Positions 1 through 64,000 of a stretch of DNA of 64,000 nt are shown in pieces; position 1 is the first letter of the stretch; the number at the start of each line of letters is the position of its first letter. A program made the translations under genes and the position numbers. Source of the stretch: Alphaproteobacteria bacterium (GTDB lineage Bacteria; Pseudomonadota; Alphaproteobacteria; Rhizobiales; Xanthobacteraceae); assembly GCA_037200445.1 (NCBI GenBank), contig JBBCGH010000001.1:3658001-3722000 (forward strand), read 5' to 3'. A model generated the notes under the pieces. The model was not told the origin of the DNA. It ran no database searches and was given only the letters and a program-made list of their open reading frames with translations.

Positions 1-83
1 AGCACGGCCTGGGCGTGCACCCCCGCGACCGCCACCCCGGCCAGCAGGGTCCCAATAACAACGATCCGCCCGAACCCGGACAC
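1..83 (-). CDS. Exported protein, 5' fragment only
   Basis: Only the first 27 codons are in the window; the gene continues past the left edge. It reads leftward from a GTG at 83, six bases after a strong Shine-Dalgarno (GGAGG). The peptide looks like a Sec signal: one Arg near the N-terminus, a hydrophobic core (VVIGTLLAGVAVAG) and a cleavage-type end (VHAQA) around residues 22-26. Nothing of the mature protein is visible, so its function cannot be inferred. It is divergent from the cfa-like gene that starts about 240 bases to the right; the spacer between them shows no further gene. Confidence 0.6.
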   Translation of the reverse strand, partial: MSGFGRIVVIGTLLAGVAVAGVHAQAV

Positions 84-325
84 CAATCACCTCCCCAAAG
101 ATACCCGCCGCCCACCAATCCTAGCGGATTCCCGGTCCCTTGGGACAAAATTGCGGCGTTTCAGGGATAGCGGTCCCCAATTGCCGTCCCCAGGTAAGTT
201 TGGTCTAATTGTTATGTTTCTGGCGTGTTGCCCTGCCAGACGGCAGGTTTTGCGTTCGATCCCTGCTTCGCGTCCGCACCTCCCAAGCGTGACCGCCGCG
301 TCGCAAGGGCGGACGGAGTCGCGGT

Positions 326-1594
326 GTGAGGCGGTCGATGGATCGCGTGCTCGAAGTTGTGCTGAGGTCGTTCTTCCGCCATGGGACGCTGCGGCTGACC
401 ACGGCGAACGGTACTGTTTTGCACTTCGGCGACGGTACCGGCGAACCAGTCGCGGTTCGCTTCATGACGCGCGCCGCGCAATGGGCGATCCTGCTCGATC
501 CTGAGCTGAAGGTTGGCGAGACCTACATGGACGGCACGCTCCTGATGGAGCGTGGATCGATCGCGGACTTCCTCCACCTCGCCTTGTCGCAGGACAAATC
601 GGGCAAGTCGCCGCACTGGGCACGCACGCAGTGGCTTGCGCGATACGTCTGGCGCCGGCTCGCACAGTTCAACCCGCGTTTTCGCTCGCGCAAGAACGTC
701 GCGCAGCACTACGATCTCGACAAGCAGCTCTACGCGCTCTTCCTCGATGCCGACCGGCAATACAGCTGCGCCTACTTCGAGCATCCCGAACAATCGCTCG
801 ACGATGCGCAACTCGCCAAGAAGCGGCACATCGCGGCGAAGCTCCGCGTCGGCGGCGACGCGCGCGTGCTCGACATCGGCTCAGGCTGGGGCGGCATGGG
901 ACTCTATCTTGCCGAAATCGCGGGTGCGCGCGTCACCGGGGTCACGCTCAGCCAGGAACAATTCGCCCTGTCCCGCGAGCGCGCCGACGAAAAGGGGCTT
1001 TCCAGCCGGGTCGAGTTCCGCCTGCAGGACTATCGCGACATTGCGGAGCGTTTCGACCGCATCGTGTCGGTCGGAATGTTCGAGCACGTGGGTGTCGGAT
1101 TCTACGATGTCTTCTTCCGCAAGTGCGCCGAAGTCCTCGCCGACGACGGCGTGATGCTGCTCCATTCGATCGGCCGTTCGGAAGGCCCCGGGGTCACCAA
1201 TCCGTGGATCAACAAATACATCTTCCGCGGCGGGTACATCCCTGCCCTGTCTGAGGTTTTGCCTTCCGTCGAGCGTGCGGGATTTCTCGTGACCGACATC
1301 GAGATCTTGCGGCTGCACTACGCCGAGACACTGAAGCACTGGCGCGAGCGGTTCCTTGCTCATCGCGACGATCTGCCGAAGAGCTACGACGAGCGCTTCG
1401 CGCGGATGTGGGAGTTCTATCTCGCGGCATCCGAGATGACTTTCCGTGAGCAGAACATGATGGTCATGCAGTTGCAGTTGACGAAACGGCAAGGTGTGGT
1501 TCCCACCACCCGCGACTACATCGGGCGCGAGGAAGCGCGCTTGCGCGGGCTGGAAAGCGGCAGCCGTCCGCCGTTGCGGCTGGCAGGCGAGTAG
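326..1594 (+). CDS. cfa: Cyclopropane-fatty-acyl-phospholipid synthase
   Basis: SAM-dependent enzyme that adds a methylene bridge to cis double bonds of membrane phospholipid acyl chains; cytoplasmic, acting at the membrane face. The 422 residues match the usual family length. Visible signs are an N-terminal non-catalytic domain, the conserved YSCAYF stretch near residues 146-151, and the SAM-binding motif I VLDIGSGWGGMG at about 181-192. The C-terminus carries the family helical region (HWRERF, YLAASE). The GTG at 326 has GGAG 5 bases upstream. An ATG at 338, behind GAGG, is an equally good start and would give 418 residues. It lies upstream of dnaB on the same strand with about 175 bases between, so shared transcription is possible but not shown. 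Family assignment is firm. Confidence 0.93.
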   Translation: MRRSMDRVLEVVLRSFFRHGTLRLTTANGTVLHFGDGTGEPVAVRFMTRAAQWAILLDPELKVGETYMDGTLLMERGSIADFLHLALSQDKSGKSPHWARTQWLARYVWRRLAQFNPRFRSRKNVAQHYDLDKQLYALFLDADRQYSCAYFEHPEQSLDDAQLAKKRHIAAKLRVGGDARVLDIGSGWGGMGLYLAEIAGARVTGVTLSQEQFALSRERADEKGLSSRVEFRLQDYRDIAERFDRIVSVGMFEHVGVGFYDVFFRKCAEVLADDGVMLLHSIGRSEGPGVTNPWINKYIFRGGYIPALSEVLPSVERAGFLVTDIEILRLHYAETLKHWRERFLAHRDDLPKSYDERFARMWEFYLAASEMTFREQNMMVMQLQLTKRQGVVPTTRDYIGREEARLRGLESGSRPPLRLAGE

Positions 1595-1768
1595 AATTTT
1601 CCGGCGCGCCGGACACACGTCCGTCAAGCGCAAATGTGAGAATCAGATTGCAAAAGCAAGCCCCGGTGAGAATCGGGGACAGCGGTTACGAGGTAAATCT
1701 TTTTTCACCTCCGCTGCGGGGCGGTGGTAAGACGCAAATCCGGTTGGCACACGAGTGCGTTCATCAAC

Positions 1769-3259
1769 ATGGCTGGCGAGCAAACCGCGCGTAAGGCCGC
1801 GCACGATACACCTGTCTTCCGCGCTGCTCCGCACAACATCGAGGCGGAACAGGCGCTGCTGGGCGCGATTCTCGTCAACAACGAGGCGTTCTATCGGGTC
1901 TCGGATTTTCTGGAGCCGGTGCATTTCTTCGAGCCGATCCATCAGAAGATCTACGAGCTTGCCGCAAGCCTGATCCGCGCCGGCAAGGTCGCGAGCCCGA
2001 TCACACTCAAGACCTTCCTGCCGCCCGATCTCGACATTGCGGGGCTCAACGCCAGCCAATATCTGGCGCGCCTCGCCGCCGAGGCAACGACCGTCATCAA
2101 CGCGGAGGACTACGGCCGCACGATCTTCGATCTCGCGACGCGGCGTTCGCTGATCATCATCGGCGAGGACATGGTCAATGTCGCCTACGATGCGCCGGTC
2201 GATCTCGCACCGAGCGCGCAGATCGAGGACGCCGAACGGCGGCTCTATGAAATCGCCGAGACCGGCCGCTACGACGGCGGCTTCCGGGCATTTGCCACGG
2301 CCTTGACCACCGCCGTCGACATGGCGGCCCGCGCCTATCAGCGCGACGGCAAGCTGTCGGGCCTTGCTACCGGGCTTGTCGATGTCGACCGCATGATGGG
2401 CGGCCTGCAGCATTCGGACCTCGTGATCCTCGCGGGCCGCCCCGGCATGGGCAAGAGCGCACTCGCGACCAACATTGCCTACAACATTGCCAAGGCGTGG
2501 CGTGGCGAAGTGCGACCCGACGGGCGCACCGAAAGCGTGAATGGCGGTATCGTCGGGTTGTTCTCGCTCGAAATGTCGGCCGAGCAGCTCGCCACCCGCA
2601 TCATCGCGGAACAGACCGAAATCCCGTCCTACCGCATCCGGCGCGGTGAGATCGACCCTACGGACTTCGACCGCATCGCGCAGATGGCTCGCGAGATGGA
2701 GACGATCCCGCTCTATATCGACGAGACGGGCGGCATCTCGATCGCGCAACTGACAGCACGGGCGCGGCGGCTGAAGCGCCAGCGCGGGCTCGATCTGATG
2801 GTGATCGACTACATCCAGCTTCTCACCGGATCGAGCCGCCGCGCGCAGGAAGGCCGCGTGCAGGAGGTGACCGAGATCACCACCGGGCTCAAGGCCTTGG
2901 CGAAGGAGCTTAACGTTCCGATTTTGGCGCTCTCTCAGCTCTCGCGTCAGGTCGAGAGCCGCGACGACAAGCGCCCGCAGCTCTCCGATCTGCGCGAGTC
3001 CGGATCGATCGAGCAGGACGCCGACGTCGTGCTGTTCATCTTCCGCGAGGAATACTACCTGAAGAACAAGGAGCCGCGGCAGGGCTCGGAGGAACACTTC
3101 AAGTGGATGGCCGAGATGGAGCAGGTGCACGGCAAGGCCGAGCTCATCATCGGCAAGCAGCGTCACGGACCAACCGGCACGATCCAGCTGCACTTCGAGG
3201 CGAACGTGACGCGCTTCTCGGATTTGGCCGACGCCGGACGGCTTCCCGAGCGGCATTGA
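1769..3259 (+). CDS. dnaB: Replicative DNA helicase DnaB
   Basis: Hexameric 5'-3' helicase that unwinds DNA at the replication fork. The N-terminal DnaB domain (AAPHNIEAEQALLGAILVNN, residues 19-38) is followed by the RecA-like C-terminal domain, with Walker A GRPGMGKS at about 223-230, FSLEMS, and the Walker B-like VIDYIQLL. The end carries the conserved QLSRQVESR, DLRESGSIEQDAD and KQRHGPTG segments. I chose the ATG at 1769 (496 residues); an in-frame extension to 1724 adds 15 residues without homology character. In many relatives dnaB follows rplI; here it follows cfa and precedes alr. No intein or insertion is seen. Confidence 0.97.
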   Translation: MAGEQTARKAAHDTPVFRAAPHNIEAEQALLGAILVNNEAFYRVSDFLEPVHFFEPIHQKIYELAASLIRAGKVASPITLKTFLPPDLDIAGLNASQYLARLAAEATTVINAEDYGRTIFDLATRRSLIIIGEDMVNVAYDAPVDLAPSAQIEDAERRLYEIAETGRYDGGFRAFATALTTAVDMAARAYQRDGKLSGLATGLVDVDRMMGGLQHSDLVILAGRPGMGKSALATNIAYNIAKAWRGEVRPDGRTESVNGGIVGLFSLEMSAEQLATRIIAEQTEIPSYRIRRGEIDPTDFDRIAQMAREMETIPLYIDETGGISIAQLTARARRLKRQRGLDLMVIDYIQLLTGSSRRAQEGRVQEVTEITTGLKALAKELNVPILALSQLSRQVESRDDKRPQLSDLRESGSIEQDADVVLFIFREEYYLKNKEPRQGSEEHFKWMAEMEQVHGKAELIIGKQRHGPTGTIQLHFEANVTRFSDLADAGRLPERH

Positions 3260-3290
3260 TCGCGGCGCGCGCGCCGCCGATGATGCGCGG

Positions 3291-4406
3291 ATGAGCGACG
3301 CAATGGGCCCGGCTGAAGCGGAAGCCGGCGGAATTCTGACCATCGACCTTGCGGCGATCGCGGCGAACTGGCGCGTGCTGCGGGCGCGCGCGACGCCCGC
3401 GCAGTGCGCGGCGGTGATCAAGGCGGACGGCTATGGCTGCGGCATTGGCGAGGTCGCAGCCGCGCTTGTGAACGCGGGCTGCGAGACGTTTTTCGTCGCC
3501 AACCTCGCCGAAGCGCGGCGCGCGCGCGCGGCAGCATCCGGCGCGACGATCTATGTTCTGAACGGGCTGCTGCCCGGCACGGCATCGGCCTATGCGGAAG
3601 CAAATCTTCGGCCCGTGCTCGGCAGCATCGTGGAGCTGGAGGAGTGGAACGCGTTTCGCGCGGCGTCGGGATGGCATGGCGAGGCCGCGCTGCACTTCGA
3701 CACCGGCATGAACCGGCTCGGCTTTCCGCACGAAGAAGCCGCGCAGATCGCAGGAGGGCTCGGCCGCGATCATGGCATCGCGCTGGTGATGAGCCATTTC
3801 GCGTGCTCCGAGGAAGAGCATCCGCTCAACGCGCTCCAGATGGAGCGCTTTCGCGCCGTGCGCGCGCAGTTTTCCGGCATCGCGGGGTCGCTGGCGAATT
3901 CTTCCGGGATTTTTCTTCCGCGCGAAGCACACCACGATCTCGTGCGTCCCGGCGTTGCGCTCTATGGCGCCAATCCCACGCCGGGCAGGCCGAACCCGAT
4001 GCAGGCCGTCGTCACGCTGCAGGGCCGGATCGTGCAGCTGCGCGAGGTCGATGAAGGCGCGACCGTCGGTTACAGCGCAACCTGGACCGCCAAACGGCCG
4101 ACGCGGCTTGCGGTCGTTTCGGTCGGCTACGCGGATGGATTTCTCCGCGCCGCGAGCGCGAGCGACAGGAGGCCTGGTGCCGAGGCGATCGTGGCCGGGC
4201 AGCGCTGCCCGATTGCGGGGCGCGTCTCGATGGACCTGATCGCGATCGACGTGACCGATGTGCCGGCCCCACCCGGGCGCGGCGAGTCGGTGACCCTGCT
4301 CGGCGAAGGCATCACCGTGGACGACCTCGCGGACCGCGCCGGCACCATCGGCTACGAGGTGCTGACCAGCCTGGGACGGCGCTACCGGCGGATTTACCGG
4401 TCCTGA
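3291..4406 (+). CDS. alr: Alanine racemase
   Basis: PLP enzyme interconverting L- and D-alanine for peptidoglycan. The PLP lysine is K44 within AAVIKADGYGCG, the family signature. The second-half catalytic tyrosine is expected in GATVGYSATW (about residue 255), and the C-terminal beta domain carries VSVGYADGF and GRVSMDLIAIDVT. Length is 371, normal for the family. Only 31 bases separate it from dnaB, suggesting co-transcription. Its TGA is followed immediately by a perfect palindrome and then by an SOS-like box that belongs to radA. No anomalies. Confidence 0.96.
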   Translation: MSDAMGPAEAEAGGILTIDLAAIAANWRVLRARATPAQCAAVIKADGYGCGIGEVAAALVNAGCETFFVANLAEARRARAAASGATIYVLNGLLPGTASAYAEANLRPVLGSIVELEEWNAFRAASGWHGEAALHFDTGMNRLGFPHEEAAQIAGGLGRDHGIALVMSHFACSEEEHPLNALQMERFRAVRAQFSGIAGSLANSSGIFLPREAHHDLVRPGVALYGANPTPGRPNPMQAVVTLQGRIVQLREVDEGATVGYSATWTAKRPTRLAVVSVGYADGFLRAASASDRRPGAEAIVAGQRCPIAGRVSMDLIAIDVTDVPAPPGRGESVTLLGEGITVDDLADRAGTIGYEVLTSLGRRYRRIYRS

Positions 4407-4420
4407 TCAAACTGTTTGAT
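4406..4420. promoter_or_regulatory. Perfect 7+1+7 palindrome after alr
   Basis: ATCAAAC-T-GTTTGAT starts on the last base of the alr stop codon. It is a perfect inverted repeat with a one-base centre. It could be an operator for a dimeric regulator of radA or part of a weak terminator; no T-run follows, so an operator seems likelier. It lies 5 bases upstream of the GTTC-N7-GTTC box. Confidence 0.4.
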
Positions 4421-4424
4421 GGAT

Positions 4425-4439
4425 GTTCTTGATTTGTTC
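4425..4439 (+). promoter_or_regulatory. Putative LexA (SOS) box of radA
   Basis: The sequence GTTCTTGATTTGTTC is an exact GTTC-N7-GTTC direct repeat, the published alphaproteobacterial LexA motif (for example in Rhodobacter). It ends 46 bases before the radA ATG, in the only intergenic gap of this block. The match and its position are seen in the sequence; LexA binding is inferred. RadA is a recombination protein, which makes SOS control plausible. Confidence 0.6.
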
Positions 4440-4485
4440 ATAGGTGATCGCTAGGCTTTGAACGAATCCGAAGCCGTAGTCAGCC

Positions 4486-5898
4486 ATGGCCAAGCACGCC
4501 CCCTCCTTCATCTGCCAGAACTGCGGTGCCACGTACGGCCGCTGGTCCGGCAAGTGCGAGGCCTGCGGCGAGTGGAACACGATCGCGGATGAGGGCGCGC
4601 CCGATCGCGCGGGCCCGGGCAAGCCCGCGCGCAAGGGGCGCGTGTTCGCGCTCCACCCGCTTGCGGGCGAAGCACACGACGCTCCGCGCCTCCCCTCCGG
4701 CGTGCCCGAGCTCGACCGCGTGACCGGCGGCGGCTTCGTGCGCGGCTCGGTGCTGCTGATGGCGGGCGATCCCGGCATCGGAAAATCGACGCTGCTGATC
4801 CAGGCCGCCGCCGCGCTCGCCAAGACCGGCCACCGCGCGGTCTACATTTCGGGCGAGGAAGCGGTCGCGCAGGTGCGGCTGCGCGCCGAGCGGCTCGGGC
4901 TCGCCAAGGCGCCGGTCGAGCTCGCCGCCGAAACCTCGGTCGAGGACATCATCGCGACGATGAGCGAGGGCAAGCCGCCGCGCCTCATCGTCATCGACTC
5001 GATCCAGACCATGTGGACCGATGTCGTCGAGTCCGCGCCCGGCACGGTCACGCAGGTGCGCGGCGCCGCGCAGGCGCTGATCCGCTTCGCCAAGCGCTCC
5101 GGCGCCGCGATCATCCTGGTCGGCCATGTCACCAAGGACGGCCAGATCGCAGGACCCCGCGTGGTCGAGCACATGGTCGACGCGGTGCTGTCGTTCGAAG
5201 GCGACGGCGCGCATCGATTTCGCATCCTGCGCGCGGTGAAGAACCGCTTCGGCCCAACCGACGAGATCGGCGTGTTCGAGATGACCGGCGCAGGCCTGCG
5301 CGAGGTGCCGAATCCGTCCGAACTGTTCCTCTCCGAACGCGACCTCGGCAGTCCCGGCACGGTCGTGTTCGCCGGCATCGAGGGCACGCGGCCGCTGCTC
5401 GTCGAGATCCAGGCGCTGGTCGCGCCAACCTCGCTCGGCACACCGCGGCGTTCCGTCGTGGGCTGGGATTCAAGCCGGCTCTCGATGGTACTTGCCGTGC
5501 TCGAGGCGCATTGCGGCGTGAAGCTCGGCGGGTACGACGTCTATCTCAACGTCGCGGGCGGCCTGCGCATCAATGAGCCGGCCGCCGACCTTGCGGCTGC
5601 CGCTGCGCTGGTCTCCTCGCTCGCGGGCGCGTCGCTTCCCGCGGAAGCGGTCTACTTCGGCGAAGTCTCGCTCTCGGGCGCGGTGCGCCCGGTGGCGCAG
5701 GCCGCGGCGCGGGTCAAGGAGGCCGCCAAGCTCGGCTTCACCCGCGCCTTCGCGCCCGAAGCCGCGCGCGGCGAGAACGGCGGAGAGACCAGCCTCGCGC
5801 TCACCGCGATCGGCTCTCTCGCCGATCTCGTCGCCGACATCGCGGCGACCTCGAAGCGGACCAAATCGCCCGTGCGTATCGCCGGACAAGACGGGTGA
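4486..5898 (+). CDS. radA: DNA repair protein RadA (Sms)
   Basis: RecA-related ATPase that promotes branch migration and D-loop extension during recombinational repair. A four-Cys zinc finger (C10, C13, C24, C27: CQNCG and CEACG) is followed by Walker A GDPGIGKS at 94-101, the RadA-specific KNRFG at 252-256, and a C-terminal Lon-protease-like domain lacking an obvious protease active site, as usual for RadA. Length 470 is typical. The start ATG is preceded by an 80-base spacer with a palindrome and a GTTC-N7-GTTC box, suggesting separate, damage-inducible transcription from alr. cvpA follows 95 bases downstream. Confidence 0.96.
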   Translation: MAKHAPSFICQNCGATYGRWSGKCEACGEWNTIADEGAPDRAGPGKPARKGRVFALHPLAGEAHDAPRLPSGVPELDRVTGGGFVRGSVLLMAGDPGIGKSTLLIQAAAALAKTGHRAVYISGEEAVAQVRLRAERLGLAKAPVELAAETSVEDIIATMSEGKPPRLIVIDSIQTMWTDVVESAPGTVTQVRGAAQALIRFAKRSGAAIILVGHVTKDGQIAGPRVVEHMVDAVLSFEGDGAHRFRILRAVKNRFGPTDEIGVFEMTGAGLREVPNPSELFLSERDLGSPGTVVFAGIEGTRPLLVEIQALVAPTSLGTPRRSVVGWDSSRLSMVLAVLEAHCGVKLGGYDVYLNVAGGLRINEPAADLAAAAALVSSLAGASLPAEAVYFGEVSLSGAVRPVAQAAARVKEAAKLGFTRAFAPEAARGENGGETSLALTAIGSLADLVADIAATSKRTKSPVRIAGQDG

Positions 5899-5993
5899 CG
5901 CGGGCAACTCCGCCCGTTATACAGCCGCTGGGGCAGCCTCCGATTCCGCCGGAGTCGGGTCGAATAAGCCTTTGAGCGGGCGCAAAGCAGCCG

Positions 5994-6605
5994 ATGCCGA
6001 TCACGTTGCTCGATCTGATTCTGCTGGTGGTGATGTTGATCTCGGCGCTGCTCGCGATGGTCCGCGGGTTCATGCGCGAGGTGCTCTCGATCGCCTCCTG
6101 GGCGGCCGCCGCGGTGCTCACCCTTTACTCTTACCCAAAGCTCAAGCCCGTTGTTCTGCAATACTTTTCCAACGACATCGTGGCCTCGGCAATTTGCATC
6201 GGCGGCGTGTTCCTCGGAACCCTGCTGATCGTCTCGATCGTCACCATCAAGATCTCCGACACCATCCTTGACAGCCGGGTCGGTGCGCTCGACCGGACGC
6301 TCGGCTTCCTGTTCGGCCTGGCGCGGGGGCTGGTGATCGTCGTGGTCGCCTTCCTGTTCTTCGCCTGGCTGGTGCCGGACCGGAGCCAGCCCGAATGGGT
6401 GAAGAACGCGAAGTCCCGCGTGGTGCTGCAGGGAACCGGCCAATGGCTGATGTCGATGTTGCCGGAAGACCCCGAAAGCACCATTTTGAAGCGGTTGAAG
6501 CGCAACAAGCCTGAAGAGCAAGAGCAGCAGGACAGCCCGGCGGGCGGCCGTTCCAGCTTGGGACCGCCCCCCGGCCGCGTTGCCGCCGCCGAGCCGAAAC
6601 TCTAA
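5994..6605 (+). CDS. cvpA: CvpA family membrane protein
   Basis: 203-residue inner-membrane protein of the CvpA (colicin V production) family; its exact role is unsettled, with links to purine genes and envelope stress. Four hydrophobic segments are visible (about residues 4-27, 29-45, 62-85 and 97-122), followed by a polar, Gln- and Pro-rich cytoplasmic tail (EEQEQQD, PPPGR). The conserved opening LLDLILLVV and the R-G-F-x-R-E turn (VRGFMREVLS) are present. It sits 26 bases before purF, the classic cvpA-purF pairing, so the two are probably co-transcribed. Confidence 0.92.
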   Translation: MPITLLDLILLVVMLISALLAMVRGFMREVLSIASWAAAAVLTLYSYPKLKPVVLQYFSNDIVASAICIGGVFLGTLLIVSIVTIKISDTILDSRVGALDRTLGFLFGLARGLVIVVVAFLFFAWLVPDRSQPEWVKNAKSRVVLQGTGQWLMSMLPEDPESTILKRLKRNKPEEQEQQDSPAGGRSSLGPPPGRVAAAEPKL

Positions 6606-6631
6606 CCCCTGCCGGGGCCCGAAAGGCTGAG

Positions 6632-8119
6632 ATGATGGATCAACCCAGCGGCCTCCGGAACACTCCCCCGAGTGTCGATCTCGAAGAGGACCGCCTGCAC
6701 GAGGAGTGCGGCGTGTTCGGCATCTTCGGGCATCCGGATGCCGCCGCGATCACGGCGCTCGGCCTGCACGCGCTGCAGCATCGCGGACAGGAAGCCTGCG
6801 GCATCGTCTCGTTCGACGGCGGACGCTTCCACTCCGAGCGCCGCATGGGGCTGGTCGGCGATGCCTTCTCGCGCAAGGAAGTGATCGCCAAGCTGCCGGG
6901 CAACGCCGCGATCGGCCACAACCGCTATTCGACCACCGGCGAGACCATCCTGCGCAACGTTCAGCCGCTGTTCTGCGAGCTCGACGGCGGCGGGTTCGCC
7001 GCGGCACACAACGGCAATCTCACCAATGGCCTGACGCTGCGCCGGCAGCTGGTGCGCGATGGCGCGATCATGCAGTCGACCAGCGACTCGGAGGTGATCC
7101 TGCATCTGGTCGCGCGCTCGCAGCGCAACCGCTTCATCGACCGCTTCATCGACGGGCTGCGCCAGCTCGAGGGCGCGTACTCCTGGGTGGCGCTGACCAA
7201 CAAGAAGCTGATCGGCGCGCGCGACGCGCTCGGCATCCGCCCGCTGGTGATCGGCGACCTCGACGGCCACCCGATCCTCGCCTCGGAAACCTGCGCGCTC
7301 GACATCATCGGCGCGCGCTATGTGCGCGACGTCGAGAACGGCGAGGTCGTCGTGTTCGACGAAGCGGGCGTGCATTCGCACAAGCCGTTTCCGCCGGTCG
7401 CGCCACGCCCATGCATCTTCGAATACATCTACTTCTCGCGGCCGGATTCGATCATCGGCGGGCGTCCCGTCTACGACGTGCGCAAGACCATGGGTGCCGA
7501 ACTCGCGCGCGAGGCTCCTGTCGCAGCCGACGTGATCGTGCCCGTACCCGATTCCGGCGTGCCGGCCGCGCTCGGTTACGCGCAGGAATCCGGCATCCCC
7601 TATGAGCTCGGCATCATCCGCAACCACTACGTCGGCCGCACCTTCATCGAGCCGACCCAGCAGATCCGCCAGCTCGGCGTGCGGCTGAAGCATTCGGCGA
7701 ACCGCGCCGTGGTGAACGGCAAGCGTATTGTGCTGGTGGACGACTCGATCGTGCGCGGCACGACCTCGACCAAGATCGTGCAGATGATGCGCGATGCCGG
7801 CGCAACCGAAGTGCATTTCCGCATCGCCTCGCCGCCGATCACGCATCCGGACTTCTACGGCATCGATACGCCGGAGCAGGACAAGCTGCTCGCCGCGACC
7901 CATACGCTGGAAGAAATGCGCCGCGTCATCGGCGCGGATTCACTCGCGTTTCTGTCGGTGAACGGCATCTATCGCGCGATGGGCCACGAGCGGCGCGATC
8001 CGGACCGTCCGCAGTTCACCGACCATTGCTTTACCGGCGACTATCCGACCCCGCTCACCGACCAGAGCAGGCTCGAACACGCGCCCCGGCAACTGTCGCT
8101 GCTCGCCGAGGCGAGCTGA
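6632..8119 (+). CDS. purF: Amidophosphoribosyltransferase
   Basis: First committed step of purine synthesis: PRPP plus glutamine gives phosphoribosylamine. The class II glutaminase nucleophile is C26 in EECGVFGIFGH, implying removal of a 25-residue propeptide as in many PurF enzymes. The PRPP-binding loop IVLVDDSIVRGTTS lies near 366-379. Other landmarks are ALQHRGQEACGI, GHNRYSTTG and SDSEVILHL in the glutaminase half. Two adjacent ATGs (6632, 6635) are possible starts. Length 495 is normal. With guaA and guaB further right, the window holds three purine enzymes. No purine riboswitch-like structure is evident upstream. Confidence 0.97.
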   Translation: MMDQPSGLRNTPPSVDLEEDRLHEECGVFGIFGHPDAAAITALGLHALQHRGQEACGIVSFDGGRFHSERRMGLVGDAFSRKEVIAKLPGNAAIGHNRYSTTGETILRNVQPLFCELDGGGFAAAHNGNLTNGLTLRRQLVRDGAIMQSTSDSEVILHLVARSQRNRFIDRFIDGLRQLEGAYSWVALTNKKLIGARDALGIRPLVIGDLDGHPILASETCALDIIGARYVRDVENGEVVVFDEAGVHSHKPFPPVAPRPCIFEYIYFSRPDSIIGGRPVYDVRKTMGAELAREAPVAADVIVPVPDSGVPAALGYAQESGIPYELGIIRNHYVGRTFIEPTQQIRQLGVRLKHSANRAVVNGKRIVLVDDSIVRGTTSTKIVQMMRDAGATEVHFRIASPPITHPDFYGIDTPEQDKLLAATHTLEEMRRVIGADSLAFLSVNGIYRAMGHERRDPDRPQFTDHCFTGDYPTPLTDQSRLEHAPRQLSLLAEAS

Positions 8120-8129
8120 TAACGCACCG

Positions 8130-9252
8130 ATGAGCGAGCCTGCCTCGCCTTCGTTCAACACGGTGACGGTCGGCGATCCGGCGCCGTGGTTTCGCCAGCG
8201 CAGCCCGGCCAATCCGAGCTACATCTTCGATCTCGCGGCGGGACGCTACATCCTGCTCTGCTTCTTCGGCAGCGCGGGCGACGCGGCAGGGCGCGCCGCG
8301 ATCGACGCCGTTCTGGCGCAGGGCGAGCGGTTCGACGACCGGCGTCTCGCCTTCTTCGGGGTGAGCACCGACCCCCGCCGACGAGCAGGAGCAGCGCGTC
8401 GCGGAGCGCATCCCCGGCATCCGCTATTTCTGGGATTTCGACCGCAGCGTCAGCCGCACCTATGGGGCGAGCCCGCAAGACGACGGCGAGATCTATCGCC
8501 GCATCTGGTTTCTGCTCGATCCGACGCTCCGCGTCATCACGGCCATTCCGTTTGCGTCCGACGGCAGCGATCGCGCAAAGGTGTTCGCGCTGCTCGACAG
8601 GCTGCCGCCCCCTGCCCTCTACGCGGGCTTCGAGGTTCAGGCGCCGGTGCTGATCTTGCCCAGCGTGTTCGAGCGGGGCCTGTGCGGCAAGCTGATCGAG
8701 CTCTACGAACAGCATGGCGGCGAGGAATCGGGCTTCATGCGCGAAGTCGGCGGCAAGACCGTGCTGCGCACCGATCCATCGCACAAGCGGCGCAAGGATT
8801 ACATGATCACCGACCAGCAGCTCATCCGGCAGCTGCAGCTGCGCATACGGCGGCGCGTCGTGCCGGAAATCCGGAAAGTGCACCAATTCAATGCGACGCG
8901 CATGGAGCGATATATCGTCTCCTGCTACGCGGCCGAGGACGGCGGGCACTTCCACCCGCACCGCGACAACACCACCAGGGGGACGGCACACCGCCGGTTC
9001 GCCGTGTCGATCAATCTCAACGACGATTTCGAGGGCGGGCAGATCAGCTTTCCCGAATATGGCCCGCGCAGCTTCAAGATGCCGACCGGCGGCGCGGTCG
9101 TATTCTCCTGCTCGCTCATGCATGGCGTCTCGACAGTGACCAGGGGCCGCCGCTACGCGTTCCTGCCGTTCCTCTACGACGAGGAGGCAGCAAAAATCCG
9201 CGAGGCCAACAGCGTGCATCTCGAGGACGGCGCGCCAGCGTATACGGCGTGA
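8130..9252 (+). pseudogene. Peroxiredoxin-like / 2OG-Fe(II) oxygenase fusion, frameshifted
   Basis: The first frame (8130 to about 8376) encodes a thioredoxin-fold start (VGDPAPWF, YILLCFFGSAGDA, FFGVSTDP). The rest of the protein continues in another frame from about 8377 to 9252 (PADEQEQRVAERIPGIRYFW onward). Removing one C from the C5 run at 8372-8376 joins them into one protein of about 373 residues. The C-terminal half is a prolyl-4-hydroxylase-type dioxygenase: HPHRD gives the HxD pair, and HGVSTVTRGRR gives the distal His and the 2OG-binding Arg. The peroxiredoxin half lacks an obvious peroxidatic Cys (SAGDA replaces the usual PxxxTxxC). Substrate unknown. The indel may be a real mutation or a sequencing error. 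The gene begins 10 bases after purF. Confidence 0.75.
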
Positions 9253-9265
9253 GCCCCTCGCGTTG

Positions 9266-9417
9266 GTCATCCCGGAAGCGCACTGCGCTGTCCGGGATCC
9301 ATACCCACAAGCCTTTCATGACCGCACCGTTCGTGGTTATGGATTCCGGGCTCCCGTGCCATAGCGCGTCGAAGACGCGCGTCAACGCGCTTATGGCACG
9401 GTCCCCGGAATGACGGA
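9266..9417. repeat. Composite palindromic intergenic repeat
   Basis: The spacer between the oxygenase and the SDR gene begins GGTCATCCCGG and ends CCCCGGAATGACGG, so its outer ends are inverted copies. Inside are smaller hairpins: CCCGGAAGCGCA against TGCGCTGTCCGGG at the left, and CGTGCCATAGCGCG against CGCGCTTATGGCACG towards the right. This has the look of the REP-like family scattered in Bradyrhizobium-type genomes; a shorter relative sits at 37459-37494. No coding potential was judged real here. Confidence 0.65.
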
Positions 9418-9423
9418 GTAAAT

Positions 9424-10164
9424 ATGCCTCTTCCACTTTCAAACCGCATCGCGCTGGTCACCGGCGCATCGCGCGGCATCGGCCACGCGACCGCGCTGGC
9501 GCTCGCCAAAGCCGGCGCGCACGTGGTGGCGATCGCGCGCACGGTCGGCGGGCTCGAGGAGCTCGACGATGCGATCAAGGCCGCCGGCGGCTCGGCGACG
9601 CTCGTCCCGCTCGACCTGACAGACTACAACGGCATCGACCGGCTGGGACTGACCCTCAACAAGCGCTACGGCAGGCTCGACGTGCTGGTCGCGAACGCGG
9701 GCCTGCTCGGTGCGCTCTCGCCGATGAGCCATGTCGAGCCGAAGGTGTTCGAGAGCGTAATGGCGGTGAACGTCACGGCCAACTACCGGCTGATCCGCTC
9801 GTTCGATTCGCTGCTGCAGACGTCCGACGCCGGGCGCGCCGTGTTCCTCACCTCGGGGGCCGCGTGGACGCCGATGGCCTATTGGGGCCCCTACGCGGTG
9901 TCGAAAGCCGCGGTCGAGCTGATGGCGCGCATCTACGCGGCCGAGACCGCGACCACCAACCTGCGCGTGAACATCTTCAATCCCGGCCCGATCCGCACCC
10001 GCATGCGCGCGACCGCGATGCCGGGCGAAGACCCGTCGACGCTCGACACGCCGGAGAATTGCGCCGCGAAAATCATCGACCTGTGCCTGCCGGGCTACAC
10101 CGAAACCGGCAGGCTCTACAGTTATCGCGTCAAAAAGTTCCTGAGCTGGACACCGCCAAGCTAA
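9424..10164 (+). CDS. SDR family NAD(P)-dependent oxidoreductase
   Basis: Short-chain dehydrogenase of 246 residues, substrate unknown. The Rossmann motif TGASRGIG is at 13-20, ANAG near 90, and the catalytic Ser and YxxxK (TSGAAW, then YAVSK) near 140-162, so the active site looks intact. The C-terminus is distinctive: PGEDPSTLDTPENCA and then ETGRLYSYR-KFLSWTPPS. This exact tail style recurs as a degraded fragment at 14906-15046. In relatives this gene commonly follows purF. The ATG at 9424 directly follows the palindromic repeat, with GGAGTA as a weak ribosome site. Confidence 0.9.
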   Translation: MPLPLSNRIALVTGASRGIGHATALALAKAGAHVVAIARTVGGLEELDDAIKAAGGSATLVPLDLTDYNGIDRLGLTLNKRYGRLDVLVANAGLLGALSPMSHVEPKVFESVMAVNVTANYRLIRSFDSLLQTSDAGRAVFLTSGAAWTPMAYWGPYAVSKAAVELMARIYAAETATTNLRVNIFNPGPIRTRMRATAMPGEDPSTLDTPENCAAKIIDLCLPGYTETGRLYSYRVKKFLSWTPPS

Positions 10165-10321
10165 GGACTGGTTCGCCGGTCTGGCGATATCTCGATTTCG
10201 GGCACGCGGCCGGAACCCGGCGCAAGAAGTGCCTCGTGGACTTGGCCCCCCGCGTAGCCTAGGGTGAGCACGCCAACTGGGGGCCTTAGGCCTGTCACCG
10301 CCGCGTACCACGAACGTCCTG

Positions 10322-11912
10322 ATGGTGTACCCGCGTTTTGCGACGGGGGCGTTCTGGAATTTTCAGCCGGCCTGCGAGCTGTTCGGCGCGCGCTACCCCA
10401 CTGCTCCGCTGGGTATGATCACGATAGCCGCGATGCTGCCGGCGAACTGGACCGTGCGCCTGCTTGACCGCAACACGGCCGAATTGAAGGACGAGGATCT
10501 CGACTGGGCCGACCTGGTGATGACCGGCGGCATGATTCCGCAGCATCTCGACGCGGTTGAGATCATCGAGATGTGCCATGCGCGCGGCAAACCAATCGCG
10601 AATCGGGGGCCCTGGTGTCACCTCGGTGCCATACGCATTCACGCAGGCGAATTTTCAGATTCTGGGCGAAGCGGAAGCGGTCATTGACGAGTTTGTCGCC
10701 GCGTTTGAATCGGGCGCACGCGAGGGCATATTCGAGGCACCCAAATTCACCATCGACGTCACCAAGACGCCGATCCCGCGTTTCGACCTACTCAAGTTCG
10801 ACGACTACCTTTATGTCGGCGTGCAGTTCTCGCGCGGCTGTCCGTTCACCTGCGAGTTCTGCGACATCATCGAACTCTACGGCCGCGTGCCACGCACCAA
10901 GACCACGCCGCAGATGCTCGCCGAGCTCGACCGGCTCTACGAGCTTGGCTATCGCGGGCATGTCGACTTCGTCGACGACAACCTGATCGGCAACAAGAAG
11001 GCCGTGAAAGCCTTCCTTCCCGACCTGAGGAAATGGCTCGAGCAGCACGACTACCCCTTCGAGTTCACCACCGAAGCCTCGATCAATCTGTCCGACGATC
11101 CCGAACTGCTGCGGCTGATGAACGAGGCGAACTTTGTCGGCGTGTTCGTCGGCATCGAGAGCCCCGATCCCGAAACGCTGCGGCAAATGAAGAAGAAGCA
11201 GAACACGCGCCGCAGCATTCCGGAGAGCATTCACAAGATCTACGAAGCCGGGATGTTCGTGACGGCTGGTTTCATCGTCGGATTCGATAATGAAAAGGGC
11301 CGCATTGCCGACGCGATGGTTGAGCTGATCGAGGATTCGGCGATACCGGTTGCGATGGTCGGCCTGCTCTACGCGCTGCCAAATACCCAGTTGACGCGCC
11401 GGCTGACCCAGGAAGGCCGGCTGCATCCGGTTCCTAACGCGGCGCCGAAGGAGGACCAGTGCACGCACGGGCTCAACTTCGACACCAAACGCCCGCGCCG
11501 CGACATTCTGCGCGACTATCGCGACGTGCTGGAAAAGGTCTACGACCCGCACGCCTATGCGGGACGGCTCAATCGGTTGATCGAGATGCTCAACAATAGG
11601 GACCGCGCGCACCAGATGAAGGGCGCGGACTCGCGCCGCCGCGCCGGCGCCGGCAACATGGAGCTGGTGCAGCGCATGGTGGCGAAGCTGCCCGAGCCCA
11701 AGCGCATCTTCTGGGAGGCGTTCACCAATTGCGTCGCAACCAACCCGAAGTCGGTGCGCTACATCGTGCTGTTGCTTGCATTCTACATGCACCTCGGGCC
11801 GTTTTCGCGGTACGTCATCGAGCGCATCGATGGGATGATCGCGGACCTCGACGAGGTGCCGCGGCCGCACGTCATCGCCCGCGCTGCCGAGCAGCCGGCC
11901 CTGCTGAACTGA
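10322..11912 (+). pseudogene. B12-binding-type radical SAM protein, frameshifted
   Basis: The N-terminal part (10322 to about 10600) resembles the cobalamin-binding Rossmann domain of B12-dependent radical SAM enzymes (LMVYPRFATGAFW, ARYPTAPLGMITIAAMLP, LLDRN). The radical SAM core follows in another frame up to 11912, with the 4Fe-4S motif C-x3-C-x2-C in RGCPFTCEFCD and then VDDNLIGN. Deleting one A in GCGAATCGGG at 10600-10602 restores the expected KPIAIGGPGVTS. The joined protein would be about 529 residues. The C-terminal DUF4070-like region (NFDTKRPRRDILRDY) suits this group. The substrate is unknown. The B12 domain is the inference here; the cluster motif is seen directly. Confidence 0.78.
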
Positions 11913-11954
11913 GCGCCGCCGCGCGACACGCCGTCCGGCACCGCCGGGACGCCG

Positions 11955-12155
11955 ATGGAGACAACCGTGCTGAAGATCGCAATCGGCATCGTGATCGCAC
12001 TGGTTGCCTGGGTGCCGCTCAGCCTGTCCGACCCCAGAGACATCGCGTTCCAGGCCGGTCTTCTCGGCATTTTCGGCACTGTGGTCGGCGGCATTGTCGC
12101 ACTCGTCGGGTTGGTGCAGCTGGTACGCCGCGCCGTTGCGCGGCCACCGGTTTGA
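11955..12155 (+). CDS. Small two-helix membrane protein
   Basis: 66 residues with two hydrophobic helices (about 6-24 and 33-58) separated by a short polar turn (SDPRDIA), ending in a basic tail (RRAVARPPV). It starts 40 bases after the radical SAM gene on the same strand and may be co-transcribed with it. No family is recognised. Codon use and the strong hydrophobic pattern support a real gene, but no unambiguous ribosome site was found. Confidence 0.5.
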   Translation: METTVLKIAIGIVIALVAWVPLSLSDPRDIAFQAGLLGIFGTVVGGIVALVGLVQLVRRAVARPPV

Positions 12156-12566
12156 TCACGGCGAACTGCCCGGTGCGCCTCCGACCGCGAAGGTGTGATA
12201 CGTCGCGTACTTCTCACCGATGCGGCGCACCTCCACATAGGCCGGGTCGTTGCGCCAGGCTAAAAGCGCCTCCATGCTCGGATACATGTAGATGATCACG
12301 CGCTTCGGAGCCTCGCCGTCGACTGCGATCACCTGCGAACCGCTCGCCGCCGCGCCTCCGGCCGCGATCAAATGTCCGCCGTGCGCCTTGATGATCTCCC
12401 GGGCTTTCGGAAGGTATTCCCTGGCGTAGCCCTCGGGGTTGCTCACGTCGATCTGGCCGATGAGATAGGCCGGCGCCTTCCCTTGACCGTGGACTGCTTC
12501 ACTCCCGAGCGCGCCCAAGGCGATGCACGTCAACATGGCGAACCCGATCTTGTATCGAGCGATCAT
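12156..12566 (-). CDS. DUF1330 domain protein, exported
   Basis: 136 residues: an N-terminal signal peptide (MIARYKIGFAMLTCIALGALG, cleaved near VHGQG), then a DUF1330 ferredoxin-like fold (YLIGQIDVSNPEGYAREYLPKA, HGGHLIAAGG, RVIIYMYPSMEALLAWRNDPAY). The ATG at 12566 has an ideal GAGGAGG upstream, which decides against the longer in-frame start at 12623. Molecular function is unknown for the family. It is divergent from a LysR gene, the usual arrangement for a regulator and its target, and its stop abuts the small membrane gene end to end. Confidence 0.85.
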   Translation of the reverse strand: MIARYKIGFAMLTCIALGALGSEAVHGQGKAPAYLIGQIDVSNPEGYAREYLPKAREIIKAHGGHLIAAGGAAASGSQVIAVDGEAPKRVIIYMYPSMEALLAWRNDPAYVEVRRIGEKYATYHTFAVGGAPGSSP

Positions 12567-12625
12567 GCGATCCTCCTCTCGGTGCCCACTGGCATGCTCG
12601 GCGCAGAATGCCTTGCGGTCCAATA

Positions 12626-12648
12626 CATAAATTCTCTGCTTTCTTATG
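12626..12648. promoter_or_regulatory. Candidate LysR-type operator
   Basis: CATAA and TTATG form a perfect inverted repeat separated by 13 bases in the divergent spacer between the DUF1330 gene and the LysR gene, ending 20 bases before the LysR ATG. LysR-type boxes are interrupted dyads (T-N11-A cores) in exactly such spacers. The region is locally AT-rich. Binding is inferred, not shown. Confidence 0.45.
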
Positions 12649-12668
12649 CCGGAATGTTATAAGCGCGC

Positions 12669-13586
12669 ATGCATCTGCGGCAGGCGCGTACGTTCGTCAC
12701 CGTGGCGGAGCTCGGCACCGTCTCGAAGGCGGCGCTCCGCCTGCGGGTCGCCCAACCCGCCTTGTCACGTCAGATCATCGACCTCGAGGAGGAGCTCGGA
12801 CTCCAGCTATTCGATCGGGTCGGGCGCCGGCTTCTCCTGACCGGCGAGGGTGAGCAGCTGATCGCCGGGTGCCGCCTGCTGCTCAGCTGCGAGAGCGCCG
12901 TCAAAGAGCAGGCCCAATTGCTCCGGCACGGCGATACGGGCGTATTGAAGGTCGCCGGCTCGCCGCAACACATCGAAAGCGTGTTGTCGGGATTCCTGCA
13001 CGGTTACGCGCAGCGCTATCCCAAAGTCGAGGTCAAGATCAGCGAGGGAACGGGCAGCGAGATCCTGACGCTGCTCGAGCGCGGTGAGGTGCATCTCGGC
13101 CAAAACCTGCTGCACGCCGTCAAGCTCGACGAGCGCCAATTCGGCAGCCTTCCGCTTGGATCGGTCGAACTGCTGGCGGTTTGCCATCCCTCCCTTCCGC
13201 TCGCCTCCCGCCGTACGATCGAGGTTGCCCGGCTCGCCGAATTTCCGCTGCTGCTGCTGGACGGCGGGTTCGGCTTCCGCCGCGCTTTCGATGCGGCGAG
13301 CCGGATGGCCGGCCTGAAGCCGGCGATCAAATTCGAGAGCCGCAACCCGCACACCTTGCTGGCGCTTGCCGAGGCGGGACATGGCGTGGCCGTCGTTCCC
13401 TCGCAATTGCAGTGCCACCGCTACCGATTGAAGATCGTCGGTCTCACGTATCGAGGCCGCACTCTGCGCGAACCGCTGACGATTTCGTGGGACAAGCGCC
13501 GTCCGCTCCCGCGCTTTGCGACCGACTATTGCGCAATGCTTGCCGCCTACATGCGCAAGGCGCTCCCAATCAGCCGGCCAGCCTAG
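12669..13586 (+). CDS. LysR family transcriptional regulator
   Basis: 305 residues. The N-terminal winged helix (residues 1-60: RQARTFVTVAELGTVSKAA, LRVAQPALSRQIIDLEEELG, LFDRVGRR) is classic LysR. The rest is a periplasmic-binding-like effector domain (VLKVAGSPQHIESVLSGFL through AGHGVAVVPSQ). It likely controls the divergent DUF1330 gene and itself through the dyad at 12626-12648. The effector is unknown. Its 3' end overlaps the end of the convergent MFS gene by a few bases, or 17 if that gene's frameshift is corrected. Confidence 0.92.
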   Translation: MHLRQARTFVTVAELGTVSKAALRLRVAQPALSRQIIDLEEELGLQLFDRVGRRLLLTGEGEQLIAGCRLLLSCESAVKEQAQLLRHGDTGVLKVAGSPQHIESVLSGFLHGYAQRYPKVEVKISEGTGSEILTLLERGEVHLGQNLLHAVKLDERQFGSLPLGSVELLAVCHPSLPLASRRTIEVARLAEFPLLLLDGGFGFRRAFDAASRMAGLKPAIKFESRNPHTLLALAEAGHGVAVVPSQLQCHRYRLKIVGLTYRGRTLREPLTISWDKRRPLPRFATDYCAMLAAYMRKALPISRPA

Positions 13587-14836
13587 CCGAAGGGCGCGTC
13601 ACCCGCCACGCGATCGCGCACGCGGCGAGCAGCAGTACCCCCCGCCAGCGCAAACGGCGTGCCCGGCAGGCTCAGCCCAAGTTCCGGCCTGATCGCCCAG
13701 GCAAACGACAGCGAGAACAGCCCGGGACCGATCATGCTCGAAATGCCCTGGACACTCGCGTTTGCGCCCTGAAGCTGGCCCTGCGCGTCGGCGCCGACGC
13801 GTCGGCTCATCAGCGCGACCGAGGCCGGGTTGGCGATGCCCCACAGCGCCTGAAACGGGATGCCGGCGAGGAATATGAGGCCCGTCGGCGCCGCGGCGTA
13901 AATGAAAAATCCGAGCGCGCCGGACAGAAGCCCACCCATCAGCGCCCTGCGCTCACCGAAGCGCTTGATCGACGGCCCGATCAGCGCGCCCTGCACCACC
14001 ATCGAGCAGATGCCCACGACCGCCAGCAGGAAGCCGACCGCCCGCTCGTCCCAGCCGTATTTGTAATTGAGGTAGAGCACCGAGACGATCGGCAACACCG
14101 CGTGCGCCAGCATGGACAGGAAGTTGACGCCCGCGAGCCCGGTGAGCACACGATGCGAGCGCAAGAGCCTGAGCGCGCCGATCGGGTTCGCGCGCCGCCA
14201 CGAGAACGGCATGCGCTTATCTTGCGGCAGCGACTCCGGCAGGATCAGCCAGCCGTAAAGGAAGTTGGCAAGGCCGAGGCCCGCGGCGATCCAGAACGGC
14301 AGCCGCGGATCGATGCTGCCCGCAAGTCCGCCGATCGCCGGTCCGAGAATGAAGCCCGCGCCGAACGCGACGCCGAGAATGCCGAAGCGCGCGGCGCGCT
14401 GCTCGGCCGGGGTCACGTCCGCGATGTAGGCAAACCCGGTCGCAAAGCTTGCAGCCGTGATGCCGGAGATGATGCGTCCGAGGAACAGCCACGCGAGCGA
14501 GGGGGCGAGCGCCATCAGGATGTAATCGAGCGCAAGCCCGAGGCACGAGATGAGGATCACCGGGCGGCGGCCGTAGCGGTCCGAGAGCCCGCCGAGCACC
14601 GGCGAGAACAGGAACTGCATCAGCGCCCAGGCGGTGCCGAACAGTCCGAGCACCTCGGCGCCGGCAGCGGTGTCGCCGGCCATGAAGCCGACGATCAGGC
14701 CGGGCAGCACTGGGATGATGATGCCGAGCGCCAGCATGTCGAGCAGCACGGTGACGAAGATGAATGCGAAGGCGGCGCGGCCGGGCTGCGCGGCTGGCGG
14801 TGCAGCGCGCGGCACCTCGGGCGCGGCCTCGTTCAT
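13583..14836 (-). CDS. MFS transporter, TetA-like, with shifted C-terminal tail
   Basis: Major facilitator of about 417 residues with 12 predicted helices and motif A GLSDRYGRRPVILIS near residue 80, plus GLDRT-like motifs typical of TetA/class-G drug exporters (VTPAEQRAARFG, GPAIGGLAG). The last helix ends abruptly: ...FALAGG is followed by TAARRVRDRV. Dropping one C from the C6 run at 13640-13645 instead gives ALAGVLLLAACAIAWRVTR, a normal hydrophobic helix ending at about 13570. I take the ATG at 14836. The in-frame upstream stretch to 15004 is not N-terminal protein but the antisense side of the der/SDR scar. Confidence 0.85.
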   Translation of the reverse strand: MNEAAPEVPRAAPPAAQPGRAAFAFIFVTVLLDMLALGIIIPVLPGLIVGFMAGDTAAGAEVLGLFGTAWALMQFLFSPVLGGLSDRYGRRPVILISCLGLALDYILMALAPSLAWLFLGRIISGITAASFATGFAYIADVTPAEQRAARFGILGVAFGAGFILGPAIGGLAGSIDPRLPFWIAAGLGLANFLYGWLILPESLPQDKRMPFSWRRANPIGALRLLRSHRVLTGLAGVNFLSMLAHAVLPIVSVLYLNYKYGWDERAVGFLLAVVGICSMVVQGALIGPSIKRFGERRALMGGLLSGALGFFIYAAAPTGLIFLAGIPFQALWGIANPASVALMSRRVGADAQGQLQGANASVQGISSMIGPGLFSLSFAWAIRPELGLSLPGTPFALAGGTAARRVRDRVAGDAPFG

Positions 14837-14865
14837 CGCTGCTTGCTCATTCCTGCCCGCGCAAG

Positions 14866-15046
14866 GGTGGGCCTTCTCGCGCAAGGTAACGCGGATCGGC
14901 GTGCCCGGCGAGGACCCGATGACACTCGACGTTCCGGAAAACGTCGCTGAAAGCTCCTCGATCTTTGCCCGCCGGGGGTGCTCCGAGACTGGCACGCTGT
15001 ACAACTATCGCGGCAGGACATTCCTCAATTGGACACCGCCGAACCA
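14866..15046. other. Scar joining der 3' tail to SDR 3' tail
   Basis: Just upstream of the MFS start, the minus strand reads [18 protein letters not shown], nearly the C-terminus of Der ([18 protein letters not shown] at 18490-18560). From about 14906 the plus strand reads PGEDPMTLDVPENVA, then ETGTLYNYRGRTFLNWTPP: 46 residues aligned without a gap to the C-terminus of the SDR at 9424-10164. The join falls on a stretch (TGCCSGGC) that is TGCCGGGC in both intact genes, in the same plus-strand orientation. Neither fragment is a functional gene. The simplest reading is the junction of an old tandem duplication between these two sites. Confidence 0.75.
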
Positions 15047-15136
15047 GGCCCCGCGTACTCATAGATCCGCGCGGCCTGATTTGCTCCTTCACGTCCGCTA
15101 TTCCCCGGACAGCGGCGGGAAAACGAACATTGCGCC

Positions 15137-15164
15137 ATGTCCGCTATGGGCCAATACCAGACAT
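15137..15164. repeat. Imperfect 28-base palindrome (ATGTC...GACAT)
   Basis: A dyad centred on GGCC with ATGTC and GACAT ends; 11 of 14 arm positions match. It lies in the otherwise empty stretch 15047-15369 between the scar and the STAND ATPase gene. The AGCGGAC/GTCCGC style resembles intergenic palindromes common in this group of genomes. I see no other feature in that stretch apart from a 14-codon ORF (ATGATGCGT at 15333) that overlaps the ATPase start and could couple its translation. Confidence 0.45.
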
Positions 15165-15369
15165 TCGGCTCTTTCAGCCGCTTGCCCGCGACTGATCGGC
15201 CTTGTCGATATTATCAACAGCTCCGAGTATTCCGATGCGGGCGGAGGCCGGACTTGCGCCGGGAATGGAGCGAGAAGTGGCCCTGTGCTAGCTTCAGCGC
15301 GCAAATGGCTCGGCTTCGGAGTCTCGGGGACGATGATGCGTAGATCGGTTACTTGCCTCCTCGGCGAGG

Positions 15370-18312
15370 TTGGTTGAGCCGACCGTGGAGCCCGCATCGA
15401 AGACAATCAAGAGACGCGGTCCGTTGGATTGGATCGATCGCCGTTTGCTGCGCTCGGGGCTCTATGCGCTTTTGCTTGTCATTCTTTTCTTGCTGTTCAC
15501 GACGACCGAATGGCTGATCGAGCACTACCTGTCGGCCAGCAAGGATCACAGCCTCATCGTCGCGTTGTCGATCGCTATCGGCCTCGCGATTGTTTTTCAA
15601 ACGTTCCACAAGCGCATCGAGCATACCGTCGAAGGCTGGCTGCACCACCGTCTGCATGAGCGCGAGAAAGGACTCACGGCGCTTACGCAGGAAATCACGC
15701 TGATCCGCGATCGGAATGTGCTTGAAAAACGCGTTATCGAGCGCCTCGATCAGCTGTTGGCGACTGAGGGTGCCGCGCTTTATCTCAATCAAGCCGGCGA
15801 GAATTTTCAGCTTGCCTACGCGGCGGCCGCCTCACACCCGAGAGAAATCTCCGCCACCGACCCGGCGGTTATACATCTTCGCCTGCAGCGCGGCTCGATT
15901 GTACCGCGGTCGACCGGCTCAAACCTCTCGGCGCCGCTCGTTTGGCCGGTCCATTTGCATGACCGCCTGATCGGTTTCATCGCCAGCGGTGAACGGCCTC
16001 ATAAGGAAAGCTTCGATGAAGGCGAAATCCATGCCGTGGCAGAGTTGGCCAAGACGCTAGGAACAGCGCTTGCACTGATCGACCCTACGCTCGCAGACAG
16101 ACAACAGCCTGACATCGCCGAAAAGCGGAACAATCTTCCGCAATCCCTGACGCCGCTGATCGGAAGAGAATCCGAACTGGCCGAGGTCAAATCGCTGCTG
16201 GAGACAACAAGCCTGCTGACGCTCATAGGCGCCGGCGGCATGGGCAAGACGCGCTTTTCGCTGGAAGTCGCAGCCGCTCTGTTGGATCGTTTCAAGGACG
16301 GGGTGTGGTTCATCGCGCTCGCGCCCGTGGGCGATCCGGCCCTCGTAACGCGCACCGTCGCTGAAGTTCTGGGCGTGCACGAGGAAGCGGGCCGCCCCCT
16401 GCTCGATACCTTCCTGGAGTTTCTTCGCCGCCGAAATCTCCTGCTCGTTCTCGACAACTGCGAACACCTGGTCGAAAGCTGCGCTCGCTTTGCTGCGGCG
16501 GCGCTGCGCGCCAGCAGCGGGCTACGCATCCTCGCCAGCAGCCGCGAAGCATTGGATATCGCGGGCGAATTGGCGTGGCGCATGCCACCATTGCCGACGC
16601 CGGACGCCGCTGCGCGCGAATCCGGCGATCAGCTTTTGCAATATTCCGCCGTTCGACTGTTCGTCGCGCGTGCCGCATTCGCCTCTCCGTCGTTTCGGCT
16701 GACTGCCGAAAACTCAGCTGCCGTTGCACGCATCTGTCGTCAACTGGACGGTATTCCGCTTGCGCTCGAACTGGCGGCGGCGCGGGCCAAGGCTCTGCGG
16801 GTCGAACAAATCGCCGAACGGCTGGACGATCGCTTTCAGCTCCTCACCGGCGGCAATCGCACGGCGTTGCCACGCCAGCAGACGCTGCGTTCGACGATCG
16901 ACTGGAGCCACGACCTTCTCAACGATTCCGAGCGAGTTCTGCTGCGGCGGCTTTCGGTATTCGCCGGCGGCTGGACGCTGGAGAGCGCGGAAGCCGTTTG
17001 CGCTGGCGAGGGCATCGAGTCCGGTGAGGTGCTCGACCTTCTGACTCGCCTAGTCGACAAGTCGCTGGTGGTGCCCGACGACAAGGCAGCCGAACCGCGC
17101 TACCGGATGCTTGAGACGATCCGCCAATACAGCCGCGAGAAGCTTGCTGCGGCAAATGAAGAAGAGCGAACGCGCGACCGGCATCTCGCGTTCTTTGCTG
17201 ATCAGGCGGGGGCATTCGAGCCGCACTTCTATCATCCGGATCAAATGCTCTGGTACGCGAGGGCCGACGTCGAATTGGATAATTTCCGGGCGGCGCTGGA
17301 CCATTCGCTGACTGCAGCGCGGGTGCGCGCCGGGATGCACGTCGTCCTCGGACTGCACCGGTATTGGGTGGCGCGCGTTTACTGGCGGGAGGCGAATGAA
17401 TGGCTCAAGCGCCTGCTCGCGATACCGGAGGGAGAGCAAACGCCGTTGCGGGCCCAGACGATATTCGTGGCCGGCCACATCACGAATTACTTCGATCCGA
17501 TACAGGCTGGCGTTTTCGCCGAGGATAGCCTGCGCCTTTCTCGAACGCTCGACTACAAGGAAGGCATCATCAACGCATTGTGGCTGATCGGATGGCTGCG
17601 TCAGCCAATGCTCGATGGCACGGCGGTCCCATATTTTGAGGAGTGCATTCGTCTGGCGCGTGAGACCGGCTACACATGGGGTGCGATGCACGCTTACGCC
17701 TGGTACGGAATGTACCTGATCGGCATCGGCGATTACGAAGCCGCCAAACCGGCACTGCGGGAGGGGATTGTTCAGGCGGAGCGGATTGGCGGCGATTCCT
17801 CATTGATCGGACGGTGCGAGGGAAATCTCGGACAGGCAGCGCTGCTGCAAGGGGACTTCGTCGCCGCAAAAGCCAGTCTCGACAAAAGCTTGACGCTGCA
17901 AAAGGGAGCGGGGAATCGCAATGGAATGGCGGAATCGCTTTGGCTGCAAGGCAGACTGGCATTGCGTCAGAAGGACTTCCCGTTGGCATTCAGCAATCTC
18001 AAGGAGAGCCTTGCTCTCTACCGGACCTACACGACTTCCGTATGGGTGACGCGGGGGCTTGTCTATATCGCCATCGCTCATATTGGTTCCGGCCATCTTG
18101 CGCCCGCGGCGCGATTGGTCGGCGCACTGGACGCACGCGACCGCACGCTCGGTTCGATCAACATGCACCTCGGTTCGCTCGCTTCTATCGCCGAATACAA
18201 AAGCGCCGTGGAAAGCCTGCGGGCAACGATGCCGGCCGCGGAATTCGATGCCGCGTGGCAAACGGGACAGAGGCTGGCTGTCGAACCATCGATCGAGCTT
18301 GCTCTGTCGTAG
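15370..18312 (+). CDS. Membrane-anchored STAND ATPase with GAF-like and TPR regions
   Basis: 980 residues with an unusual layout. Two transmembrane helices (about 28-49 and 57-76) are followed by a linker helix and a GAF-like segment (about 100-235; LDQLLATEGAALYLNQ, FDEGEIHAVAELAKTLG). Next comes an NB-ARC/LuxR-type ATPase (about 255-560) with LIGRESEL, Walker A GAGGMGKTR, LLLVLDNCEH (Walker B plus sensor), ILASSREAL and GIPLALELAAARAK. The C-terminal 400 residues are helical TPR-like repeats. There is no HTH at either end, unlike MalT/AfsR-type regulators. A TTG at 15370 is the upstream start; a GTG at 15385 is an alternative. It stands alone downstream of the der/SDR scar. Role unknown; a signal-sensing NTPase switch is likely. 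Confidence 0.88.
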   Translation: MVEPTVEPASKTIKRRGPLDWIDRRLLRSGLYALLLVILFLLFTTTEWLIEHYLSASKDHSLIVALSIAIGLAIVFQTFHKRIEHTVEGWLHHRLHEREKGLTALTQEITLIRDRNVLEKRVIERLDQLLATEGAALYLNQAGENFQLAYAAAASHPREISATDPAVIHLRLQRGSIVPRSTGSNLSAPLVWPVHLHDRLIGFIASGERPHKESFDEGEIHAVAELAKTLGTALALIDPTLADRQQPDIAEKRNNLPQSLTPLIGRESELAEVKSLLETTSLLTLIGAGGMGKTRFSLEVAAALLDRFKDGVWFIALAPVGDPALVTRTVAEVLGVHEEAGRPLLDTFLEFLRRRNLLLVLDNCEHLVESCARFAAAALRASSGLRILASSREALDIAGELAWRMPPLPTPDAAARESGDQLLQYSAVRLFVARAAFASPSFRLTAENSAAVARICRQLDGIPLALELAAARAKALRVEQIAERLDDRFQLLTGGNRTALPRQQTLRSTIDWSHDLLNDSERVLLRRLSVFAGGWTLESAEAVCAGEGIESGEVLDLLTRLVDKSLVVPDDKAAEPRYRMLETIRQYSREKLAAANEEERTRDRHLAFFADQAGAFEPHFYHPDQMLWYARADVELDNFRAALDHSLTAARVRAGMHVVLGLHRYWVARVYWREANEWLKRLLAIPEGEQTPLRAQTIFVAGHITNYFDPIQAGVFAEDSLRLSRTLDYKEGIINALWLIGWLRQPMLDGTAVPYFEECIRLARETGYTWGAMHAYAWYGMYLIGIGDYEAAKPALREGIVQAERIGGDSSLIGRCEGNLGQAALLQGDFVAAKASLDKSLTLQKGAGNRNGMAESLWLQGRLALRQKDFPLAFSNLKESLALYRTYTTSVWVTRGLVYIAIAHIGSGHLAPAARLVGALDARDRTLGSINMHLGSLASIAEYKSAVESLRATMPAAEFDAAWQTGQRLAVEPSIELALS

Positions 18313-18484
18313 CGACGGTTTCTCTTACGTTTCGGTCGCGAGTCGTTGACTTGCCGAGGCGTTGCGGCACAAAGTTTCGCTCCGGGTCATTACCGGACAA
18401 AGCGTCGCGTTCGAATGAGGTCGGCTTCATCACTGAAGCGGACGTGACTCCCCGGCGCAACCGGTCGACAACGCCCTGCTTCGC

Positions 18485-19846
18485 TCACCGCTTCTTCTTC
18501 GCCCGGCCGGCGAACGGATTATCCTTCTCGCGCAGCGTCACGCGGATTGGTGTGCCGGGCAGATCGAAATGCTCACGCAGCCCGTGGACCAGATAGCGCA
18601 GATAGGCTTCCGGGAGCGCGTCGGCGCGTGAGCAGAACAGCACAAAGCTCGGCGGGCGTGACTTCACCTGCGTGATGTAATTCAGCTTGAGGCGGCGGCC
18701 ACTCACGGCGGGCGGCGGATGCGACGACACTGCATCCTCGAACCAGCGGTTCAGCGGATTGGTCGCGACGCGGCGATTCCACACCGCGTGCGCATCGATC
18801 ACGCCCTGCATCAGGCGGTCGAGCCCTTCGCCGAGCCGGCCCGAGACCGCGACGATCGGCACGCCCTTCACCTGCGGCAGCCAGTGGTCGGCCTCGGCGC
18901 GCAGCCTGCCGGCGTGCTTGCCCTCCATCAGGTCCCACTTGTTCATGCCAAGCACCAGCGCCCTGCCCTCGCGCTGCACCAGGTCGGCGATGCGCAGGTC
19001 CTGCTCCTCGAACGGACGTTCGGAGTCCATCAGCACGATCACGACTTCGGCGAAGCGGATGGCGTTGAGCGTATCGGCGACCGAGAGCTTTTCGAGCTTC
19101 TCCTCGATGCGCGCCTTGCGCCGCATGCCGGCGGTGTCGAACAGGCGGAACTCCCGGCCCTTCCAGGCGAGCGGCACCGCGATGGTGTCGCGGGTGATGC
19201 CGGCTTCCGGGCCGGTGAGCAGGCGTTCCTCGCCGATCAGCCGATTGATCAGCGTCGACTTGCCGACGTTCGGCCGGCCGACCACGGCGACACGGATCGG
19301 GCGCACCGCGGCGTCGGCTTCGCTTTCGTCTTCATCCTCGGCAGGCTCCGTCTGCTCGGGCAGCGCGGCGCGGACGGCATCGTAGAGGTCGGAGAGGCCC
19401 TCGCCGTGCTCGGCCGAAACCGGAATCGGATCGCCGAGCCCCAGCTCGTAGGCCTCGGCGGCGCCCACACCCGCTTTGCCCTCGCTCTTGTTGGCGACGA
19501 CGATCACCGGCTTGCCGGATTTGCGCACGATGTCCGCGAAGGCCCGATCGATCGGCGTCAGGCCGGCGCGCGCATCCATCAGGAACGCGACCGCGTCGGC
19601 GTTGCCGATCGCCTGTTCGGTCTGCGCCACCATGCGGCTCGTCAGGCTGCCGGGCGCGGCCTCGTCGAAGCCCGCGGTATCGACCACCGTGAAGGAAAGA
19701 TCGCCGAGCCGCGCCTGCCCCTCGCGGCGGTCGCGCGTCACCCCGGGGCGGTCATCGACCAGCGCGAGCCGCCGGCCGACCAGCCGGTTGAACAGCGTCG
19801 ACTTGCCGACATTCGGCCGCCCGACAATGGCAAGGGTGAAGCTCAT
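18485..19846 (-). CDS. der: Ribosome biogenesis GTPase Der (EngA)
   Basis: Essential tandem GTPase for 50S assembly; 453 residues. Two G domains are visible: [16 protein letters not shown] (9-24) with DTAGF and NKSE, then [16 protein letters not shown] with [11 protein letters not shown] and NKWD. A KH-like C-terminal domain ends [16 protein letters not shown]. The ATG at 19846 begins [12 protein letters not shown]; an in-frame extension to 19984 runs into a repeat and the lipoprotein tail and is rejected. It lies downstream of the YfgM-like and lipoprotein genes on the same strand. The last 60 bases have a degraded relative at 14866-14905. Confidence 0.96.
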
Positions 19847-19869
19847 GACTCTTTTGTGGGTCGCGATGC

Positions 19870-19922
19870 AGATCTTGATCAAGTTTTGCGGAAAAACCGG
19901 TACCCACTTTTCCTGGCATCGC
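19870..19922. repeat. Degenerate copy of the GATC...GATC palindromic repeat
   Basis: The core (CGGAAAAACCGGTACCCACT then TTTCC) resembles the middle of the 51-base repeat at 39943-40044 (CCGAAAACCG...CACTTTTCGG), but the GATCATGC ends are eroded here. It sits between the der start and the lipoprotein stop, the same kind of gene-end position as the intact copies. Homology is judged by eye. Confidence 0.4.
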
Positions 19923-19934
19923 TCCCGGGAAAAG

Positions 19935-20438
<504 letters not shown>

Positions 20439-20449
20439 CCCCGCTCCCC

Positions 20450-21103
20450 TTAAGTCTTCGCCTTGTCGTTCGACAAGGTCATCAGCACGTCCATGCGCGC
20501 CCGCGTGCCGGCCGGCGTTTCGGTGTCGGTCGCAATCAGATCGAGCCATCGCTTGGCGACAGCCGTGTCGCCATTGCGCCACGCCGAAAGAGCGAGCAGT
20601 TCACGCGCGGTATGCCGGAACGGCCGGTCGGCGGTGGTCAGCGGCTCGAGCTTTGCGGCGAGTTCGGCGAGCGGCGCGGTATCCACCAAAATAATGCCCC
20701 CGCGGATCGTCGCAAGATCGCGCAGCGCGCGGTCGAGGCTCGAATCCGCGGCGAGCGATGCGTACTGCGTCACCGCGGCGGCCGGATCGGTCTTGGCGAG
20801 TTCGGCGGCCTCCCGAAAGCGGGCGAGGATGCGATAGCCGGAGCTTCCGTCTTGGGCGATCTTGGCGAAGGCGGCCTGGGCTTCGGCCTGCTTGCCGCCT
20901 TCGGCCAGCAGAATCGCAGCTTCGAACTGGGCGCCGGATTCGGCTGCCTTCTTGGACTCCCACCACTCGTAGCCGCGCCAGCCCGCCACGGCGAGCACGA
21001 CGAGGAGGGCAAGCGAGACGATGAGATTGCTGTGGCGCTCCCAAAGCTGCTGCAGCTTTTCGCGCCGTACTTCCTCATCGACCTCTTGAAAAATATCAGA
21101 CAC
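20450..21103 (-). CDS. YfgM-like tetratricopeptide membrane protein
   Basis: 217 residues. A cytoplasmic start (MSDIFQEVDEEVRREKLQQLWERH), a single transmembrane helix at about 27-44 (LIVSLALLVVLAVAGWRGYE), then a periplasmic TPR-like domain (TPR_21/DUF2133). This is the YfgM architecture; YfgM works with PpiD at the Sec translocon in E. coli. The first gene of a minus-strand trio with the lipoprotein (12 bases apart) and der, echoing the yfgM-bamB-der order of other proteobacteria. The family call is secure; the chaperone role is inferred from homologues. Confidence 0.88.
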   Translation of the reverse strand: MSDIFQEVDEEVRREKLQQLWERHSNLIVSLALLVVLAVAGWRGYEWWESKKAAESGAQFEAAILLAEGGKQAEAQAAFAKIAQDGSSGYRILARFREAAELAKTDPAAAVTQYASLAADSSLDRALRDLATIRGGIILVDTAPLAELAAKLEPLTTADRPFRHTARELLALSAWRNGDTAVAKRWLDLIATDTETPAGTRARMDVLMTLSNDKAKT

Positions 21104-21216
21104 TTCAACGGTCTCCAGCCCACAGTGAAAGCGACTTGTGCGGGCTCCCGGCCACGTCCCGGACGGGCCGTAAACTAGCGATATGGCGCGCGCAAGGCAA
21201 AACTACCCGCCAACGG

Positions 21217-21801
21217 TTAACGCCCGAACGCCGGTACGCCCACCACCCAGGGGTGGAACAGGAAGCCGAGCAGCAGATAGAGTGCCGTTCCGCCGACGAC
21301 CGCGATGATGTCCTGCCGTGTACCGCCGACCGGAATTGGCGGCCCGCCCGGATCGGTCCGGCGCTTGAGCGAGATGCGGTCGAAGACTGCCCAGCCGAGG
21401 ATCGAGCCGAACAGGATGATCGAGCCAAGGTCCCCATTGGCGATGAGATGTGCGGCAGCCCAGATTTTCACGCCGACCAGCATTGGATGCTTCAGCGTCG
21501 CCTTGATCTTTCCCGGCGCGTAGGCCGCGACGATGCAGATCGACGCAATCCACATCAGCGCCACGGTGATGTGCCGGGTCCAGAGCGGCGGATACCAGAT
21601 ATCGATCCAGCCGGTGGCGCGATAGCGGCCGAAGCCCCAGGCGATCAGCAGCACGCTGATGACTGCGACAAGCGAGAACAGGCCCTTGTACGGCCCCTCG
21701 CCGATGCGCGAGATCAGCGCCGCACGGTGCTCACGCTGCGTGACGAACGCATGGGCGCCGATGAACACGGCAAGCCCGAGAATCATGATGGCGAGGCCCA
21801 T
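21217..21801 (-). CDS. nnrU: NnrU family membrane protein
   Basis: 194 residues with about six hydrophobic helices; the opening LGLAVFIGAHAFVTQREHR, the middle RHITVALMWIASICIVAAY, and KIKATLKHPMLVGVKIWAAAHL-NGD are NnrU hallmarks. The family is often linked to nitrite/nitric oxide reduction, but its biochemical role is unclear and no denitrification genes are visible nearby. I start at the ATG 21801; the longer frame upstream is an artefact. It is divergent from the TctC-type gene. Confidence 0.9.
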   Translation of the reverse strand: MGLAIMILGLAVFIGAHAFVTQREHRAALISRIGEGPYKGLFSLVAVISVLLIAWGFGRYRATGWIDIWYPPLWTRHITVALMWIASICIVAAYAPGKIKATLKHPMLVGVKIWAAAHLIANGDLGSIILFGSILGWAVFDRISLKRRTDPGGPPIPVGGTRQDIIAVVGGTALYLLLGFLFHPWVVGVPAFGR

Positions 21802-21907
21802 ATCCGCCCTCCCTGCCTCAGGTTGAGACCATACTTCCCTTGACCTCCGCAAGGCGCGCCGGACATATGCGGCCGGGGCGAAAGACTGCATATCCCGGGA
21901 GCACGCG

Positions 21908-22867
21908 TTGAGACGCATTGTTGCATTGGCATTGTTGGTATTTTTCGCGGCGGCACCCGCCTTCGCGCAGGACTGGCCCACCAGGACCGTGCGCATCGTC
22001 GTGCCGTTCGGCGCGGGTGCGACGCCCGACACCATCGCGCGGCTGATCGCCGACAAGCTGCAGCAGAAACTGGGTCAGAACTTCATCGTCGAGAACAAGC
22101 CGGGCGCGAGCGGTATGACCGGTACCGACGCGGTCGCGAAGGCCGAGCCCGACGGCTACACCATCGGCGTCTCGATCGGTGGCCCGCTTGCGATCAACAC
22201 GCTTCTGTTCTCCAAGATGCCCTACGATCCGTTCAAGGACGTCGCGCTGATCACGATCCTGACCAACCAGCCGAGCGCGCTCGCGGTGCCGGCGAACCTT
22301 GGCGTCAACAGCGTCGCGGAGCTGGTCGAGCTCATCAGGAAGGACCCGGGCAAGTATAATTTCGGCTCGATCGGCGTCGGTTCGCTGTCGCACCTTGCGA
22401 TGGAGGCGATCGCGATCAAGAGCGGCGCGAAGCTCGTGCACATTCCCTACGGCTCGTCACCGCAGGCAATGACCGCCGTGATCCGCGGCGACGTGCAGAT
22501 GGTGGTGATGCCGGCGATCTCGGTGCTGCCGCACGTGCATCAGGGCACCGTAAAGATGCTGGCGGTAACGACCGCGAAGCGCTCGCCGCTGCTCCCCAAC
22601 GTCCCGACGCTCAAGGAAAGCGGCATCGACCTGGAAGCCGACGCCTGGAACGGTCTGATTGCGCCCGCGGGTACGCCGCCTGCGATCATCGAGAAGGTCC
22701 GCCGCGAGGTCGTCGAGGCGATCCAGTCGCCCGAGTTGCGCGAAAAATTCGCCACGCAGATCATGGAGCCGGTCGGCAATACCCCGGCCGAGTTCAAGGC
22801 GCAGATCGATGCCGACCTCGCGCGCTGGACGCCAGTGATCCAGCATCAGGGGATCAAGGTGAACTAG
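21908..22867 (+). CDS. TctC/Bug family periplasmic substrate-binding protein
   Basis: 319 residues. A signal peptide (LALLVFFAAAPAFAQ, cleaved at AFA-Q) is followed by the Bug fold (WPTRTVRIVVPFGAGATPDT, VENKPGASGMTGTDAVAKAEPDGYTI, NVPTLKESGIDLEADAWNGL). These proteins bind carboxylates for tripartite tricarboxylate transporters or act as orphan receptors; no TctA is present here, so it may be an orphan. The start is a TTG at 21908, supported by GGGAG seven bases upstream. Its stop TAG overlaps the next gene's GTG by one base. Confidence 0.92.
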   Translation: MRRIVALALLVFFAAAPAFAQDWPTRTVRIVVPFGAGATPDTIARLIADKLQQKLGQNFIVENKPGASGMTGTDAVAKAEPDGYTIGVSIGGPLAINTLLFSKMPYDPFKDVALITILTNQPSALAVPANLGVNSVAELVELIRKDPGKYNFGSIGVGSLSHLAMEAIAIKSGAKLVHIPYGSSPQAMTAVIRGDVQMVVMPAISVLPHVHQGTVKMLAVTTAKRSPLLPNVPTLKESGIDLEADAWNGLIAPAGTPPAIIEKVRREVVEAIQSPELREKFATQIMEPVGNTPAEFKAQIDADLARWTPVIQHQGIKVN

Positions 22868-23346
22868 TGGAAGCATCGCCGCCACGGTCCTTCCCGTTCG
22901 GCACGATCCTGCTGCTTGCGGCGGCGGGTGTGCTCTACGTGGCGATGCTCGGCACCATTTCGTTCTCGTCTGGCGGCGGCGAGGCGGCCTTTGGCCAGGC
23001 ATTGGCCTCGCTGTTTGCCACCATCGGGCTCTGGATCGCCCTGGCTCTCCTGCTGGTCGCCGGCGCCATGATGGGAGAGATGCCGCGCTGGGCCGGCTTC
23101 GTCGCCGTATTCCTGGTACCGCTCTCCGGCGTCGCGACGTTCACCGCCATCGACATGTGCTCGCGTCATATCAAATGGGCAGTCGTCTTCCCGATGGTGC
23201 TGCCGCTTCTGATCGCGGGCTACGCGCTGTGGCTGCGGCTGCCCAGGCTGCGAGCGGCCGTCTCCGCCGAGCGCATCAGCACCGTCGCTTGGACCCTCGC
23301 GCTCGCGTTGTCGGTGGGCGCGCTGCTCGCCGCGAGCATGATCTAG
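22867..23346 (+). CDS. Four-helix membrane protein of unknown function
   Basis: 159 residues with four or five hydrophobic segments (about 10-32, 41-66, 74-93, 101-122, 138-158). The GTG start overlaps the stop of the TctC-type gene (TAGTG), indicating translational coupling, so the two products probably work together. Size and topology recall TctB small subunits, but I see no diagnostic motif and no large TctA partner, so the assignment is withheld. Confidence 0.72.
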   Translation: MEASPPRSFPFGTILLLAAAGVLYVAMLGTISFSSGGGEAAFGQALASLFATIGLWIALALLLVAGAMMGEMPRWAGFVAVFLVPLSGVATFTAIDMCSRHIKWAVVFPMVLPLLIAGYALWLRLPRLRAAVSAERISTVAWTLALALSVGALLAASMI

Positions 23347-24419
23347 CGCGTTACCTCTGTGCGGTCCTTCGGCTGGCTGACTCGACCGTCGCCTACGAAA
23401 AGGTCCTTGAGCAGGATGAACCAGCAGGACTGCGGCGGCTCGGTCGATGAGTCTCGGTCCTTCGGGTCGCGTTCTGCGACGAGATCGATCCACGTATAGC
23501 TGGAGCTTGAGAGCGCGATTCCCGGCTGCCCTGCGCGCACCTTGCCAACGAACTCTTGTCCGGAGCGCGCGTAGCTGATCCCGAGCGCATCCGGCTCAAG
23601 CGGGTAGCTCGCGGGCCCTTTGATTGTCAGAAATCCGGAAATGCGAGCCCGCTCCTGGCTAAAGTCGCAAAGCGTTCGGGTTTGCCGGAGTTCAAGAACA
23701 TTGGGGCTAACCCACGACGTCACCTGAAACGATAGAAACGTCAGGTAAAGCATCGCATTTGCAAGGACCATCACGATCATCGGTGTGAGGACGAGCCCGA
23801 TCGCCAGGCGGACCAACCACCACCGGCTGATCCGGATAGACTTTGCGAGAAGGACAACGAGGGGTGCTGAAAACAGGAAGATGAGCGGCATCGGGACCAG
23901 TACAATCCGGAGGGGTTTGTCGATCCAGAACGACATCGGCTGGACGATCTCGATCAGACCCTTGTAGTTCGGCGTGAGCAGCAGGATCAGAACGGCACCG
24001 AGAAACAAGAATCCGAATGCCAAATGTCCGAACGCGACGTAGAGCTTGCGCCGCTCTTCGTTCGCGTAGGCCGAGAACGCGACACGGAGCGGCAAGTCGA
24101 TCAACACGGTCGTCGCCAGCGTGATCAAGACAATGGTCAAGGCCGTCGTATCGGCGGACTTCTCGAGGCCGACAGCGCCTGCAACAAATTTGCGGCCGGA
24201 AGCCTCGGACAGCACGGTCACGCAAATCAGGACGCCGATGAAAAGGTACGTCAGCGAGGAAATGCGGTTGTTGATGGAGATCAGCCAAAGCCAGAAACGC
24301 GAATTGCGATAGACGAAAGGCACCGCCAGGCCCGCAGCGGCAAGCCTTGCGAGGTCATAAAGGGCTTCGATAACGCCCTTGGTAAGCGACTCGACGAGCT
24401 TGATCGGCTCAAATGCCAT
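23343..24419 (-). CDS. Polytopic membrane protein, unknown
   Basis: 358 residues. The first 270 contain about six hydrophobic helices (for example SLTYLFIGVLICVTVLS, TTALTIVLITLATTVLI, LAFGFLFLGAVLILLLT and VRLAIGLVLTPMIVMVL). The last 90 are soluble and polar, possibly periplasmic, with TIKGPASYPLEPDALG and SSSSYTWIDLVAERDPKDRD. No family is recognised. The ATG at 24419 has a GGGGCGGGG stretch upstream; a longer frame to 24578 is not supported. Its stop overlaps the end of the convergent membrane gene by four bases. Confidence 0.75.
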   Translation of the reverse strand: MAFEPIKLVESLTKGVIEALYDLARLAAAGLAVPFVYRNSRFWLWLISINNRISSLTYLFIGVLICVTVLSEASGRKFVAGAVGLEKSADTTALTIVLITLATTVLIDLPLRVAFSAYANEERRKLYVAFGHLAFGFLFLGAVLILLLTPNYKGLIEIVQPMSFWIDKPLRIVLVPMPLIFLFSAPLVVLLAKSIRISRWWLVRLAIGLVLTPMIVMVLANAMLYLTFLSFQVTSWVSPNVLELRQTRTLCDFSQERARISGFLTIKGPASYPLEPDALGISYARSGQEFVGKVRAGQPGIALSSSSYTWIDLVAERDPKDRDSSTEPPQSCWFILLKDLFVGDGRVSQPKDRTEVTR

Positions 24420-24537
24420 GGTCACCCCGCCCCCTGGGTCGCATCTTCCAATCGGACGTTGTGAACCACAAGCCCTGTTCGACCGAAGCTCACCAAGGTA
24501 TCCGCATTCTCGCGGCGCGTTCGCGTCCCATGTTTGA

Positions 24538-25338
24538 CTATCGCGCTTGCGGCGGCAGCACATACCGCCCGCCGTCAACCATCAGCACCGAGCCGGTGAC
24601 GTAGCTCGCCTCGTCGGAGGCAAGCCAGAGGATCGGATAGGCCGCCTCGCGCGGCTCGGCCCAGCGGCGGAGCAGGCATCCGTCGCGGCCCTCGCGCTCG
24701 ATGTCCTGTTCGGTGCGGCCCGCGGCTGCGAAGCGCTTGCGGTGAAACGGCGTGATCGTCAGGCCGGGACATACGGCGTTGGCGCGCACGCCATGCTCGG
24801 CCTCCTCGAAAGCGAGCGTCTTGGTCATCGAGATGATCGCCGCCTTGGTGGCGTCGTACTGGCCGGTGCCTGCGCGCGGATTGACGCCATGGGTCGAGGA
24901 CACGTTGACCACGCTGCCGCGCCCGCCCGCGCGCAAATCCGCGATCGCCGCCTTGGTGAACCACGCATAGCTCAGAAAATTCACCGCAAGGATGCGCTCC
25001 CAGGTCTCGCGTTTGCTTTCGGCGAGCGTCTCGTAGGCGCGGATGCCCGCGAGATTGACCAGCACGTCGACCGGTCCGAGCGCACTACGCGCCTTGCCGA
25101 CCGCTTCGACAGCCGATTCCTCGCGCGCGACGTCGGCGATAACCCCGGTGACCTGCGCCTCCGGCACCTGCGTGCGGATATCGGCCACCGCGGCCTCCAT
25201 CGCGGCGGCATCGCTGTCGACCAGCGCGACGCGCGCGCCCTCCTCGCAGAACAGGAGACCGGTCGCGGTGCCGATGCCCCCTGCCCCGCCGGTGATGATG
25301 GCTACCTTGCCGCTGAGACGTGCCACGTTTTCCTCCAT
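24538..25338 (-). CDS. SDR family oxidoreductase
   Basis: 266 residues. TGGAGGIGTATG at about 17-28 is the NAD(P) motif, D-x-D (LVDSDAA) after the second strand favours NAD, NLAG near 95, and Ser/Tyr/Lys are in VNVSSTHG and YDATK, so the active site is complete. It is divergent from the cyclase gene by about 58 bases, and two further SDR genes follow within 4 kb. Possibly part of a small catabolic cluster; substrate unknown. Confidence 0.9.
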   Translation of the reverse strand: MEENVARLSGKVAIITGGAGGIGTATGLLFCEEGARVALVDSDAAAMEAAVADIRTQVPEAQVTGVIADVAREESAVEAVGKARSALGPVDVLVNLAGIRAYETLAESKRETWERILAVNFLSYAWFTKAAIADLRAGGRGSVVNVSSTHGVNPRAGTGQYDATKAAIISMTKTLAFEEAEHGVRANAVCPGLTITPFHRKRFAAAGRTEQDIEREGRDGCLLRRWAEPREAAYPILWLASDEASYVTGSVLMVDGGRYVLPPQAR

Positions 25339-25395
25339 GCGCGTTTGCTGCCGCTAGTGTACGCATGGCACCCGTTCGAACAATCGAGAGCCAGC

Positions 25396-26063
25396 ATGGA
25401 CATCATCGACCTCAGCATGCCGATCGGGCCGCACTTCCGCTGGTCGCCCGAGATCAGAGTGAAGGGCGACCTCGCGGCAGGCGATCAGTTCCGCGTCACG
25501 CATCTGGCAACGACCTGCCACGGCTTTTCCCATGTCGACGCGCAGGCGCATTTCGTCGCGCATGCGCCGACCATCGAGGCAACGCCGCTCGCGCGTGTCG
25601 TGGGTCCAGCGCGCGTGTTCAATCTGCGTGATGTGGGGCCAAATACCGCGATCGATGCGGCGCGGCTTGCGAAGAGCGACCCGGGCGGCGCGGAGGGCGA
25701 AATTCTGCTTCTGTCATCCGCCTGGGACGAGAAGCGCGACAATGCGACTACGGAATTCTGGAAGGAGGCGCCTATCTGACGCGCGACGCCGCCCAATGGC
25801 TGCTCGCGCGCAAGCCCACGGCCGTGGCATTCGACTTTCCGCAGGACTATCCGATCCGATTGCTGCTTGACGGCCATGTCGCGCCGACACCGGAACATGT
25901 GACGCACGACGTGCTGCTGCGCGCCGGCGTCACGCTGATCGAATATCTGGTGAACACGTCGGCGCTGAAAGGCGCGCGCACATTTCTCTGCGCGGCGCCG
26001 CTGAAGATTCCCGGCGCCGATGGCGCTCCGGCGCGGGTGTTCGCGATCGAGGGGCTGCTTTAA
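25396..26063 (+). pseudogene. Cyclase family protein (kynurenine formamidase-like), frameshifted
   Basis: The first frame encodes MDIIDLSMPIGPHFRWSPEI and the family motif HGFSHVDAQAHF (metal-binding HxxxD and His), up to EFWKEAP, then a premature stop. The next frame continues YLTRDAAQWLLARKPTAVAF to FAIEGLL, ending at 26063. Adding one C at 25771-25772 (GCGCCTATC to GCGCCCTATC) restores one 223-residue protein. Cyclase-family enzymes are metal-dependent hydrolases, kynurenine formamidase being the best known. It sits between divergent and convergent SDR genes. Whether the indel is genuine cannot be told from one sequence. Confidence 0.78.
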
Positions 26064-26836
26064 ACGACCGGCGAGCGGCCGCCGTCGATGTTGATCGCGG
26101 TGCCAGTGACATACGATCCCGCATCGGAAGCAAGGAAGCACGCCATGTTGGCGAACTCCTCGGCGCGGCCGAAGCGGCCGAGCGGGACATCCTTCGCGAG
26201 CGGAGCCTTGTACTCCTCGAGCGAGATGCCGCGGCTCTTCGCCTTCTGTACATGCTGGTCGGCATCGATCAGCCCGACCAGCAGGCCGTTCACCAGGATG
26301 TTGTACGGCGCGTACTCGCTCGCGAGCGCCTTGGTCAGCGCCATCCCGGCGGCGCGCGAGACCGAGGTCGGCGCGCTCGCGGCGCGCGGCGCCTTGGCGC
26401 CGATGTTGAGGACGTTGATGATGCGGCCCCACTTCCGCTCCTTCATCTGGGGGATGACGAGCCGGCAGAAGCGCACCGCCGCGAACAGCTTCAGCTCCAG
26501 ATCCTCCTGCAGCAGCGCGTCCGACATGGCCTCGAACGGGCCGGCGCGCGAGGTGCCGGCGTTGTTGACCATGATGTCGACCTTGCCGAAGGCCGCCACC
26601 GCCTCGTTGTAGGCGCGCTGCACATCCTCCGCCTTGCCGACATCGCCCTGGATGCCGACCACATGCGCGTTCGTGCCGCTCTTGATCTGGGCGACCGCTT
26701 CATCGAGCGCGGCGCGGCCGCGCGCCACGATCGCGACCTCGCCCCCGGACTCGGCAAAGCGCTTGCCGATCGCAAAGCCGATGCCTTTGGAGCCGCCGGT
26801 GACGATGGCCGTGCGGCCGGAGAGTGAGATTTCCAT
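26060..26836 (-). CDS. SDR family protein with a non-canonical active site
   Basis: 258 residues starting MEISLSGRTAIVTGGSKGIG, with the Rossmann motif at 14-20 and NNAG near 88. The usual Ser-Tyr-Lys triad is missing: where YxxxK is expected the sequence is APTSVSRAAGMALTKA, so Tyr is replaced and Lys is Arg, and the catalytic Ser region reads NVLNIGAK. Similar APTSV-RAAG sequences exist as an SDR subgroup, so this is probably a divergent enzyme or binding protein, not decay. The ATG at 26836 is preferred over 26869. It overlaps the cyclase end by four bases, convergently. Confidence 0.85.
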   Translation of the reverse strand: MEISLSGRTAIVTGGSKGIGFAIGKRFAESGGEVAIVARGRAALDEAVAQIKSGTNAHVVGIQGDVGKAEDVQRAYNEAVAAFGKVDIMVNNAGTSRAGPFEAMSDALLQEDLELKLFAAVRFCRLVIPQMKERKWGRIINVLNIGAKAPRAASAPTSVSRAAGMALTKALASEYAPYNILVNGLLVGLIDADQHVQKAKSRGISLEEYKAPLAKDVPLGRFGRAEEFANMACFLASDAGSYVTGTAINIDGGRSPVV

Positions 26837-26888
26837 GGGGGTTCTCGTTCGAGAGATGATTGCAGGCACGGAGCCTGCCTAGCGGGAC

Positions 26889-26943
26889 GGCCGGGGCACC
26901 AGGGCGTATCACGCCCGTCTTCGACGGGCTATGCCCGGCCATG
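26889..26943. repeat. Cruciform-type intergenic repeat
   Basis: An outer stem GGCCGGGGCA / TGCCCGGCC (one bulge) encloses two overlapping hairpins, GGGCG-TATCA-CGCCC and CCCGTC-TTC-GACGGG. It lies between an SDR start and the YffB-type gene end. It resembles repeated palindromes of Bradyrhizobium-like genomes. Confidence 0.6.
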
Positions 26944-26959
26944 ACGAATGTGGACGCAG

Positions 26960-27307
26960 CTATTTCACCGCCGCCTCGTATTGCTCCGGCTTGAAACCGA
27001 CCAGCAGCTTGCCGCCGAGCTCCAGCACCGGCCGCTTGATCATCGACGGCTGCGCCAGCATCAACTTGATCGCCTTCGCCTCGGTCAGGCCTTCCCTGTC
27101 CTTGTCGGGCAGCTTGCGGAACGTGGTGCCGGCCTTGTTGAGCAGCGTTTCCCAGCCGACCTTCCCGGCCCAAGCCTCGAGCCTGCCCTTCTCGATACCC
27201 GCGACCTTGTAGTCGTGAAACGCGTAAGTGACGCCGCGCTCATCGAGCCAGGCCCGCGCCTTCTTCATCGTGTCGCAGTTCTTGATGCCGTAGATGGTGA
27301 TGGGCAT
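26960..27307 (-). CDS. ArsC/Spx-family reductase, YffB type
   Basis: 115 residues, thioredoxin-like ArsC fold: MPITIYGIKNCDTMKKARAWL gives the single N-terminal Cys (C11) typical of YffB, followed by YAFHDYK, LLNKAGTTFRKL and PSMIKRPVL with the conserved Arg-Pro. YffB-type proteins are glutathione-dependent reductases of uncertain substrate, not classical arsenate reductases; no ars genes are nearby. The ATG at 27307 fits the family start. Confidence 0.9.
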   Translation of the reverse strand: MPITIYGIKNCDTMKKARAWLDERGVTYAFHDYKVAGIEKGRLEAWAGKVGWETLLNKAGTTFRKLPDKDREGLTEAKAIKLMLAQPSMIKRPVLELGGKLLVGFKPEQYEAAVK

Positions 27308-27486
27308 TGCGGTCGTCCGTGCCTGAACGCAGACCTGCGTGCAGGTTCTCGCCGCCAAGTGCAAGCCGGCCGCGCGGAGAGCGCACAGACAATGATTGCC
27401 CGCTGACTCGCGTTTCAATCTGTACCTGTCATTGACCTTTGCAACGCCTCCAGCTAGAAAGAACATAAGCGGAACATCATATCCAA

Positions 27487-28491
27487 GTGCGTAACGTGTT
27501 GGGGGCATCCATGGGAGCGCGGGGTCTTTTCGCCGCCAGAACTGCGGCATTGGCAATACTCGGCGCGTCGGCCGTTGCCGGCGCCGCACAGGCAAATGAG
27601 TCGCGCGTGGAGACCGCGCTCACAAACATCATGACGCTGCACCGTCCGGGTCAGGACGGGCTTGCAACGATATGGGACAAGAACAAGTACGTTCAGTGTC
27701 GGCTACGGCATGATCGCACTCTGCGGTGCGAGGCGGGCGGGGCGCCGATGCAGCCTTCGCTCGCCCGGATTCTTTCCCCCGAGCGGATCGCGCGTCTGAC
27801 TGCGCTCGGTTGGACACTGGACGCGAGCTTCGGAAATTACGTGCGGATCTTTCCTTCGGAGTTGCCGGTCAAGGAGATTGCCGCGCGCGTCGTGCAGGCG
27901 CTTCAGGAAGGTTACGACGCTGACATCACGGAGCTCGAGGCCGCAAGCGACTGGATCAAGAGTGACCCGTGCCCGCCACGCCACGGACCGAGCCAGAGCC
28001 TCGCCGGCAAGATCACCACAGCAAGCGCAATGGCAGGCGTTTCGGTGCACGGCTGCTCCTACAAACCGAAGGATGAGCCGCCTGCTCAAGTGAGCACCAA
28101 GGCGGACCTGATCACGATTTATGCGACGAGAGTGACCGGCGAAATTCAGCGGCTGAGAGTCAACATCGATCGCCAGCAGTTCACCTGGATCGTGATCGAC
28201 ACAGGATTTGGCTACGTCCAGTGCGGGACGGCGCCGCCGCGGACGATCTACTGTGAGGCGCAATCTGCCGAGACATCGCCGGCGATCGCACGCGTCCTCA
28301 CGGCAGAGCGCGTCGCGAAACTATATGCCGCCGGATACGCTGATCCGGGGCGCGCGCCGAATTACTGGAAGGAGTACTCGCTCGAACAATTCTCTGACCG
28401 CTCGATTGCGGAGGAACTGCTATCGATCTTATACGAGGCGTACGCCTATAACGGTGTGCCGAGGCTGGATTTCAAGACGGAGGAAAATTAG
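27487..28491 (+). CDS. Exported protein with an internal duplication, unknown
   Basis: 334 residues from a GTG at 27487, or 326 from an ATG at 27511. A signal peptide ends near AAQANES. Two halves are related: YVQCRLRHDRTLRCEA...ILSPERIARLTALGW (about 60-125) and YVQCGTAPPRTIYCEA...VLTAERVAKLYAAGY (about 240-300), each followed by a helix ending in LQEGYDAD or LYEAYAYNG. Each half keeps two Cys at matching positions, suggesting a disulfide per repeat. The YVQ-type core recalls TY-Chap-like domains, but that link is tentative. It stands alone between convergent minus-strand genes. Confidence 0.78.
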   Translation: MRNVLGASMGARGLFAARTAALAILGASAVAGAAQANESRVETALTNIMTLHRPGQDGLATIWDKNKYVQCRLRHDRTLRCEAGGAPMQPSLARILSPERIARLTALGWTLDASFGNYVRIFPSELPVKEIAARVVQALQEGYDADITELEAASDWIKSDPCPPRHGPSQSLAGKITTASAMAGVSVHGCSYKPKDEPPAQVSTKADLITIYATRVTGEIQRLRVNIDRQQFTWIVIDTGFGYVQCGTAPPRTIYCEAQSAETSPAIARVLTAERVAKLYAAGYADPGRAPNYWKEYSLEQFSDRSIAEELLSILYEAYAYNGVPRLDFKTEEN

Positions 28492-28499
28492 CGGGCGAC

Positions 28500-29237
28500 C
28501 TAATACGTCGCGCGCCCGCCGGAAATGTCGAACACCGCGCCGGTCGAGAAGGAGCACTCGGCCGAGGCGAGCCAGCACACCAGCGCCGCGACCTCGTCGA
28601 CCTGCCCGAGCCGTCCCATCGGGATCTTCGACACCATGTAGGCAATGTGCTCCCTGGTCGACTGCTCCAGCATCTCGGTCTCGATCACGGCCGGCGCGAT
28701 GGCGTTGACGCAGACGCCCGCGGTGGCGAGCTCCTTGCCGAGCGACTTGGTGAGCGCAATGACGCCGGCCTTCGAAGCCGAATAGGCGCAGGCGTTCGGA
28801 TTGCCCTCCTTGCCGGCGATCGATGCGATGTTGACGATCCGCCCGTAGCCGCGTTTCTCCATGCCGGGTACGACCGCGCGGCAGGTGAGGAACGTGCCGG
28901 TCAGGTTCACATCGATCACCGCGCGCCACTCGTCGAGCGGATATTGCGCGATCGTCGTGTTGACGCCGCCGATCGCTGCGCTGTTCACCAGAATGTCGAC
29001 CGGCCCGACGCGCTGCTCGGTTTTGGCGAGTGCGCGCGCCACCGCCTCGGGATCGCTCACGTCGACAGCGATCGGCGTCGCGCCTGCGGCTTCGGCTCTC
29101 CCACCCGTCATCCGCGCGCGGTCCCACACCGCAACACGTGCGCCCGACCTCACCATCCGCTCCACGACCGAGAGGCCGATGCCGCGCGTGCCGCCGGTGA
29201 CGATGGCGACTTTTCCGGCGAGGTCGATCTGATTCAT
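28500..29237 (-). CDS. SDR family oxidoreductase (FabG-like)
   Basis: 245 residues. TGGTRGIG at 15-22, DVSD for the adenine pocket, NSAAIGG, and an intact Ser/YxxxK site (NIASIAGKEG, AYSASK). The C-terminus GAVFDISGGRATY fits 3-oxoacyl-reductase-like SDRs. It is the third SDR within 5 kb on this strand. Its stop lies nine bases from the stop of the convergent exported-repeat gene. Substrate unknown. Confidence 0.9.
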   Translation of the reverse strand: MNQIDLAGKVAIVTGGTRGIGLSVVERMVRSGARVAVWDRARMTGGRAEAAGATPIAVDVSDPEAVARALAKTEQRVGPVDILVNSAAIGGVNTTIAQYPLDEWRAVIDVNLTGTFLTCRAVVPGMEKRGYGRIVNIASIAGKEGNPNACAYSASKAGVIALTKSLGKELATAGVCVNAIAPAVIETEMLEQSTREHIAYMVSKIPMGRLGQVDEVAALVCWLASAECSFSTGAVFDISGGRATY

Positions 29238-29316
29238 GGCCGCGGCAGGCTCCTGGCGTTGTGGAGCCTAGCCATGAAGACTCGTCACCACGTTTGCAAG
29301 CGTTCGCTCAGGCGGG

Positions 29317-30822
29317 CTACTTGCGGACGTGGGCACCGAAAAGAAGCGAGAGAGCGATCGTCACGATGAGATTGACCGCCACCGAATAGACCGCCGCGTA
29401 TCCCGGAATCGCGAGGCCGCCGAGGATCAGGGTAAAGGTCGCGCCCTTGAGGCCATCAGCCACGCCATCCAGGTGCCAAGCCCGGTTCCGACCGCCCACC
29501 CCGATCAGCACGGCCCAGCCGTTGAGGAAGCGCCAGCGCAGCCCGAAGACCAGCGCCGGGAGGATCTGGATGATCCAGATGCCGCCGAGCAACTGAAGCT
29601 GGATCGCGTATTCGAGCGGCAGCGCGAAGATAAACACCAGCGCACCAGCCTTCACGATCAGCGAAACGATCTTCGCCATCCGCGATTCCTCGGCGTCGGT
29701 CGCGCCGGGGTGGATGAACTCTCGATAGATGTTGCGCGTCCAGGTGTTGGCGGCCGCAATCGACATGATGGCGGCGGGCACCAGCGCGCCGATCGCAATC
29801 GCGGCGAATGCGACGCCGACGAACCAGGACGGGAAGCTTGCGAGGAACAGCGCCGGCACGGCGAAATTGTTGCCGTAGCGTTTGAAGCCGTCGGCGAGCT
29901 CCGGCATCTGCTGCACGTTGAGCGCCAGCGCCATGAACCCAAGCAGCGCGAGCAGGCCGAGCATTATCGAGTAGGCCGGCAGGATCGCGGCGTTGCGCCG
30001 GATCACGTGCTCGCTCGACGAGGACAGAATGGCGGTCAGCGAGTGCGGATAGAGGAACAGCGCAAGCGCGGAGCCGAAGGCGAGTGTCGCGTAACTCGAG
30101 AACGAGCCGAGGCTGCCGGGCGGCGGCGCCGGCAACAGGAGCTTGGCGGCCGGAACGGCGGAGAAGATGTTGCCGAAGCCACCCATGTGGATCGGCACGA
30201 CGATGATCGCGGCGAGCACCGTGATGTAGATCAGCACGTCCTTCACGACAGCAATCATCGCGGGCGCGCGCAGCCCGCTGGTGTAGGTGAATGCGGCGAG
30301 GACCACGAACGCGACAATGAGCGGCAAGTCGCCGGACACGCCGCTCGTCTCGACGCCAAGCGCGCCGATGACGACCTGCATACCGACGAGCTGCAGCGCG
30401 ATGTAGGGCATCGTGGCGACGAGGCCAGTGACCGCGATCGCGAGCGAAAGCCAGCGATTGCCGAACTCACTCTGCACGATGTCGGCGGCAGTAACGCAGT
30501 CACGCTCACGCGCGACACGCCAGATGAGCGGGAAGATCAGATACAGGATCGGATAGATCATGATCGTGTACGGCACGGCGAAGAAGCCGAGTGCACCCGC
30601 GCCGTACATTAGCGCCGGAACGGCGATGAACGTGTAGGCCGTATAGAGGTCGCCGCCGAGCAGAAACCAGGTCACGAACGTGCCGAACCGGCGGCCGCCG
30701 AGGCCCCATTCGTGCAGCTGATCGAGGTCGCCTTTGCGCCAGTGCGCGGCGAGGAAGCCGATGACGGTGACGACCAGAAACAGAACGACGAAGATGATCA
30801 ATGCGGTCCAGTTGAGAGCCAT
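29317..30822 (-). CDS. Sodium:solute symporter, MctP-like
   Basis: 501 residues and about 13 hydrophobic helices. Features of the SSS family: WGLGGRRFGTFVTWFLLGGDLYTAYTF is split here into WGLGGRRFG and LLGGDLYTAYTF, VQSEFGNRWLSLA, and GLRAPAMIAVVKDVLIY. Together with the DUF3311 gene directly upstream (53 bases) it matches the rhizobial MctP monocarboxylate permease arrangement, which takes up lactate, pyruvate and alanine. The substrate here is inferred from that pairing. Confidence 0.9.
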   Translation of the reverse strand: MALNWTALIIFVVLFLVVTVIGFLAAHWRKGDLDQLHEWGLGGRRFGTFVTWFLLGGDLYTAYTFIAVPALMYGAGALGFFAVPYTIMIYPILYLIFPLIWRVARERDCVTAADIVQSEFGNRWLSLAIAVTGLVATMPYIALQLVGMQVVIGALGVETSGVSGDLPLIVAFVVLAAFTYTSGLRAPAMIAVVKDVLIYITVLAAIIVVPIHMGGFGNIFSAVPAAKLLLPAPPPGSLGSFSSYATLAFGSALALFLYPHSLTAILSSSSEHVIRRNAAILPAYSIMLGLLALLGFMALALNVQQMPELADGFKRYGNNFAVPALFLASFPSWFVGVAFAAIAIGALVPAAIMSIAAANTWTRNIYREFIHPGATDAEESRMAKIVSLIVKAGALVFIFALPLEYAIQLQLLGGIWIIQILPALVFGLRWRFLNGWAVLIGVGGRNRAWHLDGVADGLKGATFTLILGGLAIPGYAAVYSVAVNLIVTIALSLLFGAHVRK

Positions 30823-30875
30823 GGCGGGGATCCGTCGTTGAAATCGGGAGAAGCGGGCGGCGCGTTACGTCGCGC

Positions 30876-31094
30876 TCAGCCTCTTTCTTCCGCGAAGTAC
30901 ACGATACCGATCACCACCGCGCAGAGCGGGACCCAGAGGAGCTGATACCAGTAGAACAGCGGGATCGACCAAAGCGTCGGCTCGACGCTGTTGTAGAACG
31001 GGACCCAGAGGACCGCGATGAACGGGATCGTGAGAAGCCAGCGCGTCCAGGAAACGTGCCGGACCTCGCCGCCGCCATCAGGTGTGTTCGGCAT
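30876..31094 (-). CDS. DUF3311 small membrane protein
   Basis: 72 residues with two helices (about 19-37 and 45-67; the LWVPFYN and YWYQLLWVPL signatures are typical of DUF3311). These proteins accompany SSS-family symporters and are thought to be accessory subunits. The ATG at 31094 gives the normal family length; the longer frame to 31232 is rejected. It is likely the first gene of an operon with the symporter. Confidence 0.87.
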   Translation of the reverse strand: MPNTPDGGGEVRHVSWTRWLLTIPFIAVLWVPFYNSVEPTLWSIPLFYWYQLLWVPLCAVVIGIVYFAEERG

Positions 31095-31417
31095 GGAAGG
31101 TGTCCTTCGGATGCCGTGCCCTGCCGTATGGCGTAATCCGCGGCACGCGATGTTGCAAGGAGCAAGCATTGTGCACCGCGGTTGGACCGAAGGTTCCGGG
31201 GGCAGCGGTGTCACCGCGTCCACTTGCGCCAACAGGGCGAACGTATCTCCGAGTTCACAGCCAAAGATTGCAGGTGCGCCTCGACCTCCATAACATCGGC
31301 GTCGACCAACGAGGACCGTTCAAACGAAGTCCTCAGCGTCACGATTTCCGGCCGAGCAGGTGAACCGGGGAGCCCTGCACGGGACGGGTGTCACACAGCC
31401 AACGCAAGGAATCTGCC

Positions 31418-32941
31418 ATGAACCAGTTGCTGTTCGAGCACTTCGTCGTGCTCATGCTCGAGAACCGGTCGTTCGATCACCTGTTCGGCTTCCTCGGGAT
31501 CGGCGACGGGCTGCCGAAGAACGGCGCCGTCAACTATCTCGTGCCGGGCAAGAGCACGAGCCAGAAGTTCGCCTCCGGCAAAGGCGGCGACTACACGGCG
31601 ATCGGGCAAGGCCCGTCGCACAGCCTGAAGCAGACCAACATGCAGCTGTTCGGCGTCACCAAGCCGACGGCCGCGGTCGCCGCCAAGACGCCTCCGCTCA
31701 ATGGCTTCGTCGCATCCTTCAACGAAGCGCTGCCGTACGATCTGAAGCGGAAGCCGACGACCAACGAGCTGCAACAGGTGATGAACGTGTTCGAGCCGGT
31801 GCAGCTTCCGGTGCTCTCGACGCTCGCCCAGAACTTCGTGCTGTGCGACCGCTGGTTTGCCGACGTGCCGGGGCCCACGATGCCCAATCGCGCTTACGTG
31901 CATGCCGCCACGTCGCAAGGCTACACCTACAATGCCGACTGGAAGCCCAAGTTCAATTGCAAGACGCTCTACGATCGCATCGCCGCCGGCGGGAAGACCT
32001 GGCGCAGCTACTATCACGACCAGGACGACATCGTTGAGCTCTACCCTTATCTGACGAAGGACGCGACCAACCACGTGCGGTTCGAGACCAGTTTCGTCTC
32101 CGACATCGCGGGCGACTCGCTTGCGGCCTATTCGTTCATTACGCCCGCGTTCATCAATCAGCCCCCGCAGCATCCGGCGAACAGCATGCACGCGCCGGTC
32201 GACGTCCGCCCGGCCGAGAAGCTGGTGGCCGACGTCTACAGCGCGCTGCGCGCAAACCCGAATGTCTGGAAGAAGACGCTGCTGATCGTCGTGTTCGACG
32301 AGCACGGCGGCTACTACGACCACGTGCCGCCGCCCGCCACGGTCAACCCCGACGGGATCAACGGCCGCATGGACGAAAGCTTTCTGGTGCCGTTCGACTT
32401 CAAGCGGCTCGGACTGCGCGTGCCGGCGATCCTGGTGTCGCCCTGGTTCAAGGCGGGAGTCGATTCGACCGTCTACAGCCACTCGACCATTCCGGGCTCG
32501 ATCATCGACGCGCTGCAGTTGCCCGGCGGCTATCTCACCAAGCGAGACGCGAACGCCGCGAAGCTGACCGCCAAATACCTCGTAAAGGGCAATCAAACCT
32601 GGCGCACCACAACGCCCGACCTCGCGGTGCCGGTACAGCCCCCCGGGATCGATCCGATGGCGCGCGAGCTTCTCGATGGCAGCGTTCACCTCGATCCGCA
32701 TCCCGACCAGCGCAACACCCTGCGCACCAAGGACATTCACGATCCCGCGCAGGCAAAGGAGTTCATGCGCACACAGATCGCGAAACATCTGGAGCACTTC
32801 TTTGCCTCGGGCGGCAAGAAGACCGTCGCCTCGAAACTCGAGGCCGACAACCAGTTCCCGTCCACGACGATCAGTTGTGCGCGTATCGCCGAGCTGAAAG
32901 GCTCGAAGAAACAGCCGAGGAAACGGGAAGTGAGACCGTAA
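31418..32941 (+). CDS. Phospholipase C / acid phosphatase-type phosphoesterase
   Basis: 507 residues of the alkaline-phosphatase superfamily, phosphoesterase (PLC/AcpA) branch. The N-terminal metal-site motif is FVVLMLENRSFDHLFGF at residues 8-24. Later come DRWFADVPGPTMPNR, FITPAFINQPPQHP, and FDEHGGYYDHVPPP with metal ligands, then SPWF and YSHSTIPGSIID. There is no signal peptide or Tat motif, unusual for secreted phospholipases C, so it may act in the cytoplasm or use another route. The ATG at 31418 is chosen because AAGGA lies at good spacing. Confidence 0.9.
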   Translation: MNQLLFEHFVVLMLENRSFDHLFGFLGIGDGLPKNGAVNYLVPGKSTSQKFASGKGGDYTAIGQGPSHSLKQTNMQLFGVTKPTAAVAAKTPPLNGFVASFNEALPYDLKRKPTTNELQQVMNVFEPVQLPVLSTLAQNFVLCDRWFADVPGPTMPNRAYVHAATSQGYTYNADWKPKFNCKTLYDRIAAGGKTWRSYYHDQDDIVELYPYLTKDATNHVRFETSFVSDIAGDSLAAYSFITPAFINQPPQHPANSMHAPVDVRPAEKLVADVYSALRANPNVWKKTLLIVVFDEHGGYYDHVPPPATVNPDGINGRMDESFLVPFDFKRLGLRVPAILVSPWFKAGVDSTVYSHSTIPGSIIDALQLPGGYLTKRDANAAKLTAKYLVKGNQTWRTTTPDLAVPVQPPGIDPMARELLDGSVHLDPHPDQRNTLRTKDIHDPAQAKEFMRTQIAKHLEHFFASGGKKTVASKLEADNQFPSTTISCARIAELKGSKKQPRKREVRP

Positions 32942-32981
32942 GCGGCGCGCGTTCAGGAGCGTCAAGGCATGGCCTTGACGC

Positions 32982-33581
32982 TCACGTCTTGCGCTGCGGG
33001 TAGATCGTCTCGCCGCGCTCGAGCATCGCGACGAATGTTTCGATCTTCTTCTTCCGCCCGGCTTGCGTCTTCATGTTGTGGGTGCGGAACGCAAGCGCGA
33101 AACGGTCCTGCCCGGTGAGCTTCGCCAGCATCGCCTTGGCCTTGGGCTCCGCGTCGATCGCGGCCTGAAGGTCCGGGGGAATTTTCATCTCCTTGCCGGC
33201 CTTGTAGGCGCGATCCCAGCGTCCGTCGGCCTTGGCGGCCTCGACGTGCTTCAGCCCATGCTCGGTCATCCGCCCCTCGCGGACGAGCCGCGCGACGTTG
33301 CCGACATTGATCGCGCTCCACATGCTTTTCGGGCCGCGCGGACAGAAGCGCTGCAGGTAGCTCTTCTCGTCGAAGCCCTTCGACATTCCGTCGATCCAGC
33401 CCCAGCAGAGCACGACGTCGATCGCCTCCTTCTGGGTGATCGTCTTGAGGCCGGAATTCACCTTGTGGATCTTGACCCAGATCTCGCTGGCCTTGTCATG
33501 GTTCTTGCCCAGCCACGCGTAGAAGCCCGCAGCGTCCCTGAACGTGCGCACCTTCTTAGGGTCGATCTTGACCGGCGCCAT
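32982..33581 (-). CDS. YdeI/OmdA family protein
   Basis: 199 residues. The YdeI-type N-terminal half (FRDAAGFYAWLGKNHDKASEIWVKIHK divided over residues 14-40, VLCWGWIDGMSKGFDEKSY, QRFCPRGPKSMWSAINVGNVARL) is followed by the bacteriocin-protection OmdA-like tail (PPDLQAAIDAEPKAKAMLAKLTG, FRTHNMKTQAGRKKKIETFVAML). The family is linked to resistance to antimicrobial peptides in some species, but the mechanism is unknown. It lies four bases downstream of the Lin0512 gene, likely co-transcribed. Confidence 0.9.
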   Translation of the reverse strand: MAPVKIDPKKVRTFRDAAGFYAWLGKNHDKASEIWVKIHKVNSGLKTITQKEAIDVVLCWGWIDGMSKGFDEKSYLQRFCPRGPKSMWSAINVGNVARLVREGRMTEHGLKHVEAAKADGRWDRAYKAGKEMKIPPDLQAAIDAEPKAKAMLAKLTGQDRFALAFRTHNMKTQAGRKKKIETFVAMLERGETIYPQRKT

Positions 33582-33585
33582 CGGC

Positions 33586-33930
33586 TCACTTGCCGTCGTC
33601 GAGGCTCACGATCACCGCCGCATTGGCGATCAGAATGGGGTCGCTGCCGGTTTGCGAGGGAATTTCGAGCCCGCCCTTCACGGCGTTCACAGTCACGGTG
33701 CCGTAGGGCAGCTCTTTCGCGACGGACGGCGCGTCCACGTCTTCCGGGTTGGGCACGCCGATCACGACATCGACGAACATGTCGTGCGGCGTCTTGCCGA
33801 CGAACCGCACGAAGCCGAGGCTCGAATGGCGGATCGCGTCCGAGACCGCGCGCTTGGCTGCCTTGGTGGCGTCGCGTCCGTGGACATCGACGCCCATGCC
33901 CATCTCGGTGATGCAGCGGATGCGGGACAT
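33586..33930 (-). CDS. Lin0512 family protein
   Basis: 114 residues. The start RCITEMGMGVDVHGRDATKAA, split by the conserved Met-Gly-x-Gly-x-Asp turn, and the later AIRHSSLGF and GTVTVNAVKGGLEIP match the Lin0512 family. Function is unknown; the proteins are cytoplasmic and small. It is directly upstream of the YdeI gene on the same strand. Confidence 0.85.
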   Translation of the reverse strand: MSRIRCITEMGMGVDVHGRDATKAAKRAVSDAIRHSSLGFVRFVGKTPHDMFVDVVIGVPNPEDVDAPSVAKELPYGTVTVNAVKGGLEIPSQTGSDPILIANAAVIVSLDDGK

Positions 33931-33978
33931 TTGGGTTGTCTCCGTTCGTTGTGAATCATGGGAGGCAGGCTAGCGCAC

Positions 33979-34497
33979 TCAGGGAAGACGGCCCGAACCG
34001 GATTCCTCCCCCGGCGGTTCGCCGGGGCCATGCTCGCGTATGATCAGGTCTTCCAGCCACACGGATGCGCCGTTCGGCGCAGCGACACGCCTGGACTGCA
34101 GCGGACTCGTCCAATTGCAGACCTGCGGATGATAGAACACGTCGCGCGGGCCTTTGGCGACGATCGCAAAGAACAGATAGCGCTCCCCCTCCTTGAAGAA
34201 GGATTCGCAATCCATCTTCGCATACACATCCATCAATCTGGCCTTGTGCGTCAGCGTCTCTCTGCCCTTCCACACCCGGTCCACCTCGACGACCCATGTG
34301 TGCGCCCCCGCCTCCACGACCTTGCCGCTAAATACGTATTGAGCCCGTTCGAAGCCCTCGGCCGGAGACATCTCTTCGCAGGAACATGCGTGTGCGCCGC
34401 CGGCCGTCCATATCCAGGCGGCCGTCAGTAAGAGGAACCCGACAAGCGCCCTGATTGATGATCGCAACAAGGCCGTCCCGACGACGCTGTTGGCCAT
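33979..34497 (-). CDS. Exported NTR/TIMP-like domain protein
   Basis: 172 residues. A signal sequence (LVGFLLLTAAWIWTAGGAHA) is followed at once by CSCEE, so the mature protein would begin with a Cys, as in tissue-inhibitor-of-metalloproteinase (NTR) folds. The OB-fold-like pattern continues: FERAQYVFSGKVVE, WVVEVDRVWKG, further Cys in MDCESF and VCNW, and YLFFA. Bacterial NTR-like proteins are little studied; inhibition of proteases is only a possibility. GGAGG ten bases upstream of the ATG supports the start. Confidence 0.78.
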   Translation of the reverse strand: MANSVVGTALLRSSIRALVGFLLLTAAWIWTAGGAHACSCEEMSPAEGFERAQYVFSGKVVEAGAHTWVVEVDRVWKGRETLTHKARLMDVYAKMDCESFFKEGERYLFFAIVAKGPRDVFYHPQVCNWTSPLQSRRVAAPNGASVWLEDLIIREHGPGEPPGEESGSGRLP

Positions 34498-34596
34498 CCG
34501 TATGGCCTCCGTTCACTTTGTCCTGCCTCGGCGGAGACTAAACAGTCTCTCGGCGCTCAGCGAGATGGGAGACAAGCGGGCTCCCGCCAAGGGGTG

Positions 34597-35022
34597 TCAG
34601 GCGACGCCGAGCTTCCCGCGCTCGCCGTCACGCGGCGTCGAGAGCTCCTCGGGCGTCAGGAACTCGGCCAGATCGGCCGCCTCGTAGAATGGCCGGATCT
34701 CGATCTCGCTTCGGCCCGGCATGGGATTGGGGCAGCGCTTCGCCCAGGCCACGGCCTCGTCCATGTCCTTGACCTGCCAGATCGAGAAGCCGGCGATCAA
34801 CTCCTTGGTCTCGGTGAACGGCCCGTCGATGACCATGCGGGTCGGACCGTCGAAGGCGATGCGCTTGGCCTCGGCGGTGTTCTTCAGCCCGGCGGCGGCC
34901 ACGAAGACGCCGGCCTTCACCAGCTCCTCGGTGAAGGCGTCCATAGCGGCGAACGCCTCCTTCGAGGGCGGCGCGCCCTTTCCGCTGTCCTCAGTGGCTG
35001 TCACGAACACCATCACGCGCAT
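34597..35022 (-). CDS. YciI-like (DGPF) protein
   Basis: 141 residues, ferredoxin-like YCII/DGPF domain: MRVMVFVTATEDS, AGVFVAAAGLKNTAEAKR, the hallmark VIDGPFTETKELIAGF, and EIRPFYEAADLAEF. These proteins often sit beside ECF sigma factors and have unknown or weak enzyme activity; no sigma factor is adjacent here. An AAGGAG lies eight bases before the ATG. It appears to be a single-gene unit. The 163 bases between it and hicB hold nothing I recognise. Confidence 0.9.
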   Translation of the reverse strand: MRVMVFVTATEDSGKGAPPSKEAFAAMDAFTEELVKAGVFVAAAGLKNTAEAKRIAFDGPTRMVIDGPFTETKELIAGFSIWQVKDMDEAVAWAKRCPNPMPGRSEIEIRPFYEAADLAEFLTPEELSTPRDGERGKLGVA

Positions 35023-35185
35023 CGTCGGTCTCCTTGTTTGAGCCGGCCCCTGTGGCCTCTCATTGGGACGACGAACGGGGTGCGAGGAAATCGACAGCGG
35101 GCGGAGGATTTTCTGCGGTTCGGAGAATGGATGGTGTGCAGCTATCTAATAGCGCGCGCATCGGTTCGGCAGGTCATCTTCCATA

Positions 35186-35416
35186 TTATTCGGCGGCTTC
35201 ATGATGCGGCTGAAATTGCGGCTTCGGAATTTCAAGCCCTGCATCGCGCGCGGCAGCGAGCCATGCCTCAATCGCGACGCCAATCTCTGCTACCGCCTCT
35301 TCTCGCGTAGAGCCAAACGCGGAGCACGACTTGAGGTCCGGAACGTCGGCGACCCAAGCGTCGTCCTCGCCCGACCAGAAAACCACGATGGCGTAGCGAT
35401 TGGCAGGTTCAGTCAT
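35186..35416 (-). CDS. hicB: HicB-type antitoxin
   Basis: 76 residues: partial RNase-H-like HicB fold (YAIVVFWSGEDDAWVADVPDL, SCSAFGSTREEAVAEIGVAIEAWL). It is short and lacks a C-terminal HTH or ribbon-helix-helix, so DNA binding may be absent or supplied elsewhere. Its start overlaps the hicA stop by eight bases, the usual coupled toxin-antitoxin arrangement with hicA first. It would bind and neutralise HicA. Confidence 0.88.
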   Translation of the reverse strand: MTEPANRYAIVVFWSGEDDAWVADVPDLKSCSAFGSTREEAVAEIGVAIEAWLAAARDAGLEIPKPQFQPHHEAAE

Positions 35417-35659
35417 CGAGTTTCAATCCGAATTCCTCGACTATATCGCGGAGCTGTCGCACTTGATACGGTTTAGCATCCCTCCCGGCCTTTTGAACGT
35501 TCACGGGTCGCGAGACCTTCGGATGCAGGTAGATGTGGTGACTGCCGTTGACGCAGTCGAGGCGAAATCGGAGGCGCTCCAGCAGCCTCTGAAAATCGCG
35601 GAACGAAATCACCCCTTGCCCAGCCGAACAGCCTCAAGGGTCTTTTTCGGGTTCGCCAT
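35409..35659 (-). CDS. hicA: HicA-type toxin, with an apparent one-base deletion
   Basis: The ORF from a GTG at 35612 gives 67 residues with the double-stranded-RNA-binding-like HicA fold and catalytic His in NGSHHIYLHP. Homologues are about 83 residues and start MANPKKTLE-like. Exactly that peptide, MANPKKTLEAVRLGKG, is encoded from an ATG at 35659 behind a good GGGAG site but in another frame, ending TGA in GGGGTGA. One extra C in the C4 run at 35612-35615 would fuse them into an 83-residue protein whose spacing matches the family. Either the base is missing from the read, or translation restarts at the overlapping GTG. HicA cleaves mRNA and is blocked by HicB. Confidence 0.8.
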
Positions 35660-35663
35660 GTTG

Positions 35664-35678
35664 ATCTCCCGCCGAGAT
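35664..35678. promoter_or_regulatory. Inverted repeat covering the hicA ribosome site
   Basis: ATCTC-CCGCC-GAGAT is a perfect 5-base dyad immediately upstream of the ATG at 35659. On the coding (minus) strand its downstream part contains the Shine-Dalgarno GGGAG. It could be a HicB operator or an RNA hairpin hiding the ribosome site; either would suit toxin-antitoxin autoregulation. Confidence 0.4.
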
Positions 35679-35842
35679 GGCGACCCGCACAATAAGAGCA
35701 CGCTCGGCGCGTCAACCGCGAGCGGGAGCAGAAAATTTTCCGAAAAATATGCAAACTATTGTTTTCGTGGTACTTTCCGTCTGCGGTGCGCGCGAACGGC
35801 GCGGATAACGGACGCAACCGTGTAACGGTTTGAGTCGCCCCC

Positions 35843-37393
35843 TCACTCCCACTCGATCGTCCCCGGCGGCTTGCTGGTCACGTCGTACACCACCCGGTTG
35901 ACGCCCTTCACCTCGTTGATGATGCGGGTCGCGACGTGGCCGATGAATTTCATCTCGAAGGGATAGAAGTCGGCGGTCATGCCGTCGGTCGAGGTCACGG
36001 CGCGCAAGCCGACGACGAAGTCGTAGGTGCGCCCGTCGCCCATCACGCCGACGGTCTTCACCGGCAGGATCACGGCGAACGCCTGCCAGATGTCGTCATA
36101 GAGCCCGGCGCGGCGGATTTCCTCGATGAACACGTCATCCGCCAAACGAAGAATGTCGAGCTTCTCGCGCGTGATCTCGCCGGGCACGCGGATCGCAAGG
36201 CCCGGCCCAGGAAACGGATGACGGCCGACGAAGGCCTCGGGCAGGCCCAGCTCGCGGCCGAGCTTGCGCACCTCGTCCTTGAAGAGCTCGCGCAGCGGCT
36301 CGACCAGCTTCATGTTCATGCGCGCGGGGAGCCCGCCGACATTATGGTGCGACTTGATGGTGACCGAAGGCCCGCCGGTGAACGACACGCTCTCGATCAC
36401 GTCCGGGTAGAGCGTGCCCTGCGCCAGGAACTCCGCGCCGCCGATCTTCTTCGCCTCGACCTCGAACACATCGATGAACAGGCGGCCGATGGTCTTGCGC
36501 TTCACCTCCGGGTCGCTGACGCCTTCGAGGGCGTCGAGGAACAGCCTCTCGGCTTCGACGTGCACCAGCGGGATGTTGTAGTGATCGCGGAACAGCGCGA
36601 CGACCTTCTCGCCTTCCCCGAGCCGCAGCAGGCCGTGGTCGACGAAAACGCAAGTGAGTTGCTCGCCGATCGCCTCGTGGATCAGCACGGCCGCGACCGC
36701 CGAATCGACGCCACCGGAAAGCCCGCAGATCACGCGCCCCTTGCCGACTTGGCTCCGGATCTTCTCGATCGCCTCGTCCTTGAAGGCCCGCATGGTCCAG
36801 TCGCCTTTGGCGCCGGAAATCTTGCGCACGAAATTGCGCAGCAGCGCCGCGCCGTGCGGCGTGTGCATCACCTCGGGGTGGAACATCAGGCCGTAGTACC
36901 GGCGCTTTTCGTCCTGGATCACAGCGAATGGCGCGTTGGCCGAAACGCCCGCGACCTGGAAGCCCGGCGGCATTTTGGTGATGCGGTCGCCGTGGCTCAT
37001 CCACACGGGGTAGTGCTCGCCGGCGCGCCACACGTCGTCGAACAGGCGGCTCTCGGCTCTCACCTCGACGTCGGCGCGGCCGAACTCGCGATGGTGCCCG
37101 CCCTCGACCGTGCCGCCGAGCTGGGCCGCCATGGTCATCTGGCCGTAGCAGATGCCCAGCACCGGAACGCCCGCGTCGAAAATCTTCTGCGGCGCGCGCG
37201 GCGAGCCCACTTCGTGCACAGATTCCGGGCCGCCCGACAGAATGACGCCGGTCGGCTTCATCGCGTCGAAGGCGGCTTCGGCTTTCTGGAACGGCACGAT
37301 CTCGGAATAGACCCCCTCCTCGCGGATACGCCGCGCGATCAGCTGGGTGACCTGGGAGCCGAAATCGACGATCAGAATCTTGTCGTGCGTCAT
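35843..37393 (-). CDS. guaA: GMP synthase (glutamine-hydrolysing)
   Basis: 516 residues; converts XMP to GMP. The class I glutaminase domain (residues 1-195) has the nucleophile in LGICYGQM and His/Glu in FHPEV. The ATP-pyrophosphatase domain has the P-loop [14 protein letters not shown] near 225, and the C-terminal dimerisation domain ends KPPGTIEWE. The ATG at 37393 ([14 protein letters not shown]) is the family start; the ten-residue extension is rejected. It works with guaB at 43143. Nothing unusual in the sequence. Confidence 0.97.
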
Positions 37394-37458
37394 TGCAAGC
37401 AGGTAGCGAATCGGATGCTGCACCGCAATGGCGCGGACAGGCCTGCCAACAGCTCAAT

Positions 37459-37494
37459 TGTCATCCCGGGCGAGCGCAGCGAGACCGGGACCCC
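37459..37494. repeat. REP-like hairpin (TCATCCCGGG type)
   Basis: CCCGGGCGAGCGC with GCGAGACCGGGA forms an imperfect hairpin in the short spacer between guaA and the hydrolase gene. Its TCATCCCGG start matches the left end of the element at 9266-9417, so both belong to one family. Confidence 0.6.
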
Positions 37495-37524
37495 AACTAG
37501 CAGCAATGACAGCGCACTGCCGGT

Positions 37525-38619
37525 TCAAGGCGCCGGGCCGGTCCAGCGATCATTCTCCATCACGACCTCGCAAGGTTGCGACCGGCGCTCGCATGCCTCC
37601 AGGGCGGCCTTGCGCGCATCCTCGATCGATCTCGTGCCGTGGGTCTCGAACATATAGGTGCCGGATTTTTGCCGCGCGAGCGCACGTTCCGAAGGGCCCG
37701 AGACATAACTCTCCAGAAATCCGCGCGAGGGCTCCTTGGCGTTGAGTTGCTTCATCACGCGGTTGACGTCGTCGCGCGTCCAGGTCGGCAGCTTGTGGAA
37801 GCGCAGGAAGGCGTCCATCTGCGGCAGCCATTTGAAGCGCCCGAATGACAGCCCGAAGATGAAATGACCGTCGGCGCGCTGGTCTGCCTCCAGCATCACC
37901 AGCTTCACGTCGCCGCCACCGTCGAGGAAGGCAGCCTGCATCCGCTCGACCAGCGCGGGGCCGAAGAAGCTGTCGTTCTTCGCGTAGATCCACAGCGACG
38001 GGACGCGGCTTTTCTCGCCGTAGGCCTTGAAGGCTGCGACCAGCGCGTCTTCTTTTGGACAGGCAAGGAAGCGCAAGCCCCCCGAGACGTTGATGACGCC
38101 GGCGAGACCCTTGGGGTTTCGCGCCGACAGCGCCGTGACGGCGGGCCCGCCAGCCGAAACGCCGATGGCGATCATGCGCGATGCATCGGCATCGGGGCGC
38201 TTGCCGATCGCGTCGAGCGCCGCCTCCAGGTCGTCGGCATCGGCAGCAAATCGGTCGATCAACGAGGTGCTCGCGCAGCTGGTCGCCACAGGCGATGGCC
38301 CGTCGGAGCCGCCGAAGCCGCGCCGCATCACGACCACGGCGAGCCAGCCGCGGCGTGCAAGGTCATGCGCCTGGCGCGTGTAGTCGCTGGCGCGTTCGTC
38401 GAGCATGCGGCCTTGCGTGGTCGGCTTGCCGTGCGTGATCAGCGCGATCGGGAGTTTTCCGCTCGCGTCGGCGCGCTTGACGGTGAGGGCCTCGAGCCGC
38501 GCGACGCGTCCACCGATCGTGACGCGCAGAAAGCCCGGCTCCTCGGTGAGGTCGCCCTGCGCGTACGCCGCGCCTCCGTGGCAGAGCAGAGCGAACGAGA
38601 GAACGAAACGCCGCAGCAT
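37525..38619 (-). CDS. Exported alpha/beta-hydrolase (dienelactone-hydrolase-like)
   Basis: 364 residues. A signal peptide (MLRRFVLSFALLCHGGAAYA) precedes an alpha/beta-hydrolase core: LPIALITHGKPT, VVVMRRGFGGSDGP, the nucleophile elbow IGVSAGGPAV near 172-181, an acid in YAKNDSFF, and a His in DGHFIFG. The last 60 residues form a separate Cys-containing tail (EDARKAALEACERRSQPCE) like DUF4189 add-ons. Substrate unknown. It lies 11 bases downstream of the RsmB-type gene on the same strand, and guaA follows. Confidence 0.87.
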   Translation of the reverse strand: MLRRFVLSFALLCHGGAAYAQGDLTEEPGFLRVTIGGRVARLEALTVKRADASGKLPIALITHGKPTTQGRMLDERASDYTRQAHDLARRGWLAVVVMRRGFGGSDGPSPVATSCASTSLIDRFAADADDLEAALDAIGKRPDADASRMIAIGVSAGGPAVTALSARNPKGLAGVINVSGGLRFLACPKEDALVAAFKAYGEKSRVPSLWIYAKNDSFFGPALVERMQAAFLDGGGDVKLVMLEADQRADGHFIFGLSFGRFKWLPQMDAFLRFHKLPTWTRDDVNRVMKQLNAKEPSRGFLESYVSGPSERALARQKSGTYMFETHGTRSIEDARKAALEACERRSQPCEVVMENDRWTGPAP

Positions 38620-38630
38620 ACCCTTCCCGA

Positions 38631-39929
38631 TCAGCTTCGCCGCAACACGCTGACGAAGAACCCGTCCGTGCCGGTTCGGCGCGGCGTCATCAGCAGCCCC
38701 TCGTCCGACATCAGCACGGCGCGGCGGAACAGGAAAGCGCGCTCGCCGAGCGCATTTGTCACCTCCGCGGGGGGCTCGATGGAGAACCCATTGTGGCGCG
38801 CCAAGAAGGCGCGCACCTGCGCGCCGTTTTCCTCGGCCAGCACCGAACACGTCACATAGGCGATGCGGCTGCCGGGCTTGACCAGCGGCACGGCGCGGTC
38901 GAGCGCTTCCGCCTGATCCTTGACCCGTTCGGCAAGCGCGCCCGGGCGCACGCGCCATTTGGCGTCCGGATTGCGCCGCCATGCACCCGTGCCGGTGCAC
39001 GGCGCGTCGATCAGAACGAGATCGGCACGGCCTTCAAGGCCCACGAGCGCATCCTTGGCTCCACGCGGCGTGCGCACCTGCACATTGTGTACACCGGCGC
39101 GCTCCAGCCGCTCATGGATCGGCGCCAGCCGGCGCTTGTCGGTATCGGTTGCGAAAATCTGGCCCTTGTTCTCCATCATGGCGGCAAGCGCCAGTGTCTT
39201 GCCGCCTGCGCCCGCACAGAGGTCGACCACCTGTTCGCCTCCCTTCGCGCCGGCGAACAGCGCGGCGAGCTGCGAGCCCTCGTCCTGGATTTCGATCTGC
39301 CCCTTCAGATAGGCCGGCTCGGCGTGGATCGCGGGCGCTTTGGAGCCGGCGCCGATCTCAACCCGCACGCCCCAGGGAGACCAGCGCGCAGGCTGCGGCG
39401 CATATTCGGCGAGCGCCTCCGCGGCCTCGTCACGCGTCGCCTTCAGCGTGTTGGCGCGCAGATCGATCGGCGCACGCGAGGCCAGCGCCTCGGCCTCCTC
39501 GGCGCGCTCATCCCCGAAGGTGTCGCCGAGTTTGTCGTCAAGCCATTCGGGATAGTCGCCGCGCACGTGCGGCGGTGCGCCCTCGAGGCTCCTCGCGCGC
39601 AACCGTGCATGCTCATCGTCCGATAGCGGCCCCGGCGCAAAGCGCGAGCCGTCGGCGAGCCGCGAGATCGCCTCGACGTCGAGGGAGCGCTCGCGCGCCA
39701 GCATGCCGAGCAGCACCGCCCGCGGCGTCTCCGCGCCCATGATCCAGGCCGCGGACGACCTGCGGCGCAGCGCGTCGTAGACGAGGCCCGCGATCGCGGC
39801 CCGATCGCCGGATCCGGCGAAGCGATGCGACAGGCCCCAGTCCTTGAGCGTCTGCGCGGCCGGACGGCGCTGCGCTTCGATATCGGCGAGCACCTCGATG
39901 GCGGCGGACAGGCGCGCAGCGGGTGTCAT
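38631..39929 (-). CDS. rsmB: RsmB/NOP-family RNA (cytosine-5) methyltransferase
   Basis: 432 residues. An N-terminal NusB-like helical region precedes the SAM domain, with VVDLCAGAGGKTLALAA, DTDKRRL, the catalytic DAPCTGTGAWRRNP, and the second Cys in YVTCSVLAEENG, both Cys of m5C enzymes. It ends TDGFFVSVL. The probable target is 16S rRNA C967 if it is true RsmB; the N-terminal region is shorter than in E. coli, so the target is inferred. It starts 14 bases from a tandem palindromic repeat. Confidence 0.92.
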   Translation of the reverse strand: MTPAARLSAAIEVLADIEAQRRPAAQTLKDWGLSHRFAGSGDRAAIAGLVYDALRRRSSAAWIMGAETPRAVLLGMLARERSLDVEAISRLADGSRFAPGPLSDDEHARLRARSLEGAPPHVRGDYPEWLDDKLGDTFGDERAEEAEALASRAPIDLRANTLKATRDEAAEALAEYAPQPARWSPWGVRVEIGAGSKAPAIHAEPAYLKGQIEIQDEGSQLAALFAGAKGGEQVVDLCAGAGGKTLALAAMMENKGQIFATDTDKRRLAPIHERLERAGVHNVQVRTPRGAKDALVGLEGRADLVLIDAPCTGTGAWRRNPDAKWRVRPGALAERVKDQAEALDRAVPLVKPGSRIAYVTCSVLAEENGAQVRAFLARHNGFSIEPPAEVTNALGERAFLFRRAVLMSDEGLLMTPRRTGTDGFFVSVLRRS

Positions 39930-39942
39930 GCAGACTCTCTTT

Positions 39943-40044
39943 GCCGCATGATCTCATCCGAAAACCGCTGCACACTTTTCGGGATCATGCGGTGCCGCAT
40001 GATCTCATCCGAAAACCGCTGCACACTTTTCGGGATCATGCGGT
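39943..40044. repeat. Two exact tandem copies of a 51-base palindromic repeat
   Basis: Copies at 39943-39993 and 39994-40044 are identical. Each is bounded by CCGCATGATC and GATCATGCGG (perfect 10-base inverted ends), with an inner dyad CCGAAAA / TTTTCGG. A close relative is at 48145-48193 and an eroded one at 19870-19922. The right copy contains the stop codon of the MAPEG gene that ends at 40036. Confidence 0.92.
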
Positions 40045-40455
40045 CAGTATCTTGAACGCGAAGTAGATCCACATGATGAGCAGCACGAACATGCCGGCCG
40101 CAAAGACCTTGAAGCGCGTCGGAACGTAGTTCGAGGTCGTGTGCACATAGGCATGGCCGAACCGAAGCAGCACGAACAGCCATGCCAGCACGACGAAGAT
40201 CACGTCGGCCTGCCGCGTGACCCACGCAAGGATCACCACGACGTAGAACAGGAGCGGCAGCTGGAACTGGCTGTTGAAGCAGTTGCTGATCTGCGTCGGA
40301 TGGTCCGGCCAATTCGACTGGCCGAGCGCGATGTCGCGGATCTTGGTCTCGCCGCGCGTAACACTGTCCCTGCGCGTGCGCGCCATCCAGATCAACAGGC
40401 CGAAGGTCAGCGCGACCTGAACGAAGACCGGCAGCAGCACCATCTGGACGGTCAT
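40036..40455 (-). CDS. MAPEG family membrane protein
   Basis: 139 residues with four helices (about 5-24, 65-83, 84-102, 114-136). The MAPEG pattern is visible in NCFNSQFQLPLLFYVVVI and LRFGHAYVHTTSNYVPTRF. Eukaryotic MAPEG proteins are glutathione-linked; bacterial roles are poorly known. The last codon and stop (GCA TGA) lie inside the neighbouring palindromic repeat, so the natural C-terminus may have been replaced. It follows the CurA-like gene by four bases and is probably co-transcribed. Confidence 0.9.
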   Translation of the reverse strand: MTVQMVLLPVFVQVALTFGLLIWMARTRRDSVTRGETKIRDIALGQSNWPDHPTQISNCFNSQFQLPLLFYVVVILAWVTRQADVIFVVLAWLFVLLRFGHAYVHTTSNYVPTRFKVFAAGMFVLLIMWIYFAFKILTA

Positions 40456-40458
40456 GAT

Positions 40459-41478
40459 CTACTCCGCGATCTTCACAAGCTGCTTGCCGAAATTCTTGCC
40501 CTTGAGCATGCCCATGAAGGCGGCGGGCGCATTCTCGAGCCCTTCGGCGATGTCCTCGCGGTACTTGATGCGGCCTTCTTTGATCCACTGCGGCATCTCG
40601 CGGATGAAGTCGTCGAAGCGTCCCCAGAAATCCGAAACAATGAAGCCGCGAATTGTGAGGCGCTTGGTCAGGATCGCGCGGAAGAGTTGCGCGGTTTTGT
40701 ATTTCATGTCGGGGGATTCGGTCGCGCTGTATTGCGCGATCAGCCCGCACACCGGAATGCGCGCGAATGGATTGAGCAGTGGAAACACCGCGTCCCACAC
40801 CGGGCCGGACACATTCTCGAAATAGACGTCGATGCCTTTCGGGCAAGCGGCCTTGAGTTTGTCAGCGAGCGCCGGGTCGCGATGGTCGACGCAATCATCG
40901 AAGCCGAGTTCGTCCTTCACGTACCGGCATTTCTCCGGCCCGCCCGCGATCCCGACCGCCCGCGCGCCTTTGACCTTGGCGATCTGCCCGACGATCGCGC
41001 CGACCGCGCCGGAGGCAGCAGACACCACCACCGTCTCGCCCGCCTGCGGCTTCCCGATCTCGTTTAGCCCCGTGTACGCGGTCATCCCCGGCATCCCGAG
41101 CACGCCAAGCGCGGTCGAGACCGGCGCGAGTTTCGGGTCGAGTTTGCGCAGCCCCGAGCCATCCGAAAGCATATGCGTCTGCCAACCCGCGCGGCTCAGC
41201 ACGATGTCGCCTTTGGCGAATTTGCCGTTGTTCGACGCGGTGACCTCGCTCACCGTACCAGCTTCCATCACCTCATCGATGCCGACCGGCTTGGCGTAGG
41301 ACGGCGCATCGCTCATGCGCCCGCGCATATAAGGATCGAGCGAGAGCCATGTGGTCTTGAGCAGCACCTGTCCCGGCCCGGGCTGCGGCACGGGAAATTC
41401 CTCGAGACGAAAATCGGACGGCTTCGGATCGCCCACTGGGCGAGACGCGAGCACGATGCGGCGGGCGGTTTCGGGCAT
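40459..41478 (-). CDS. NADP-dependent oxidoreductase, CurA/LTB4DH-like
   Basis: 339 residues of the zinc-free medium-chain dehydrogenase family: LSLDPYMRGRMSD, GMPGMTAYTGL, the nucleotide-binding VVSAASGAVGAIVGQIAK near 150, FDDCVDHRD, and YFENVSGPVWDAVFPLLN. These enzymes reduce enone double bonds with NADPH; curcumin reductase CurA is the bacterial type. Divergent from the hydrolase at 41627. Confidence 0.93.
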   Translation of the reverse strand: MPETARRIVLASRPVGDPKPSDFRLEEFPVPQPGPGQVLLKTTWLSLDPYMRGRMSDAPSYAKPVGIDEVMEAGTVSEVTASNNGKFAKGDIVLSRAGWQTHMLSDGSGLRKLDPKLAPVSTALGVLGMPGMTAYTGLNEIGKPQAGETVVVSAASGAVGAIVGQIAKVKGARAVGIAGGPEKCRYVKDELGFDDCVDHRDPALADKLKAACPKGIDVYFENVSGPVWDAVFPLLNPFARIPVCGLIAQYSATESPDMKYKTAQLFRAILTKRLTIRGFIVSDFWGRFDDFIREMPQWIKEGRIKYREDIAEGLENAPAAFMGMLKGKNFGKQLVKIAE

Positions 41479-41626
41479 CTAGGTCTCCGTGTCGTCGCTC
41501 CCCTTGGGGAAGTGATGAAAATCGTGACTCGAGTCGACAAATCGGCGCAAGCTCAGACGAGATCGCCCGCGCCGAGATCAACCGGTGTGTAACATCCAAC
41601 TCCTCTCGTCCATACAAGGAAATCTC

Positions 41627-42547
41627 ATGGGCAAGTCCGGCGTCCTGGCTGTTGTCGCCTTATGCTTCATTGCCGTGCTGCCCGCCGCCGCAAAGGTGGA
41701 GAAGTTCATCGGCGTCCGCACCGAGATGGTGAAGACCGACGGCGCAACGATCTACGTGCGCGTCGGTGGCAAGGGCCCCGCGGTGGTCATGCTGCACGGA
41801 TTCGGGGATACCGGCGACATGTGGGCGCCGCTCGCGAACGCGCTGATCAAGGATCACACCGTGATCGTGCCGGACCTGCGCGGGATGGGCCTCTCGTCGC
41901 TCCCGACTTCGGGGTACGACAAGAAGACACAGGGGCAGGACATCGCGGCTGTGATGGACAGACTCGGCATACAGAAAGCCGATCTGGTCACGCACGACAT
42001 CGGCAACATGGTGGGCTATGCGCTCGCCGCGCAGTATCCGGAGCGCATCACCAAATGGGCGATCATCGATGCGCCGCTGCCGGGCATCGGGCCGTGGGAC
42101 GAGATCCTGAAGAGCCCGCTCTTATGGCATTTCAATTTCCGCGGGCCGGATGTCGACCGCCTCGTGAAGGGGCGCGAGCGCATCTACCTCGACCGCTTCT
42201 GGAACGAACTCTCGGCAAACCCGAAGGCGATCGATGAGGAGACCCGCCGGCACTACGCCAAGCTTTACGCGCGGCCCGGCGCCATGCATGCGGCGTTCGA
42301 GCAGTTCGCGACCTTCAACACCAAGGACGCCGTCGACAACAAGGAATTCCAGAAGAAGGGCAAGCTCGCGATGCCGATCCTCGCCGTCGGCGCCGAGAAA
42401 TCGTTCGGCGACACGCAGGCAGTGGTGATGCGCGAGGTCGGCAGCAACGTCGAGGGCGCCATCATCACGGGCTCCGGCCACTGGATCATGGAAGAGCAGC
42501 CGGCGCAGACGGTCAGCAAGGTCAAGGCATTTTTGGAAAAGAACTGA
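41627..42547 (+). CDS. Exported alpha/beta-hydrolase, epoxide-hydrolase-like
   Basis: 306 residues from the ATG at 41627, supported by AAGGA seven bases upstream and a following signal sequence (MGKSGVLAVVALCFIAVLPA, cut after AAA). The core has VVMLHGFGDTGDMW (oxyanion hole), VPDLRGMGLSS, and the nucleophile in VTHDIGNMVGY, an Asp as in epoxide hydrolases and haloalkane dehalogenases, with His in GSGHWIMEEQP. Substrate unknown. It is followed by two CTAG-bounded inverted repeats. Confidence 0.9.
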   Translation: MGKSGVLAVVALCFIAVLPAAAKVEKFIGVRTEMVKTDGATIYVRVGGKGPAVVMLHGFGDTGDMWAPLANALIKDHTVIVPDLRGMGLSSLPTSGYDKKTQGQDIAAVMDRLGIQKADLVTHDIGNMVGYALAAQYPERITKWAIIDAPLPGIGPWDEILKSPLLWHFNFRGPDVDRLVKGRERIYLDRFWNELSANPKAIDEETRRHYAKLYARPGAMHAAFEQFATFNTKDAVDNKEFQKKGKLAMPILAVGAEKSFGDTQAVVMREVGSNVEGAIITGSGHWIMEEQPAQTVSKVKAFLEKN

Positions 42548-42564
42548 GTTTCGAGGGTCGGCAC

Positions 42565-42639
42565 CTAGTGTCCCGATTCCGAAGTTCGCATCATTAGGCG
42601 ACACCCTGGGTTGCAAACTTCGGAATCGAAGGACACTAG
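42565..42639. repeat. CTAG-bounded inverted repeat element A (75 bases)
   Basis: It starts CTAGTGTCC and ends GGACACTAG; long arms (GATTCCGAAGTT / AACTTCGGAATC) close on a short unpaired centre. It carries no ORF. Size and terminal symmetry are like a miniature inverted-repeat element. A second, related-end element follows after 12 bases. Confidence 0.85.
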
Positions 42640-42651
42640 CAACGTATTGAT

Positions 42652-42729
42652 CTAGTGTGGCTTTGGTTCAGAAGTCCGCATGTTGGACGCGCTGCAAGAA
42701 TGATGCGGACTTCTGAACCGCCACACTAG
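42652..42729. repeat. CTAG-bounded inverted repeat element B (78 bases)
   Basis: It starts CTAGTGTGG and ends CCACACTAG, with arms GGTTCAGAAGTCCGCAT / ATGCGGACTTCTGAACC. The outer ends share CTAGTGT with element A, but the inner arms differ. The stop codon TAG of the minus-strand MAPEG gene (42726-42728) lies inside its terminal CTAG. Confidence 0.85.
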
Positions 42730-43139
42730 CGCCCCAGCCCCTCGAAGGCCAGCAGAGCGACATGGCCGACTAAGGCCGCGACGCCAGCGAAATTGATCAG
42801 GAAGACCTGCCCGCGCAGCGGCACGTTGTCGGTGAGGCACTGCACCAGCGAGTGGATCACGCGGCCGGCGACGAAGATCCAGGCCGCGATGATGTCGATA
42901 GTGCTGACATTGCTCGTTGCAACCAGCAGCACGACAACGGCGTAAAAGATCGCCGGAAGCTCGAACTGGTTGGCGAGGTTGCGCGTGACACGATCGATAT
43001 GCGCCGGCTCTTCGCCATGCGCAAACGCACCGTAATCGACCTCGCCGCTGCGGACAGCGCGCTGCCGGACAACGGTGAGCCAGACGTAGAGCAGGAAGGT
43101 CCAGCCGATCTGCGCGAGCATCGGCCAGAGCAGTGACAT
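42726..43139 (-). CDS. MAPEG family membrane protein
   Basis: 137 residues, four helices, with ANQFELPAIFYAVVVLLV and GRVIHSLVQCLTDNVPLRGQVF, the bacterial MAPEG pattern. It is distantly related to the MAPEG protein at 40036. It lies three bases downstream of guaB, so it is likely in the guaB transcript. Its TAG stop is supplied by the terminal CTAG of the adjacent inverted-repeat element. Confidence 0.9.
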   Translation of the reverse strand: MSLLWPMLAQIGWTFLLYVWLTVVRQRAVRSGEVDYGAFAHGEEPAHIDRVTRNLANQFELPAIFYAVVVLLVATSNVSTIDIIAAWIFVAGRVIHSLVQCLTDNVPLRGQVFLINFAGVAALVGHVALLAFEGLGR

Positions 43140-43142
43140 CGC

Positions 43143-44636
<1,494 letters not shown>

Positions 44637-44868
44637 CACCAACTCTCCTCGCCCGCCGGGGTGTAAATAGGGCTGCCCTGCGCGGCTCGTAAAGCCGCGG
44701 CGGCGAATCTAGCCCCGATGCGGAGTTGGCGACGGTCGGTAGCACGCTACGGCAGTGATGAACAGCCTTCCGGGGGCGATTTCCAGCATGCAGATCACCA
44801 GCTTTTGAACTATCCCCGTCGTGGCCGCGACCAATTCGAACGACGGGTCGGGGAGGGCCGCTACAGCC

Positions 44869-46272
44869 ATGCGCATTTGGGTTTCGGCGCTTTGCAGCGC
44901 GGCGTTGGTTGCCCTCACCGGGCCGGCGCCGGCTGCTTCGCTTCAGGATGCCTGGAACGCGTGTACTGCGCGCCAGCAGCTCTCGGCGGATCGCATTGCG
45001 CACTGCACCACCGTGATCGAGTCCCGCGACGTAAAGGCTGCAACCCGCGCACAGGCCCTGGTCGCTCGCGGCTTCGCGCATACCGCGCAGAGGAATTTCG
45101 ACCGGGCGCTCGCCGACTTCGACGCGGCGATCCAGGAAAATCCAAACCTCGCCACCGCCCATTACTATCGCGGCGCGATCCTGGCGCAGACCGATCCAGA
45201 AGGCGCCCTTGCCGCGCTCGACAAGGCGATCTCGCTCAATCCGAAAGACCCGGACTTCTTTCGCGAGCGCAGCTCGGTCCACGTCAAACGCAAAGACTAC
45301 GCGCGTGCAATCGATGACCTGACCAGCGCGATTGGCCTCGCCCGGAATCCCAAGGGCGAATATTTCCTGCGTGGCTCGGCCTATGAGGAGCTCGGCGAGC
45401 GCGACAAGGCGATTGCCGACTATCAGGCCTCCCTGCTGCTGGAGCCCGACAATGACATGCTGCGCAGGCACCTCGTCCAGTTGGGTGCCGAAATCCCGAA
45501 GGCGATACAGTTGCCGCCCGGCCCCTGCAGCGCGAATGACATCACCCACGAACAACGGGTCGCCGGCTGCACTGCAGCCATCGACTCCGGAACACTGACC
45601 GGCTGGCCGCTCAAGATCGCGTACTGCAATCGCGGCTACGCGCTGACCGAGCTCGGCGAGTTCGACCGCGTCATTGCCGACTCCAATTTGCTGATCGGCA
45701 TCAATCCGCAGGCCGGCTGCAGCTACCTCAATCGCGGCCGCGCCTGGTATTATAAGCACGACCTCGACCGCGCGATTGCCGATTACACCGAGGCGATCGC
45801 CTTCGAGCCGCGCTTGCACGAGGCCTACGCGAGCCGCGGCACCGCCTATTTCGACAGGCGCGATTTCCCGCAGGCGATCGCCGATTACGATGCCGCGATC
45901 TCGCTCAATCCGTTCGTCCCGATGTATTTTTCCGATCGGGGCAACACGCGCTACCAGATGGGCGATCTCAATCGCGCAATTGCGGATTACAACCGCGCAA
46001 TCGAAGTCGATCCAGATTACGTCCAAGCCTACGTCCGCCGCGGCTGGGCTTTTCTCAAGGCCGACGATCTCGCCCGCTCCGAGGCCGACTTCGACAAAGC
46101 GCTGCAGCTGGCGCCCGGCGATACTTACGCGGTGAGCGGGCGCGCGCAGGTGTATCAGCGCCAGAACAGGCCGGTCCCCGAAGGTCAGGCCACCGGGCTC
46201 AGCTTCGAGAAATTCCGCCGTGCCCTGGGGCAGCCGGACGGACGGACGTCCACACAAAAGGGACCGCCATGA
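44869..46272 (+). CDS. Exported TPR protein
   Basis: 467 residues. A signal peptide (MRIWVSALCSAALVALTGPA, cut near APA-AS) is followed by two blocks of TPR units (about 45-200 and 250-440), with repeated AIADY-x-A-I motifs (RAIADYTEAIAFEPR, QAIADYDAAISLNPF, RAIADYNRAIEVDPD). Between the blocks is a Cys-containing segment (GPCSANDITHEQRVAGCTAAI). Each block starts with a paired Cys motif of the type A-C-T-x13-C-T, suggesting disulfides. A periplasmic scaffold role is likely; the partner is unknown. The ATG at 44869 is better than 44821, as it begins the signal peptide. Confidence 0.88.
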   Translation: MRIWVSALCSAALVALTGPAPAASLQDAWNACTARQQLSADRIAHCTTVIESRDVKAATRAQALVARGFAHTAQRNFDRALADFDAAIQENPNLATAHYYRGAILAQTDPEGALAALDKAISLNPKDPDFFRERSSVHVKRKDYARAIDDLTSAIGLARNPKGEYFLRGSAYEELGERDKAIADYQASLLLEPDNDMLRRHLVQLGAEIPKAIQLPPGPCSANDITHEQRVAGCTAAIDSGTLTGWPLKIAYCNRGYALTELGEFDRVIADSNLLIGINPQAGCSYLNRGRAWYYKHDLDRAIADYTEAIAFEPRLHEAYASRGTAYFDRRDFPQAIADYDAAISLNPFVPMYFSDRGNTRYQMGDLNRAIADYNRAIEVDPDYVQAYVRRGWAFLKADDLARSEADFDKALQLAPGDTYAVSGRAQVYQRQNRPVPEGQATGLSFEKFRRALGQPDGRTSTQKGPP

Positions 46273-46318
46273 CGCGTTCGACCTTCGTGTCTCTCGGTGC
46301 GCTTGTCGGCACGGCGCC

Positions 46319-46603
46319 TTAACAGGCGCGCCCCACTACCCACACACGTGCGCTAGCTCCACCCGGGCGGCGGCCGTGACGCTCGATCGCCTCGACGATC
46401 TCGCGGTGCTTGCGGTCCTCGCGCTTCATGTGAATCGCGAGGACGCCGTGCAGCGACGGCAACAGGAACAAGACCGGCGCGAAGAACAGGATGCCGAAGA
46501 TCAGGCTGAAGGCGATCACAATCACGTTGAAAATCGCCGAAAACGGCTGCCCGTTGAGCAGGAGCCCAAGCGGCGGCAGCAATGCGCCCAGGATGTAGAT
46601 CAT
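46319..46603 (-). CDS. Pmp3/YqaE-like small membrane protein
   Basis: 94 residues. MIYILGALLPPLGLLLNGQP resembles the YqaE/Pmp3 start (LPPLGVFL), followed by a second and third hydrophobic stretch and a basic, helical tail (HMKREDRKHREIVEAIERHG). The Shine-Dalgarno GGAGGG four bases before the ATG at 46603 decides the start over the upstream ATG at 46615. Pmp3 proteins affect membrane potential and stress tolerance; the role here is inferred. Confidence 0.78.
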   Translation of the reverse strand: MIYILGALLPPLGLLLNGQPFSAIFNVIVIAFSLIFGILFFAPVLFLLPSLHGVLAIHMKREDRKHREIVEAIERHGRRPGGASARVWVVGRAC

Positions 46604-46712
46604 CGGTCCCTCCATGCCGGAAACCGGCAGGCGAAATATCTAGGTAGCCTTGCGCGTTCTGCAATGTTCTTTGCCAAAGAACCGCGCTAGAGCGGCTCCT
46701 GCAGACCCCTTC

Positions 46713-48134
46713 ATGAGCCACGACCGTCTCGTCCCCCTCATCATCGCGGTCGCGCTGTTCATGGAGAACATGGACTCCACGATCATCGCGACATCCCTGC
46801 CGGCGATCGCCGCCGACATCGGGGCAAATCCGCTTGCGCTGAAGCTGGCGGTCACCTCCTACCTCCTCTCACTGGCCGTGTTCATCCCGGCGAGCGGCTG
46901 GACCGCCGACCGCTTTGGCGCGCGCACCGTGTTCCGCGTCGCGATCGCGACCTTCGTGGCCGGCTCGATCGGTTGCGCCCTGTCGAGCTCGCTCACCGAG
47001 TTCGTCATCGCACGCATCGTGCAGGGAATGGGCGGCGCGATGATGAGCCCGGTGGGACGCCTGGTGCTGGTTCGTACCATCGACAAGCGCAATCTGGTCG
47101 ATGCGATGGCCTGGGTGACGATGCCGGCTCTGATCGGCCCGATTATCGGCCCGCCGGTCGGCGGATTCATCACCACCTACGCAAGCTGGCACTGGATCTT
47201 CATCATCAACGTGCCGATCGGTCTCATCGGGATCGTGCTGGCGACACGCTACGTCGAGGACGTCCGCGCGCAAGACCTCGACCGCTTCGACCTGGTTGGA
47301 ATGGTTCTGGCCGGGCTTGGGATCGCGGCGCTCGCCTTCGGGCTGTCGGTGGCGGGGCTCGGCCTGGTGCCGCCGACCATGATCGTCTCGCTCATCGTGA
47401 CGGGGATCATTTTTCTCGCCGCCTACGGCGTTCACGCCCGCAACACTTCGATACCCGCGCTCGATCTGACCCTGCTGCGCATCGCAACCTTCCGCGCCAA
47501 TGTGGTCGGCGGCTCGCTGTTTCGCCTCGGGATCGGGGCGCTCTCATTCCTGCTGCCGCTGATGCTGCAGCTCGGTTTCGATTACACGCCGCTCGAATCG
47601 GGCCTCGTGACCTTCAGCGCCGCGGTCGGCGCCTTCGCGATGAAGGCCTTCGCGGCGCCGATCATCCGCCGCTTCGGTTTCAAGCACATCCTCATCTTCA
47701 ACGGGCTGCTCGCCTCCGCGTTCACCGCGGCGTGCGCCCTGTTCACGCCGTCGACGCCGTTCTTCGTCATGATCGCGGTGCTGCTCGTCGGCGGCTTCTT
47801 CCGCTCGCTGCAGTTCACCGCGACGAATACCATCGCCTATGCGGATGTGGATGCGCGGCGGATGAGCCGTGCAACGCCGCTGGTGAGCGTCGCGCAGCAG
47901 CTTTCCATCGCGGCCGGCGTCGCGGTGGGGGCGCTGTGCGTCGAGCTTGCGTTGCAGATCAAGGGCGGCACGATGATCACTGCGGCAGATTTCCGCCCGG
48001 CATTCCTGGTGATCGGCACGATCGCGGCATCGTCGGCTGTCCTATTCTGGTCGCTGCCGCCGGACGCCGGTGCCTCGATGGCAAACCGTGCGCCGATCGC
48101 GGCGCCCGACGCCTCGGATCAACGGGTGGGCTGA
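46713..48134 (+). CDS. MFS transporter (DHA2-like)
   Basis: 473 residues and about 13-14 hydrophobic helices. It begins with MENMDSTIIATSLPAIAADIG, the DHA2 motif D1 style, then GWTADRFGARTVF (motif A), RIVQGMGGAMMSPVGRLVLV, and LIGPIIGPPVGGFI (motif C, of proton antiporters). Drug or metabolite export is likely. The ATG at 46713 is taken; the extension to 46650 lacks membrane-protein character. It converges with the acyltransferase gene across a palindromic repeat. Confidence 0.9.
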   Translation: MSHDRLVPLIIAVALFMENMDSTIIATSLPAIAADIGANPLALKLAVTSYLLSLAVFIPASGWTADRFGARTVFRVAIATFVAGSIGCALSSSLTEFVIARIVQGMGGAMMSPVGRLVLVRTIDKRNLVDAMAWVTMPALIGPIIGPPVGGFITTYASWHWIFIINVPIGLIGIVLATRYVEDVRAQDLDRFDLVGMVLAGLGIAALAFGLSVAGLGLVPPTMIVSLIVTGIIFLAAYGVHARNTSIPALDLTLLRIATFRANVVGGSLFRLGIGALSFLLPLMLQLGFDYTPLESGLVTFSAAVGAFAMKAFAAPIIRRFGFKHILIFNGLLASAFTAACALFTPSTPFFVMIAVLLVGGFFRSLQFTATNTIAYADVDARRMSRATPLVSVAQQLSIAAGVAVGALCVELALQIKGGTMITAADFRPAFLVIGTIAASSAVLFWSLPPDAGASMANRAPIAAPDASDQRVG

Positions 48135-48144
48135 ACTTTTCTTG

Positions 48145-48193
48145 GCGCATGATCTTGCCCGAAAACCGCTTCACACTTTTCGGGATCATGCGC
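48145..48193. repeat. Single copy of the GATC-ended palindromic repeat
   Basis: Bounded by GCGCATGATC and GATCATGCGC, with the inner CCCGAAAACCGCTTCACACT then TTTCGGG, clearly the same family as the tandem pair at 39943-40044 (about four differences in the core). It lies between convergent genes and contains the stop codon of the acyltransferase (48186-48188). Confidence 0.9.
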
Positions 48194-49232
48194 GTCCGAT
48201 CAGCTTTCGCCCAACGATCAGCAGGGGCCGCTCGACCACGAAATGGCAGATGACCCCGCCGACAATGCCGACGATCAGGGCGGTCAGGACGTACAGTGTC
48301 GGCGCGATCGCGGCGACGCCGACGGTGCGGTTGACCGCGATCAGAAGGATGCGTTGTGCAAAGGGATGCGCGAGATAGATCGAGTATGAGGCGTCGCCGA
48401 GCATCAGCCACAGCCGGCTCGGCCGCGCACGCGCCGCAGGCTCGATCATCAGCGCACCGGCAACGGCAGTGACCGCCGGGATGCCGTGCGAAACGATGCG
48501 CTCCGGGACGAAACCGTAGCCGTAGACAACGGCGACCCACAGGATCGCGGCTACGACCAGCAGCAGACCCGCAACGGTGCCGCAACGCATCAGCACCGGC
48601 GCGAGGATCGCCAGCATGACGCCGGCGAGAAACTCGAGCAGGATCGGATCGGTATAGGTGCGGGCGATGGCTCCGCCCGGCTGGAATACGAGGCCGCCCG
48701 CGACCAGCAGCAGGAACGCCGTGGCAAACAGCGCGAAGCGCGTGCGCGGCCAGGGCACGAACAGGCAGAAGCCGAACAGCAGATAGAAGAACATCTCGTA
48801 GTTCAGCGTCCAGCCGAGCGTATAGACCGGCGCGATCAGGCCGAGGTTCGGGTGCGTCGCCGGCACGAACAAGTACGATTTGACGATGTGCGCGGCTTCG
48901 AGGTGCACCACATAGAAGCTTTCCGGCGTGATCAGCGCGGCCGCCACGTAGAGTGTGGTGAAAATCCAGTAGAGCGGCACGATGCGCACGATGCGGGCGA
49001 GCCAGAACTGAACCGGTCCGCGCTCCCTCCGCGCCGTCGTGGTCCACATGATGAAGCCGGAGATCACGAAGAACAGATCGACGCCCACGGTGCCGAAATG
49101 GGCCGTGTAATGCACGAAGACCGGGACGCCCATGGCGTGTTGGAACGCAATCAGCCCGGCCGCAACGGCGCGCAGGTACTGTATCGCGACGACGGTCTCG
49201 GTGCGCGGCGCGCCCGCGTAACCTTCAGCCAC
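48186..49232 (-). CDS. Acyltransferase 3 family membrane protein
   Basis: 348 residues and about ten hydrophobic helices. Family marks are IQYLRAVAAGLIAFQHA (with the conserved His), VGVDLFFVISGFIMW, FWLARIVRIVPLYWI and SYSIYLAHPF. Such proteins O-acetylate or succinylate cell-surface polysaccharides or lipids. The start is a GTG at 49232 overlapping the rlmE end by eight bases, so it is probably co-transcribed with rlmE. The last codons (GCA TGA) come from the repeat. Substrate unknown. Confidence 0.88.
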   Translation of the reverse strand: MAEGYAGAPRTETVVAIQYLRAVAAGLIAFQHAMGVPVFVHYTAHFGTVGVDLFFVISGFIMWTTTARRERGPVQFWLARIVRIVPLYWIFTTLYVAAALITPESFYVVHLEAAHIVKSYLFVPATHPNLGLIAPVYTLGWTLNYEMFFYLLFGFCLFVPWPRTRFALFATAFLLLVAGGLVFQPGGAIARTYTDPILLEFLAGVMLAILAPVLMRCGTVAGLLLVVAAILWVAVVYGYGFVPERIVSHGIPAVTAVAGALMIEPAARARPSRLWLMLGDASYSIYLAHPFAQRILLIAVNRTVGVAAIAPTLYVLTALIVGIVGGVICHFVVERPLLIVGRKLIGRA

Positions 49233-49929
49233 TTGCTTTCCCGCGGAACCCGGTCGCCAGCAGATAGAGCTCGGAGGAGTCGGCGCGGCTCGCCTGCGGC
49301 TTGACGTGCCGCACCGTGGCGAAATCGCGCTTGAGCTCCGCGAGCAACGCGCTTTCGGTGCCGCCCTGCAGCACCTTGGCAAGGAAGCTGCCGCCCGGGC
49401 GCAGCACCTCGCGGGCGAATTCGGCCGCGGCTTCGACCAGCGCCATGATCTTCAATTGATCGGTTTTCTTGTGCCCCGTCGCATTCGCCGCCATGTCGGA
49501 GAGCACGACGTCGGCGCCGCCGTCGAGCGCGGTGCGCAACCTTTCGGGCGCGGCCGTATCGAGAAAATCGAGCTGCATGAAATCGACACCCGCGATCGGC
49601 TTCATGTCGAGAATGTCGATTGCGATGACTTTGCCGCTTCCCTCCGCGGCGCCGACGCGCGTAGCCGCAATCTCGCTCCAGCCGCCAGGAGCGGCGCCCA
49701 GATCGACCACCCGCCCTCCGCCCTTCAGCAGGCGGTATTTGTCATCGACCTCGATCAGCTTGTAGGCGGCGCGGGAACGCATTCCCTCGCGCTTGGCGCG
49801 CGCCACATACGGGTCGTTGAGCTGCCGTTCGAGCCATCGTTTCTGCGATACGGTGCGGTTCTTCTTCGACTTGAGCCGCACCTTGAGCGGTCGTTCGCTC
49901 ACGATGGGAAACCGGAGTGTTGCGCCCAT
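49225..49929 (-). CDS. rlmE: 23S rRNA 2'-O-ribose U2552 methyltransferase
   Basis: 234 residues, FtsJ/RrmJ type. The K-D-K-E catalytic tetrad is visible: K in SRAAYKLIEVDDKY, D in LSDMAANATGHK, K in FLAKVLQGG, and E in SSELYLLATGF. The SAM motif VVDLGAAPGGWSEIA lies near 75-89. It methylates 50S subunits late in assembly. Its start lies inside the end of the Ppx/GppA gene (31-base overlap), marking an operon. Confidence 0.95.
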   Translation of the reverse strand: MGATLRFPIVSERPLKVRLKSKKNRTVSQKRWLERQLNDPYVARAKREGMRSRAAYKLIEVDDKYRLLKGGGRVVDLGAAPGGWSEIAATRVGAAEGSGKVIAIDILDMKPIAGVDFMQLDFLDTAAPERLRTALDGGADVVLSDMAANATGHKKTDQLKIMALVEAAAEFAREVLRPGGSFLAKVLQGGTESALLAELKRDFATVRHVKPQASRADSSELYLLATGFRGKASG

Positions 49930-51026
49930 ACGTCATCGGCGCGCATCAACTGCACCAGCATCCCCTCGCGCAGGCCGCGGTCGGCGACGCGCAGCCGCGT
50001 GCAGGGGAAAACGCGGCGGATCGCTTCCAGGATAGCGCAGCCGGCCAGCACCAGATCGGCGCGTTCGGCCCCGATGCACGGGCTCGCGACGCGCTCGTCG
50101 TAGCTCATGGCGCGCAACTCATCGAGGACCGTCGACACCTGACCGTCGATCATCCAGCAGCCGTCGACCTGGCGGCGATCGTAGCGCTTGAGCCGCAAAT
50201 GCAGGCCCGCAATCGTCGTCACGGTGCCGGAGGTCCCCAACAGATGCATCGCGGGCAAATTGATCCCGGCGCAATGCCCGTCGGCGAAGCGCCGCACATG
50301 GTCGAGCACTTCCGCGGTCATCGCCTCGTACAGCGCCTCGTCGACCGCCACACCACCATACCGCTCGGCGAGCGAAACGACTCCCACCGGGAGCGAGGCC
50401 CAGGCGCGAATTTGCGGATTGGGTGGGCCGCCGTTCGCGGGTGCGCAGCGCCCAAGCAGCACGATTTCGGAGGAGCCGCCGCCGATATCGAACAGGACGA
50501 CGCCCTCGGCCTCTGGATCCATAAGTGGCGTGCAGCCGATCGCGGCAAGCTCCGCCTCGGTTTCGCGATCGACGATTTCGAGGTCGAGCCCGACCTCGCG
50601 CTGCACCCGCTCGCGGAATTCGATACCGTTGGCGGCCGAACGGCAGGCTTCCGTCGCGATCAGCCGTGCCCGCGTGACGGCACGGTTGCGCATTTTGTCG
50701 CGGCAGATCGAGAGCGCCTCGATGGCGCGCTGGATCGCCGCCTCGCTCAAGCGGCCCGAGGCGGCCATCCCCTCCCCGAGGCGAATGATACGCGAAAACG
50801 CATCAACGACCCGAAATCCATCCCGAATCGGCCGGGCGACCAACAGTCGGCAGTTGTTGGTGCCAAGATCGAGCGCCGCGTAAGCGGGGCGCGCATAACC
50901 TGTGTTAGCCCCGCCCTCCGGACGCGGATGGCGGGGTGGCCAGCGCCGACCCCACGGGGGCCGGCTGCGCGGCTCCCGTCGATGCGCGGGGTCGAGGCCG
51001 GACGAAGTCCTGGCCTCGTCGTCCAT
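49899..51026 (-). CDS. Ppx/GppA family phosphatase
   Basis: 375 residues. After a basic, probably disordered 45-residue N-terminus comes the actin-like ATPase fold: YAALDLGTNNCRLLVARP, GRLSEAAIQRAIEAL, the phosphate loop VVLFDIGGGSSEIVLL, and LLGTSGTVTTIAGL. These enzymes degrade polyphosphate or (p)ppGpp. It is short, lacking the C-terminal HD-like domain of full Ppx, as in the rhizobial single-domain type. The N-terminus may be over-long; an internal start near VNP is not evident. Upstream of rlmE in one transcript. Confidence 0.9.
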   Translation of the reverse strand: MDDEARTSSGLDPAHRREPRSRPPWGRRWPPRHPRPEGGANTGYARPAYAALDLGTNNCRLLVARPIRDGFRVVDAFSRIIRLGEGMAASGRLSEAAIQRAIEALSICRDKMRNRAVTRARLIATEACRSAANGIEFRERVQREVGLDLEIVDRETEAELAAIGCTPLMDPEAEGVVLFDIGGGSSEIVLLGRCAPANGGPPNPQIRAWASLPVGVVSLAERYGGVAVDEALYEAMTAEVLDHVRRFADGHCAGINLPAMHLLGTSGTVTTIAGLHLRLKRYDRRQVDGCWMIDGQVSTVLDELRAMSYDERVASPCIGAERADLVLAGCAILEAIRRVFPCTRLRVADRGLREGMLVQLMRADDVWAQHSGFPS

Positions 51027-51456
51027 TTGTTAACCATCCTGCCGCGCCGAAGCTCTTCCCCTGCTCGACGGCAGCGGCCACTCGTGTTTCCAGATCGACA
51101 AAAAGACTAGTCAGGTGCGGAACCGGGCGCAATGGTTGGGCGTTCGACGTCCGCGCGGAAGTACAACCGAAGGTAACACGGGGTGACACCGGCTTCCACG
51201 AATCGTATAGAAGAAGGAAATAGCTGCCAGCCCCAACGCGTAAAGGTAGAATTTACCTTAGGTCGTCTCACTGGCAGAACACGCGGTCGAGTACTACATC
51301 GTGAAAGCGGAATTGCGGGCAAGCTCCACGATTGCGCGTTGCCGAGTCACAAGCCGCTATGGTTGTTTGAAATCGTGCTGAAGTAGTACGGGCGAATCGA
51401 GGGAGAGCGTCCGAAAATATGCAGTGACACTAAACGGGAAAACGAGACAACGAGAC
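51027..51456. other. 430-base spacer before the XRE regulator
   Basis: No convincing gene is seen between the divergent Ppx/GppA and XRE genes. The stretch from about 51200 is more AT-rich than its surroundings and carries the perfect dyad described at 51243-51259. The size and base composition suggest promoters for both directions. Confidence 0.5.
51243..51259. promoter_or_regulatory. Inverted repeat AAGGTA-N5-TACCTT
   Basis: A perfect 6-base dyad with the AT-rich centre GAATT lies 198 bases upstream of the XRE-family ATG. It has the size of a dimeric regulator site. Autoregulation by the XRE protein is one possibility; the distance is rather long for a simple repressor site. Confidence 0.4.
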
Positions 51457-51879
51457 ATGAAACAAGCCAAGATGATCGACAAACACGTCCGCGCCCGGCG
51501 CGCTGACAGCCGTGACGCGGAAGTTGGGCGGCGCGTGCGCTCCCGGCGTCTGGAGTGCCGTCTGTCGCAGACAGAACTTGCGGACCGCATCGGTGTCACC
51601 TTCCAGCAGGTGCAGAAGTACGAGAAGGGCGTGAACCGCATCGGCGCGGGCCGCCTGCAGCGGATCTCCGAAGCGCTGGAAGTGCCGATCTCCTTTTTCT
51701 TCGGCGGAGCGCCGGGTGCGCCCGCGCGCGAGACGTCCGGTAATGCCGAAAGCATCTTCGGCTTTATGCAGACCTCGGGCTCGGTCCGCATCGTCAAGGC
51801 GTTCCACAAGATCAAGAGCCGCAAGGCTCGCCAGCTCCTGGTCGAGATGGCGGAAGAACTGGCCGACGCAACGGCCTAG
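51457..51879 (+). CDS. XRE family transcriptional regulator
   Basis: 140 residues. The HTH_XRE domain spans about 23-77: VGRRVRSRRLECRLSQTELA, IGVTFQQVQKYEKGVNRIGA, GRLQRISEALEVP. The tail (SIFGFMQTSGSVRIVKAFHK, RKARQLLVEMAEELA) is the conserved one of a rhizobial regulator group often found near housekeeping genes. The ATG at 51457 is chosen; the GTG at 51424 adds eleven atypical residues. Targets unknown. Confidence 0.9.
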   Translation: MKQAKMIDKHVRARRADSRDAEVGRRVRSRRLECRLSQTELADRIGVTFQQVQKYEKGVNRIGAGRLQRISEALEVPISFFFGGAPGAPARETSGNAESIFGFMQTSGSVRIVKAFHKIKSRKARQLLVEMAEELADATA

Positions 51880-51999
51880 TGACGCAACACATCGAGACCT
51901 CCTGCCGGCGAGTTCGGCGGCTCCGTTCTGCGGCCGATTTCGGCGCCAATCCGTCCGTGTTAGTGTCCTGCGCAGCTGTCCAACAGCATGCGAGGACCT

Positions 52000-53007
52000 A
52001 TGCGGGTTGAAGCGCTTGGCTATATCGGAATCCGTTCCAAGAATCTGGAAGACTGGGCGGCCTACGCGACGCGGTTTCTCGGCATGCAGCTCGTCGACAG
52101 GACGAGCAGCATGCTTTCGCTGCGCATGGACGACCGCAAGCAGCGCGTCATCGTGAATGCGGACGCAGATGGCGGCGCAGCCTTCTTCGGCTGGGAAGTC
52201 TCGGACGCACGAGCGCTCGATTCGCTCGGGGCGCGCCTCGAACGCGCGGAGATCGCGGTCGCGCGCGCCAGCCGCGCGCTCGCCGATGAACGACGGGTCA
52301 AGGATCTGATCGTCTTCGCCGATCCGATCGGCAATCGGCTCGAGGCGTTTCATGGCGCCGAGGTCAGTGCCGAGGCGTTTCGGCCCGGCCGCAACATCTC
52401 GGGCTTCCGCACCGGCCCGCTCGGCATGGGCCATGCCGTGCTTACGGTCGAGCGCGTCGACGATGTGCTGCCCTTTTACCGCGATGTTCTGGGCTTCGGC
52501 CTGAGCGACTACATCCTCAAGCCGTTCCGCGCCTATTTCTGCCACGTCAACCCGCGCCATCACAGCCTCGCCTTTATCGAGACCGGCAAGAACGGCATCC
52601 ACCACATGATGGTCGAGTTGTTCAGTCTCGACGACGTCGGGCAGGCCTATGACATCGCATTGACCGACCCCGAGAGCATCGGTTCGACCTTCGGCCGCCA
52701 CACCAACGACTATGTGACGTCGTTCTACTCGTGGTCGCCGTCCGGGTTCATGGTCGAATACGGCTGGGGCGGGCGGCTGGTCGAGCCCGGCAATTGGACA
52801 CCGGAGGAAGCCGTGGGCCCGAGCCTCTGGGGCCATGAGCGTGCCTGGCTCTCGCCGGAAAAACGCGACGAGGCGCGCGCGATGCGCAGGAAGCTCGCCG
52901 ATGAGGGCATTCGCGAGCCCGTGCAGGTGCTCGAAGGGAACCATCGTCTGATGCCGGGCACCTGCCCGTGGTGGGATGCAGCGACGGCGGAGCGGAAGGC
53001 AGGCTAG
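52000..53007 (+). CDS. Type I extradiol dioxygenase (BphC-like, VOC fold)
   Basis: 335 residues with two vicinal-oxygen-chelate modules. The iron ligands of the BphC family line up: H145 (LGMGHAVL), H202 (GIHHMMVEL) and E253 (FMVEYGWGG); acid-base His candidates are in NPRHHSLAF and RHTNDYVTSF. It would open catechol-type rings by meta cleavage with O2. The ATG at 52000 has GAGGA just upstream; the ATG at 51988 is an alternative. A possible pathway partner, the HpcG-like hydratase, is at 57111. It stands alone next to tRNA-Gln. Confidence 0.9.
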   Translation: MRVEALGYIGIRSKNLEDWAAYATRFLGMQLVDRTSSMLSLRMDDRKQRVIVNADADGGAAFFGWEVSDARALDSLGARLERAEIAVARASRALADERRVKDLIVFADPIGNRLEAFHGAEVSAEAFRPGRNISGFRTGPLGMGHAVLTVERVDDVLPFYRDVLGFGLSDYILKPFRAYFCHVNPRHHSLAFIETGKNGIHHMMVELFSLDDVGQAYDIALTDPESIGSTFGRHTNDYVTSFYSWSPSGFMVEYGWGGRLVEPGNWTPEEAVGPSLWGHERAWLSPEKRDEARAMRRKLADEGIREPVQVLEGNHRLMPGTCPWWDAATAERKAG

Positions 53008-53094
53008 GTTGCACGGCGCGGCGCGCTGCGCTAATTCGCCTCCAACCGATCCAGGCAATCGCGTTGGCCGGCTTGTCTCCGGCAGGTTCCGGAT

Positions 53095-53168
53095 TGGGGG
53101 ATAGTTCAACGGTAGAACTGCGGACTCTGACTCCGTCAATCTAGGTTCGAATCCTAGTCCCCCAGCCA
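53095..53168 (+). tRNA. tRNA-Gln (anticodon CTG)
   Basis: A complete cloverleaf is visible: acceptor TGGGGGA / TCCCCCA (53095-53101 and 53158-53164), D stem GTTC/GAAC, anticodon stem GCGGA/TCCGT with loop CT-CTG-AC (anticodon 53127-53129), T arm CTAGG-TTCGAAT-CCTAG, discriminator G and an encoded CCA. It reads glutamine CAG codons. Confidence 0.97.
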
Positions 53169-53541
53169 ACTTGCGCCGTATGACGCATACATAATACCGG
53201 CTCTCAGCATCGATCCCCCGCACCCGTTCTACAGCACCGTCTATGGCGTTCGCTGCCGCATTCTTCGCACCCACCATGCCTCCTTGCGACCGCGACCTCC
53301 GCGACTCAGCGAACCGCCGCGTCAGGACTCGTGGGTCTACTTGGTGTGTCGCGATGGGATCGCGGTCGATATCGAACGATGGTCCAAATTCGCGGCCTCG
53401 ACCGTCGCCGACCCGGGCGCAGCGCGGACCGCGTGATGTCGCAGCCACTTGATGCTGCCGCCGGACGTCCCTAGGGTGACTTTACATTCCCTGAACCGAG
53501 CCTAACGGCATTCGGCCGAATGAAGAAAGCTCCCATCAGCG
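53169..53541. other. Spacer downstream of tRNA-Gln, no gene recognised
   Basis: About 370 bases between the tRNA and the FkbM gene. Short open frames exist on both strands, but none has a ribosome site, family motif or convincing composition. No repeat of the tRNA 3' end (attachment site) and no integrase fragment could be seen. The right third, around 53480-53530, becomes more AT-rich and probably holds the FkbM promoter. Confidence 0.4.
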
Positions 53542-54399
53542 ATGAAAACCTGGACGTTCGAAGAACTGCATGACGAAAACGAAAAAAATGCACTCGGGCT
53601 CCAGTACACAATAGCTCAGCGAGACCGATTGAGGCTGCTACTGCGCATTATTGGGGCAACCGCAAAGGGTCTGATCACGGTCAGCGCCGAGGGTGCGACC
53701 GGCGTCGGCGGCGAGTCTGAGGCAGACCTGCCGGACATCATAACCGCGCTTCTGGAAAGCCCCGCCGAACGTCACCAGGATATTTTCGCCCTTCTGATCA
53801 ACGGTGGGAAGCGCAATGGATATTTTGTCGAGTTTGGCGCGTGCGACGGGCTGGCGGCGAACAATACGGTCATGCTGGAACGACGTTTCGGCTGGAAAGG
53901 TATCCTCGCAGAACCAGACAGGTTTTGGCAGGAACGGTTGCCGTTGAATAGAACGGCCATCATCGACAAACGCTGTGTCTCATCGGAGACGGGCCGGTAT
54001 CTGGATTTCTACCAGTCGGACCGTCCAGGGAATTCCTCACCTGACTCGAGCCACGCTTATTTGGGAGGCGTGGTGGCCTCATACCAGGTGGAAACGGTGA
54101 GCTTGTTGGATCTTTTGAAAGAGCACCGTGCACCGAGGTTTATCGACTTTCTATCGGTCGACACCGAGGGGCACGAAAAAGCGGCCCTCGCCAATTTCGA
54201 CTTTGATCAATACCGCTTCGGATTCATCTGCGTGGAAGAACACGAAGGCGTGGCCGCTGCTGATAGCGTAGAGCCGATACTGCAGAACGCAGGCTACACG
54301 GTCATATTTCCACGCGAAGAAGGACGCCCTATTCCTATGCAGATTACAGGCGTCGATAAGTTTTTTGTGCCGAGCAATCACCCCACGACGGGGTGGTGA
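53542..54399 (+). CDS. FkbM family methyltransferase
   Basis: 285 residues. The FkbM domain (about 85-275) shows GYFVEFGACDGLAANNTVMLE (SAM site, split near VEFGACDG), WKGILAEPDRFW, VSLLDLLKEH, FLSVDTEGHEKAAL, and VEEHEG, all typical. These enzymes O-methylate sugars or other small molecules. The coding sequence is visibly AT-richer than its neighbours, and it lies just after a tRNA, so recent acquisition is possible. No glycan genes are adjacent. Confidence 0.88.
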   Translation: MKTWTFEELHDENEKNALGLQYTIAQRDRLRLLLRIIGATAKGLITVSAEGATGVGGESEADLPDIITALLESPAERHQDIFALLINGGKRNGYFVEFGACDGLAANNTVMLERRFGWKGILAEPDRFWQERLPLNRTAIIDKRCVSSETGRYLDFYQSDRPGNSSPDSSHAYLGGVVASYQVETVSLLDLLKEHRAPRFIDFLSVDTEGHEKAALANFDFDQYRFGFICVEEHEGVAAADSVEPILQNAGYTVIFPREEGRPIPMQITGVDKFFVPSNHPTTGW

Positions 54400-54607
54400 A
54401 GTCTCGAAACCTTGGCGTCACCCACCGCGCCTCGAACACGCGGCCTTGGTGCGTACGCCTACTGAGGCTGGCGGCGTTTGCGTCATAATATTGAACTTGC
54501 GCCGGAATTGCGCCGCAAGAAGGTTGCACAATCACCCGAAGCGATCCCGGTTCACCACCAGATTCGGCGTTTCCGAACCGGATTCACGCGGCTATGCTTG
54601 GGGTGCA

Positions 54608-55804
54608 ATGGCCAGGCAGATATCGGTCGGCGAAATCATTCCTCTGCGCTCGGGACGCGGTCGCGTTGACGAACTCCTTGATGCGGTCGTGCCTTCGCGC
54701 GCCGATCATGCCCGTCCTGCCAACGACACCGGCGCCGATCTCGGCAACGTCGTTCCCTTCGCACGTCCGCCCGGCAATGCACGCGCGGCGCCCGCGATCG
54801 CAGTGCCGGCACATGCCGGGTGGATCGCACGTCCGCGCCGCGTGCGCGAGCGAGCCTGGTTTGCGGGATTCGTCACGCTCTCGCTTGCCGCGCATGCGGG
54901 GCTGTTCATGGCGTTTTGGCGCGAGCCGACGCCGCTCGCAAGCATCGGCATGGAGGTTATCTCGGTCGAGATCGTGGTCGGCGCGACCGCGCCGGCCGGC
55001 ACCGCGCCCACCGAAGGCGAGCAGCAGCGCAACGCCGCTACCACGCCCATGACCGAAACGACCGAATCCGAGAAGGCCGAGGAGAAGGCGACCGCCCAGG
55101 AGCAAGCGGTCGAAGTGGCGAGAGAAGAGACGACGCCCGAGCAGCCAAAGCCGCAAGACGCAAAGCCGATCGAGCCCAAGCTCGAAACCGCCGCGGTGCC
55201 GGAACGGCCCGCCGCCGAACAGAAACCGGCGGTCGCCATGGTCGAGACGCCCTCGCCCGACACCGCCACCGCCACCGCAAAACCGCAGGAAGCGCCGCCG
55301 CCTCCGACCGAGGTTACGCTGCTGCCGCCGCCCGAGGAGAAGCCGATCGAGAAGAGGGCCGAGCAGAGGCCGGTGCAGGCGGTACCCCCGAAGCCCGTCA
55401 AGGATGCAAAGCCCGCCAAGGAGCCGCGGCGCATGGCCGCGCCCACGCGCGAGAACGCATCACGCGAGGCAAAAGCTTCGGCGCCGTCGACGGCGGCAAA
55501 CAACGTGGGCGTGGGACGCTCGGATCGTGACACGAATTATCCAGGCCTCGTCTCGGCGCATCTGCGTCGCTACCAGCAATACCCCTCGGATGCGCGCAGC
55601 CGTGGCGACCAGGGCACCGCGACGGTGTCGTTCGGGCTCGACAGCGGCGGCCGTGTCATCTCGGCGCGATTGGTGCGCGGGTCCGGTGTGGCCAGCATCG
55701 ATCAGGAAGTGCAGGCCATGGTGCGGCGCGCATCGCCGTTTCCGGCGCCGCCCGACGGCCGGCCACGCAGCTTCACGGTCCCGGTCGCGTTTCGCTTGAA
55801 CTAA
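54608..55804 (+). CDS. TonB-like energy transducer
   Basis: 398 residues. A cytoplasmic N-terminus of about 82 residues (long for TonB) precedes one transmembrane helix (83-104, FAGFVTLSLAAHAGLFMAFW). Then comes a long Pro/Glu/Lys-rich spacer spanning the periplasm (about 130-300) and a TonB C-terminal domain (YPGLVSAHLRRYQQYPSDAR, GTATVSFGLDSGGRVISARL, FTVPVAFRLN). It transmits proton-motive force to outer-membrane receptors. No exbBD is nearby. The adjacent heme monooxygenase suggests a heme-uptake role. The ATG at 54608 is used; the longer frame is intergenic. Confidence 0.88.
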   Translation: MARQISVGEIIPLRSGRGRVDELLDAVVPSRADHARPANDTGADLGNVVPFARPPGNARAAPAIAVPAHAGWIARPRRVRERAWFAGFVTLSLAAHAGLFMAFWREPTPLASIGMEVISVEIVVGATAPAGTAPTEGEQQRNAATTPMTETTESEKAEEKATAQEQAVEVAREETTPEQPKPQDAKPIEPKLETAAVPERPAAEQKPAVAMVETPSPDTATATAKPQEAPPPPTEVTLLPPPEEKPIEKRAEQRPVQAVPPKPVKDAKPAKEPRRMAAPTRENASREAKASAPSTAANNVGVGRSDRDTNYPGLVSAHLRRYQQYPSDARSRGDQGTATVSFGLDSGGRVISARLVRGSGVASIDQEVQAMVRRASPFPAPPDGRPRSFTVPVAFRLN

Positions 55805-55847
55805 CCCCGCAAGCCCGATTGCCAGCGATCCCTTTCAGGAGACTTGC

Positions 55848-56186
55848 ATGTTCATCGCCATGAACCGTTTCCAGGTGGTCAAGGGGCAGGAGGACGCCTT
55901 CGAGGCGATGTGGAAGAACCGCGACAGTTATCTGCACGAGGTGAACGGGTTCATCGAATTCCACCTGCTCAAGGGCCCGGAGGCCGAGGACCACACGCTC
56001 TATTCCTCGCATACGGTGTGGGCGAGCAGAGCTGACTTCGAGGCCTGGACCAGGTCCGAACAATTCCGCCGCGCACATGGGCGCGCCGGCAATGACGGCA
56101 ACGCCGCGCCGCTCTATCTCGGTCATCCGAAGTTCGAAGGCTTCGAGGTGAAGCAAACACTCGATCGGCACGGCAGGGCCGCGTAA
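55848..56186 (+). CDS. Heme-degrading monooxygenase, HmuD/HmuQ-like
   Basis: 112 residues, a single ABM-type ferredoxin fold: MFIAMNRFQVVKGQEDAFEA, RDSYLHEVNGFIEFHLLKGP, LYSSHTVWASRADFEAWTRS, PLYLGHPKFEGFEV. This matches the Bradyrhizobium heme oxygenases HmuD and HmuQ, which release iron from heme without canonical heme oxygenase. It follows the TonB gene by 43 bases, with GGAGA before the ATG, and is likely co-transcribed. HmuD versus HmuQ cannot be told apart by eye. Confidence 0.88.
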   Translation: MFIAMNRFQVVKGQEDAFEAMWKNRDSYLHEVNGFIEFHLLKGPEAEDHTLYSSHTVWASRADFEAWTRSEQFRRAHGRAGNDGNAAPLYLGHPKFEGFEVKQTLDRHGRAA

Positions 56187-56199
56187 CGCGCCGTCCTAA

Positions 56200-57090
56200 C
56201 TAAAAATCCAGGCTGACGTGCCAGGCTTCCTGCAGAAAAAAGCTGCATAACCAGATGGCGCCTCGGCCGACGCGGAGCGCATCGCCGCCTTCGCCGACGA
56301 ACTGCACAACGACCTTGTTGGTATCGGGATCGATCTTGGTCAGCGGCACGTCCTTGGCCGTGACCCAGACAAATCCTTCACCCACGGAAATGTCTCCGCC
56401 TGGGCCGGGGATGCCCGCCTGAATGGTCGCGACCACGCGGTTTGTATCGGGATCGATGCGCGAGACCGCCCCGTCGCCCTGATTGAGGGTCCACACCGCT
56501 CCTTCGCCGATCGCGAGAAACCGCGGATTTGACCCGACTGGTATCTTTGCGTTGACCTTGTGTTTCTTCGGGTCGATCCGGCACAGAACGCTCTCGTCCG
56601 TGCTGGTGACCCATACGGCGCCTTCTCCGACGGCCGCCGCGACAGCGCCCGCAACCGTGTCGACCGTCCCGACGATCCTGTTCGTCGCTGGATCGATATG
56701 GACGACCGTTCCCTGACTGTCGGCCGGCATCCAGACGCCGCTCTCGCCGACGCCGATGGCGCCCTCGCTGTCGGCGATCGTGGTAGCGATACTGGCCATC
56801 ACCTTGTTCGTCGCTGCATCGACGCGATCGACGCGGGCGCTGCCGCAGCACGGAACCCAGACGCTGCCGAAGCCGATGCCAAGTCCGGAGCATGGCGCCT
56901 TCCCGACCGCGATGTTGGCGGCCACTTTGTTCTTCGCCGGATCGATCCGCGAAATGTTGTTCTTGGCGATGTTGGAAATCCAGACGGCATCATCGCCGAT
57001 ACCGACCCAATCGGGGGTTCCCGGAATCGGAATCTTCGCGAGGATCGGCAGAGCCGAGATCGGCCGCTGAACGAGATGCAGATCAGCCAT
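56200..57090 (-). CDS. Beta-propeller (YncE/Vgb-like) repeat protein
   Basis: 296 residues made of about six 40-residue blades, each with GEGAVWV-type and RIDP-x-TN-x-V-type motifs (VWISNIAKNNISRIDPAKNKV, split at the turn; VGEGAVWVTSTDES; IGEGAVWTLNQGDG). No signal peptide is visible. Similar proteins include virginiamycin B lyase and YncE, but the catalytic residues of Vgb cannot be confirmed. The ATG at 57090 is preceded by GGGAGG at nine bases, better than the TTG at 57114. It lies 20 bases downstream of the hydratase, likely one operon. Confidence 0.85.
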   Translation of the reverse strand: MADLHLVQRPISALPILAKIPIPGTPDWVGIGDDAVWISNIAKNNISRIDPAKNKVAANIAVGKAPCSGLGIGFGSVWVPCCGSARVDRVDAATNKVMASIATTIADSEGAIGVGESGVWMPADSQGTVVHIDPATNRIVGTVDTVAGAVAAAVGEGAVWVTSTDESVLCRIDPKKHKVNAKIPVGSNPRFLAIGEGAVWTLNQGDGAVSRIDPDTNRVVATIQAGIPGPGGDISVGEGFVWVTAKDVPLTKIDPDTNKVVVQFVGEGGDALRVGRGAIWLCSFFLQEAWHVSLDF

Positions 57091-57110
57091 TGCCAGTTGC
57101 CTCCCGTGGC

Positions 57111-57893
57111 TCAAACAAACTGCAGCGAGATGCTCCCGAGGCCGCCGAAGTCGGCACGCACGGTGTCGCCCTTCTGCGCCCAGATCACGCGGGTGAACGA
57201 GCCGGCAAGCACGAGATGACCCTTTTCCAGCGCGACGCCGTGCTGGCCGAGCTTGTTGGCGAGCCAGGCGACGCCCATCGCCGGATGGCCGAGCACGCCG
57301 GCTGCAACGCCGGTCTCCTCGACCTCGGAATTGCGCATCATGATCCCGCCGACCCAGCGCAGATCGACGTCCATCGGACCGACCGGCCGCCCACCGACCA
57401 CGATGCCGGCTGCCGCGCCGTTGTCCGAGATCGTGTCGAAGATCTTGCGGGGGTTGATGATGCGCGCGTCGACGATCTCGATCGCGGGAACAACGTATTC
57501 GGTTGCGCGCAGCACGTCGGTGAGGCCGACGCCCGGACCTTTCAGCTCCCTGCCGAGAACGAAGGCAAGCTCAACCTCGACGCGCGGCGCGCAGTAATTG
57601 GCGTGCGGTACTTTCGCGCCGTCCGCCACGATCATCGAGTCGAACAGGTAACCGTAGTCGGGCTCGTCGATCTGCGAAGACTGCTGCATCGCCTTCGAGG
57701 TGAGGCCGACCTTGTGGCCGATCAGTTTTTCGCCCGCCGCCATGCGGCGCTTGGCGCAGATGGTCGAGATCGCATAGGCATCCTCGAAGCCGATGCCCGG
57801 GAACGTGACGGAAAGCTGCGTCGCCTGCTTCCGGGTTTTCTCCGCCTCCATCAGGATATCGGCGGCCTTCTGGCGATCGGCTTCGGAAAGCAT
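57111..57893 (-). CDS. 2-oxo-hept-3-ene-1,7-dioate / 2-keto-4-pentenoate hydratase-like
   Basis: 260 residues of the fumarylacetoacetase-related hydratase family (HpcG/MhpD): [28 protein letters not shown] (metal-binding Glu pair), AIEIVDARI, and [15 protein letters not shown]. It hydrates dienoic acids produced by meta cleavage of aromatics. This fits with the extradiol dioxygenase 4 kb to the left, though no shared operon is seen. The PlsB-like gene ends 18 bases upstream on the same strand. Confidence 0.9.
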
Positions 57894-57911
57894 TTTCGTC
57901 CTCGCGGTTTC

Positions 57912-59354
57912 CTATTTTGCGGCGATGAGGGCGGCGGTCTCGGGAGCACGCGCAAGATGCGCGATCGCATTCGCATAGTAGCGCAGCATGATCTCTTCGG
58001 CCGGATTGCCGCGATAGAGGCCATTCTCTTCCAGAACGAAGCGGCGCAACAGCAGCATGCGCAATCCCACTTCGATCGCATAGTCCTGGTCGGCGCGCGG
58101 AATGTGGATGTGGGCGCCGTTGCCGATCAACCGCCGGATCAGGATTTCGACCTCGCCCTTGAGTTCGAGCGCCGACAGCGGCTTCACGGCCGACAGAATG
58201 ACGGTCGCCACCAGCGAAACCGGAAGCGCAGGTACAACCTCGCCGACCTTTTGCATCAACGTCTGCCCAAGCCGCTTGACCTCCGCGAACCGGCGGCTCT
58301 CGTCCAGCATGCGGAAATCGATTGCCTGCTCGGCGCAGTATTGCCGCAGCGAAACCGGCCTGCCGAAACTCACACAGGCATAACCGTAGCGATAGAGACG
58401 GCCCTGCCAACGCAGCCTCATCCTGTTCGCGATGAAACCGGCCAGCACGGCCGGTGAGAACCTAAAACGCGGTTTCTCGCCCTCCGGCGTCATCAGCGCG
58501 GCGACCTGGATGCGATCCTCCAGCACGCGATCGTAGTTGAGTCCGACCGGCACGAACACGGCGTCGCGCGGCCCATGCGGATCGAAACCCGACACCATGT
58601 AGCTCAGCAGCCCAAGCTTGGGCGGCCGCAGGCAGCCGTCGCGCGTCAATCCGCCTTCGGGAAACATGGCCTGCGTCAGCCCGCCCGCGATGGCGAGATG
58701 AACATAGCGCGCCAGCACCTTGCGATAGAGGGGTTCGCTGGAATCCCGGCGCACGAAATAGGCACCCATCGCGCGGATCAGATTCTGCAACAGCCAAACC
58801 CGCGCCCATTCGCCGACCGCGTAGGAGAGCGCCGACGAGCTCGAGGCCATGTAAGTGACCAGCACGTAGTCCATGTTGGACCGGTGATTAATCACGAAGA
58901 TCACGGCGGCATCGGGATCGACCGCTTGCATCGCCTGCTCGTCGAGATATCCGAGCCGCACGCGGTAAAGGAAGGTCGAAAGCCGGCGCGCCGCGCGAAT
59001 CCCGATGCCGAAATAGGCGTAGGTCGAAAACGACGGCACGATTTCCTTGGCATAGTCGCGCGCCTTCGCCTGCGCGGTCTCGCGCGAGACCTTGTTCTGC
59101 GCCGCGTAAGCCTCGACTGCGCGCAGCACCTCGGGATCGAAAATGAGCTGGTCGATCAGCGCCTGGCGCTTGGCAAGCTTGAACGGCTGGATGCGCAGCT
59201 TCAGCCGTGTGTTCAGCTCATCGATCGCCCGATTGAGCCGGCGGCGCATCAGGTAACGCACGGCCGGCACGACGATACGCTCGAACGCCGCCCAGATGGC
59301 CAGCGCGCCGATCAACAGGGCCAGCCACAGCGGCAGTGTGACCTGTGACGTCAT
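57912..59354 (-). CDS. PlsB-like glycerol-3-phosphate / 1-acylglycerol acyltransferase
   Basis: 480 residues. The N-terminal transmembrane helix (about 7-27) anchors a PlsC-type catalytic domain with NHRSNMDYV (the HX4D motif, H157), GAYFVRRDSSEP and MFPEGGLTRDG, the three acyltransferase blocks. C-terminal helices follow. It resembles the PlsB/GPAT group more than short PlsC enzymes (240 residues). Likely role: first or second acylation in phospholipid synthesis. The TAXI gene ends seven bases upstream. Confidence 0.88.
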   Translation of the reverse strand: MTSQVTLPLWLALLIGALAIWAAFERIVVPAVRYLMRRRLNRAIDELNTRLKLRIQPFKLAKRQALIDQLIFDPEVLRAVEAYAAQNKVSRETAQAKARDYAKEIVPSFSTYAYFGIGIRAARRLSTFLYRVRLGYLDEQAMQAVDPDAAVIFVINHRSNMDYVLVTYMASSSSALSYAVGEWARVWLLQNLIRAMGAYFVRRDSSEPLYRKVLARYVHLAIAGGLTQAMFPEGGLTRDGCLRPPKLGLLSYMVSGFDPHGPRDAVFVPVGLNYDRVLEDRIQVAALMTPEGEKPRFRFSPAVLAGFIANRMRLRWQGRLYRYGYACVSFGRPVSLRQYCAEQAIDFRMLDESRRFAEVKRLGQTLMQKVGEVVPALPVSLVATVILSAVKPLSALELKGEVEILIRRLIGNGAHIHIPRADQDYAIEVGLRMLLLRRFVLEENGLYRGNPAEEIMLRYYANAIAHLARAPETAALIAAK

Positions 59355-59360
59355 GCGAAG

Positions 59361-60644
59361 TCAGCCTGATGCAAGTGTTACTCGCCGCGCCGTAATGCAG
59401 CGGTGCAGTTCGGAAAAACCAAGGTTGAAGCTCGTCAGCGCGGAGGCGGAGAGGCTGTCCTTGATCCCCTGCGCGTACACGGCGTCGAAGGCCGCATCGG
59501 CATCGCGTTCGAGCTGATCGAGGGTGGGCACGTCGGGCGCGGCGCGCGCGGCGGCCAGCAGTTCCTGCATCTTTCGCAACGGCGCCTGCCCCCCGCCATC
59601 GCGCTGCCCGCCGAAGTATCCGAATACGGCGACCACGACCGAGCCGAGCCCGCTCATCAGAAATGCCCCGAGATAAATCCAGTCGCTGTAGCGATCGAGC
59701 AGGTTCTTCTGATCGCCGTTCACATAGGCGCGCGTGCCGGGGTGAATCAGAAACGGCGTCGGGTCGTCCAAGTCCGGCGTCTCCATCAGGCCGGCGCCGG
59801 CGACGGCCGCGTTGATGTTCTGCCGAATGAGATAGAGCTGCTTCACCAGCTCTGCGATCTTGTCGGAGTCGCTTTTCTGCGTGGCGACAAGGCGCACCGA
59901 GAACGCAAGCGTCTCCAGGCTCTCGGGCGGACGCGGCGGGCGTCCGCCGAAGGCGCCCTGCTCCACCTCGAGCTTTTCAAGCGCCGGAATGCGCTTGGCG
60001 ATCGCGTTGGCTTCCTCGATCTCGATGAAATTGATCGCGCCTTTGACGGCACGCGCCACCTCGGCAACGACCTCGCTGATCTGCTTGGAAGCGACCGGCC
60101 CGACCGCCAGAACCGCGTCGACCTTCTTCTGGCGTAGCGCGTTCGCCATTTCGGCCGCCGGCATCATCAGATACTTCGCCTTGTCGCGCGGTATTCCGTA
60201 GTAGTCCAGCACCGGACCCAGCAGACCACTGTCGATCGGGCCCTCGGCGACGATGCCGAGCATTCCGTTCGGCAGGTCCGAGACCTTCTGTATCTTGCCG
60301 ATCTTGGGTGCGAACAGCACGGCTGCCTCGCGCCGCACGATCAGCACGGTCTCTGCCTCGCCTTGCAACGCTGCATCCGAGCGCAGCACCGCCAGTTCGG
60401 CCTTGCCCGCAGCCATCTGTTCGAGCGCCGCCTTGCCATTCTCGACGGTCACAACGTCGATGCGCACCGGCGCCCGCGCGGTGCGCAGCATGTCGCCGGC
60501 CTGACCGAAGACCCGCTGATCGAGCGTATTGGCGGAGGGTATCGCAACCTTGAACGACGTCGGGCGCACGGCGAAGTGAACCACGCCGGCGACAACGGCG
60601 AGCGCCGCGAGAGCGACCGCACAGGCTGCGAGGAATGCGCGCAC
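59361..60644 (-). CDS. TAXI family TRAP solute-binding protein, membrane-anchored
   Basis: 427 residues. An uncleaved-looking N-terminal helix (about 5-27), a TAXI-type periplasmic domain (about 30-315; FKVAIPSANTLDQRV, GKAELAVLRSD, IGIVAEGP-like GMLGIVAEGP), then a second helix (about 325-348, WIYLGAFLMSGLGSVVVAVF) and a cytoplasmic coiled tail. Two anchors make it atypical for a soluble TRAP receptor. No TRAP permease is nearby, so it may be a sensor or orphan. Upstream of the PlsB-like gene, probably one transcript. Confidence 0.88.
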   Translation of the reverse strand: MRAFLAACAVALAALAVVAGVVHFAVRPTSFKVAIPSANTLDQRVFGQAGDMLRTARAPVRIDVVTVENGKAALEQMAAGKAELAVLRSDAALQGEAETVLIVRREAAVLFAPKIGKIQKVSDLPNGMLGIVAEGPIDSGLLGPVLDYYGIPRDKAKYLMMPAAEMANALRQKKVDAVLAVGPVASKQISEVVAEVARAVKGAINFIEIEEANAIAKRIPALEKLEVEQGAFGGRPPRPPESLETLAFSVRLVATQKSDSDKIAELVKQLYLIRQNINAAVAGAGLMETPDLDDPTPFLIHPGTRAYVNGDQKNLLDRYSDWIYLGAFLMSGLGSVVVAVFGYFGGQRDGGGQAPLRKMQELLAAARAAPDVPTLDQLERDADAAFDAVYAQGIKDSLSASALTSFNLGFSELHRCITARRVTLASG

Positions 60645-60845
60645 GAACCCTCCGTCCCCGAAAGGATAGGGTCAATCGCGCGCGGGTCAAATCGGCTAGT
60701 TCCCGCCGCCCGCACAGGCCGCCGCAACGGGCTTTTTCACCGGGACGGCAAGCGCCGCGACGCGACAAAAACGGTGTCGGGGCAAAAGACACACCGCCAA
60801 TGCGCCGCGATAGCTGGACACCAGTGCTCCGACTGCTGATGGAGA

Positions 60846-60874
60846 TTGGAATACGCCATCTTTGATTGTATAGT
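60846..60874 (+). promoter_or_regulatory. Sigma-70-type promoter of the two-gene unknown operon
   Basis: TTGGAA (60846-60851), a 17-base spacer, then TATAGT (60869-60874) match the housekeeping consensus at 4/6 and 5/6 positions with ideal spacing. The start of transcription would be near 60881, about 27 bases before the ATG at 60908. Confidence 0.55.
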
Positions 60875-60907
60875 GTCGCACCGACTAATTCAGAACGGGC
60901 CACCGCT

Positions 60908-61453
60908 ATGAGGAGACTCGCAATCGGAATCATCCTCGCGCTTTGCGCGGCTGGCGTACGAGCAGAAGAATTAAAGCCGACTCTTGAGCAATGTACTTGC
61001 ATCTTCGAGGAAACGGCCCCGCCGACCTCCCAACGCGCCCGTGCCGTCAATGCCACTCTCTGCGTCCAGACATTGGACAAGAAGCAAAAGTATTGCGAGC
61101 TGACAATTGCGTGTTTAAGACACAATATCGGTCCGAATTGCGGAGCTTCCTCTGATCCGAAACGGTCAATTCTGCCTCTGTACAACCTCCACCAGGACGA
61201 AGTCTCGAAAGTAACCCCCAAAAATCCGCGAGTGGTCGAACAGCTCGCCAAGCAAGCCAAAGAGATCTCAACGCTGACCGAACAATCTGGTAAAATAATC
61301 GATGCGTGCGTGGACGCTTATATCAAGCAGTCGCCTCTCAAGGAGGCTCTGAAAGACAACAAAGTTTCATGCGGGCTTAACGACGGTTGGCTGTCGATTG
61401 CCTTCAATTTTGAGGGTTGGCTCGTCAAATTCTCGTTTGGCCCGCGACAATGA
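60908..61453 (+). CDS. Exported Cys-rich protein, unknown
   Basis: 181 residues. A signal peptide (MRRLAIGIILALCAAGVRAE, cut at VRA-E) precedes a mature domain with seven Cys (EQCTCIF, TLCVQT, KYCELTIACLRH, PNCG and later ones) and a helical middle (QLAKQAKEISTLTEQ). It ends in a beta-like stretch (GWLSIAFNFEGWLVKFSFG). No family is recognised. The base composition is distinctly more AT-rich than the flanks, suggesting transfer. The stop overlaps the next start as ATGA, so the two genes form a coupled operon. Confidence 0.78.
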   Translation: MRRLAIGIILALCAAGVRAEELKPTLEQCTCIFEETAPPTSQRARAVNATLCVQTLDKKQKYCELTIACLRHNIGPNCGASSDPKRSILPLYNLHQDEVSKVTPKNPRVVEQLAKQAKEISTLTEQSGKIIDACVDAYIKQSPLKEALKDNKVSCGLNDGWLSIAFNFEGWLVKFSFGPRQ

Positions 61454-62097
61454 GCGTACCGCCAGGCCCAACGTCTTCGCCATCCCGCTGGCGAGGCTTT
61501 ATTTGGTTTGTGTTCGGCACTGTTTTCGGCACTGTTGGGGGTTGGCTTGTAGACGACTGGGTTAAGCCCCCGATCGTCGCGGCTATCGATGATACCGCGC
61601 AAAAATATGTGCCTTGGGACTGGCCAGTCGTGCAGATGATCGCACCGAATTCAACCGCCTTCGCAGCAACCAAAGTCGATGGCTGCAGCAATGGGAACCT
61701 AGCACGCTTGGTAGGCAAGGCTGACTCGCTCGGACTTCGCTTTACTGACAAGAAACAGGTCGCGGATGCTTATCTTTGCCAGAATTGGAAATATACCGGC
61801 ACGCCTCGCGGCATTCTTGAGGCAATGGCCATCAGATTTGATCAATGTTTCGCAATAGTGCAGCACGCGGGCGAAAAAACCTTTGAGATACGAGCTCAAA
61901 AAGCACACGTTTGCAGAACAGAGTATGCGGAAAACAAAGACAACAATGAATGGGAGAAAAAGCCTGGCACAGCCACGTTACTGTGCGTAGAGGCGGCGGT
62001 CGGTGGACCTCTCTCTACAACCGAACCTTTCGCGCGCATGTGCTCGGACAAAGTTTTGAGCGACGTCGGCATTACCGCCAGAACAAAGAAGAAATAA
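61450..62097 (+). CDS. Membrane-anchored protein, unknown
   Basis: 215 residues starting in ATGA overlap with the previous gene. One transmembrane helix (about 16-36, GFIWFVFGTVFGTVGGWLV) is followed by an exported domain with five or six Cys (VDGCSNG, YLCQNWKY, DQCFAIV, HVCRTEY, LLCVEAA, RMCSD). The N-in anchor and the partner's signal peptide place both mature domains in the periplasm. The AT-rich composition matches its partner. No family recognised; the pair may assemble into one complex. Confidence 0.78.
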   Translation: MSVPPGPTSSPSRWRGFIWFVFGTVFGTVGGWLVDDWVKPPIVAAIDDTAQKYVPWDWPVVQMIAPNSTAFAATKVDGCSNGNLARLVGKADSLGLRFTDKKQVADAYLCQNWKYTGTPRGILEAMAIRFDQCFAIVQHAGEKTFEIRAQKAHVCRTEYAENKDNNEWEKKPGTATLLCVEAAVGGPLSTTEPFARMCSDKVLSDVGITARTKKK

Positions 62098-62128
62098 CAA
62101 CGTTGCGCCGCCGACACGTGCCCGATGC

Positions 62129-63715
62129 TTAGTGGCCTCCGCCAACCACTGCCGCGGGTTTCCTCACCAGCACCGCCAGCACGGCGAGCACGGCGAGCAC
62201 GGTGAGCGCGAGGAACACGTCGGCATAGGCCATGACGGCGCCCTGCCGGTGAACGACCTGCGTCATTTGCTTCACCGCCATCGCCTGCGCATCGCTTCCG
62301 AACTGGCCGAGACGCGCCGCCATGTTGTTGAGCGCCTCGACCGCCATGGGCCGCGCGAACGTGAAGTTCTCGTGCAGGCGCGCAATGTGCAGGTCGGTGC
62401 GGTTGTTGAGGAACGTGTAGATCCAGGCGAGCCCGACCGCGCCGCCGAGATTGCGCATCAGGTTATAGAGGCCGGAAGCGTTCTTGACGCGGTCGGGCGA
62501 GAGCGTGCCGAGCGCGACGTTGTTGATCGGAACGATCGCCAGCATTAGCCCGATGCCGCGGAAGATCTGCGGCCACAACAGTTCCCAGAAATCCCAGTCG
62601 CGCGTGAGATACGTCATCCAGTATGTGCCGAGCGCAAAGAACGCGAATCCGGCCATCAGCATGAAGCGCGGATCGACCTTGCCGGTCATCCGTCCGGCAA
62701 AGGGCGCGGTCAGGAACATGGCGAGGCCCGATACGAACATGGTCTCGCCGATCATCAGCGCGTCGTAGCCGCGGATCTGACCGAGATAGAGCGGATAGAG
62801 CAGCGTGAGGCCATAGAGCCCGATGCCGAGCACGAACGAGAACAGGCTGCCGAGCGCAAAGTTGCGGTCCGTGAAGGCGGAGAGATCGACGATCGGCTGA
62901 CGCGCCGTGAAGGCGCGGTAGAAGAACAGCAGCGCGGACAGGCCCGACACCCAGGCCATCAGCAGGATACTGTCGTCGCCAAACCAGTCGTTGCGCGGCC
63001 CCTCTTCGAGCACGTATTCGAGTGCGCCAAGGAAGCCGGCCATCGACAAGAGACCAACCCAGTCGAAATTCTGAAACAGCCTGGTGTCCGGCTTGTCGAA
63101 GTCGATCAGCAAGAAAGCCGCGGCCGCGACCACGATGCCGGGGATGATGTTGATGAAGAACAGCCAGTGCCAGGAGAGCGCATCGGTCAGATAACCGCCG
63201 ATGGTCGGGCCGACCGTCGGCGCCAGCGTCGCCACCATGCCGATCAACGGCGAGATGATGCCGAGCTTGGAGCGCGGGAAGATCGTGAACGCGGTCGCGA
63301 ACACGGTCGGGATCATCCCGCCGCCGATGAAGCCCTGCACGGCGCGCCAGAAGATCATCTCGTTGATCGAACTGGAGAGACCGCACATCAGGCTCGCGAG
63401 CGTGAAGCCCGCCGCCGAGATCGTGAACAGGTAGCGCGTGCCGAGGGCGCGCGAGAGAAGCCCGGAGAGCGGAATCATCACCACTTCGGCGATGAGATAG
63501 GCAGTCTGCACCCAGGAGATTTCATTACTGCTGGCGGCAAGTCCCGCCTGGATTTCGGTGAGGGATGCCGAGACGATCTGGATGTCCAGGATCGCCATGA
63601 ACATCCCGAACACCATGAAGAGGAACGTGATCAGCCGACGCGGATCGATTGCATCCGCGTCAGTTGGAGCGGGCTGGGGGACTGCGCCGGCGGTAAGGGT
63701 TGCGGCTTCGGCCAT
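62129..63715 (-). CDS. DHA2 family MFS efflux permease (EmrB-like)
   Basis: 528 residues, 14 helices. Hallmarks: MAILDIQIVSASLTEIQAGL (motif D1), WVQTAYLIAEVVMIPLSGLL, RAVQGFIGGGMIPTVFA and TLAPTVGPTIGGYLTD (motif C). The C-terminus has a LAVLAVLAVL slippage-type repeat. It is followed, 16 bases upstream, by an EmrA-like membrane-fusion gene, so the two form a tripartite drug-efflux system with a TolC-type channel from elsewhere. Confidence 0.93.
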   Translation of the reverse strand: MAEAATLTAGAVPQPAPTDADAIDPRRLITFLFMVFGMFMAILDIQIVSASLTEIQAGLAASSNEISWVQTAYLIAEVVMIPLSGLLSRALGTRYLFTISAAGFTLASLMCGLSSSINEMIFWRAVQGFIGGGMIPTVFATAFTIFPRSKLGIISPLIGMVATLAPTVGPTIGGYLTDALSWHWLFFINIIPGIVVAAAAFLLIDFDKPDTRLFQNFDWVGLLSMAGFLGALEYVLEEGPRNDWFGDDSILLMAWVSGLSALLFFYRAFTARQPIVDLSAFTDRNFALGSLFSFVLGIGLYGLTLLYPLYLGQIRGYDALMIGETMFVSGLAMFLTAPFAGRMTGKVDPRFMLMAGFAFFALGTYWMTYLTRDWDFWELLWPQIFRGIGLMLAIVPINNVALGTLSPDRVKNASGLYNLMRNLGGAVGLAWIYTFLNNRTDLHIARLHENFTFARPMAVEALNNMAARLGQFGSDAQAMAVKQMTQVVHRQGAVMAYADVFLALTVLAVLAVLAVLVRKPAAVVGGGH

Positions 63716-63730
63716 AGCGGGCCCTTCGCT

Positions 63731-64000
63731 TTAGCGCACGCGGCTTGCCGCGGTGCGGATCGGCGCCGCGATTGCGCCGGGCTTGGTGTCGACGTTGACG
63801 ACAACCGACATGCCGGGGCGCAGAACGCCCTGCTCGGCGAGTTCGGCCGGCACCTGAATGCGCACCGGCACGCGCTGCACGATCTTGGTGAAGTTGCCGG
63901 TCGCGTTGTCGGGCGGGAGCAATGAGAACACCGAGCCGGAGGCCGGCGCGACGCTCACCACCGTGCCGTCGATCTTCTTGCTGCTGAACGCATCGACCGA
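63731..64000 (-). CDS. HlyD/EmrA-type membrane-fusion protein, 3' part
   Basis: Only the C-terminal 89 residues are in the window; the 5' part lies beyond the right edge. Visible: SVAPASGSVFSLLPPDNATGNFTKI, divided at the PPDNATGNF motif that is characteristic of EmrA proteins, then VQRVPVRIQV and LRPGMSVVVNVDTK. It joins the inner-membrane EmrB-like pump to an outer-membrane channel. The gene precedes the pump gene and is probably the operon start or follows a regulator outside the window. Confidence 0.88.
   Translation of the reverse strand, partial: SVDAFSSKKIDGTVVSVAPASGSVFSLLPPDNATGNFTKIVQRVPVRIQVPAELAEQGVLRPGMSVVVNVDTKPGAIAAPIRTAASRVR

Follow-up and report, generated by a model that had tools for sequence, protein, structure and literature searches.

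The majority of the bacterial defence systems known so far strike once the DNA is inside, in the cytoplasm. Kiwa, a two-gene defence, works at the membrane, with KwaA as its membrane component. Entry itself is blocked by Spackle of phage T4, an exported, disulfide-bearing periplasmic protein which inhibits the tail lysozyme gp5 (PMC7677548). We have carried out an analysis of two genes, here called A and B, from a stretch of 64,000 nucleotides (the window), and the explanation that we put forward, tentatively and at slightly short of an even chance, is that A-B is a horizontally mobile, translationally coupled two-gene periplasmic module with an envelope-acting role in defence. The pair is arranged in the window as follows:

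59361-60644, minus strand: flanking gene, NMT1-like
60801-62100, strand not applicable: AT-rich segment, 48-59% G+C per 100 bases versus 60-71% in the steps on either side
60846-60874, plus strand: sigma-70-like promoter candidate, TTGGAA, 17 bases, TATAGT; 9/12 matches, about 34 bases upstream of the start codon of A
60908-61453, plus strand: gene A, 181 aa; Cys-rich protein predicted to be soluble and exported by Sec
60908-60964, plus strand: predicted signal peptide of A, residues 1-19, VRA/EE, from hydropathy and an AxA-like pattern
61450-61453, plus strand: overlap of A stop and B start, shared ATGA
61450-62097, plus strand: gene B, 215 aa; predicted N-terminal membrane anchor plus six-Cys domain
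61495-61551, plus strand: residues 16-34 of B, the predicted membrane anchor, with a hydropathy peak of 1.64 and a positive charge on the N-terminal side
62129-63715, minus strand: flanking gene, MFS transporter

The original prediction had described an AT-rich gene pair in a GC-rich background, overlapping by ATGA and served by a good promoter of its own, and the first two of these points stand. The genes do share bases 61450-61453, and their G+C content is 52.4% versus 64.3% for the window, with a third-position G+C of 0.57 versus a mean of 0.82 over 43 proxy genes, among which the frame of A itself is counted; the profile of the segment thus differs from that of the chromosome. The edges of the segment are abrupt, the G+C in 100-base steps going from 0.68 to 0.53 near 60.8 kb and from 0.51 to 0.71 near 62.1 kb. 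Indeed, A+B is the AT-richest 1.2 kb of the window, and 1190-base windows below 56% G+C begin only at 60.5-61.5 kb. In respect to the promoter, a site is present at 60846-60874, but calling it good was an overstatement: a scan of 3 kb on both strands gave two sites scoring 9/12, versus 0.8 ± 0.7 in shuffled sequence, and the candidate is therefore weak.

Using hydropathy we predict that A is exported and B anchored at its N terminus. Protein A starts with MRR and a hydrophobic stretch, followed by VRA/EE, which is the pattern of a Sec signal peptide. In six of the seven A proteins E or D comes directly after an AxA-like site, and the seventh has, by eye, LSA/EN. Protein B has one hydrophobic stretch (residues 16-34) with two basic residues ahead of it and no second stretch above the threshold; within this predicted anchor, a 12-base near-tandem repeat (window 61509-61532) encodes VFGTVFGT. 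There are nine cysteines in A, one of them within the signal-like part, and six in B, all C-terminal to the hydrophobic stretch. Six cysteines are common to all seven sequences of the A family, five in invariant columns and one, placed by eye, shortly before a GWL/KWL motif, and six beyond the anchor are found in 6/6 members of the B family, the fourth and fifth of window B aligning ambiguously owing to an insert. The earlier claim that both proteins place Cys-rich domains in the periplasm, one secreted and one anchored, is thus borne out as to the N-terminal hydrophobic segments and the cysteines, the location itself being a prediction from hydropathy. Single-sequence structure models, with a mean pLDDT of 35.5 for A and 42.7 for B, are too poor to read.

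Neither window protein reaches the cut-off of any Pfam family, no PADLOC model matches them, and in respect to IetAS membership they are likewise without a Pfam AAA or S8 match. The same holds for ten of the eleven proteins of the relatives (described below) searched against Pfam, where the best match was a single DUF5957 (E 0.0016), and all 13 A/B proteins are without a match in NCBIfam. Against PHROGs, nine of the ten A/B proteins searched gave no match and one gave a chance-level match at E 0.027. In sequence searches of the PDB, B gave no match and A gave five tRNA ligase sequences at E 0.004-0.017; as these cover 52 profile positions only, we have taken the likeness as chance. The same judgement was made for other weak Pfam matches. 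Window B has a local match (residues 140-174, E 0.0019) to PF23986 (Pam3_gp59, a phage protein), but at 19 bits versus a cut-off of 27, and this family is not listed for the five B relatives at E up to 1. Single B relatives match DUF5957 at the E value given above and FixQ (0.46), and single A relatives match DUF7808 (0.12) and DUF7311 (0.41). The view that neither protein is recognisable is therefore upheld for Pfam, NCBIfam, PHROGs and PADLOC as searched, and, judging from their sequences, two conserved protein families that are without a model in these libraries are now defined, together with their cysteine patterns. Five accession or locus-tag strings of two relatives had no mention in the literature searched by those strings. 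As for phages, neither the window proteins nor the relatives nor the profiles found a relative in phage records or viral contigs, including a tblastn search of four A/B queries (P0001, P0002, P0010, P0013) against 50,697 phage records, and there is consequently no sign of use by phages.

Of 101 genomes searched, only the one that holds the window matches A and B. No convincing match to either came from 385 genomes of the class, the genome contigs scanned with the window proteins gave no relative, and a profile of A, with two rows for 150 genomes of the order and three rows for 385 of the class, returned the own genome only. A relative came from tblastn of window A, which reached plasmid pRapFH23a of Rhizobium acidisoli at E 0.01, at a locus of two hypothetical genes that likewise overlap by ATGA. 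Starting from these two genes, pSF83666d of Sinorhizobium fredii was found (E 4e-18 for A, 2e-26 for B), and a search with B, run separately, reaches the same two plasmid records as R. acidisoli A. In Rhizobiaceae, a set defined via G083, for which we infer the family from an rpoB nearest that of Shinella (88%), A is found in 5/394 genomes at E ≤0.01, four of them strong: G717 (2.6e-48), G934 (1.8e-40), G672 (9.7e-37) and G733 (3.7e-18). Both A and B are present in the first three, and in G733 A is open and B is broken by a frame change, possibly an assembly error. We thus count six intact pairs with the window, the relatives being five intact loci plus G733. The pair is patchy, with four strong occurrences in 394 Rhizobiaceae genomes and the own genome alone among 101.

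Several candidates were not retained. The fifth Rhizobiaceae match, G826 (E 0.005), has one internal stop and was left uncounted, and Shinella H8 was dropped as its match is the frame of an rpoB-like gene. Also dropped were L007, a 10-residue chance match within a phage frame that by eye resembles a tail tape measure, and the class-level L003 and L004 (E about 0.003), the latter after reading and the former on score alone. Four more Rhizobium records, two of which were read closely, match the C-terminal part of A only and have no B match. Such a C-terminal remnant is retained in the R. gallicum-type replicons L008 and L009 (about 5001-5189), followed in L008 by an IS110-like transposase gene, named by eye.

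The window proteins are distant from these relatives, with identities of 18-25% for A and 19-22% for B, and up to 28% in a two-sequence alignment. Pairwise BLASTP gives 7e-11 for A and, for B against the R. acidisoli protein, only a 10-residue match, while hhalign against profiles of the relatives built without the window gives E 2.4e-10 for A and 4.1e-7 for B. We have also run hmmsearch on 834 window frames plus 2502 shuffled decoys: the A profile ranks window A first at 4e-13 (next 5.9), and the B profile ranks window B first at E 0.022 (next 1.8). The B match would be weak by itself and is carried by adjacency to A, since the top frame for the B profile is exactly the one overlapping A, which makes chance very unlikely. 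In 6/6 intact pairs, window included, A is followed by B on the same strand, overlapping or at most 3 bases apart; the junction is a 4-base overlap in the window, and overlaps of 4, 8, 8 and 8 bases or a 3-base gap in the five relatives, the 8 bases of G717 depending on a chosen TTG start with an earlier TTG possible. The pair thus recurs as a unit, in the same order and tightly coupled, at five other loci including plasmids and an island, which supports the transferred two-gene module that had been proposed, with a function common to both genes as a presumption. That order, coupling and cysteines are all kept at these five loci also refutes the idea that an AT-rich scar happens to hold two spurious open reading frames side by side; the lack of a Pfam family above the cut-off and of any match beyond the own genome among 101 would speak for it, and we give it a practically negligible probability.

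Were A an exported, envelope-acting toxin and B its membrane-anchored periplasmic immunity protein, one could also expect a secreted Cys-rich protein of small size with an anchored partner coupled closely behind it, mobile settings, and such high divergence between window and relatives. We consider this reading quite unlikely, as no toxin family was matched in the libraries searched and as the state of G733, where B is broken while A is open, is the opposite of what an immunity gene would lead one to expect and counts against a toxic A restrained by B, allowing for the possible assembly error; the four Rhizobium records having the C-terminal part of A and no B match point the same way.

We return to the proposed mobile defence module. 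Its five intact relatives are found on two plasmids typed conjugative, in an integrative island, at a locus with an integrase and a tRNA gene, and on a 4.1-kb contig (G672), where the four neighbours have no Pfam match. The settings of the others, with G733, are:

R. acidisoli pRapFH23a: gene order TniQ/TniB/transposase, CHAT, IetS, IetA, A-B, M41-peptidase AAA, metallophosphoesterase, KwaB-like
G733: IetA (5.6e-87) directly divergent from A; IetS split over two frames
G717: integrase, tRNA-Ser at 4359-4448, ThsB-type TIR protein (2.5e-60)
G934 island (L017 1335-17376): the tRNA-Arg end is repeated exactly over 49 bp, at 1335-1383 and 17300-17348, and bounds 16 kb with an integrase
S. fredii pSF83666d: plasmid typed conjugative

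In R. acidisoli the PADLOC matches are 7.6e-37 for IetS and 3.2e-67 for IetA, both directly divergent from A, and 1.5e-14 for the metallophosphoesterase as PDC-S10, with the annotated KwaB-like gene about 5 kb from the pair. The cargo of the G934 island comprises M41-AAA plus metallophosphoesterase, A-B, a CAP12-type TIR (2.8e-7), PDC-S28 (E 0), DUF3800 and an Mrr/M78 protein, and this 16-kb stretch of L017 is an integrative island with several candidate defence genes. An M41-AAA plus metallophosphoesterase pair lies near A-B in these two separate elements (L005 7283-9869 and L017 5390-8291), the best aligned pieces being 48% and 52% identical between them, and is possibly a defence module of its own. 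Two further details concern the genomes G733 and G717. In L019 5533-10100, the G733 locus, IetS in two frames and a broken B together with open IetA and A indicate either a decaying island or assembly errors. In L016 87-1151 (minus strand), at the G717 locus, a Y2_Tnp-like N-terminal match (8.9e-8) and the ThsB-type TIR lie in one open frame, which is a fusion or has an overlong start. For S. fredii, comparison of six neighbours with PADLOC gave no match for five and one at E 0.0089, taken as chance; the annotation has a HigA antitoxin, a DNA methyltransferase and a DUF2357 gene about 10-15 kb off and an abortive-infection gene about 26 kb off.

The two plasmids typed conjugative raise a further alternative, that of an exclusion or maintenance module of conjugative elements, which would block a second plasmid or stabilise its own element, and the neighbouring IetAS is known from Ti plasmids, as a locus for plasmid stability or incompatibility. 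This we judge very unlikely. A location in or beside a transfer cluster, as for entry exclusion, was not found in the stretches viewed: no transfer gene is annotated in 31 kb before and 12.8 kb after the pair on pSF83666d, all beyond 28 kb of the record, nor in the 48 kb viewed of pRapFH23a, from gene tables that are incomplete for both. Moreover, the pair is also chromosomal in the window genome and in a tRNA island.

The relatives are thus conserved as a pair, keep their cysteines and their N-terminal hydrophobic segments, and lie in mobile settings; the putative role in defence is read from the neighbourhood alone. Known or candidate anti-phage genes, of which the original prediction had no sight, occur within 10 kb of the pair in four of the six relatives, with none in S. 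fredii and on the 4.1-kb contig of G672: IetAS twice, a ThsB-type TIR once, and PDC-S28 with a CAP12-type TIR once. IetA is rare: five genomes, about 31 Mb together, hold five matches below 1e-50, a count that includes the G733 copy beside A and lies outside R. acidisoli; weaker matches, which all 14 control genomes give too, were taken as ordinary AAA proteins. The probability that a random point falls within 1 kb of IetA is about 3e-4, and because of this rarity two of six loci within 1 kb of it clearly exceeds what random placement would give. A random gene of a defence island is, however, the fairer null, and versus that null the data show island membership and not a shared mechanism. The association by neighbourhood in the six relatives fits any island cargo, so that it leaves the defence role unproven.

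Such considerations, together with the window copy itself, bring in the alternative of a passenger: a mobile pair with a host-adaptive job in the periplasm, such as repairing the envelope or shielding it from antimicrobial peptides of host or soil, whose presence in the same islands as defence genes would be incidental. Islands bear mixed cargo, periplasmic Cys-rich proteins have many roles, and the window copy stands by itself: from 48.2 to 63.7 kb, the ten window frames compared have no defence domain in Pfam, the matches that they do have being metabolic, transport or of unknown role. We regard this alternative as unlikely, though deserving some weight, since four of the six relatives have known or candidate defence genes within 10 kb, two of them with IetA directly beside the pair, and since what the separate settings have in common is defence genes and not metabolic ones.

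In what was scanned around the window copy there is no integrase nearby, no tRNA-end or att repeat and no clear transposon end. Among repeats of 12-30 bases, the search found two inverted pairs and seven direct families. Two of the latter flank the segment (60587-60760 and 62173-62220), and these imperfect (67-94%), G+C-rich repeats of 16-30 bases are read as low-complexity sequence, a remnant being possible. An empty site was sought by DNA search in 20 relatives, none of which gave both flanking genes on one contig, and the four that were read more closely have other genes around. The rhizobial copies of the pair have 53-59% G+C, close to their own flanks (54-62%), and the window pair (52%) is nearer to them than to the genome it lies in (64%), which is what transfer of the two genes would lead one to expect. 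Elsewhere in the window there is a second AT-rich gene (53542-54399, plus strand; 55% G+C, GC3 0.63) with an FkbM methyltransferase domain (4.8e-15), just after a tRNA-Gln (53095-53168) of whose end no repeat was found.

If A-B is indeed an envelope-level defence, A would be exported by Sec and, on folding under the oxidising conditions of the periplasm, form up to three conserved disulfides. B would be an inner-membrane protein whose own six-Cys domain faces the periplasm, and A and B would bind each other. As suggested by the neighbourhood, the pair would then form an envelope barrier versus phages or other incoming DNA, in which A might meet the incoming tail tip, the tail lysozyme, DNA or an inner-membrane protein used for entry, while B might keep A at the entry site or relay a signal to the membrane. 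A bolder form of this explanation, possible though we lean against it, is that A-B is the first described all-periplasmic two-gene anti-phage system, a secreted disulfide-rich sensor or blocker with a membrane-anchored partner. It would travel through Rhizobiales on islands and conjugative plasmids, where IetAS, Thoeris-type TIR, Kiwa-like and PDC-S28 systems would add to its protection. If this is true, the envelope would have a first line of its own, an exported mobile pair that moves together with cytoplasmic systems. A-B would then be a small, concrete and testable candidate in nitrogen-fixing bacteria, and even with another role it would leave two conserved families, newly defined down to their Cys patterns.

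As to Kiwa, a KwaB-like gene lies near the R. acidisoli pair, but window A and B are without a match to the PADLOC models. IetAS shares loci with A-B in R. acidisoli and G733, but IetA and IetS carry AAA and Peptidase_S8 domains and A and B carry neither, so that IetAS is a neighbour and not a relative. The working mode of A-B may resemble that of the superinfection-exclusion proteins of phages, as cargo of islands and plasmids instead; with these, Spackle included, the likeness is in working mode only, no homology having been found for the ten A/B proteins compared with PHROGs. Spackle is likewise a small exported periplasmic protein with a disulfide (PMC7677548), export and disulfides being predictions for A-B, but it acts as one protein, encoded by a phage and 75 aa long in its mature form, whereas A-B is a pair borne by islands and plasmids.
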